Shown here in pieces: positions 1-33,212 of a DNA stretch of 33,212 bases. A program made the position numbers and the translations under genes. This stretch comes from Emcibacter sp. (GTDB lineage Bacteria > Pseudomonadota > Alphaproteobacteria > Sphingomonadales > Emcibacteraceae), in contig JALSHF010000014.1 in NCBI GenBank assembly GCA_026982375.1, positions 1 through 33,212 of the forward strand, read 5' to 3'. The notes beneath the pieces are model-generated. The model was not told the origin of the DNA and searched no databases. It worked only from the letters and a program-made list of their open reading frames with translations. The stretch's first letter is position 1. Each line of letters starts with the position of its first letter.

Positions 1-2
1 TG

Positions 3-329
3 CAGGGCGGTGAAATTTATATCCCGAAAATCCCCAGCATGAAAGTAAGCGATATGGCACGCTGCCTTGCCCCGGATCTAGAGCTTCGGGAAACAGGTAT
101 TCGCCCCGGTGAAAAGCTGCATGAACAGATGATTACCCGGGATGATGGCCGCCAGACAATCGCCTTGGAAGACCGCTATATCATTACGCCGCAATTCAGA
201 TTTTGGTCAGATAAATATTATACGGATCATGATGCGACGCATGTGGCGGAAGATTTTGATTATTCCAGTGATACAAATAAAGAATGGCTGGATGATGCCC
301 ATTTCCGTGAGCTGTTAACGAGGATATGA
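3..329 (+). CDS. pseB: PseB, UDP-N-acetylglucosamine 4,6-dehydratase (inverting), C-terminal part only
   Basis: The reading frame is open from the window edge and gives the last 108 residues; the N-terminal Rossmann part lies outside. The visible stretch GGEIYIPKIPSMKVSDMA followed by GIRPGEKLHEQMI is the characteristic C-terminal signature of PseB/FlmA short-chain dehydratases. PseB removes water from UDP-GlcNAc with C5 inversion, the first step of cytoplasmic pseudaminic acid synthesis, the sugar that decorates many flagellins. The stop codon overlaps the pseC start as ATGA, so the two genes are translationally coupled. Two flagellin genes 4.6 kb downstream fit a flagellin glycosylation role. 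An FnlA/WbpM-type dehydratase is a less likely alternative, because PseC follows directly. Confidence 0.93.
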   Translation, partial: QGGEIYIPKIPSMKVSDMARCLAPDLELRETGIRPGEKLHEQMITRDDGRQTIALEDRYIITPQFRFWSDKYYTDHDATHVAEDFDYSSDTNKEWLDDAHFRELLTRI

Positions 330-1546
330 CCTTGAGGGATCATAAATACTTGCCTTATGGCCGGCAATGTCTTGATGATGATGATATCAGGGCCGTTGTG
401 GACGTCTTGCAGGGTGACTGGTTGACGACAGGGCCGACCATTCAAAAATTCGAAGATAAATTACGTCAAACTGTAAAATCTGATTATGCGGTATCCTGTT
501 CGAGCGGTACGGCGGCGCTTCACATGGCTTATATGGCGCTGGATATAGGGACGGGTGACCGGGTTATTGTGCCGGCCATCAGTTTCGTTGCGACGGCGAA
601 TGCGGCGGTATATTGCGGCGCAGATATTCTATTTGCTGATGTTGATCCGGATACGGGCATGATGCGCGCGCAGGATGTGGTGGGTTTGATAGAAAATTTA
701 AGCCCCGAAGAGCTTCAGTCTGTCGCTGCCATAACGCCGGTTAATCTGACCGGCGAAGTCGCCGAAATTGAGGCCATCAGCATGATCGCCAAGAAATATG
801 GCTGGAAGATGATTGTTGATAGCTGCCATGCTTTGGGCAGCATATATCTGTCGCGTGATGGAGAAAATATTACCGTAGGCGACTGTTATTTCTCAGATAT
901 GGAGGTTTTTTCCTTTCATCCGGTCAAGACCATCGCCATGGGCGAGGGCGGGGCGGTTACGACCAATGATCAAGCGTTATATGACAGGCTTTGTCTCCTG
1001 CGAAATCATGGTATTGAAAGGGACGCGGAAAAATGGGTTTCGGCATCCCATAGCGAAATAGAGAAGCCGCCGCCATGGGCTTATGAAATGCAAATTCTGG
1101 GGTATAATTATCGCCAAAGTGATATTCACTGCGCCCTTGGGCTAAGCCAGCTAAATAAATTATCTGAATTTACGGATCACCGGCGCCGCCTTGTGGCGAA
1201 ATATGATCAATCTTTGAAAGGCTTGTCTGTATATCTAAAGCCAATGGAGTCTGCGCGCGGCGGCAGCGCGGCGCGGCATCTTTATGTGGTTTTGATTGAT
1301 TTTAAGGCGCTGGGCGTTTCGCGCCTTGACTTTGTCCGTGAATTATCATCCCGGAATGTGGGCAGTCAGGTTCATTATATTCCCATCTATGCCCATCCTT
1401 TTTATCGGGAAAAATATGGCCCGCAAACAAGGCCCGGCGCGGAAGAATATTACGCCCGCACGTTGTCCCTGCCCTTGCATGTGAATATGACACCGGATGA
1501 TGTGGATTATGTGATTGCGCAAATAGCAGATATCGTTACCAGATGA
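326..1546 (+). CDS. pseC: PseC, UDP-4-amino-4,6-dideoxy-AltNAc transaminase
   Basis: This 406-residue protein belongs to the DegT/DnrJ/EryC1/StrS PLP-dependent aminotransferases and acts on the PseB product, adding the 4-amino group. The PLP lysine is K201 in FSFHPVKTIAMGEGG, and the cofactor-contacting DSCHALG follows D165. SSGTAALHMA (residues 59-68) is the phosphate-binding loop. VFSFHPVK and DSCHALGS are typical of the PseC subgroup. Its length is slightly above the usual 380-390. The start overlaps the pseB stop (ATGA) and its own stop overlaps the next start in the same way, so this is a tight operon. Function is secure at the family level; the exact sugar stereochemistry is inferred from pairing with PseB. 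Confidence 0.93.
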   Translation: MTLRDHKYLPYGRQCLDDDDIRAVVDVLQGDWLTTGPTIQKFEDKLRQTVKSDYAVSCSSGTAALHMAYMALDIGTGDRVIVPAISFVATANAAVYCGADILFADVDPDTGMMRAQDVVGLIENLSPEELQSVAAITPVNLTGEVAEIEAISMIAKKYGWKMIVDSCHALGSIYLSRDGENITVGDCYFSDMEVFSFHPVKTIAMGEGGAVTTNDQALYDRLCLLRNHGIERDAEKWVSASHSEIEKPPPWAYEMQILGYNYRQSDIHCALGLSQLNKLSEFTDHRRRLVAKYDQSLKGLSVYLKPMESARGGSAARHLYVVLIDFKALGVSRLDFVRELSSRNVGSQVHYIPIYAHPFYREKYGPQTRPGAEEYYARTLSLPLHVNMTPDDVDYVIAQIADIVTR

Positions 1547-2304
1547 CACAGAAACCTCGCATTGTTGCCACCATTGAAGCCCGTATGACGTCTTCTCGTT
1601 TGCCCGGAAAAATGATGTTGACGTGCCTTGATAAAACGATGCTTGAGCATATGGTCGCGCGCGTAAAGCGGGCAAGCTGCCTTGATGATATTGTCATTGC
1701 GACGACCCTCAATGATACAGATGATGTGATTGCAGAGGAAGCCGCAAGACTGAATGTAAAATGCTTTCGCGGCAGTGAGGATAATGTCATGTCGCGGGTA
1801 CTCGGCGCGGCGCAGGCGTTTAAAGCAGACATCATTGTTGAATTGACCGGTGATTGCCCTTTGATGGATCCGGCACTTATTGATCACGCGGCGGTGCAAT
1901 ATTCAACCAGCGGCGTTGATTATCTGAGCAATCTTGATATTGCAGAATTTAAAGCGGGGTTGGCCCATCCTTTGGGCTATGCGGTGCAGGTTTTCAGCAC
2001 GCCTGTCTTGGCGGATGCTTACGCCCGGACAGAAGACCCTCTGGATTATGAGCATGTCAGCCGTTATCTATACCAGACGCCAGAACGCTACAGCGTGAAA
2101 TATTTACCGACACCAATTTCTCAGCGCGGGCCGGCAATGTCGGTCACGCTGGATACCTGGCTGGATTTTCAGGTTATCTGTCATATTCTAAAAGCGCTCA
2201 CCCCGAAAAATCCAGATTTCACCATAGAAGATGTGGTAAGATTCCTAAACCAGAATCCTGAAATCAGGCTCATTAATCAGGATGTTGACCAGATAAGGAA
2301 ATGA
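1543..2304 (+). CDS. SpsF/COG1861-family nucleotidyltransferase, possibly CMP-sugar forming
   Basis: This 253-residue protein is of the CTP_transf_3 (CMP-KDO/CMP-NeuAc synthetase-like) fold. The nucleotide-binding loop is IEARMTSSRLPGK (residues 11-23) and the metal-binding motif is ELTGDCPLMDP (100-110), with the acidic D104. The N-terminus matches the SpsF branch (ARM-S-RLPGK) rather than classical PseF (IPARGGSKRIPRKN). The protein could activate the pseudaminic acid made by the pathway or attach another nucleotide to a related sugar; the donor is not readable from sequence. The ATGA overlap with pseC couples their translation. Homologues are often labelled glycosyltransferase family protein, which may mislead about the reaction. 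Confidence 0.78.
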   Translation: MTQKPRIVATIEARMTSSRLPGKMMLTCLDKTMLEHMVARVKRASCLDDIVIATTLNDTDDVIAEEAARLNVKCFRGSEDNVMSRVLGAAQAFKADIIVELTGDCPLMDPALIDHAAVQYSTSGVDYLSNLDIAEFKAGLAHPLGYAVQVFSTPVLADAYARTEDPLDYEHVSRYLYQTPERYSVKYLPTPISQRGPAMSVTLDTWLDFQVICHILKALTPKNPDFTIEDVVRFLNQNPEIRLINQDVDQIRK

Positions 2305-2317
2305 CAAAGGTATCGCG

Positions 2318-3262
2318 ATGACAGAAAGCCAGAATTTTTCTCTGTTGATTATCGGTTGCGGGGCCATTGCGGGCGGGTATGATCAGGACGATATTGATGG
2401 CCCGAATATCTTGACCCATGCCAAGGCTTTTAAAAGTCATACGGGCTTTGATCTTGCAGGCTGCCTTGATACGGATTTGAAAACCGCGCAGAATTTTGCC
2501 GATATCTGGGGGGTGGACAAGGCCTATGAAAGCCTTGAGCAGGCCATGCGAGACCGGAATTTCGATATTGTTTCTGTTTGCACGCCTGCGCCCAGCCATG
2601 AAATATATCTGCGGAAATTACAAAATTATAACGTCCGGCTTATTTTCTGCGAAAAACCCATTGCCGATAACTTAAAGGCGGCCCGCGAAATAGCCGCCTT
2701 CTATCCGGATAATATGGCGGTGAATTATATCAGGCGTTTTGACCCTGAAATCAGGCAGATCGTTAAAAATATTCAAGATAATAAATACGGCTGCTTCATA
2801 GCTGGAAAGGCGCACTATAATAAGGGCCTGTATAATAATGGCTCCCACATGACCGATCTTATCCATATGCTGTTGGGGCCTGTCACGGTTAAGGCCGCCT
2901 CAGAAATCATATATGATTTCTGGCCGGACGACCCAACCATATCCGCCAGGCTCGAAACGGTGAATGGGGGCCAAATAGATTTGATTGGCTCGGACATGCG
3001 AACGGGCATGATTTTTGACCTTGAGCTTATTTTTGATCAAGCCATAATCAGCCTGACTGATTTTAGCCAGACGATAGCGGTTAAGCCCAAAGTTGGTTCT
3101 GAAAAAATCATTAAAAGAACGCAGAACAGGGAAATGTTCAATGCGGCATCCAATATTTATGATCATTTAACGCGGGGCGCGGCATTACAGTCAAAAGCCG
3201 GTAACGGTTTACTTGCGCTCGAAACATGCGATCATATTCGCAGAATGGCCGGACTGTCATGA
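2318..3262 (+). CDS. Gfo/Idh/MocA-family oxidoreductase
   Basis: This 314-residue NAD(P)-dependent oxidoreductase has an N-terminal Rossmann fold (GCGAIAGGYD, residues 13-22) and the family motif CEKPIADN (111-118), in which K113 is the usual catalytic and cofactor-contacting lysine. YNKGLYNNGSHMTDL further on supplies the histidine region of the substrate pocket. Relatives oxidise or epimerise sugar hydroxyls, often on UDP- or CMP-linked sugars. It begins 13 bases after the previous stop and its own stop overlaps the next start (ATGA), so it belongs to the glycan operon. Inference: it tailors the nonulosonic acid or a linked residue. It is not a core enzyme of the known pseudaminic acid pathway. 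Confidence 0.82.
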   Translation: MTESQNFSLLIIGCGAIAGGYDQDDIDGPNILTHAKAFKSHTGFDLAGCLDTDLKTAQNFADIWGVDKAYESLEQAMRDRNFDIVSVCTPAPSHEIYLRKLQNYNVRLIFCEKPIADNLKAAREIAAFYPDNMAVNYIRRFDPEIRQIVKNIQDNKYGCFIAGKAHYNKGLYNNGSHMTDLIHMLLGPVTVKAASEIIYDFWPDDPTISARLETVNGGQIDLIGSDMRTGMIFDLELIFDQAIISLTDFSQTIAVKPKVGSEKIIKRTQNREMFNAASNIYDHLTRGAALQSKAGNGLLALETCDHIRRMAGLS

Positions 3263-4260
3263 GCCGCATTCTGTTTTTCAGTCGTGACCCCGGCGGCACC
3301 AACCAGCTGGTTGCCCTCAGGTCAATATTATCTGAACAAACAGGGGAGCATAAAGATCACCCCCTGTTTGATCGCTTAAATATATCGGGCAGGCCCGATA
3401 TTATTGTGACAGCCAAGGATTATGCCCATGTCATATGGCGGCAAAATGGGTTTGAGGCTCTGGATTGGCCAACTCTATCGTCAGAAGAGGAGGTTGCCGA
3501 TTATTTGGCCGGTTTTTCGCCGGATCACATTATAACAAGCACCTGCCATGTGGATGACCGGACGGAACAGATGGTGTGGCGCGCGGCCCGGCGGCTTGGG
3601 ATCAAAGTGACAGCCTTTCTGGATTCACATCATAATATTGCGGTGCGTTTCAAGGATGATCAGGGCGAAGTGACTTTGCCGGATCAAATATCGGTGATAG
3701 ATGAGGCAGCAATTCCGGCGCTGCTTTCCCTTGGGTTTGGCGAGCATAATATTTTTATTTCCGGGGATTTATACCAGAATTACTTTATGAACCGTAAAAG
3801 GGATAAAAGCCTCGCGGCCTGCAAATGGGGGGCGGAAAAAGGGGAAAGCCTTATTTTATTTGCCTCCGACTATATCCATGAAATGCAGGCTATGGGCTTT
3901 ACATTCGAGGTGACGGAATTCGAATGTCTTGATCGCCTGATTGATATCTTAAACGCGGGTGAGGGGCGGAAATATCTGAAGGGGCATTGCGGGCCCTATC
4001 GTTTGATCATTCGGCCTCACCCAAAGGATACGCCCGGAAAATATGATGATTATCCGCGAAGAAGCACGCGAGATTTGGTCATCGTGATCAGCACAACAGG
4101 GGCGTCTCTTGAGGCGGTTATGTCGGCTGATCTGGTGGCGGGCCTTGGCTCGTCACTGCTCAATGAGGCGAAAGCCTTGGGCGTGGATATTCTGGCGCTT
4201 GGCCCGTTGGCTAAAAAAATGGTCAGGAACCGTAAAGATTCTCAAAAAACAATCTCATAA
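3259..4260 (+). CDS. Unassigned GT-B-fold-like protein of the flagellar glycan cluster
   Basis: This is a 333-residue protein of unknown function. The start at 3259 was chosen over an in-frame ATG at 3226 because it forms an ATGA overlap with the preceding stop. The N-terminus SRDPGGTNQLVALRSIL looks like the first strand and glycine loop of a GT-B or UDP-GlcNAc 2-epimerase-like fold. LIIRPHPKDTP (residues 250-260) and SADLVAGLGSSLLNEAKALG (289-308) resemble the C-terminal nucleotide-sugar half of such proteins (RPHP, then a Ser-Ser-LL-EA helix). It has no signal peptide or membrane segment. It could be a PseG-like hydrolase substitute or a transferase acting on flagellin; I cannot choose. 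Its 3' end overlaps the GNAT gene on the other strand by 38 bases. Confidence 0.7.
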   Translation: MSRILFFSRDPGGTNQLVALRSILSEQTGEHKDHPLFDRLNISGRPDIIVTAKDYAHVIWRQNGFEALDWPTLSSEEEVADYLAGFSPDHIITSTCHVDDRTEQMVWRAARRLGIKVTAFLDSHHNIAVRFKDDQGEVTLPDQISVIDEAAIPALLSLGFGEHNIFISGDLYQNYFMNRKRDKSLAACKWGAEKGESLILFASDYIHEMQAMGFTFEVTEFECLDRLIDILNAGEGRKYLKGHCGPYRLIIRPHPKDTPGKYDDYPRRSTRDLVIVISTTGASLEAVMSADLVAGLGSSLLNEAKALGVDILALGPLAKKMVRNRKDSQKTIS

Positions 4261-4906
4261 TTTCAGTGCGGTTTTCAAGGCCCCTCTGCGCGAGCAGGCC
4301 CTTAAAGTCCGCGCTGCAAATATTGCCGCCCCGTTGTTTTTGCAGATCGTAAAATCTTTCTGATGTTATGGCATAGCTTGCAACGTCGTATTTTTCGCCG
4401 TTCCGGGCAGCATAATGCTGGTGATAACCCTCCAGTTGATAACCGATCAATTCCAGGCTATTCATCCATTGCCACAGATCTGTATGCTGCGCGCCGGAAA
4501 TTCTTTGAAGATTTAACCGGTCGAAGGCATGTTTGGTGAGCAAGGCCACAGATTCCAAAGCGGCACCCTTGATGGATCTGTCCCCGAAAACGATGCTGAG
4601 TTCCGCAGAACGTGTGACGGGGTTGATGAATTTCAGGCAAAGCACGCCGATATGCCGGGACGTCTTTTTGTCAAGAACAACCAATAATAACGAGGTGGGG
4701 TCGGCCATTTCACGGGAAATAATTTCCGCTTGCTGCGCCTTGTTCACGGGGAATCTGCCGTGAATCAGATATTGTGTGGTGACCGGGTCATTGAACCAGC
4801 TATGCCAATGGCCTTTGATAATATCCTGTTCGATATTGGGCTGGCGAAGCGTAACAATGGCCCCTTCCAGAAAAATATCGTCATCTTGTGGGTTATGGTC
4901 TGTCAT
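4223..4906 (-). CDS. GNAT-family N-acetyltransferase, PseH/FlmH-like
   Basis: This 227-residue protein has an RimJ/RimL-type GNAT pattern: an opening substrate strand (VTLRQPNIEQD), an SLLLVVLDKKTSRHIGVLCL strand pair, SAELSIVFGD, a helix ALLTKHAFDRLNLQRI, and a tail with a long GYQLEGYHQHYA segment. The helix after SIVFGD lacks a clean Gly-x-Gly acetyl-CoA loop (GDRSIKGAALES). By context it could be the 4-amino acetyltransferase PseH/FlmH of pseudaminic acid synthesis. An AGGGGAC ribosome site precedes the ATG. The gene converges on the GT-B-like gene with a 38-base overlap of coding ends. The final 20 or so residues (ENRTEIMRLFFENLYGS) are coded in that overlap. Confidence 0.78.
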   Translation of the reverse strand: MTDHNPQDDDIFLEGAIVTLRQPNIEQDIIKGHWHSWFNDPVTTQYLIHGRFPVNKAQQAEIISREMADPTSLLLVVLDKKTSRHIGVLCLKFINPVTRSAELSIVFGDRSIKGAALESVALLTKHAFDRLNLQRISGAQHTDLWQWMNSLELIGYQLEGYHQHYAARNGEKYDVASYAITSERFYDLQKQRGGNICSADFKGLLAQRGLENRTEIMRLFFENLYGS

Positions 4907-4976
4907 AAAACGTCCCCTGTGTATTTATCGATATTAAGGTAGCATAGACCTCAAAAAAGAAAAGACCAATAATGAG

Positions 4977-5804
4977 TTAGCCAAAGATGCTCAAAATTGA
5001 TTGCGGGGCTTGATTGGCGATGGATAGCGCCTGTATGCCGAGCTGCTGTTTAACTTGCAGAGCCTGCAGGTTGGCGCTTTCCTTGGCCAGATTGGCATCC
5101 ACCAGATTGCCAATGCCGATTTCAATGGTGTCGGAGATTTTATCGGCAAATATCCGCTGGGTTTCCAGGGATTTTGATCCGGCGCCAAGTTTGGTCAAGG
5201 TCACGCTTACAGCGGCAAGAGAGGCTGATACCGCCGCAAGAGCGACAGAGGCGAGGGCGAGTGTTGAAATGCCCTGCGCTGCGGTAATGCTAATGTTGCC
5301 GCCGCCCAATGTCAGATTTTGATGCGCAATTGAGATGGTTTGGCTCGCGCTGGGATTGGTGATGGCGACTATGGCATCCGTCCCGGCGTCAAGTATATTC
5401 GTGCCATTGAATTCCGCGTTATTCACAATGATGGAGATTTGATCTCTTAAGGCCTCAAAATCTTCATTCAGGGCTGTCCGGCTTGTGGCATCAAGTCCGG
5501 CATCCGCCGCCGCAACCGTCTTTTCTTTCATCTCAATAAGCAGATCTGAAATAGCCCCGGCAGCGGCAAGGGCAATATCGGCAATACTGATGGAACGATC
5601 CAGACTTTGCTTGACCGCATTATACCCTTTCAGATCAGCGCGAAGCTTCTGGGCAATGGAAAATATGGCGGCATTATCCTTGGGCGATGAAACCTTAAGG
5701 CCGGTATTAATACGATTCTGTACTGTTTCCAATTGGGATGTCGTTTTATTGAGGTTGAAAAGTGCCGACAGGGCAATCGCATTGGTATTTACAGAAAAGG
5801 CCAT
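4977..5804 (-). CDS. Flagellin, downstream copy of a tandem pair
   Basis: This is a 275-residue flagellin. The start at 5804 (MAFSVNTNAIALSAL) is preferred to an upstream ATG at 5876 because it begins exactly at the conserved D0 helix and is preceded by AGGATC. Residues 1-135 form the N-terminal D0/D1 helices (GLKVSSPKDNAAIFSIAQ; SLDRSISIADIALAAAGAI); residues 200-275 form the C-terminal D1/D0 helices, ending in QLGIQALSIANQAPQSILSIFG. The middle is very short, so the surface D2/D3 domains are absent, as in many alphaproteobacterial flagellins. Relative to its neighbour, the section around residues 175-205 differs most and is Ala/Val/Leu rich. No separate -24/-12 promoter is visible in the 128-base gap, so it is probably read from the upstream copy. 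Confidence 0.94.
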   Translation of the reverse strand: MAFSVNTNAIALSALFNLNKTTSQLETVQNRINTGLKVSSPKDNAAIFSIAQKLRADLKGYNAVKQSLDRSISIADIALAAAGAISDLLIEMKEKTVAAADAGLDATSRTALNEDFEALRDQISIIVNNAEFNGTNILDAGTDAIVAITNPSASQTISIAHQNLTLGGGNISITAAQGISTLALASVALAAVSASLAAVSVTLTKLGAGSKSLETQRIFADKISDTIEIGIGNLVDANLAKESANLQALQVKQQLGIQALSIANQAPQSILSIFG

Positions 5805-5932
5805 ATTCTTGATCCTGTTAATCTTACATAAAGTATGTTTTTTATTATAGCTGTTGACCGGAAGGGTCATTTTCAATGAAGCAGACCACTTCCGATCAGA
5901 AGCTATTCAGAATGCGGGCGGTGGTATATCGC

Positions 5933-6763
5933 TTAACCGCCGAATAGACTTAAGATTGACTGCGGCGCCTGATTGGCAATGGATAGCGCCTGAATACCAA
6001 GCTGTTGCTTCACCTGCAGCGATTGCAAATTGGCGCTTTCCTTGGCCATATTGGCATCTACCAGATTACCGATCCCAACTTCAATGGTATCTGAAATCTT
6101 ATCCGCAAATGCCCGCTGAGATTCCAGGGCTTTCCCGCCAGCACCCAATTTGGTCAGAACCGCATTGACCAGCGCCAGCGAGTTGTCAATATCGGTCAGA
6201 GCACTTGCCGCGAGGGTCTGTGTCGTAATGGTTTGCGCCGCCGTGATCGTTACATTGCCGCCGCCCAATGTCAGATTTTGATGGGGAATGGTAATGGTCT
6301 GTGATGCGTTGGGGTTGGTGATGGCCACAATGGCATCTGTGCCCGCGTCAATCAAATTGGTGCCGTTAAATTCGGAATTGGCCACAATGATCGTGATTTG
6401 ATCCCGCAGCGCCTCAAAATCCTCATTCAGGGCTGTCCGGCTGGTGACATCAAGTCCGGCATCCGCCGCCGCAACAGCCTTTTCTTTCATTTCAATGAGT
6501 AGATCTGAAATGGCCCCGGCAGCGGCCAGCGCAATGTCAGTTGTACTGATGGAGCGATCCAGACTTTGCTTGACCGCATTATAGCCCCTTAAGTCCGCGC
6601 GCAGTTTCTGAGCGATTGAAAAAATCGCCGCATTATCCTTCGCAGAAGAAATTTTTAAACCGGTATTAATCCGGGTCTGGGTGGTTTCCAGATCCTTTGT
6701 TGTACTGTTCAAATTAAGCAGAGCCGACAGGGCACTGGCATTTGTATTTACTGAGAAAGACAT
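5933..6763 (-). CDS. Flagellin, upstream copy of a tandem pair
   Basis: This is a 276-residue flagellin beginning MSFSVNTNASALSALLNLN after an AAAGGAAAG ribosome site. D0/D1 helices lie at both ends and there is only a small linker in the middle (TNPNASQTITIPHQNLTLGGG). It closely matches the downstream copy over most of its length, so the pair arose by tandem duplication. Secreted through the flagellar export gate encoded elsewhere in this window, it polymerises into the filament. Ser/Thr-rich positions in the central region are the usual sites for pseudaminic acid, but no specific site can be assigned. A clear sigma-54 promoter lies about 70-90 bases upstream. Confidence 0.95.
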   Translation of the reverse strand: MSFSVNTNASALSALLNLNSTTKDLETTQTRINTGLKISSAKDNAAIFSIAQKLRADLRGYNAVKQSLDRSISTTDIALAAAGAISDLLIEMKEKAVAAADAGLDVTSRTALNEDFEALRDQITIIVANSEFNGTNLIDAGTDAIVAITNPNASQTITIPHQNLTLGGGNVTITAAQTITTQTLAASALTDIDNSLALVNAVLTKLGAGGKALESQRAFADKISDTIEVGIGNLVDANMAKESANLQSLQVKQQLGIQALSIANQAPQSILSLFGG

Positions 6764-6834
6764 CTAGCTTTCCTTTCATGAGTTGCATTCTGAATATGTC
6801 GTATCCCACATACGGGATATACCAATTAATAAAA

Positions 6835-6850
6835 TGCAAGAGATGTGCCA
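6835..6850 (-). promoter_or_regulatory. Sigma-54 (-24/-12) promoter of the flagellin genes
   Basis: Read on the minus strand the sequence is TGGCAC-ATCTC-TTGCA, an exact match to the RpoN consensus, with GG and GC separated by exactly ten bases. Transcription would start near 6825, giving a leader of about 60 bases before the ATG at 6763. Sigma-54 control of flagellins is known in Caulobacter, where FlbD is the activator. Confidence 0.9.
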
Positions 6851-6985
6851 GTTTTTTAATTTCCATAAGTCTATGAAAAGTAAAGATAAATTTGGAATAT
6901 TTTTAGATCATGATGGATTTGAAGGAAGATTCTGCCATCAACTAGGCAAAGCTTGCAGCAGGGTTTTCTACATCCGTATTTCAAA

Positions 6986-7011
6986 GCGCAGAGGATTATC
7001 CTTTGCGGGTA
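6986..7011. promoter_or_regulatory. Candidate FlbD-type enhancer dyad upstream of the flagellin promoter
   Basis: The plus strand reads GCGCAGAGGATTATCC then TTTGCGGGTA, a dyad with CGCA/TGCG outer and GGAT/ATCC inner arms. It lies about 135-160 bases upstream of the -24 element, a normal enhancer distance for a sigma-54 activator. Related GCAGAG...TTGC(C/G) blocks occur upstream of the flgI and flgF sigma-54 promoters in the same orientation. Assignment to FlbD is inference. Confidence 0.5.
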
Positions 7012-7086
7012 ATTTTATTGAGCCAAAAATTTTATGACATTAAAAAAATCACGGATCATCTGCGCAGATAAGATGTTTTTGAAAGG

Positions 7087-7557
7087 TTAAATAGTTTGAT
7101 TTAACGTGATGGACGTAGGGGATTTATTGACAGATTGTGCGCCATTGGCGCCGTAACGGGCCGCCTGATTTTGGGTTTTGATCACTTCATGGCTGATGGC
7201 CTGAATCATATTTTCTGATATTGTCTTCAGGCTTTTGACCAGACGGGTATGCCGCGTTAGAACGGTTTGAAAAAGGCGGGATTCTTGCTTCAGGCTGCGT
7301 ACTGCTGTTCCATTGCCGCTGGCAGGCAAGCCCCCGCGCGCGCCCAATTCAGACATTTCTTTATGATAGGCGGCCATGAGCTGATTTTTAAGCGGCAAGA
7401 GTTTTTCCATTTCCTTGGGCCGATTGGTTTGCAGCAAGATGATTTCGTCAGAAATGACTTTTGTGAGGTCCTTGGTTGTCTGGATGAGCGGGGCTAAAAG
7501 ACTGTGATTTTCTGAAGCCTCAGGAAAAGAATTTTCGTTGTTTGGCATGTTAATCAT
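7087..7557 (-). CDS. flgN: FlgN/FlbY-type flagellar export chaperone
   Basis: This 156-residue, mostly helical protein has no signal peptide. The segment from about residue 19 to 65 (SLLAPLIQTTKDLTKVISDE through LKNQLMAAYHKEMSELGARG) has the FlgN-like first long helix, with the acidic and Leu pattern followed by KNQLMAAY; a second long helix spans residues 85-135. FlgN binds hook-associated proteins FlgK/FlgL before export; the Caulobacter relative is FlbY. The ATG at 7557 overlaps the flgJ stop by eight bases and has AGGAA five bases upstream; an ATG at 7548 is possible. Place in flgI-flgJ-flgN supports the call; sequence identity in this family is low. Confidence 0.75.
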   Translation of the reverse strand: MINMPNNENSFPEASENHSLLAPLIQTTKDLTKVISDEIILLQTNRPKEMEKLLPLKNQLMAAYHKEMSELGARGGLPASGNGTAVRSLKQESRLFQTVLTRHTRLVKSLKTISENMIQAISHEVIKTQNQAARYGANGAQSVNKSPTSITLNQTI

Positions 7558-7885
7558 TCACTTCCTGCGTTTTTAAGATTTCCCGGTAGACTGAATCGGA
7601 AAGCCCGATGCCGCCATTGGCCGCTATTTGATTGGCAATTTGCTCACTCAGAAGATCCTGAAAGACTTCTTCACCCTGCCCGCCGCCAAATGGCCCATCA
7701 GACTTTATATCCATGGACATGCTTTTCAGGATTTGCGCCAGAAAAACAGCTTCAAAAGTTTCGGCCGTTTCCCACGCTTTTCTTTCAAAGGCAGTGGAAG
7801 GCTGAGCTTGCCTGGTCTTGGCGATTGCCGGATTTTGCTGTAGCTGGGGCTGCTGGCTTTGTATGTTAAGGAATTTTAAATCCAT
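7550..7885 (-). CDS. flgJ: FlgJ-type rod-binding protein, single domain
   Basis: This 111-residue protein contains only the rod-binding domain. ETFEAVFLAQILKSMS, then GPFGGGQGEEVFQDLLSEQIANQIA and GGIGLSDSVYREI, match the N-terminal half of enterobacterial FlgJ. The C-terminal muramidase domain of that protein is absent, which is normal in alphaproteobacteria, where a separate lytic enzyme opens the peptidoglycan. The ATG at 7885 shares a base with the flgI stop (TGATG); a GTG one codon upstream is also possible. It is needed for rod assembly in the periplasm. Confidence 0.9.
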   Translation of the reverse strand: MDLKFLNIQSQQPQLQQNPAIAKTRQAQPSTAFERKAWETAETFEAVFLAQILKSMSMDIKSDGPFGGGQGEEVFQDLLSEQIANQIAANGGIGLSDSVYREILKTQEVND

Positions 7886-9024
7886 CACATCACCTCAATT
7901 TCCGCATGCAGGGCACCAGATACTTTTAAAGCCTGTAATATAGCAATCATATCGCGGGGGCCGATACCCAAAGCATTGAGCCCGTCAACCAGTTCCTGTA
8001 AATTTACGCCCGGCTTCAGAAGGGCAAATTTCTTGCCTTCGCCTTCATCAATATCGAGCTCTGTTCTTGGAACCTCGACGGCTTCTCCGCCGCCAAACGG
8101 ATTGGGCTGGGATACTTGCGGCGTTTCTGTAACACGAATGGTCAAATTGCCTTGAGCGATGGCGACTTCGCTGACCCGGACTTCGCTGCCGATCACAATG
8201 ATACCGGATCGTTCATCAACGACAACTTTGGCCCTTTGATCGGTCTTGACATAAAGCAATTCAAGGTCCGTGACCAGATTGACCATATTATCAGCGTAAG
8301 TTTCAGGCTTGATAACAAGAATGGTCGCAGGATCAATAGCCATTGCCGTTTTAATACCCATTTCTTTATTAATGGCCATGGCAATGCGGCGGGATGTCGT
8401 GAAATCAGGCGTGCGCAAAGAGAAAAAGATTTCTTTTTTGGTGAGCATGGAATAATTGATTTCTTTTTCAACAATGCCCCCGTTTGGAATCCGGCCGGCT
8501 GTCGGGACGCCCTGGGTTACGCTTGAGGCATCACCGCCGGCAGAAAATCCGGAAACCTGAATAGAGCCTTGAGCAACAGCATAAACCTCGCCGTCTGCGC
8601 CTTTAAGCGGGGTGACGATTAAGGTGCCGCCCCGCAAATTGTCGGCATCGCCAATGGAACTGACGCTGATATCAAGGCGGTTTCCCGTGCGGGCAAATGG
8701 CGGCAAGCTTGCCGTGACCATAACAGCCGCAACATTTTCTGCCTTCATATTGGCGCCGCGTGTATTTACCCCGAGGCGTTCCAGCATAGCCGTCAGACTT
8801 TGTTCTGTGAAAGGGGCGTTTCTTAAGGAATCGCCAGTCCCGTTTAAACCAACCACAAGGCCGTAACCGACGAGCTGGTTCGATCTTACGCCTTCAATGG
8901 AAACAAGGTCTTTTATGCGAGAAGCCGCCTGCGCAGGCAGAATATGCCCCATGCCAATCACGCCCATCAGTATGACTGTAAGGAGTTTTTGATATCGTGT
9001 CTGCTTATGGGACTTCTGCCGCAT
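7885..9024 (-). CDS. flgI: FlgI, flagellar P-ring protein
   Basis: This 379-residue protein has a Sec signal peptide (residues 1-33, cleavage after AQA). The mature protein starts with ASRIKDLVSIEGVRSNQLVGYGLVVGLNGTGDS, the P-ring signature, and ends with the GVNLQELVDGLNALGIGPRDMIAILQALK segment typical of FlgI. It forms the periplasmic bushing around the rod in the peptidoglycan. The length is normal. It is first in a flgI-flgJ-flgN operon with overlapping genes, and a sigma-54 promoter lies just upstream at 9071-9086. FlgA, its assembly chaperone, is encoded at 11311-12276. Confidence 0.97.
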   Translation of the reverse strand: MRQKSHKQTRYQKLLTVILMGVIGMGHILPAQAASRIKDLVSIEGVRSNQLVGYGLVVGLNGTGDSLRNAPFTEQSLTAMLERLGVNTRGANMKAENVAAVMVTASLPPFARTGNRLDISVSSIGDADNLRGGTLIVTPLKGADGEVYAVAQGSIQVSGFSAGGDASSVTQGVPTAGRIPNGGIVEKEINYSMLTKKEIFFSLRTPDFTTSRRIAMAINKEMGIKTAMAIDPATILVIKPETYADNMVNLVTDLELLYVKTDQRAKVVVDERSGIIVIGSEVRVSEVAIAQGNLTIRVTETPQVSQPNPFGGGEAVEVPRTELDIDEGEGKKFALLKPGVNLQELVDGLNALGIGPRDMIAILQALKVSGALHAEIEVM

Positions 9025-9070
9025 ATTAATTCCATTTCAGAATATGGTTATAAATTCTCATATCTGATTA

Positions 9071-9086
9071 TGCGAAATTCGTGCCA
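9071..9086 (-). promoter_or_regulatory. Sigma-54 (-24/-12) promoter of flgI-flgJ-flgN
   Basis: On the minus strand this is TGGCAC-GAATT-TCGCA, with GG and GC exactly ten bases apart and one departure from consensus in the -12 box. Start of transcription would be near 9060, about 36 bases before the flgI ATG. Confidence 0.85.
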
Positions 9087-9191
9087 ACAAAATAGGGTGT
9101 GGTAAAAAAAATAATAGGTTGTTTTAAAAGGATTTTTTTGTGATTTTTCAAAAATAGTGCCGTTTTGACCGGGGGCGGGCAGAAAAAATTA

Positions 9192-9217
9192 CCGCAGAGG
9201 GTAAGGATTGCCGAGTA
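9192..9217. promoter_or_regulatory. Candidate FlbD-type enhancer dyad between flgI and fliX
   Basis: The plus strand reads CCGCAGAGGGTAAGGA then TTGCCGAGTA, sharing the GCAGAG and TTGC blocks with the sites upstream of the flagellins and flgF, in the same orientation. It is 106-131 bases upstream of the flgI -24 element and about 80 bases before the fliX start, so it could act on both divergent units. Confidence 0.5.
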
Positions 9218-9297
9218 AAATATTCACCATATTATGTCTATGAAGAGGCCTCAAATTCTGATATCTATTGATTTATATTCTAGGTGATGAGGGCTCT

Positions 9298-9720
9298 ATG
9301 GAAATAAAAGGACCAGGACGAATTACGACGCCCGGTGTGTCGCGTAAGGGAAAAAAAGGCGGCGCTAATAAATCGGGTTTTAACGAGATCCTCTCATCAG
9401 AGGAAAGCACCGCCGCGCTGCCGCCAAGCGGGACATCCCCCCTGACGGCAGTGAGTTCCCTGCTGTCCCTGCAAGAAATGCCGACCAGCAGCGAAGGAAA
9501 GTCAAAGGGATTGGCGAGAGTAGAAGAAATGCTTGGGCATTTGGAACTTATACGTCATGGACTGCTGGCTGGACAGATCCCGCAGAGGCGGCTTAAAGAT
9601 GTGGTGGCCATTGTCTCGCGTGAAAAAGATCTGTCCAATGATCCTGCGCTGGACGAAATCCTCAATGACGTGGAGTTGCGCGTTAAGGTGGAGTTGGCAA
9701 AGCTGGAAATGCTCGGCTAA
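9298..9720 (+). CDS. fliX: FliX, flagellar assembly regulator
   Basis: This 140-residue protein begins MEIKGPGRITTPGV, the typical FliX start, so the ATG at 9298 with GAGGG upstream is chosen over a frame-extended start at 9268. The C-terminal half (RVEEMLGHLELIRHGLLAGQ ... ALDEILNDVELRVKVELAKLEM) is the conserved helical FliX domain. In Caulobacter FliX senses completion of the class II basal body and gates the sigma-54 activator FlbD. Its position divergent from flgI is conserved there. flbD itself is not in the window, but three sigma-54 flagellar promoters are, which fits. Confidence 0.93.
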   Translation: MEIKGPGRITTPGVSRKGKKGGANKSGFNEILSSEESTAALPPSGTSPLTAVSSLLSLQEMPTSSEGKSKGLARVEEMLGHLELIRHGLLAGQIPQRRLKDVVAIVSREKDLSNDPALDEILNDVELRVKVELAKLEMLG

Positions 9721-9870
9721 TGGGCTTTGAATCGCCTCAGTAATCTGCAAAAAACCACAAGTAAATCGCAACAAACTGAAGGGCTGGCGCACTAAATTAC
9801 TTTAGGCGATATTAGCGCTTGAATTGTAGAGTTGAGTTGAGTAGTTTGTCACCCAAAAGAAACCAGTCTT

Positions 9871-9895
9871 AGCTGAGTTTTTAGCCGAGTTTTTT
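9871..9895 (+). repeat. Short tandem repeat in the dksA leader
   Basis: AGCTGAGTTTTT is followed directly by AGCCGAGTTTTTT, a two-copy 12-base repeat with one substitution, 26-50 bases before the dksA ATG. Two AGC...T-run units could act as weak RNA structure or be chance in an AT-rich leader. Confidence 0.4.
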
Positions 9896-9920
9896 AAGAT
9901 GATAAAATAAGAGGTTATTG

Positions 9921-10337
9921 ATGACAACGAAGTTGCCAGAAGGATATAAACCTTCATCAGATGAAAAATTTATGAATGAACGTCAAACTTTGTATTTCCA
10001 CACCAAACTTATGGACTGGAAAGAAGAAATTCTGCGTGAATCAAAGGAAACCTTGGCCCACCTTCAGGAAGACAGTCAGAAAGAACCTGATATTGCCGAC
10101 CGGGCCTCATCAGAAACAGACTGGTCAATTGAGCTGAGAACCCGCGACCGCCAACGCAAGTTAATCACAAAAATAGATGCGGCGATTGAACGGTTAAATA
10201 AAGGCGAATACGGCTATTGCGAGGTTACCGGAGAGCCCATAAAGCTGGAACGGCTCGAAGCCCGCCCCATTGCAATGATGAGTCTGGAAGCCCAGGAAGA
10301 ACATGAAAAATTTGAAAAAGTTCACAGAGACTCATAA
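9921..10337 (+). CDS. dksA: DksA/TraR-family RNA polymerase-binding regulator, single-cysteine type
   Basis: This is a 138-residue DksA. The ATG at 9921 with AGAGG upstream is preferred to the adjacent TTG. A long coiled coil spans about residues 20-95, with the tip motif DIADRAS (D57 and D60), which in DksA reaches the polymerase secondary channel. The zinc-finger region is EYGYCEVTGEPIKLERLEAR with only C100; the other three zinc cysteines of E. coli DksA are replaced, as is usual in alphaproteobacterial members. It modulates stringent-response transcription with ppGpp. It lies 200 bases after fliX and ends at a strong terminator, so it may be partly independent of the flagellar genes. Confidence 0.93.
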   Translation: MTTKLPEGYKPSSDEKFMNERQTLYFHTKLMDWKEEILRESKETLAHLQEDSQKEPDIADRASSETDWSIELRTRDRQRKLITKIDAAIERLNKGEYGYCEVTGEPIKLERLEARPIAMMSLEAQEEHEKFEKVHRDS

Positions 10338-10362
10338 ATGATACTTTGGACGGACAAAATTA

Positions 10363-10395
10363 AAAAGGACCGCATTCTTCTGATGCGGTCCTTTT
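10363..10395. terminator. Bidirectional rho-independent terminator between dksA and flgH
   Basis: AAAAGGACCGCAT pairs perfectly with ATGCGGTCCTTTT (13 base pairs, 7-base loop). The T-run on one side and the A-run on the other let it stop both dksA (plus) and flgH (minus) transcripts, which converge here. Confidence 0.93.
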
Positions 10396-10467
10396 GCTTT
10401 GTGCGGGAAACGGAAGATGGCGTAGCCTATCTGCCGAACACAAGCTTTGAAATAGTATGTTCCGGCC

Positions 10468-11277
10468 TTAGAAAGGGAACAATATGTCAAATAATTGTGA
10501 CCCGTAGCGGGCTTGCTGGACATCGGTGAGCTGGCCCCGCCCGCCATATGAAATCCGGGCTTCTGCGATCTGGGTATGCTGGATCGTATTGGTGGAGCTG
10601 ATATCTTCTGGCCGGATGACCCCCATAACAGTTAATTCGCGAACCTCAAAATTCACGCGAACCTCCTGACGCCCCTGAATGACCATATTGCCATTGGGCA
10701 GAACCTGCGTAACAACAGCCGCAAGTGTCAAATCCACAGATTCACTGCGGTTGACTTGTCCCGTGCCGACATTGGATGTGGTGCTTCCCATATTAACCAG
10801 TGATGAGGGATTGACCGCATCCGGCAGAATTTGGCCCAGTTGACTCTCAAGCCCCAGAAAATTTGTCGCATTGGCTGAATCTGTATTCGACCTTGTACGT
10901 GTGGTCTGGTTATCAATGCTCGCCTTGTCATCAATGATGATATTGATGGTGAGGATATCACCTATCATGCTGGCCCGCTGATCGCGAAAGAAGTTCTTTG
11001 AGCCAATGCGCCAAAGTGAATTTGCTTTATGTTCTACCTGCCTTGTTTGTTGTTCCGGAATTTGAATGATTTTTTGTTGCAGCGTGTTATTTTGCGGAAC
11101 GACCCGGGTGGTTTCAATTGCGGCAAGGTCGGGTGCTTTGCCGATATCGCCTATTCTGTTGATGGCGCTACATCCGGTAAGCAGCAGGGAGAATAGGCCC
11201 GTCAAGGCAATGGCCTTTACGGTTCTATAGCCGTTGTGATGGGGCCTCAAGCTGAAGGTGCCTAAATTATAAGTCAT
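10468..11277 (-). CDS. flgH: FlgH, flagellar L-ring lipoprotein
   Basis: This 269-residue lipoprotein has a 35-residue leader and the lipobox LTGC, with the lipidated cysteine at C36. The core shows SLWRIGSKNFFRDQRASMIGD, then ILTINIIIDDKASI, GQVNRSESVDLTLAAVVTQV and VIQGRQEVRVNFEVRELTV, the FlgH ring-forming strands, and it ends DILFPF. It is inserted in the outer membrane around the rod. It is the last gene of flgF-flgG-flgA-flgH, 33 bases after flgA. The leader is longer than usual because no later Met precedes the lipobox. Confidence 0.96.
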   Translation of the reverse strand: MTYNLGTFSLRPHHNGYRTVKAIALTGLFSLLLTGCSAINRIGDIGKAPDLAAIETTRVVPQNNTLQQKIIQIPEQQTRQVEHKANSLWRIGSKNFFRDQRASMIGDILTINIIIDDKASIDNQTTRTRSNTDSANATNFLGLESQLGQILPDAVNPSSLVNMGSTTSNVGTGQVNRSESVDLTLAAVVTQVLPNGNMVIQGRQEVRVNFEVRELTVMGVIRPEDISSTNTIQHTQIAEARISYGGRGQLTDVQQARYGSQLFDILFPF

Positions 11278-11310
11278 TTTCTAATCCTTGCTGTCTTCTT
11301 GTCACGATGG

Positions 11311-12276
11311 TCATTGTAATTGCGCGATGTTGTTATGGCCGGTTAAAACCCGTACCTGGCCGGGGCCTATGACCATGGCCTCTACGGTTTTGTGGGATTT
11401 GCTGTTCATCACACGGATTATATCGCCGCGTCCCCCGTCCTCGATGGCCTTGCCTGTGGCCGTCAGGTTTATTTTTCCGGAATGGAAAACTATGCTGACA
11501 CGTGCGCCGCGATCAATGATGTTCGGCTTTTTCAGATCACTCAGTTTTATCGGGGCCGAAAGAGTCATGCCGCGCCGGGGAGTCATGCCGATCAACTGGC
11601 TTTTTGTCCGAATGATATTACGCCCGATACGAAGCGTTGGCATAGAAGTCCAGCCAATGTCCAATGCCGTTATTTCTTGTCCGGGCGGCACCCGCCGCCT
11701 TAATGTTGGTACATGGCTTATGGCGTGGGTTCGCCCGGTGACCATCGTGCTTTTATAGGCCCCGTCATCGGTTGGTACAGAAAGCACGGCGGAGAATTTG
11801 CCTGTTTTCTGATGAAAGGTGAATTTTTCTACGGAAATATCTTCAACGGCACTGTCTTCTGGCAGGTGAATGAGGGCATTCTTATTATTGAAATTGATGC
11901 CATTTTTTCTGTCGGAGAGATTTTGTGACGTGAGTGCCTGCGCGATCAGATGTTCAAGCTGGGCATGCTTGATGCTTTTGCCTTTTCTGGTCACCGTTAT
12001 TTGACTGACGCCCCGGCTATTCTGCCAATAGACATCATGTTGCCGTGTGAGGCTGGCCAGATACCGGGTTGAAACAGATGTTTTCTGCCCTGGCGCCGGA
12101 GAGTTCATGACCCATATATCGTGACCAAATTCAAGGTTATCCAGCAGATCGCCTAATGTTATGGTCGATTTATTGACAATGGTGTTTGCCTTGACTTCTG
12201 CGAGCGCCATTGCCGCCTGCGAGGATAACAGCCCGGATAAGATCAGCATTATGCCACTATAAAATATGGTTTTCAT
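11311..12276 (-). CDS. flgA: FlgA, P-ring assembly chaperone
   Basis: This 321-residue protein has a signal peptide (cleavage after ALA, residue 26). The C-terminal SAF/FlgA domain is visible from about residue 190: RRRVPPGQEITALDIGWTSM, IGMTPRRGMTLSAPIKLSDL and the final GPGQVRVLTGHNN. FlgA guides P-ring (FlgI) polymerisation in the periplasm. It is ten bases after flgG, and flgH follows after 33 bases. It is somewhat longer than the E. coli form, as in other alphaproteobacteria, with an extra N-terminal domain. Confidence 0.93.
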   Translation of the reverse strand: MKTIFYSGIMLILSGLLSSQAAMALAEVKANTIVNKSTITLGDLLDNLEFGHDIWVMNSPAPGQKTSVSTRYLASLTRQHDVYWQNSRGVSQITVTRKGKSIKHAQLEHLIAQALTSQNLSDRKNGINFNNKNALIHLPEDSAVEDISVEKFTFHQKTGKFSAVLSVPTDDGAYKSTMVTGRTHAISHVPTLRRRVPPGQEITALDIGWTSMPTLRIGRNIIRTKSQLIGMTPRRGMTLSAPIKLSDLKKPNIIDRGARVSIVFHSGKINLTATGKAIEDGGRGDIIRVMNSKSHKTVEAMVIGPGQVRVLTGHNNIAQLQ

Positions 12277-12286
12277 GACGGTATCC

Positions 12287-13072
12287 TTATCTTAAGTTCG
12301 ACGTTACGCTCATCATCTCATCGGCTGTACTGATGACTTTACTGTTCATTTCGTAAGCCCTTTGCGCGGTGATGAGTGAGGTAATTTCCGTTACGGAATT
12401 CACATTGGAGTTTTCCAGAAATTTTTGTAATACGGAACCAAATCCGGGTGTATTTGGCACGCCGACACTTGCGGCGCCAGAGGCTGGTGTTTCAAGAAAT
12501 TGATTATTGCCAATGGCTTCAAGTCCGGCGGCATTGGGAAAAGATACCAATTCCAGGCGGCCTATATTCGTCGGGTCGATCTGGCCTTCTAGTTTGACCA
12601 GAACCTCACCTTCGGGGTTGATGGAGATATCTGTCGCTTCTTGCGGAACGGTCAGGGCCGGGCCGACCACATAACCTTCCATTGTGACAATTTGACCCGT
12701 GGGGCCCAATTGGAATGAGCCGGCACGGGTGTAGGCATCCTCACCGCTGGGCAGCGTTATGCGGAAATAGCCCTTGCCATTAATAGCCAGATCAAGAGCA
12801 TTGTCCGTACCGATGACGCTGCCTTGTTCCGTGATTCTGTAGACGCCGCCGGTTTTCACGCCGACACCGATCTGAATGCCCGTTGGTATAACGGTTCCCG
12901 TATCGGAGGACGCGGCACCAACCCGCTCAATATTTTGATAAAGCAGGTCTTGGAATTCCGCCCGCTGGCGTTTGAAACCTGTGGTGTTCATATTGGCAAT
13001 ATTGTTGGAAATAACTTCCACATTCAATTGCTGGGCGATCATGCCTGTCGCGGCTATACTAAGTGCTTTCAT
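12287..13072 (-). CDS. flgG: FlgG, distal rod protein
   Basis: This 261-residue protein starts MKALSIAATGMIAQQLNVEVISNNIANMNTTGFKRQ by pattern, the rod/hook N-terminal helix with the ANMNTTGFK motif. The GYFRITLPSGEDAYTRAGSF segment and the C-terminal helix VTEITSLITAQRAYEMNSKVI are diagnostic of FlgG. The length equals that of typical FlgG. It forms the distal rod passing through the P and L rings. AGGA precedes the start; the gap from flgF is 44 bases. Confidence 0.97.
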   Translation of the reverse strand: MKALSIAATGMIAQQLNVEVISNNIANMNTTGFKRQRAEFQDLLYQNIERVGAASSDTGTVIPTGIQIGVGVKTGGVYRITEQGSVIGTDNALDLAINGKGYFRITLPSGEDAYTRAGSFQLGPTGQIVTMEGYVVGPALTVPQEATDISINPEGEVLVKLEGQIDPTNIGRLELVSFPNAAGLEAIGNNQFLETPASGAASVGVPNTPGFGSVLQKFLENSNVNSVTEITSLITAQRAYEMNSKVISTADEMMSVTSNLR

Positions 13073-13116
13073 AACGAATATCCTGTCTTTTCAATGCTGG
13101 TTTAACCAATCTTTGC

Positions 13117-13857
13117 CTAACCAATTTTAGCAAGTTGATTAATCGCTTTGCTTTCTGATTCCTGAAGTTTTTCCATCAGTTTTGCGGTTGAGACATATGA
13201 GCGGCTAACCTGAATCATTTTGGTCACCTCAATGATGGCTTGTACATTCGATGTTTCGGTCATGCCCTGAAGGATTGTATAGTCCGTTGCGGGCTGGGTT
13301 GCTGAATTGGTCGTAAACATATTGTCGCCAATTTTTTTCAATTTTGAATTATCGGCAAAAGAAACCACATTCAATATGGCAATCTGTCCTGCTGTTCTGG
13401 AAGAAATGGTCCCGTCGGATGAAATTTCAATATCCGTAACATTGTCCGGAAGCTGGATAGGCTTGCCGCTCTGATCCAGAATTGGCTGCCCGGTGGAGGT
13501 AATTAAGGTATAATCATCCGCCAGAGCCAGATGACCATTGCGGGTATAGGCCAATTCCCCGTTGTTCTTTTGCACTTGAAACATGCCGTCACCGCTCAGG
13601 GCGATGTCCAGACTGTTGCCGGTTGTTTCCAGTTGACCATCCGTCATATTTCGGGAAATGCCGAAATCCTGAACATAGGAAATTTGCCGGAGGCTTTTGT
13701 CACTATCCCCCTCGGCTTCTTTAAGATATTCACCAAACATGACATTTTCCCGCTTAAACGCGGTTGTGCTCATATTGGCAATATTATTTGCGATAATATC
13801 CATCTGGCGCCGCATGGCGACCTGATGCGAAAGTGCTACGGATAATGTTGTGTCCAT
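13117..13857 (-). CDS. flgF: FlgF, proximal rod protein
   Basis: This 246-residue rod protein uses the ATG at 13857 (MDTTLSVALSHQVAMRRQMD), preceded by AAAGGA. A frame extension to 13917 is rejected because it runs back across the sigma-54 promoter. The N-terminal IANNIANMSTTAFKREN and C-terminal VQAIIEVTKMIQVSRSYVSTAKLMEK helices are the paired rod-protein helices, and FlgF is usually shorter than FlgG, as here. It is exported by the flagellar secretion system. First gene of flgF-flgG-flgA-flgH. Confidence 0.95.
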   Translation of the reverse strand: MDTTLSVALSHQVAMRRQMDIIANNIANMSTTAFKRENVMFGEYLKEAEGDSDKSLRQISYVQDFGISRNMTDGQLETTGNSLDIALSGDGMFQVQKNNGELAYTRNGHLALADDYTLITSTGQPILDQSGKPIQLPDNVTDIEISSDGTISSRTAGQIAILNVVSFADNSKLKKIGDNMFTTNSATQPATDYTILQGMTETSNVQAIIEVTKMIQVSRSYVSTAKLMEKLQESESKAINQLAKIG

Positions 13858-13900
13858 CTTAGGTCCTTTCTGGCCGTTTGATTTTTCCCGATCAATACAA

Positions 13901-13916
13901 TGCATATGTTGTGCCA
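13901..13916 (-). promoter_or_regulatory. Sigma-54 (-24/-12) promoter of flgF-flgG-flgA-flgH
   Basis: On the minus strand this is TGGCAC-AACAT-ATGCA, with an exact -24 box, GC at -12 and a ten-base GG-GC interval. The predicted start near 13890 leaves a leader of about 33 bases before the flgF ATG. Confidence 0.85.
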
Positions 13917-13978
13917 AATAATTTAATTGATTAAAAACAAGGCATTAAGTTTCATTCGGGCGAAGGCTTCCAGAAAAA

Positions 13979-13997
13979 CGGCAGAGTTTGCCCGGTA
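13979..13997. promoter_or_regulatory. Candidate FlbD-type enhancer dyad upstream of flgF
   Basis: The plus strand reads CGGCAGAGTTTGCCCGGTA, with the inverted arms CGGCA and TGCCCG. It shares GCAGAG and TTGCC with the flgI and flagellin sites but has a shorter spacer. It lies 63-81 bases upstream of the flgF -24 box and about 215 bases before fliL. Confidence 0.5.
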
Positions 13998-14050
13998 TTT
14001 TTTTCCTTTATATTGGTTGCGGGGGGTGATTTATGTTATGTCTTGTCACG

Positions 14051-14058
14051 TTAACCAT
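14051..14058 (+). promoter_or_regulatory. Possible CtrA-type motif upstream of fliL
   Basis: TTAACCAT is one of the CtrA-associated motifs described in Caulobacter. The second half seven bases on is TTTC rather than TTAA. It is 154 bases before the fliL ATG. The cluster is of the class II type that CtrA controls, but this site alone is weak. Confidence 0.35.
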
Positions 14059-14211
14059 AATTTTCTTGGAGATTGGCGGCGTTGGGGTTACAAGTAATTC
14101 CTAACGACTTGTTAACATAAAAACTTTATATTTATTTTATGGAACGGCCTCGAGTGACCTCATACTACTGTGGACGAAGGTACGGTGGACGAAAATTAAG
14201 AGGTAGGTGAT

Positions 14212-14748
14212 ATGAGTGAAGAAAATGATGCCGAAGCAGCTGCGGACGATCTTGCAGACGGCCTGGAGCAAAAGAAAACCAGCGGCAAGAAAATTATAAT
14301 TATTGTTGCCGTTGCTGTCCTTGTGCTTATTCTGGGCGGTGCGGCGGCGTTTTTCTTTTTGTCCGGCGGGGAAGAAGACCATGCCGTTGATTTGGAGAAT
14401 GGGGGCCAGGAGTCCGAATTGGCAGAGGCCGAACCAAAGGAATTGTTGTTTTTGGAGCTGGAGCCCATGCTGGTCAATCTTGATACAGCGGGGGGAAAGC
14501 CGAAATATTTGAAGCTTACAATATCGCTGGAAGTTGATCAGCAGGCCTCTCTGGATGAGCTGACGACAAAGATGCCGCGTATTATTGACCAGTTTCAAAC
14601 TTACTTGCGGCAATTGCGCATCGAAGATCTGAATGGTTCCGCTGGCATGTTCCGCTTGAAAGAAGAATTGCTGATCAAGGTGAATGACGCCGTCTATCCA
14701 ACACGCGTGAATGATGTTTTGTTTAAAGAAATGCTGATTAACGGATAA
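14212..14748 (+). CDS. fliL: FliL, basal body-associated stator support protein
   Basis: This 178-residue protein has an acidic cytoplasmic N-terminus, one membrane segment (about residues 27-50) and a periplasmic FliL domain: LFLELEPMLVNLDTAGGKPKYLKLTISLEV, then the helix with MPRIIDQFQTYLRQL, and the closing YPTRVNDVLFKEMLING. FliL forms a ring around the stator and steadies MotA/MotB. AGGTAGGTGAT is a good ribosome site before the ATG. fliM follows after nine bases. MotB-like genes lie farther down the same run. Confidence 0.94.
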   Translation: MSEENDAEAAADDLADGLEQKKTSGKKIIIIVAVAVLVLILGGAAAFFFLSGGEEDHAVDLENGGQESELAEAEPKELLFLELEPMLVNLDTAGGKPKYLKLTISLEVDQQASLDELTTKMPRIIDQFQTYLRQLRIEDLNGSAGMFRLKEELLIKVNDAVYPTRVNDVLFKEMLING

Positions 14749-14757
14749 TCAATAATT

Positions 14758-15864
14758 ATGTCTGACGAAGAAGAAATTGATGATGATGCCGTTGCCGCCG
14801 AATGGGAAGCCATGGCGGCGGAAGGCGAAGCAGATCCTGAAGGTGATATAACCGAGGATGACGGCGAAGATGATATGGCCGCCGCCATGGGTGGGACGGA
14901 CCGGGTTCTGGACCAGACTGAAATTGACAGTCTTTTGGGTTTTGATGGTGAAGAAGAAGACTTTGGCTCAAAATCTGGTATTCAAGCCCTCATCAGTAGT
15001 GGTCTTGTGGCCTACGAACGTTTGCCGATGCTGGATATTATCTTTGATCGTTATGTGCGGATGATGTCAACGTCTCTGAGAAATTTCACGTCTGATAATT
15101 TTGAAGTCTCCATCGATAATATGACCTCAATCCGGTTTGGGGATTATTTGAATTCCATTCCTCTGCCGGCGATGCTCGCCGTTTTTCATGTTGAAGAATG
15201 GGACAATTATGGCTTGATCACTATTGACAGCAATCTCATCTATTCAATTGTGGACGCCCTTCTGGGCGGGCGGCGCGGGACGGCCCCGATGCGGATCGAA
15301 GGGCGGCCTTATACCACCATTGAACATACGCTTGTGGAAGAAATGCTGGCGGTCATGTTGAATGATTTATGTGATGCTTTTGAGCCGTTAAGCCCTGTGA
15401 AATTCAAATTGGATCGTTTGGAGACAAATCCAAGATTTGCGACCATTGCGCAACCGACAAATGCGGCGCTTTTGATCAGAATGCGCGCTGATATGGAAGA
15501 TCGGGGCGGGCGTATGGAGCTGGTATTGCCCTATGCCACTATTGAGCCGGTGCGGGAATTATTACTCCAACGTTTTATGGGAGAAAAATTTGGCCGCGAT
15601 TCCATATGGGAAACCCATTTGATGAAAGAGCTATTCAATACGGTGGTCCCTCTGGAAGTCATATTGGATGAGCATGTCATGACATTGGGAGAAGTGCTCG
15701 GTTTGGAAGTGGGGCAGACCATGATGCTCAATGTTCAATCAGATAGCGTCGTTGAAATGCGCAGCGGCGGCGTTCCCATGATGACCGGAAGAGTGGGCAA
15801 GCTTGGGCGTCATGTGGCGGTAAAAATAGAAAAAATTCTTGAACATAACAAGGCGGAAGCTTGA
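14758..15864 (+). CDS. fliM: FliM, flagellar switch protein with acidic N-terminal extension
   Basis: This 368-residue C-ring protein has the CheY-P-binding peptide LDQTEIDSLLGFD at residues 51-63 instead of at the extreme N-terminus. The 45-50 residues ahead of it are strongly acidic (EEEIDDDA, EDDGEDD). The middle domain follows, with LISSGLVAYERLPMLDIIFD and the GGRRG motif (ALLGGRRGTAPM), and the C-terminal SpoA domain that binds FliN (LEVGQTMMLNVQSDSVVEM ... GRVGKLGRHVAVKIEKIL). It links chemotaxis to rotation reversal; cheZ is encoded in the same run. Some relatives carry a similar acidic extension. Confidence 0.96.
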   Translation: MSDEEEIDDDAVAAEWEAMAAEGEADPEGDITEDDGEDDMAAAMGGTDRVLDQTEIDSLLGFDGEEEDFGSKSGIQALISSGLVAYERLPMLDIIFDRYVRMMSTSLRNFTSDNFEVSIDNMTSIRFGDYLNSIPLPAMLAVFHVEEWDNYGLITIDSNLIYSIVDALLGGRRGTAPMRIEGRPYTTIEHTLVEEMLAVMLNDLCDAFEPLSPVKFKLDRLETNPRFATIAQPTNAALLIRMRADMEDRGGRMELVLPYATIEPVRELLLQRFMGEKFGRDSIWETHLMKELFNTVVPLEVILDEHVMTLGEVLGLEVGQTMMLNVQSDSVVEMRSGGVPMMTGRVGKLGRHVAVKIEKILEHNKAEA

Positions 15865-15865
15865 T

Positions 15866-16297
15866 ATGGAGCTGGTTATTGACAGTGTCATCATTATCTT
15901 GATTATTGTCATGATATCTTATGCGGTTGTCCTGAATATCAAGCTGAAAGTCTTTCGTAATGCCCAGAATGAAATGGCGAATTTGGTCGGCAAGTTGAAT
16001 GAGGCGATTTCACAGGCGCAGAAGGGCGTTGACGCCTTGAAATCGGCCGCGCAAACAGAAGAAGTCCGTCTTGAAAATCTGGTGACCAAATCGCGGCTTC
16101 TGGCGGATGAACTGGAAATTATAATACAAAGTGGCTCAAGCCTGGCAGACCGGATTGAGCGTGGTCTGATACCAGCAGAAAATGTTGCGCTACAGAATTT
16201 TGATGCAGACGATCATTTTGATGAGGGCCGTTCTGATGAAAAAATGCATGATGAAGAAGATAATGAAATGTTGGAGACACTAAAAAAAGTCAGGTAG
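15866..16297 (+). CDS. DUF6468-type membrane-anchored coiled-coil protein
   Basis: This 143-residue protein of unknown function lies one base after the fliM stop. The ATG at 15866 is chosen over a frame-extended TTG start at 15839 inside fliM. One membrane segment (residues 6-24, SVIIILIIVMISYAVVL) is followed by a helical, probably coiled-coil cytoplasmic part (LVGKLNEAISQAQKGVDALK ... TKSRLLADELEIIIQSGSSLADRIE) and an acidic tail. The layout and position between fliM and motE match the DUF6468 family of alphaproteobacterial flagellar clusters. A link to motor or stator function is suggested only by context. Confidence 0.75.
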   Translation: MELVIDSVIIILIIVMISYAVVLNIKLKVFRNAQNEMANLVGKLNEAISQAQKGVDALKSAAQTEEVRLENLVTKSRLLADELEIIIQSGSSLADRIERGLIPAENVALQNFDADDHFDEGRSDEKMHDEEDNEMLETLKKVR

Positions 16298-16353
16298 CTG
16301 TGCTTTTTATCAAGGTTACCCAAAGTTATTTTAGAATACCCAAAGGAAAGAAT

Positions 16354-16989
16354 ATGTTGAAAAAATTCCGGTTGATACCGCTGGCTATCATTCTAATGTC
16401 GATGGTGCTTGGGATCAAAATAGTTGATTTTTCCTTTGGGGTGCAAAATGCCGTTGCGCAGGTCACTGAGCCTGAAATAGAAGATGCCCCGGTAGAGAAT
16501 AAAGAAAATACCAAGCAAGAAGAAAATGATCAACCCGCCGCTGAGGCCGCCCCCATGCAGATGAGCGGTATTCCCAGTCGAAAAGAAATAGAATATTTAC
16601 AAAAACTTTCCGAACGTCGCCGGGAACTGGATCGGCGCGCAAGGGAAATGGATGATCGGGAAAAATTGTTAGAGGCTGTTGAAAAGCGGATTGTTGAGCG
16701 GACAGCTTCCCTGAAGAAAATAAAAGAAACTATCGAAGCCTTGCTTGTCAAACATGATGAAATAGAAAAGGCGCAGCTTGTAAGTCTTGTTAAAATGTAT
16801 TCTGCAATGAAACCCAAAGAGGCCGCAGGCATATTCAACAGCCTTGATTCAGACGTCTTAATTTCAATCGTTGAAAATATGAAAGAGTCTAAAATGGGGG
16901 CTATTTTGGCTAAAATGAATATCAATAAGGCGAAAAAACTGACCACTGATCTTGCTGTCCGGAAACAATTGCCAAAAATTGACGGGTGA
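16354..16989 (+). CDS. MotE-like protein with MgtE-N-type C-terminal domain
   Basis: This 211-residue protein starts at ATG 16354, behind AAAGGAAAG; a GTG at 16300 is less likely. One N-terminal membrane or signal-anchor segment (residues 7-23) precedes a Pro/Glu-rich linker, a charged coiled coil (about 77-130, RRRELDRRAREMDDREKLLEA) and a FliG/MgtE-N-like helical domain (SLVKMYSAMKPKEAAGIFNSLDSDV). In Sinorhizobium MotE is a periplasmic chaperone of MotC. Here there is no MotC in view, and a structural role around FliM or the stator is equally possible. Confidence 0.78.
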   Translation: MLKKFRLIPLAIILMSMVLGIKIVDFSFGVQNAVAQVTEPEIEDAPVENKENTKQEENDQPAAEAAPMQMSGIPSRKEIEYLQKLSERRRELDRRAREMDDREKLLEAVEKRIVERTASLKKIKETIEALLVKHDEIEKAQLVSLVKMYSAMKPKEAAGIFNSLDSDVLISIVENMKESKMGAILAKMNINKAKKLTTDLAVRKQLPKIDG

Positions 16990-17029
16990 CCACTCTCTAC
17001 TTATTTTAAAGGATTTACCTGCTATTAAC

Positions 17030-17064
17030 CCCTGAAAGTTATAGTTGTTAACTTGGCGTCAGGG
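17030..17064 (+). other. Long imperfect hairpin between motE-like gene and cheZ
   Basis: CCCTGA-AAGTTA pairs with TAACTT and then, after a four-base GGCG bulge, TCAGGG; the loop is seven bases. The 12-pair stem lies 38 bases before the cheZ ATG and has no T-run, so it is not a standard terminator. It could be a processing or stability element separating fliLM-motE from cheZ expression. Confidence 0.5.
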
Positions 17065-17101
17065 CCATGCATAGGGTAGCAATAAAATAAAGAGGTGTAA
17101 A

Positions 17102-17746
17102 ATGCACTTAAATACAGTTTCACTGGAAGACAGGATCGAAAGTATTCGGGAAAAACTGGGTGATAAGGTTGATGTCAGTGATGTCACCTCTATTGTCGGT
17201 GAAGTGATGGGATCACTTGAGGGTGATTTTGATCTGAAAGAAGTCCATTTTCAGGACGAACTTCGCGAGTTACTGGGTTTCATTGAGAAAGCCAAGGCCG
17301 ACTTGTCAGATATCCAGCCAAAACATCTTAGTGAGAATGAAATTCCCGAGGCGAGCAATCAGCTGGGGCAGGTCGTTGATGCGACTGAAGAGGCCGCGAC
17401 AAAAATCATGGATTCCGCCGAAGAAATTTCCGAATTGGCCATGACCCTTGAAGGGGAAGTTGCGGATAAACTTATGACGATTTCCACTAATATCTTTGAG
17501 GCCTCCAGTTTTCAGGATATTACCGGTCAGCGTATGAGCAAGGTGGTAAAAACACTGAATTTCTTAGAAGAGAAGCTATCGCAGCTGGCCACTGCCATTG
17601 GGGATACCGATTCTCATCTTACCAATGACAAAAAGAATGATTCTGAGGATTTGGAAAGTGATAAGAATTTACTACAAGGCCCACAATGCAAGGTGACGGC
17701 TAATGATCAGGATTCTATTGATGCCTTATTCGATAGCTTTGATTGA
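17102..17746 (+). CDS. cheZ: CheZ, CheY-phosphate phosphatase
   Basis: This 214-residue all-helical protein has the CheZ catalytic motif SFQDITGQRMSKVV; D139 and Q143 correspond to E. coli D143 and Q147, which position the water for dephosphorylation of CheY-P. The C-terminal peptide DQDSIDALFDSFD resembles the CheY-tethering tail (VDDLLDSLGF) after a flexible linker (about 168-200). The amphipathic helices in between form the dimeric bundle. It resets the switch at FliM, encoded upstream. An AGAGGTG site precedes the ATG. Confidence 0.9.
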   Translation: MHLNTVSLEDRIESIREKLGDKVDVSDVTSIVGEVMGSLEGDFDLKEVHFQDELRELLGFIEKAKADLSDIQPKHLSENEIPEASNQLGQVVDATEEAATKIMDSAEEISELAMTLEGEVADKLMTISTNIFEASSFQDITGQRMSKVVKTLNFLEEKLSQLATAIGDTDSHLTNDKKNDSEDLESDKNLLQGPQCKVTANDQDSIDALFDSFD

Positions 17747-17781
17747 TTCTGTGGGACGTATTGTGTAGGCTTTGAAATATT

Positions 17782-17901
17782 ATGGTTAATTTTAACGGCT
17801 TTCAGATATGCCTGAAAGATTATATGGCAGATTATCCGCCCAAATACGCAATAACAGAATACCCCGTAACAGACTATCTGGTAAGATACCCTAAAGAATG
17901 A
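17782..17901 (+). CDS. Possible small Tyr-rich ORF (39 codons) coupled to the MotB-like gene
   Basis: The frame starts MVNFNGFQICLK and stops at TGA 17899-17901, which overlaps the next ATG as ATGA. It has six tyrosines (residues 14, 18, 22, 27, 32, 36) at 4-5 residue steps, with DY/EY/RYP patterns; the DNA beneath shows imperfect 15-base repeats (AACAGAATACCCCGT, AACAGACTATCTGGT). A 7-pair hairpin (17799-17818, CTTTCAG/CTGAAAG) lies in it. The downstream gene has a poor ribosome site, which would make coupling useful. The ORF's own ribosome site is also weak, so it may be a leader peptide or chance. No family is recognised. Confidence 0.42.
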   Translation: MVNFNGFQICLKDYMADYPPKYAITEYPVTDYLVRYPKE

Positions 17902-18758
17902 GCGATATTATTGGCAATATAGGGGCGCCGAACCCCTTAGAAGCAAAAAAGAAAAAATCTGATGATACAACGGGACTTTTTGTTTCTTTATATTTGATTG
18001 TTTTGGCATTCTTTGTGGTCATGAATTCAATTTCAAATCAGGATCAGAATAAAGTTGACGCCGCAACAGAAAGTGTGACGCGGGCTTTTAAAAATCCTTT
18101 TGAACCCGAGGCTGATTTTGTTGATGTCGCGGCAAATGAAGACGCGGTGACGCCCAATGACGAATTTCATGACCAGATACTTGGCGTGTTTGCCTCGCTC
18201 GTCGGGTTTGACGGAAAATATGCGACGAAAGGCGGTGATATCGTCAGGGTGGAATTTAATCCAAATAATTTATTTATGGATGATTCTCATGAATTCAGGC
18301 CTGATCAACAGCCGTTTTTGAAACAATTATCCGTTTTTCTTGCCGGCGGACGCAGCAGTGAGAGACGGGAAATTAATTTCGTTATTTCTTCTGGCACAAG
18401 CTTGCCTCAAGGCCCAAGATATTGGCAGAATTTGACTATTCTTAGGGCCGGCGCTTTCGTCCATAAGTTAAGCGAAATGAATGTGGCAGAGAATCAAATG
18501 TCCATCGGGGTTGTGAAAGGCCCAAAAGAGCAAGTGACGTTAACCTTTCATAACAGGGACATAAAGACATCTGTTCAGGGCCTTGAAGGCCATGAAACAC
18601 AAAAACGGCCTAAAAATTCTTTAAATGAGCAATCCGGACAAGATCAATCCGGACAAGACCTGCCAATACGGAATGTGCCGGATCGCACGCCCCGTCAACC
18701 CATCACGGTTCAGCCCGTCAGCCGCGATAATGATCGGGGGGGCAATAATGAATTTTGA
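17898..18758 (+). CDS. MotB-like protein lacking the channel aspartate, degenerate OmpA-like domain
   Basis: This 286-residue protein has a short basic N-terminus (KKKKSDD), one membrane helix (residues 26-44, GLFVSLYLIVLAFFVVMNS) and a periplasmic domain. Aligned with the neighbouring MotB on the shared FFV motif, the proton-binding Asp becomes Ser30. Residues 110-220 look like an OmpA/MotB domain (VRVEFNPNNLFMDDSHEFRPDQ ... ILRAGAFVHKLSEM) without the GHTD peptidoglycan motif. The last 60 residues are a polar, Gln/Arg-rich tail. It probably pairs with a MotB-type stator or scaffold rather than conducting ions. The ribosome site is weak. Confidence 0.72.
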   Translation: MSDIIGNIGAPNPLEAKKKKSDDTTGLFVSLYLIVLAFFVVMNSISNQDQNKVDAATESVTRAFKNPFEPEADFVDVAANEDAVTPNDEFHDQILGVFASLVGFDGKYATKGGDIVRVEFNPNNLFMDDSHEFRPDQQPFLKQLSVFLAGGRSSERREINFVISSGTSLPQGPRYWQNLTILRAGAFVHKLSEMNVAENQMSIGVVKGPKEQVTLTFHNRDIKTSVQGLEGHETQKRPKNSLNEQSGQDQSGQDLPIRNVPDRTPRQPITVQPVSRDNDRGGNNEF

Positions 18759-19494
18759 TTCTGACAATGCGAAACCCGAAGGCCCATCAGAAAGCTGGTT
18801 GATCATTTTTTCAGATCTTCTGGCACTTTTGCTGACTTTTTTTGTTTTATTATTTTCAATGAGTTCCGTACAAATTTCCAAATGGGAAGCCATTGTTGAA
18901 TCATTGAGCGAGAATCTTAATCCAAGCAGGGCCCAGATACAGGAAGTCGACTGGCAGAATATCGAGGCGGCCATGGTGCCGCAAAAAGAAGCCCTTAGTC
19001 TGGAATATTTGAAAAAGATCTTTGTTGATAAGCTGCAATATGATCTTATTTTGAGGCGCAGCAGCGTATCTGTTCTGGATGATCGCCTTGTGATCACTTT
19101 GCCGGCTGATTTGATATTTGAGTCTGGTCAGTCCAGATTTTCCGGAGATGCCTATAAATCAATGCAGGAGCTGGGGGCGGCACTTCAATCTATTCAGAAT
19201 AAAATTACCGTCGTGGGGCATACGGACCCGGAACCGACAAGTGGACGACTTTATCCAACCAATTGGGAATTGTCTTTGGTGCGGGCCATATCTGTCGCGC
19301 AACTGATTGAGCAGGCAGGCTATACGCAAAATATTGAGATTTTTGGCAACGGGGCATCGCGTTTTGATGATCTGGATGAGAATATTCCGCTTAATGAAAG
19401 ATATTTACTGGCCCGCCGCGTGGATATAATTATTCACCGGGAGGACAGGGATCAGCCAGAGGATATTTATGAGAAAAAAACGACCCAATATTAA
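18748..19494 (+). CDS. motB: MotB-family stator protein with OmpA-like domain
   Basis: This 248-residue protein starts at ATG 18748, behind a G-rich site, overlapping the previous gene by 11 bases; longer frame extensions lie inside that gene. The membrane helix is ESWLIIFSDLLALLLTFFVL with D23, the ion-carrying aspartate. The periplasmic domain has FESGQSRFSGDAYKSM, VVGHTD (the peptidoglycan-binding motif) and NERYLLARRVDIII, all expected of MotB. Length is normal to short. No motA is present in the window, so the partner must lie elsewhere. Which ion is used cannot be told. Confidence 0.88.
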   Translation: MNFDSDNAKPEGPSESWLIIFSDLLALLLTFFVLLFSMSSVQISKWEAIVESLSENLNPSRAQIQEVDWQNIEAAMVPQKEALSLEYLKKIFVDKLQYDLILRRSSVSVLDDRLVITLPADLIFESGQSRFSGDAYKSMQELGAALQSIQNKITVVGHTDPEPTSGRLYPTNWELSLVRAISVAQLIEQAGYTQNIEIFGNGASRFDDLDENIPLNERYLLARRVDIIIHREDRDQPEDIYEKKTTQY

Positions 19495-19509
19495 TGAAGC
19501 AAATAGATT

Positions 19510-22404
19510 ATGAGTAATCGCATGAGTTTATCAAGGTTGATCATTGTTGTCATTGCGGCTTTTGGCAGCATTATACCGGCCTTGGCCCAAGAGTCTGTAC
19601 CGGAGTCTGTAAATGTACGTTTCGCTGATCACCCAAGCTTTAGCCGTATGGTTTTTGATTGGCAGGAAAATGTGGATTATCGGCCGCATCTGGCACAGGG
19701 CAAGCTCGAAATAACTTTTGAGAAAGCCTCAACGCCGAACCTGAGCCGCCTGTTGAACGATCCGCTTAATTTTCTGACTGATCCGGAATACCGGATTTCT
19801 GACGGAAATTTAATTGTCAGCTTTAGGTTGCCCCGGCCCGGAAAACTCAAGCATTTCAGGCTTGGTACCAAAATAGTTTTTGACATTTCTGGTGATAATT
19901 CAGATTTAATATCCCCCCGGCAACAGGCAGCACAGAATAGGGCGTTGCCCTCACCTATTGTGAATGGTGAAAATAATACCCGGATCAGCACATCCATAGC
20001 GCAACCTGACAATGGCCATTTGATATTGGGCGTTAATAACATATGGGATAATCTCAGATTAAGTTATCCGTGGAATGAAGATGTTCGGGCCGCAGCCTTC
20101 ATTCGTCATAACCTTCTCTGGGTTGTCTTTGAGGGCAAGAAACGGGTGGATCAGGAAAATCTGAACCGGTTTCTTGGGCTACGGATAATATCCGCCCGGC
20201 AGATTGATCACCCGACAATGACCGTTTTATTATATGAAGTGACCCCGGGGCAGAATATCAAAGTTCAGAAAATAGGTCGGGCATGGCATATTGATCTGAA
20301 GAATGCTCCAACCCAACCGGCGCATTTGATCGCCGGCAGCAATCAACGGGCCAGCGGTAACAGGGGGGAAAATTTTTTCTATTCTGTGGAGAATGCGGGG
20401 GAGGCTATAGTCATTGAAGACCCGGTTATCGGGGATGAGTTGGCCATTGTGCCGGTCATGCTTTCATCGCAAGGGGTATTAGAGGGACAAAAATTTGCAG
20501 AGTTCCAGTCATTGGCAACGGCGCAAGGGATAGCGGTTCAATTGATCGCGGATAATTTGAGCATCAAGAGCTATCGAACCGGCGTTAGTGTTGCTGCTAA
20601 AGAAGGGGCCAAACAGGGATTAGCCCTTTCGCCTAGCCTGCTTTCCGGAAAACTCGGGGTGATAACAGAGGCAGAAGGCGACGCCGCAGGGACAAGGCTC
20701 GTTGATTTTCTGGAATGGAAAAAAGGCCCGTTAGAGGGGGAAGATTATCATGTTAACAAACATGAGTTTCTTTATATGCTGGCCAACTCAACAGATACCA
20801 ACCGAAATGAAATCCGGTGGAGATTGGCCAGATTTTACCTCGCCAATGGCCGCAGCAGAGAAGCTTTCGGTGTGTTGAATGTGATGTTGGATGAAGACTC
20901 CAGACTTATTGAAAATCCTGATTTCAGGACAGTTCTTGCCGTGACCAATATAAAAATGCGCCGTTACAAAGAGGGCGCAAAGCTGTTGCATCACAAGGCA
21001 CTCATGGCTGAGGAGGATGCTTTCTTATGGAGCGCTGTGGCAAATAGTGCTTTGGGTCATCATGAACGGGCGTTTAAAAATTATAAAAAAGGCGCAGACA
21101 GCCTTGCGCGGCAGGACCCGCAAAGCCAAATTATATTCTTGCTCGCGGCAATTCGTTCGGCCTATGTTGTTGGTGACAAGAGTTTCATAGATTTTGGTTT
21201 GTCATTCTTGAGAGGCCTGCCCCTTACGGCGGCGCAATATACGCAAGTGGATTATTGGCAAGCGCTTCTGGCGCGGGATAACGGCGACATTCTGCAAGCC
21301 GAAGAGATGCTGAGGGGCCTTGTTAAGGCCGGCGTCAGGGAAACGGCATCATGGGCAACGCTGGATCTGATCAATATGGATTTAGAAGCTAAGAAAATTG
21401 ATAGTATCGAGGCGATTGATCAATTGGAGAAGCTGCGTTTTTCCTGGCGGGGGGATGATTTTGAACTGGGGTTGCTGTCCCGGCTTGGTGATCTTTATGT
21501 TGAACAGAATGATTTTAATACCGGCCTTCAAACCCTAAGGCTCGCCGTTACTTTTTTTGAGGGATCACCCAAAACAGCGGCATTAACCCATCAAATGAAC
21601 CGCATCTATAGTGATTTATTCCTAAAGGGCGGCGCGGCGGTCATGAATCCGATAAAGGCCGTGGCGCTTTACTCTGAGTTTCGGGAGCTTATTCCGCTGG
21701 GCAATGACGGGGACAATATGACCAGAAGGCTGGCCGACAGGCTCGTGTCACTGGACTTGCTTGAGGAGGCGGCGGCATTATTGAACCATCAGGTAAAATT
21801 TCGCCTGAAAGGGGGGGCGCAATCGGTTGTTGCGGAACGTTTGGCCATGATTTACATGCTGGATTCAAAACCTGATATGGCCATGGGGATTCTAAGGGCC
21901 ACCCGGGATTCGCAAATTCCGGATGATATTATACTGCGCCGGAATATGATCGAAGCCCGCGCTTTGATAGAGCTGGGCCGGTATGAAGAAGCCGAAGTCA
22001 TGCTCGAAGAATATAAAACCGAAGAAGCCGATAGCTTACGCGCCGATATATATTGGAAATCTGAAGATTGGGACAGATATATCAGCCACGGCAATCGAAT
22101 GTTGGGCAACCGTTATCAGGATGATACGCTTCTTAGCCCGCAGGAAAGGCTTGCTGTTCTGCGCTTGTCGGTAGCCTATGTCATAAATAACGATAAAGAG
22201 GGGGTGAAAGCGCTCCGTAATAAATATAAAACTCATATGGATAACGGTCTTTACGGCGATACTTTTGAAGTGATCACGGCGGAAAAACAACTGGCGGATA
22301 TTGATGTGCGCCGCCTGACAAAATCCATTGCAAGTGTCGCAAAACTGGAAAGTTTCATGGAATCCTACAGGGCTGAATTCACAAAAGACATTGCCCGGAA
22401 TTAA
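19510..22404 (+). CDS. Large exported TPR protein of the flagellar cluster
   Basis: This 964-residue protein starts 15 bases after motB. A signal peptide (residues 1-26, cleavage after ALA-QE) sends it to the periplasm. Residues 32-130 are beta-rich and AMIN-like (VRFADHPSFSRMVFDW; LGTKIVFDISG), and a second beta region is near 175-275. From about residue 415 to 950, helical pairs with the TPR pattern fill the rest (RWRLARFYLANGRSREAFGVL, LYVEQNDFNTGLQTLRLAV, EARALIELGRYEEAEVMLEEY). Function is unknown. The layout recalls Campylobacter PflA, a beta plus TPR periplasmic motor scaffold, but homology is not claimed. Co-location with motB suggests stator or disk assembly. Confidence 0.78.
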   Translation: MSNRMSLSRLIIVVIAAFGSIIPALAQESVPESVNVRFADHPSFSRMVFDWQENVDYRPHLAQGKLEITFEKASTPNLSRLLNDPLNFLTDPEYRISDGNLIVSFRLPRPGKLKHFRLGTKIVFDISGDNSDLISPRQQAAQNRALPSPIVNGENNTRISTSIAQPDNGHLILGVNNIWDNLRLSYPWNEDVRAAAFIRHNLLWVVFEGKKRVDQENLNRFLGLRIISARQIDHPTMTVLLYEVTPGQNIKVQKIGRAWHIDLKNAPTQPAHLIAGSNQRASGNRGENFFYSVENAGEAIVIEDPVIGDELAIVPVMLSSQGVLEGQKFAEFQSLATAQGIAVQLIADNLSIKSYRTGVSVAAKEGAKQGLALSPSLLSGKLGVITEAEGDAAGTRLVDFLEWKKGPLEGEDYHVNKHEFLYMLANSTDTNRNEIRWRLARFYLANGRSREAFGVLNVMLDEDSRLIENPDFRTVLAVTNIKMRRYKEGAKLLHHKALMAEEDAFLWSAVANSALGHHERAFKNYKKGADSLARQDPQSQIIFLLAAIRSAYVVGDKSFIDFGLSFLRGLPLTAAQYTQVDYWQALLARDNGDILQAEEMLRGLVKAGVRETASWATLDLINMDLEAKKIDSIEAIDQLEKLRFSWRGDDFELGLLSRLGDLYVEQNDFNTGLQTLRLAVTFFEGSPKTAALTHQMNRIYSDLFLKGGAAVMNPIKAVALYSEFRELIPLGNDGDNMTRRLADRLVSLDLLEEAAALLNHQVKFRLKGGAQSVVAERLAMIYMLDSKPDMAMGILRATRDSQIPDDIILRRNMIEARALIELGRYEEAEVMLEEYKTEEADSLRADIYWKSEDWDRYISHGNRMLGNRYQDDTLLSPQERLAVLRLSVAYVINNDKEGVKALRNKYKTHMDNGLYGDTFEVITAEKQLADIDVRRLTKSIASVAKLESFMESYRAEFTKDIARN

Positions 22405-22472
22405 AGGCCAAAATTAAACATAGAATTTCTTGCCGCTTCATTTTAGGGCCCATATTGTTTTTCCGGCGCGCG

Positions 22473-23258
22473 CTATCCGGAGAGGGGCCCCTGATTGAAA
22501 CTTTGGATCAGACTGCCAGCCACAAGATGCCACCCATCAACCAAAACAAAGAATATCAGCTTGAAAGGCAGGGAAATCATCACGGGCGGTAACATCATCA
22601 TGCCCATGGACATCAAGATGGAGGCAACAACAAGGTCAATGATGATGAAAGGCACAAATAATAAAAAACCAATTTCAAAGGCGCGGCGAAGCTCGCTGAT
22701 GATAAACGCCGGCACCAAAATCTGGAATGGTGTATCCGCTTTCGTTGCCGGCGGCGGTGTTTCCGATAAATCCAGAAACAGCAACAGATCTTTTTCTCTG
22801 ACATGTTTCATCATAAAGCCATGGAATGGTGCCGTGGTACGGTCAAAAGCCTCTTCTTCTGAAATCTGTTCTGCCACAAGGGGGGCTATGCCGTTGTCAT
22901 AGGCCTCTTTCATCGTTGGGGCCATGATGAATGCCGTCATGAAAAGGGCCAGACTAACCAGCACCACATTGGGCGGCGTCTGCTGGGTTCCCATTGCGCT
23001 TCTGAGCAGGGAAAATACAATAACGATACGGGTGAATGAGGTGACAACGATGATAATGGCCGGCGCGAGGCTCAAAACAGTCATCAACATCAGTAACTGT
23101 ACAATGCGGCCGGAAAGGGCGCCTTCCTCTCCCATATTCAGAGAGAATTCCTGCCCAAAAGCCGCTGGGCTGCTGATGAGGAAAATCAGAAAAAAACTGC
23201 TTAAAGATGTGGCAAACAAGCCCAGGGTTATTTTGTGTTTTTTGATAAATTTCATCAT
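22473..23258 (-). CDS. fliP: FliP, flagellar export gate protein
   Basis: This 261-residue membrane protein has the cleavable signal normal for FliP (about residues 1-35), then the first helix block and VTSFTRIVIVFSLLRSAMGTQQTPPN, the most diagnostic FliP motif. FIISELRRAFEIGFLLFVPF and MMMLPPVMISLPFKLIFFVLVDGW follow in the C-terminal half. Five copies form the core of the export gate with FliQ and FliR, both encoded on the facing strand. The start overlaps the fliO stop by four bases. Confidence 0.97.
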   Translation of the reverse strand: MMKFIKKHKITLGLFATSLSSFFLIFLISSPAAFGQEFSLNMGEEGALSGRIVQLLMLMTVLSLAPAIIIVVTSFTRIVIVFSLLRSAMGTQQTPPNVVLVSLALFMTAFIMAPTMKEAYDNGIAPLVAEQISEEEAFDRTTAPFHGFMMKHVREKDLLLFLDLSETPPPATKADTPFQILVPAFIISELRRAFEIGFLLFVPFIIIDLVVASILMSMGMMMLPPVMISLPFKLIFFVLVDGWHLVAGSLIQSFNQGPLSG

Positions 23259-23587
23259 GAATTTTCAGTTCTGTTCCCAATTTTATTTGACGTATGGCCC
23301 GTTGTTTGAGGCGGATTTTTCTGAATATTTTGTTCAATGATAATATCCTGATCCAATCCGAGCATAATCAGATGTTCAACGTCATCTCTGCGGATGATCA
23401 TGAGCTTCCTTCGGGCGTCAACGGGTAAAATCTCAACGATATTAAGGCGTTTGTCCTGGGTTTTTGCCGACCCCGTTGTCACGCGGGCCATCAGGCCCAG
23501 TTTTTTGGCGCCGTAAGCAATGATCAAAATCAAAGCGAGGACAAACATCAAGGCAAGGATATATTGGAAATATGCACTTACTTCCAT
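23255..23587 (-). CDS. fliO: FliO, export gate assembly protein
   Basis: This 110-residue protein has one membrane helix (residues 8-27, QYILALMFVLALILIIAYGA), followed by the short cytoplasmic FliO domain with KRLNIVEILPVDARRKLMIIRRDDVEHLIMLG, close to the usual LxxLxxLPVDxRRRLVLVRRD pattern. It scaffolds FliP ring formation. It sits directly ahead of fliP with a coding overlap; 31 bases separate it from the upstream FlhX-type gene. Confidence 0.92.
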   Translation of the reverse strand: MEVSAYFQYILALMFVLALILIIAYGAKKLGLMARVTTGSAKTQDKRLNIVEILPVDARRKLMIIRRDDVEHLIMLGLDQDIIIEQNIQKNPPQTTGHTSNKIGNRTENS

Positions 23588-23618
23588 GCTGGTGGCTTTC
23601 TGATAATGGTTTGTGATG

Positions 23619-23948
23619 TCAAATCTTATCTTCCTTTGGGGCGCCGTTATTTATATTCTGTTTTTCTTTCAGGCGAATATTTTCATTATATAGATGGCTT
23701 AAAATTTCCGAAACAGGCTGCAGGGCCTTGAGGGGAATATGACTGTCCACATCAAAGCTGGATAGAATTTCCACCAATTCCTCATCTGTTCTGACTTTTA
23801 CATCATTTTCAAAAGCAATTTTCAGAATTTTTTCCGCATTTTTCCCCGTACCAACAGCCGTGATTCGCGGAATATCGGTGCGCTTGCCATCTCCTTTGAG
23901 GGCAACGGCTTTTTGCGTGGTTGGGGTGGTTTCTTCGTTCATTGCCAT
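23619..23948 (-). CDS. FlhX-type soluble homologue of the FlhB C-terminal domain
   Basis: This 109-residue protein has no membrane segment. Residues 25-90 resemble the part of FlhB-C just after the NPTH cleavage site: ITAVGTGKNAEKILKIAFENDVKVRTDEELVEILSSF against the FlhB pattern of K-ADHIALKIREVAKENNIPILENPPLARALY. The NPTH motif is missing. Such EscU/YscU/HrcU-family small paralogues can stand in for FlhB-C in some bacteria and may tune export specificity. It is divergent from flgB and first in a minus-strand unit with fliO and fliP. Its ATG at 23948 lacks a strong ribosome site, so MNEE at 23942 is an alternative. Confidence 0.8.
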   Translation of the reverse strand: MAMNEETTPTTQKAVALKGDGKRTDIPRITAVGTGKNAEKILKIAFENDVKVRTDEELVEILSSFDVDSHIPLKALQPVSEILSHLYNENIRLKEKQNINNGAPKEDKI

Positions 23949-24084
23949 CTGATGCTAAATAATCCGGTTAAGTATAAAATCTTTCAAGCAGGATAATAGT
24001 CACAGTGATCCCATAATGTCAGCTAAATTTTAAGCTATTGAATTTATTTAGCTAATAAGGAATATTGTATATTATCTTATTATA

Positions 24085-24099
24085 TTAACAAAATGTTAA
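24085..24099. promoter_or_regulatory. CtrA-type binding site, TTAA-N7-TTAA
   Basis: TTAACAAAATGTTAA is an exact TTAA-N7-TTAA match and nearly palindromic. It lies 108 bases before flgB and about 136 bases upstream of the divergent FlhX-type gene. In Caulobacter this motif marks CtrA-controlled class II flagellar promoters, including fliQR-flhB-type operons. The surrounding AT-rich DNA raises the odds of chance occurrence. Confidence 0.65.
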
Positions 24100-24132
24100 T
24101 TTTCCGTCTCCACAATAGGATAAATATGGTGT

Positions 24133-24153
24133 ATGCTTAAAATTAGTAAGCAT
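24133..24153. other. Inverted repeat in the flgB leader
   Basis: ATGCTTA and TAAGCAT flank a seven-base AAATTAG spacer, 54 bases before the flgB ATG. It could be an operator or a leader hairpin; there is no T-run. Confidence 0.4.
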
Positions 24154-24207
24154 TCTAATAAACTTTAGCCTAATCTGTATGGTATATGATATTTAGGATA
24201 AAATAAA

Positions 24208-24624
24208 ATGGACCTGAAATCTATTTCACTTTTCAGTTCTTTAGGTCAGAAAATGGACTGGCTCACAGAACGGCAAAAGGTCCTGGCGCAGAATATTGCC
24301 AACGCCAACACTCCGGGCTATAGCCCAAGGGATCTGAAGAAAGTCAGTTTCAAGGCACAATTGGACCAAGTAAATACAACCGGTGGCTTGTCTATGCAGA
24401 CATCGCGGCAAGGACATATGTCTGGCGCGGGCGCATCTGTAAGCCGGTTTGAAATCAAGGAACAGGATTCGCATATTGCCATGAGGGCGCCGGATGGTAA
24501 TGCGGTTGTTCTTGAAGATGAATTGATTAAAATGGCTGATACACAGATGGAATATGCCACGGCGGTTAATTTATACCGTAAACATGTCGGCATGTTAAAA
24601 CTGGCTCTTGGCAAAAGAAGTTAA
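24208..24624 (+). CDS. flgB: FlgB, proximal rod protein
   Basis: This 138-residue protein shows the rod signature LTERQKVLAQNIANANTPGYSPRDLK and a C-terminal helix DTQMEYATAVNLYRKHVGMLKLALGK. The length fits FlgB. It starts the flgB-flgC-fliE-fliQ-fliR-flhB run, downstream of a CtrA-type site. Confidence 0.96.
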   Translation: MDLKSISLFSSLGQKMDWLTERQKVLAQNIANANTPGYSPRDLKKVSFKAQLDQVNTTGGLSMQTSRQGHMSGAGASVSRFEIKEQDSHIAMRAPDGNAVVLEDELIKMADTQMEYATAVNLYRKHVGMLKLALGKRS

Positions 24625-24660
24625 CCCTAAAAGACGATAGCGAGAAGGTGTGTTTTAAAA

Positions 24661-25068
24661 ATGGATCTATCCAAAGCAATGATGATTTCAGCAGCGGGCA
24701 TGAAGGCACAAGGCACACGTATGCGCGTTATTGCCGAGAATATAGCGAATGCCAAGTCTGCTGCCTTATCACCGGATTCTGACCCTTACCGGCGTAAAGT
24801 TGTCACTTTTAGTAATGAAGTGGATAGGGAACTTGGCTTTTCCAGAGTGAAAGTCAATAAAGTTACGCATGATCAGTCTGATTTTGGAATGCGGTTTGAA
24901 CCGGGTCATCCTGCCGCAGATGAGAATGGTTATATCAAGACTCCGAATGTGAATAGCCTCATAGAAGCCATGGACATGAAACAATCGCAGAGATCTTATG
25001 AGGCGAACCTTAATTCTATTGAGGTATCAAAGAAAATGATGATGCGGACTCTGGATTTATTGAGATAA
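24661..25068 (+). CDS. flgC: FlgC, proximal rod protein
   Basis: This 135-residue protein has the N-terminal AAGMKAQGTRMRVIAENIANAKS helix, the central YRRKVVTFSNEVDRE and the FEPGHPAADENGYIKTPNVN motif that is diagnostic of FlgC, and a C-terminal AMDMKQSQRSYEANLNSIEVSKKM helix. It lies 36 bases after flgB and builds the proximal rod with FlgB and FlgF. Confidence 0.97.
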   Translation: MDLSKAMMISAAGMKAQGTRMRVIAENIANAKSAALSPDSDPYRRKVVTFSNEVDRELGFSRVKVNKVTHDQSDFGMRFEPGHPAADENGYIKTPNVNSLIEAMDMKQSQRSYEANLNSIEVSKKMMMRTLDLLR

Positions 25069-25118
25069 AATGATTTATTGAGACCAGATACGGGCCGAAA
25101 ATGAATGGGAATTAACAA

Positions 25119-25460
25119 ATGAATATCAAAGCCATAGATGCCGCAAACGCTTATGCAAATGCTTTGAAGGGCCAGTCTGCTGCCGGCGGCGTGGGTAAGA
25201 TCGAGGGTATTTCCGGTGTTAGTGCCGTGGGCGGAGAGGGCGCGGGGTCTTTTTCAGAAATATTGAAAGCCACGATCGGCAATACGGCAGATGCCGTGAA
25301 GACCAGTGAAAATACAGGTATTGAGGCGTTAAACGGCAATATGGATCTTGTGGATGTGGCAACATCTGTGCAAAATGCAGAAATTGTTCTTGAAACGGTC
25401 GTCGCTGTTCGTGATAAGGTGATTGCGGCTTATCAAGATATTATTAAAATGCCAATTTAA
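25119..25460 (+). CDS. fliE: FliE, MS ring-rod junction protein
   Basis: This 113-residue protein has a Gly/Ser-rich N-terminal linker, then SFSEILKATIGNTADAVKTSE and MDLVDVATSVQNAEIVLETVVAVRDKVIAAYQDIIKMPI, the standard FliE C-terminal helix. It is the first rod-type substrate exported and joins FliF to the rod. It sits 50 bases after flgC. Confidence 0.95.
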   Translation: MNIKAIDAANAYANALKGQSAAGGVGKIEGISGVSAVGGEGAGSFSEILKATIGNTADAVKTSENTGIEALNGNMDLVDVATSVQNAEIVLETVVAVRDKVIAAYQDIIKMPI

Positions 25461-25560
25461 TACGGGAATTTGGCTAATGATGGGATAACGGTATGTTCCT
25501 CATTGTATTTTGGGCCTCAATATTGCAATTTTTCTTATAGTATCACAGAAAGCTAAGGCC

Positions 25561-25827
25561 ATGAACGGGGCGGACGTACTAGAAATTGCTCAGGCAAGTA
25601 TATGGGTCTTAATCAAGGTCGCGAGCCCTGTTATGTTCGTAGCGTTGGCTGTCGGACTCAGTATTGCTCTGGTTCAGGCTTTGACGCAGGTTCAGGAAAT
25701 GACTTTGACATTTGTCCCTAAAATCATTGCCATTTTTGTCTCCCTGTTTATGCTTTTACCCTTCATGGGACAAACAATATCAGACTTTATGCTACTCATT
25801 ACGGAACGGATTATAGGTATTGGTTGA
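25561..25827 (+). CDS. fliQ: FliQ, flagellar export gate protein
   Basis: This 88-residue protein has two membrane helices. The ATG at 25561 (MNGADVLEIAQASIWVLIK) is preferred to a frame extension at 25510 because FliQ proteins begin at this position and it has AAGG upstream. QALTQVQEMTLTFVPKIIAIF is the conserved FliQ turn. It packs around the FliP-FliR core in the membrane export gate. The stop overlaps the fliR start by eight bases. Confidence 0.95.
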   Translation: MNGADVLEIAQASIWVLIKVASPVMFVALAVGLSIALVQALTQVQEMTLTFVPKIIAIFVSLFMLLPFMGQTISDFMLLITERIIGIG

Positions 25828-26581
25828 TCTTTTACCTAAGGAGATATTTGCATTTCTGCTCGTTTTTTCACGGCTCGGTGCCATGTTTATGCTGTTGCCG
25901 GCCCTTGGTGAAACGGCCATTCCAATGCGTGTCAGGCTTGTTATGGCTCTGGCCGTTTCTTTTTTGATCTACACGCTGGTTGGCGCCTCATTGCCGGGGA
26001 TTCCTGGCTCACCTCTTATGTTGAGTCTGTTGATTATCATTGAAATTTTTATCGGTATTATGATTGGGACGGCAATCCGGCTTTTGCTGAGCGCGCTTCA
26101 TACGGCCGGCACGATCATTGCCATGCAGACAGGTCTGGCGATGGCGATGGCTTTTGATCCGGCCCAAGGTGCTCAAAGTGCGCTGATGTCTACCTTCCTG
26201 ACCCTGATGGCTGTCGTGTTGATATTCATAACGAATATGCATTATATGATGATTGCGGCCATGCTTGACAGCTATACCCTGTTTCCGGTCGGTGCAGAAA
26301 TCAACACAAGTGATTTTGCGGAAATCGTCATCCGTACGGTGGCGAATTCTTTTTTGATCGGCATTCAAATTGCCTCACCTTTCATCGTATATGGACTGCT
26401 TTTTAACGTAGGGCTTGGCATTGTCGCCCGTCTTATGCCGCAGCTTCAGGTATTTTTCATTGCGATGCCGCTGAATATTCTGATTGGCTTTATGATTCTT
26501 GCCATTGTGCTGCCGGCGGGCATGATGTGGTTCTTACAGAATATGGAAAGCAGCCTTGGCGCTTTTCTTATACCAAGGTAG
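25820..26581 (+). CDS. fliR: FliR, flagellar export gate protein (TTG start)
   Basis: This 253-residue membrane protein begins at TTG 25820, eight bases inside fliQ; the next Met is at residue 24, after the first conserved segment FAFLLVFSRLG, so a later start would cut a helix. MFMLLPALGETAIPMRVRL, GTAIRLLLSALHTAGTIIAMQTGLAM and MPLNILIGFMIL identify FliR. It is one copy per gate with five FliP and four FliQ. The overlap and rare start indicate coupling to fliQ translation. Confidence 0.94.
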   Translation: MVDLLPKEIFAFLLVFSRLGAMFMLLPALGETAIPMRVRLVMALAVSFLIYTLVGASLPGIPGSPLMLSLLIIIEIFIGIMIGTAIRLLLSALHTAGTIIAMQTGLAMAMAFDPAQGAQSALMSTFLTLMAVVLIFITNMHYMMIAAMLDSYTLFPVGAEINTSDFAEIVIRTVANSFLIGIQIASPFIVYGLLFNVGLGIVARLMPQLQVFFIAMPLNILIGFMILAIVLPAGMMWFLQNMESSLGAFLIPR

Positions 26582-26587
26582 AGTGCA

Positions 26588-27682
26588 ATGGCAGACGATC
26601 AGGACGAGTCCCAGAAAACCGAGGAACCCACTGCCAAAAAGCTGCAGGATGCCCATGAAAAGGGTGAGGTGGCCAAGAGTCAGGAAATTCGGCATTGGTT
26701 CATCCTGTTTTCCGTAACCGTCATTATATTGATCTCTGCAAAATCAAGCATGGGTGGGATACGAGAAATTTTGGGGGGCATTTTCTCAGCCTCTTATCGT
26801 GTGCAAATGGATGCGGGGAGCCTTCAGGATTTCGCGGCAGAAATTCTCGGCGGTGTTTTCTCTTATATGATATTGCCGATTATTATTATTATGATAGGCG
26901 CCATTCTTGGGGCCGTTGTCCAGCATGCTCCGGTATTGACCGCAGAAAAAATAAAACCAAAATTAAATAAAATCTCACCGCTTGCCGGACTTAAGCGGTT
27001 GTTTTCTCTGCAAAATTTTGTTGAAATAACCAAATCGATCTTAAAAATCATCATTGTTGGTTGCGTCGTTGTATTGTTGGTATGGCCAGAACGCGACCGC
27101 CTTGAACAGATGGTATCCACGGATCCCGCAGATATGGCAGACCTTATTTATATTTTGGTATTGCGAATTTTTGGCGGCGTGGTGGCGGTTATGGCGGTCA
27201 TTGCCGGCCTTGATTTCTTGTTTCAGAAGTTTGAATTCACTAAAAAAATGCGGATGACCAAACAGGAAATAAAGGATGAGATGAAACAAACTGACGGCGA
27301 CCCTCATGTGAAGGCGAGGTTGCGGCAAATTCGTTTGGAACGCGCCCGAACCCGTATGATGGCCGCCGTGCCAGAGGCAGATGTTGTGGTGACAAACCCC
27401 ACCCATTTTTCCGTTGCTTTGAAATATGATCACTTAAAAATGCAAGTACCAACCGTTATTGCCAAAGGGGCCGATCATATTGCCCTGAAAATCCGCGAAG
27501 TGGCCAAAGAGAATAATATCCCCATTCTGGAGAACCCGCCCCTTGCCCGTGCCTTATATGCCACGGTAGAGGTCGGCGACGAAATTAATGAACCGCAATA
27601 TAAGGCCGTGGCCGAAGTGGTCGGATATATTATGCGCCTGAAAAAGGGTCAGGCCGCGACCTATCAGCCGAAAGAGCAATGA
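26588..27682 (+). CDS. flhB: FlhB, export apparatus switch protein
   Basis: This 364-residue protein has the N-terminal signature ESQKTEEPTAKKLQDAHEKG, four membrane helices (about residues 35-50, 91-110, 152-166, 189-207) and a cytoplasmic domain with the self-cleavage motif NPTH at 270-273 (VVVTNPTHFSVALKYD). Cleavage between N270 and P271 switches export from rod/hook to filament substrates. It lies six bases after fliR. A second, soluble FlhB-C homologue is encoded at 23619-23948. Confidence 0.97.
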   Translation: MADDQDESQKTEEPTAKKLQDAHEKGEVAKSQEIRHWFILFSVTVIILISAKSSMGGIREILGGIFSASYRVQMDAGSLQDFAAEILGGVFSYMILPIIIIMIGAILGAVVQHAPVLTAEKIKPKLNKISPLAGLKRLFSLQNFVEITKSILKIIIVGCVVVLLVWPERDRLEQMVSTDPADMADLIYILVLRIFGGVVAVMAVIAGLDFLFQKFEFTKKMRMTKQEIKDEMKQTDGDPHVKARLRQIRLERARTRMMAAVPEADVVVTNPTHFSVALKYDHLKMQVPTVIAKGADHIALKIREVAKENNIPILENPPLARALYATVEVGDEINEPQYKAVAEVVGYIMRLKKGQAATYQPKEQ

Positions 27683-27777
27683 TTTGAGTGAAGAAATTTG
27701 AGAAAAGCAGAAATGAGATATTGAGGCCCGCCCCATTTTGAATATAGTGGTGACAAAGAATTGGAAAAAATACGACG

Positions 27778-30270
27778 ATGAATAAAAATGGCCAAATAAA
27801 AGTTATTGATTATGCTTTCCTGATTGCCATTGGGGGTATCGGGATTATGGTATCAATGGCCTGCCTCATATTTGCTGCGGCGGCAGGCCTTAATACTGCC
27901 GGCTATTATCTGGCTGGGGTCAGCCTTGTTATTAGTGCATTCATCATTGGAAAAATTCTGCATGGCGGGTTTCAGGATTTGCGGATTTTGCCCGAATCCC
28001 TTGCGACATCCTTTGCCGTATCACATATAGAAAAGCCTCATGTGGTAACGTCTCTGAAGGGTGAAATGATTCATGGTAACTTGCCGTATCGTGTTTTTCT
28101 TAAAGAAAATTTAAGCAAAGAGAATCTGGGGCCGCTTGAGCTTATGGACGCCGAGCAAAAGAAAATAATTAAACCTGTCCTTGCTGCGCTGGAGATAGGG
28201 GCAGAAGAAGCCAGAATAGTCCCGCTGATCTCAGACGCGGGTGAAAAAAAATATGCCGAGGTGAAATTGAGCCGGCATAGCGACCATGAAGATTGTATCG
28301 GATGGACGTTTTCAAGCTCGACTTCGGAAGTTCAGGCCGAAGTCGACCACTATGGTGACAAAGAATTTAATCTGGATCAACTGGGCCGTTTTCTGGATTG
28401 CAGCGACAGCGGACTTGTCGCCCTGTCCGAAGAAGGGCAGGTCATTTATGGCAATGATATTCTGCTTCACTGGCTGACGGGGCAATCGGCAGAGGATTTA
28501 CAGTTGCCGCGCCCTTTTACGGATTTTTGCTCTGTTGCCCCGCCGCAGCTAAATGGGCAGATACAAGTGAAAACACTGTCCGGAGAGGGGGTCCTGCTGG
28601 AATTTCTACCCATTGAGGCCATATTGGGTGATTATAAGAAACAAGACCTTAATCATGTTGGTTTTGCAGGTAATATTAAGGACAAAATAGGGGCGATATA
28701 TCAGGTGTTTTCCTGCCAGGCCGAGGCCATTGGAAAAGAGGCCGGCGCGGAGAATATTAATATTGATAAATTCTTCCGGGAATCCCCGATAGGTATCGCC
28801 ATCGTGACAGAACAGGGCGATGTTCTGGAAAGAAACAGTGTTTTCCGTGAATATATTCAGGAATTAGACATTAAAAATACCCGTAGCCTGAAACATATCA
28901 TTGACCCTGATGAATATAAAGAATTTTACGACAATATTAAGACGACCCTCAGCACGGGGCATGCCAGCTCGTTTGTTGATATCGGCTTTCAGGGCAAGGG
29001 CGAAAAGCATGGCCAGATTTATATTACCCGCCTTCATAAATTTGATGATCATGACAAGGTTGTTATTCTGTATTTGATTGATACGACGGAGCAGAAAAAT
29101 CTGGAGTTACAATTCGCTCAATCCCAGAAAATGCAGGCCGTGGGGCAGCTCGCAGGGGGGATTGCCCATGACTTTAATAATTTGCTCACAGCAATCATTG
29201 GGTTTAGTGATCTGCTTCTTGTGCGTCATGGGCCGGGGGATCAGTCTTTTTCGGATATTATTCAGGTCAAGCAAAATGCCAATCGCGCGGCAAATCTCGT
29301 GCGGCAGCTGCTCGCCTTCTCACGGCAGCAAACATTACGGCCCAAGGTTCTTCTTATCACCGATGTTCTGGCGGAACTCGCGAACCTGCTTCGGCGGCTG
29401 ATTGGTGATAATATCACGTTGGAAATGACCCATGGACGCAAATTGGGACATGTGAAGGTGGATCAGGGGCAGATGGAACAGGTGATCATTAATCTATGTG
29501 TGAACGCCCGTGATTCTATGAATGACACGGGAAAGATTTCCATTCGGACGCGAAATATTCATTTAAAGGAATCAAAAATATTAAATAAGCGTTATCAGGT
29601 CATGCCGCCTAATGAATATATACTTCTGGAGGTGGAGGATACCGGCTGCGGCATTCCCAAGGAACATATGGGTAAAATTTTTGAGCCGTTTTTCAGCACA
29701 AAAGAAGTGGGCAAGGGTACCGGTCTTGGCCTGTCAACAGTTTACGGTATTGTCAAACAGACGGGCGGCTTTGTTTTTCCCACCAGCGAGATCGATAAGG
29801 GGACAATCTTCAGCATTTATTTGCCGGTTCATCAGGAAAGTTCAAAAGATAAGGCGGAAGTTAAAGAAGTCATTGAAGAAAAACCGACGGTGGACCTTAC
29901 GGGCAAAGGCACAATATTGCTGGTAGAGGATGAGGACGCCGTCAGAATGTTCGCCTCGAGAGCACTTAAAAACAAGGGCTATAATGTCTATGAAGCCAAC
30001 AGCGGGGAGGCGGCATTGATTTTGTTTGAAAAGATTGAAAGTGAGCTTGATCTGCTGATTAGCGATGTGGTGATGCCGATTATGGATGGGCCGACTCTGG
30101 TTCGAAAAATCCGCGAAACAAACCGTAAGCTAAAAGTGATTTTTATCTCCGGATATGCTGAAGACGCCTTTGAAAAGACCCCCGGCGAAGATGATTTCTA
30201 TTTTTTACCAAAACCCTTCAGCCTCAAGCAATTGGCAGAGCAGGTTAAAGAAGTTCTTGATGGGGCCTGA
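27778..30270 (+). CDS. cckA: CckA-type hybrid histidine kinase
   Basis: This 830-residue protein has two N-terminal membrane helices (about 12-34 and 41-60), two PAS-like sensor regions (about 195-300 and 330-440), then HisKA with [20 protein letters not shown] (phospho-acceptor H464), HATPase with [10 protein letters not shown] (N box), DTGCGIP and GKGTGLGLS, and a receiver domain (710-830) with D763 in ISDVVMP and K812 in PKPF. In Caulobacter CckA sends phosphate through ChpT to CtrA and CpdR. The gene lies 95 bases after flhB with no terminator between them, and upstream of recA, an arrangement known in several alphaproteobacteria. The ribosome site is weak. Confidence 0.92.
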
Positions 30271-30284
30271 TTCATATGAATCAG
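30267..30284. other. Perfect 18-base palindrome overlapping the cckA stop
   Basis: CTGATTCATATGAATCAG is a perfect palindrome including the cckA TGA (30268-30270). As RNA it could fold to a 7-pair stem with a four-base loop, but no T-run follows, so it is not a standard terminator. It may protect the mRNA 3' end or be an operator. Confidence 0.45.
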
Positions 30285-30384
30285 ACGATTGTCAGGAGCG
30301 TGCAAAGGGTAATTTAAAATAAACTTATGAGAACATAACAGGCCTATTGTAAATATTGTTCATATATTTCAGTAGGTTAAAAAT

Positions 30385-30417
30385 GTTCTTGCTAAAAAGA
30401 ACAAAATGTGTACATTT
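30385..30417 (+). promoter_or_regulatory. Probable recA promoter with a LexA-like box
   Basis: A possible -35 (TTGCTA, 30389-30394) and -10 (TACATT, 30411-30416) are 16 bases apart. Lying between and over them are GTTC (30385) and GAAC-N7-GTAC (30399-30413). The alphaproteobacterial LexA box is GTTC-N7-GTTC or, on the other strand, GAAC-N7-GAAC, so one base is off. SOS control is plausible but not proven by this match. Confidence 0.42.
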
Positions 30418-30467
30418 GTCTGTGATTGAAACCTTCAACTGACTATGGGATATAAAGGAGACAAATA

Positions 30468-31550
30468 ATGTCAGCAGCACAATTAAAACTCGTGGGACAG
30501 GGAAAAATGGATAAACAAAAGGCACTGGATGCCGCATTAAGTCAAATTGAAAGAGCCTTCGGTAAAGGCTCTATTATGAAGCTTGGCAAGGGTGCCGCCA
30601 TGGAGGTAGAGGCCGTTTCAACAGGCTCCCTCGGGCTCGATATTGCGCTTGGTATCGGCGGCTTGCCAAAGGGGCGTGTGGTCGAAATCTATGGGCCGGA
30701 AAGTTCAGGGAAAACCACATTAGCCCTTCATGTGGCCGCAGAAGTTCAGCGTCAGGGCGGGATCGCGGCATTTGTTGATGCGGAACATGCCCTTGATCCG
30801 GTATATGCAACCGCTTTGGGAATTGACATTGATGAACTTTTGATTTCACAGCCGGATACGGGGGAACAAGCCCTTGAAATCACGGATACGCTGGTTCGGT
30901 CCGGGGCTGTGGATGTGCTGATCATAGATAGTGTGGCGGCGCTGACGCCGCGAGCAGAACTCGAAGGTGAAATGGGCGATACCCATGTGGGATTGCAGGC
31001 GCGCCTGATGTCTCAAGCCCTTCGCAAGCTTACGGCCTCAATTTCCAAGTCGAAATGCATGGTCATTTTTATCAATCAAATTCGTATGAAAATCGGCGTT
31101 ATGTACGGCAGCCCCGAAACCACGGCTGGCGGTAACGCGTTGAAATTTTATTCTTCCGTCCGGTTGGATATTCGCCGTATTGGGGCCATCAAGGAAAAAG
31201 AAGAAATTGTGGGTAACCAAACCCGTGTAAAAGTCGTTAAAAATAAAGTCGCCCCGCCGTTCAAAATGGTTGAATTTGATATTATGTATGGCCGGGGTAT
31301 CTCCAAAAACGGGGAACTTATTGATCTTGGCGTGAAGGCTGGCGTGGTTGAAAAATCCGGCTCCTGGTATTCCTATGATAGTCAGCGAATTGGTCAGGGC
31401 CGCGAGAATTCCAAGCGGTTCCTGCAGGACAACCCGGAATTAGCCGCGAAACTTGAAAATCAAATTCGCAAGAACGAAGGCGTTTTGGACGAGGTGATGT
31501 TGAAAGAAGGTATTAGCCGCGCCAAAGATGGTGAAGGTAACGACAGCTGA
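30468..31550 (+). CDS. recA: RecA recombinase
   Basis: This is a 360-residue RecA. Walker A is GPESSGKT (residues 76-83) and Walker B is LIIDSVA (151-157). The [27 protein letters not shown] region (loop 2) and the [10 protein letters not shown]-terminal part are typical. AAAGGAGAC is the ribosome site before the ATG. It forms the ATP-dependent strand-exchange filament and triggers LexA self-cleavage. It ends 34 bases before a strong terminator, so it is its own unit between cckA and alaS. Confidence 0.99.
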
Positions 31551-31584
31551 TCCTATAACTTGATTATCCCGCTACCCAACTATG

Positions 31585-31616
31585 AATGGACGCTTTGTAA
31601 AGCGTCCATTTTTTTA
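31585..31616 (+). terminator. Rho-independent terminator of recA
   Basis: AATGGACGCTTT pairs with AAAGCGTCCATT around a tight GT centre (the loop opens to TTTGTAAA), followed by seven T residues. It is a classic strong terminator 34 bases after the recA stop. Confidence 0.94.
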
Positions 31617-31645
31617 TTTGCGCATATGATGGGGGAAACTATTTT

Positions 31646-31678
31646 TATAATAGATTGCCCCTGACCCTAGACAGGGGC
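31646..31678 (+). promoter_or_regulatory. alaS promoter -10 box and 5' leader hairpin
   Basis: TATAAT (31646-31651) is a perfect -10 box; no good -35 is seen. A transcript would start near 31657-31658, where GCCCCTG (31657-31663) pairs with CAGGGGC (31672-31678) over an eight-base loop. The hairpin would cap the 5' end of an alaS leader of about 90 bases. There is no T-box or known riboswitch pattern. Confidence 0.5.
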
Positions 31679-31748
31679 AGGTGCAACCGCTAAAACTTTA
31701 AAGTTAAAGGACATATTGTCTTATGTGGATTGGAAAGGGTATGGGTAA

Positions 31749-33212
31749 ATGAAGGGTACGAATGAAATCCGAAAGATTTTTTTGGATTATTTTGCAGGAC
31801 AGGGGCATGAGGTTGTGGCGAGTGGGCCGCTCGTGCCTCATAATGACCCGACCCTGATGTTTACCAATGCTGGTATGGTGCCTTTTAAAAATGTTTTTAC
31901 TGGTGCGGAAACCCGCGCCATTAAAAAGGCGGTCTCCAGTCAGAAATGCGTTCGGGCAGGGGGGAAACATAATGACCTTGATAATGTCGGATATACCGCG
32001 CGCCATCACACCTTCTTTGAAATGCTCGGCAATTTCTCTTTTGGGGATTATTTTAAGGAAAAAGCCATCCATCACGCATGGACATTGCTGACCAGAGAAT
32101 ATGGTATCGACCCTGCGCGTTTGATTGTTACAGTCTATCATGATGATGATGAGGCCTATGACCTGTGGAAGAAAATTTCAGGCCTTGCGGATGACCGGAT
32201 TATTCGCATTGCCACATCCGATAATTTCTGGTCCATGGGTGATACGGGGCCCTGCGGGCCTTGCTCTGAAATTTTTTACGATCACGGTGACCATATTCCG
32301 GGCGGCTTACCCGGCAGCATTGATGAGGATGGCGACAGGTTTGTTGAAATCTGGAATCTGGTTTTTATGCAATATGATCAGCAGGCGGATGGCACGCGTA
32401 TAAAACTTCCCAAACCCTGCATTGATACGGGTATGGGGCTAGAGCGAATTGTCGCGGTATTGCAGGGCACACATGACAATTATGAAACCGATCTGTTTAA
32501 GACATTGATAGAGGCCTCTGCGAAATATAGTGGTGTCGAGGCATATGGCGATAAAAATATCTCTCATAGGGTTATTGCGGATCATTTGCGGTCGGCCTGC
32601 TTTTTGATTGCCGATGGGGTGCTGCCGTCCAATGAGGGCCGCGGCTATGTATTGCGGCGGATTATGCGGCGCGCCATGCGCCATGCCCATCTTTTAGGCT
32701 GCAAAGAGCCCTTGATGTATCGACTGGTGCCAACGTTACTGCAAGAAATGGGGCAGGCTTTCCCCGAATTGCTCAGGGCGAATGCGTTGATTACGGAAAC
32801 ACTGAAGCTCGAAGAATTACGTTTTAAAAAGACTCTTGAGCGAGGGCTTAAGCTTTTGGAGGATGAGGTAAGGAAAATACCAGAGAAGGGCACACTTGCC
32901 GGGGATGTGGCCTTTCGCCTTTATGATACCTATGGTTTTCCGCTTGATTTGACGCAGGATGTCCTTCGGGCGCAAGGCCTGTCTGTTGATGAGGATGGTT
33001 TTAAACTTGCCATGGAAAAACAAAAATCCGAAGCCCGCGCCGCATGGAAAGGCTCTGGCAGCGAAGCGACCGAGACGATATGGTTTGATGCCCTGGATGC
33101 TCATGGGGCTACGGAATTCCTGGGCTATGGGACAACAAGGGCAGAGGGTAAAATTCTTCTGATTCTCAAAGATGGCAAAGTGCAAGATACGGCAGAAGAA
33201 GGGGATGAGGTT
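31749..33212 (+). CDS. alaS: AlaS, alanyl-tRNA synthetase, N-terminal part (cut by window end)
   Basis: The frame is open to the end and gives the first 488 of roughly 880 residues. ATG 31749 starts [20 protein letters not shown], the class II catalytic core start. Other core motifs are [53 protein letters not shown] and the motif 3 [13 protein letters not shown]. The anticodon-independent tRNA recognition domain ([22 protein letters not shown]) follows. The editing and oligomerisation domains lie partly or wholly outside. It charges tRNA-Ala. The minus-strand frames overlapping it are shadows. Confidence 0.98.

What the first reader, a model, noticed from the sequence alone, without database searches (positions are those of the whole stretch)
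17898..19494. Tandem MotB-like pair in which the first lacks the ion-channel aspartate
The downstream protein has a normal SDLLALLLTFFV helix with D23 and a GHTD peptidoglycan motif. The upstream one aligns on FFV but has Ser30 at the Asp position and no GHTD, yet keeps a membrane helix and an OmpA-like outline. The genes overlap by 11 bases, so they are made together. A non-conducting MotB relative could be a stator regulator, a heteromeric B subunit or an anchor.
Basis: partly seen in the sequence, partly recalled or inferred. Interest (0 to 1): 0.7.

Follow-up and report, generated by a model that had tools for sequence, protein, structure and literature searches.

The report
Two-B flagellar stator, one lacking Asp
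Many Alphaproteobacteria carry a flagellar motor stator with two different B subunits made from neighbouring genes, one of which has lost the ion-binding aspartate described as universal in stators, which suggests a lopsided, one-acid version of this rotary motor.

Summary
ORF X (17898-18758) is a MotB-family protein with Ser30 at the channel-Asp site and no GHTD. ORF Y (18748-19494) is a MotB with Asp23 and GHTD. They overlap by 11 bases. X is not a local oddity: in a class-wide sample the X site is Ser/Gly/Ala in 84 of 89 relatives and Asp in only 3, while Y is Asp in all 86 readable cases. X and Y are separate ancient clades, nearly always adjacent, in a conserved block fliM-DUF6468-MotE-(CheZ)-X-Y-TPR (MotK-like). 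X co-occurs with an unlinked, flagellar-cluster PomA-type A subunit (73 genomes both, 3 X only, 6 A only, 207 neither). Elsewhere in the phylum the genes form one operon A-X-Y, with Glu or Gln at the X site. That A subunit has the full Na+-type Thr triad. Best explanation: a dedicated third component of a probably Na+-driven stator, most likely a heterodimer A5:X1:Y1 with one ion-binding Asp. Assembly is inferred, not shown. An extra peptidoglycan anchor is disfavoured; a regulator or assembly role outside the pore remains possible. I found no description of an Asp-less paired B subunit in the papers searched.

The parts
17898..18758 (+). MotB-family paralogue without the channel Asp (X, here called MotBx): TM helix 24-46 with Ser30 at the Asp site, plug/linker, OmpA-like domain about 86-222 without GHTD
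18748..19494 (+). MotB with Asp23 and GHTD (Y, MotBy); overlaps X by 11 bases; start set at 18748 by relatives
16300..16989 (+). MotE / E-ring-type periplasmic protein (MgtE_N; weak hit to FlbB collar); start codon unsure
   Evidence: family role from PMC10954123, PMC13023049
17102..17746 (+). CheZ, present before X in many but not all relatives
19510..22404 (+). Large TPR protein with a sub-threshold AMIN-like match, in the place of MotK
   Evidence: MotK label by position and architecture only (PMC10954123)
15839..16297 (+). DUF6468 membrane protein, conserved between fliM and motE in the block
14758..15864 (+). FliM, upstream edge of the conserved block
   Evidence: FliM named from own knowledge of the sequence and its place

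Best explanation
X is an obligate second B subunit of a dedicated stator made of three gene products: one PomA-type A (encoded elsewhere in this genome, contig C11), Y and X. Most likely one X and one Y helix together fill the A5 ring (A5:X1:Y1). Only Y carries the ion-binding Asp and the peptidoglycan-binding motif; X supplies the second helix of the axle with a small neutral residue at the Asp position. The A subunit predicts a Na+-driven motor, next to a separate classical MotA/MotB stator in the same genome. Shown here: homology, loss of Asp, ancient common origin of the X group, X-Y adjacency, co-occurrence with A, A-X-Y operons in other lineages, and the neighbouring MotE and MotK-like genes. 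Inferred: physical complex, 1:1 heterodimer, ion type, and the way the motor steps.
For: X and Y are adjacent and in order across the class. X and the A subunit: both in 73 genomes, X only 3, A only 6, neither 207 of 289; four of the six A-only genomes hold a diverged Asp-less X when read directly (G130, G148, G163, G303). Within several families, genomes lacking A also lack X although they keep a weaker match to the A query of the kind classical MotA gives, e.g. G107, G154, G228, G305, G330. Outside the class, A, X (Glu or Gln at the site) and Y are consecutive and lie beside fliM and fliP in the loci L249, L250, L251, L253, L254 and L255, and other lineages have A-B-B with Asp in both. Tree: X rows, including the Glu/Gln ones and the three Asp-bearing ones, form one group at 95/80, Y and other B subunits the other. 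X's TM helix carries 2.82 bits per site against 3.13 in Y, while its OmpA part has 1.43 against 1.87. Small residues dominate at the Asp site: S60 G14 A10 of 89. A subunits read have T158/T185/T186 equivalents, the classical MotA of this genome does not (PMC10374538). At the known MotB dimer-interface offsets X and Y differ in complementary size, -1: L/V against A/T, +13: N/T against F/Y (offsets from PMC10659934).
Against: No complex was modelled or purified. Covariation between the X and Y helices was inconclusive (rank 8 of 64 register shifts). The genome counts are not phylogenetically independent. Three X relatives carry Asp (L127, L131, L133), so the loss is not absolute. In the present genome A is on another contig. 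Two genomes have A but no X found (G094, G292). Known stators have two identical B chains whose two Asp take engaged and disengaged states (PMC10374538), so a one-Asp stator needs a different cycle.
Confidence: 0.55

Rival explanations
1. X acts beside the pore: a membrane regulator or assembly factor that recruits or activates A5Y2 stators through MotE and the MotK-like scaffold, without entering the A ring.
For: The block places X between MotE and a MotK-like gene, and in Cereibacter MotE and MotK are needed for rotation and bind MotB2 (PMC10954123). X's periplasmic domain keeps the OmpA-like fold but not the peptidoglycan motif, as expected of a protein-binding domain.
Against: The TM helix is the most conserved part of X and keeps the FF motif and a small residue at the Asp site, which a lipid-facing anchor would not need. 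A-X-Y operons in other lineages, without the MotE and TPR neighbours detected, point to the stator itself.
Confidence: 0.25
2. Alternative or exchangeable homodimers: A5Y2 conducts, A5X2 is a silent stator that occupies sites or acts as a brake, tuning torque.
For: X keeps the features of a B subunit except the Asp and the peptidoglycan motif; Asn43 at an interface position could favour X-X contact (inference).
Against: X and Y genes overlap or nearly touch and are kept one to one, which suits a fixed ratio more than regulated exchange.
Confidence: 0.12
3. X is a peptidoglycan anchor that strengthens stator attachment.
For: OmpA-like fold in the model; the Arg of the ligand site is kept in 76 of 89.
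Against: The Asp-bearing motif is lost throughout and the domain is the least conserved part.
Confidence: 0.06
4. X is a decaying duplicate with no function.
For: Loss of Asp and of the peptidoglycan motif.
Against: Intact across dozens of families with strong TM constraint.
Confidence: 0.02

Closest known systems
PomAB / MotCD / MotPS-type flagellar stators (A5B2)
   Same: Y and the C11 A subunit score best with these families, though under the equivalog cut-offs; same Thr triad as Na+ stators; X and Y have the MotB fold
   Different: Two B paralogues, one without the Asp called universally conserved among stator families in PMC10374538; A unlinked to the B genes in this genome
AglR-AglQ-AglS gliding motor of Myxococcus
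   Same: One MotA-like and two MotB-like proteins; whether they make hetero- or homodimers is stated as unknown (PMC9389320)
   Different: Both AglQ and AglS are described with the Asp; TolR-like periplasmic domains; not flagellar
MotE-MotK-MotB2 system of Cereibacter sphaeroides Fla2
   Same: Same kind of neighbours: MotE-type and large TPR protein; stator partner MotB2 (PMC10954123)
   Different: The passages read mention no Asp-less MotB partner; MotK is a periplasmic AMIN/TPR protein and is not X
MotY and other OmpA-like motor accessories
   Same: OmpA-like periplasmic domain near the stator
   Different: X has the MotB transmembrane helix; MotY is a weaker match than PomB/MotB

Membership tests
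MotB/PomB stator B subunit (X) | MotB-type TM and plug by profile | tested here: met
   Pfam MotB_plug over cut-off; PomB E 7e-10; hhalign to Y 98%
MotB/PomB stator B subunit (X) | Ion-binding Asp in the TM helix | tested here: not met
   Ser30; S/G/A in 84 of 89, Asp in 3
MotB/PomB stator B subunit (X) | OmpA-like peptidoglycan-binding domain with its motif | tested here: not met
   Fold present, GHTD lost, Arg kept; Pfam OmpA under cut-off
MotB/PomB stator B subunit (Y) | TM Asp, OmpA domain over cut-off, GHTD | tested here: met
PomA-type A subunit (contig C11) | MotA_ExbB domain and Na+-type Thr triad | tested here: met
   best NCBIfam match PomA at 220.5 bits, under its cut-off of 341; ion use itself not tested
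A5B2 stator containing X | X helix in the A ring | not testable with these tools
   No multimer prediction offered; only monomers were folded
MotK (for 19510-22404, not X) | N-terminal AMIN domain followed by TPR, next to MotE and the stator | tested here: inconclusive
   TPR met; AMIN-like only E 0.23; position met

The most novel reading that the evidence does not exclude
A flagellar stator with an asymmetric axle, A5:X1:Y1, driven by one Asp instead of two, which should take about 72-degree steps and half as many ions per turn as an A5B2 stator, and which is the standard second stator of much of the Alphaproteobacteria.
Probability: 0.35. Interest if true: 0.87.

Novelty: new variant of a known kind. 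Interest (0 to 1): 0.72.

Why it matters
Current models of the 5:2 rotary motors rest on two identical B chains whose two Asp alternate between engaged and disengaged states. A natural, ancient and widespread stator in which one of the two carries Ser, Gly or Ala, with a series of relatives that have Asp/Asp, Glu or Gln/Asp and Ser/Asp, would let one test whether both acids are needed, what sets the number of ions per turn, and whether B subunits can divide labour between conduction, anchoring and scaffold binding.

Tried and rejected
X as a different family with no MotB kinship: rejected. X as a sequencing or assembly accident: rejected, as independent genomes carry it. X identified with the published MotK: rejected; MotK is the large AMIN/TPR protein and corresponds in place to 19510-22404. 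X-Y covariation in the TM helices: inconclusive. X of one large-genome class member (L124) in plasmids, to find an annotated record: no match; a second plasmid query failed on coordinates. The S30/Y32 invariance in alignment A3 is biased, since its loci were fetched with a pattern holding those letters; the counts used are from the class sample and close relatives. A literature search for a dominant effect of MotB D32N found nothing in the library. No paper found describes an Asp-less paired MotB; subscription journals are mostly not held.

Full report
The sequence. The window is a flagellar gene cluster, G000 contig 14. X runs 17898-18758 (286 aa) and Y 18748-19494 (248 aa with the start at 18748), overlapping by 11 bases. 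With X's FFV set on Y's FFV, Ser30 of X stands at Asp23 of Y. Y has GHTD; X has SGTS in that stretch. X passes the Pfam MotB_plug cut-off and has only a sub-threshold OmpA match; Y passes both. The nearest named organisms with a match are Emcibacter MAGs.

Is X a MotB? Yes by homology. The X family profile finds PomB and MotB in the PDB at E 7e-10, over both TM and periplasmic parts. It aligns to the Y profile at 98% probability and 15% identity. The AF2 model (mean pLDDT 75.6, most of the periplasmic domain above 90) matches MotB-like DVU_2228, MotS and PomB periplasmic domains at Z 11-12. It does not meet two features of a working B subunit: the Asp and the peptidoglycan motif.

How general is it? 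X was found in 40 of 60 relatives, one copy in nearly all, and with a usable match in 76 of 289 genomes drawn across the class. At the Asp site X has S 60, G 14, A 10, D 3, P 1, N 1 (n = 89, class sample plus close relatives); Y has D in all 86 readable cases. Gene order fliM-DUF6468-MotE-(CheZ)-X-Y-TPR recurs in Emcibacter, Kordiimonas, Terasakiella, Thalassospira, Sneathiella and many unnamed families. Labels X and Y in that scan come from profiles that cross-match, so order rather than label is the evidence; in one genome (L156) X and Y are on opposite strands a few kilobases apart.

The A partner. The genome has a classical MotA (C137, TIGR03818 over cut-off) and MotB (C45), and a second, PomA-type A at C11:3330-4088 between flagellar genes with no B gene beside it. 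X and this A type occur together in 73 genomes, X alone in 3, A alone in 6, neither in 207. Genomes are related, so the Fisher value printed there is not a fair probability. Four of the six A-only genomes do have a diverged Asp-less X when read directly (L112-L115). Several families contain members that lack both yet keep a weak match of the classical MotA kind. The A subunits read carry the Thr triad that PMC10374538 reports as conserved in all Na+ stators; the classical MotA here does not.

Outside the class. A phylum-wide search led to genomes where A, an X with Glu or Gln at the site, and Y with Asp are consecutive beside fliM and fliP; and to others with A followed by two Asp-bearing B genes. 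In a tree of 85 rows the X proteins of the class, the Glu/Gln ones and the three Asp-bearing X form one group (95/80), the Y proteins and other B subunits another; many branches are long and the bootstrap had not settled. L127, whose X has Asp, nests among Asp-less X, which suggests a regained Asp; the other two branch low and could be ancestral or misplaced.

Mechanism. PMC10374538 describes two Asp24 in PomB in different states and says the Asp is universally conserved among stator families. X breaks that rule, but its TM helix is almost as constrained as Y's (2.82 against 3.13 bits per site) and nearly always has a small residue where Asp would be. That is what one expects if the helix sits against the A ring. 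At the MotB dimer interface defined in PMC10659934, X is bulky where Y is small at -1 and small where Y is bulky at +13; this suits a heterodimer, but covariation did not confirm it. I therefore favour A5:X1:Y1 (0.55) over a regulator beside the pore (0.25), silent homodimer stators (0.12) and an anchor (0.06). If right, the motor has one ion-binding acid, and the simplest prediction is five ion steps a turn. That last step is inference only.

The surroundings fit. MotE and MotK of Cereibacter are needed for rotation of Fla2 and bind MotB2 (PMC10954123), and MotE-type proteins are held to form the E-ring (PMC13023049). The X-Y pair lies between a MotE-type gene and a MotK-like TPR gene, so this stator probably docks on that scaffold, perhaps through X's altered periplasmic domain.

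Novelty. The nearest precedent for one A with two B is AglRQS, where both B proteins are described with the Asp (PMC9389320). A 2025 survey of MotAB evolution assigned B by nearness to A (PMC12505986), which would miss this system wherever A is unlinked. I found no paper on it, with the limit that the library holds open-licence papers only.

Noticed in passing
G000 C11:3330-4088 (L043): Orphan PomA-type A subunit gene in a fliG/fliH ... flbD-flhA cluster without any B gene beside it; this separation may be why the pair was missed in surveys that find B next to A.
   Followed up: yes
window 15839-16297: DUF6468 membrane protein kept between fliM and motE across most of the class; no known function.
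   Followed up: partly
window 4977-5876 and 5933-6763, minus strand: Two tandem, very similar flagellin genes.
   Followed up: no
L127, L131, L133: Three class members whose X does carry Asp; one nests among Asp-less X, as if regained.
   Followed up: partly
L248, L252: Operons outside the class with one A gene and two MotB genes that both carry Asp.
   Followed up: partly
G000 C137 end and C45 start (L045, L047): The start of the classical motB is present on two contig ends with small differences, probably assembly overlap or strain variation.
   Followed up: no
G000 C24 (L044:2755-8065): TonB-type energizer with a long ExbB, a short ExbB, an ExbD-like and a TonB-like protein, flanked by coiled-coil and TPR proteins.
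   Followed up: no
G094 and G292: Genomes with the A subunit but no X found, even with a wider profile.
   Followed up: partly
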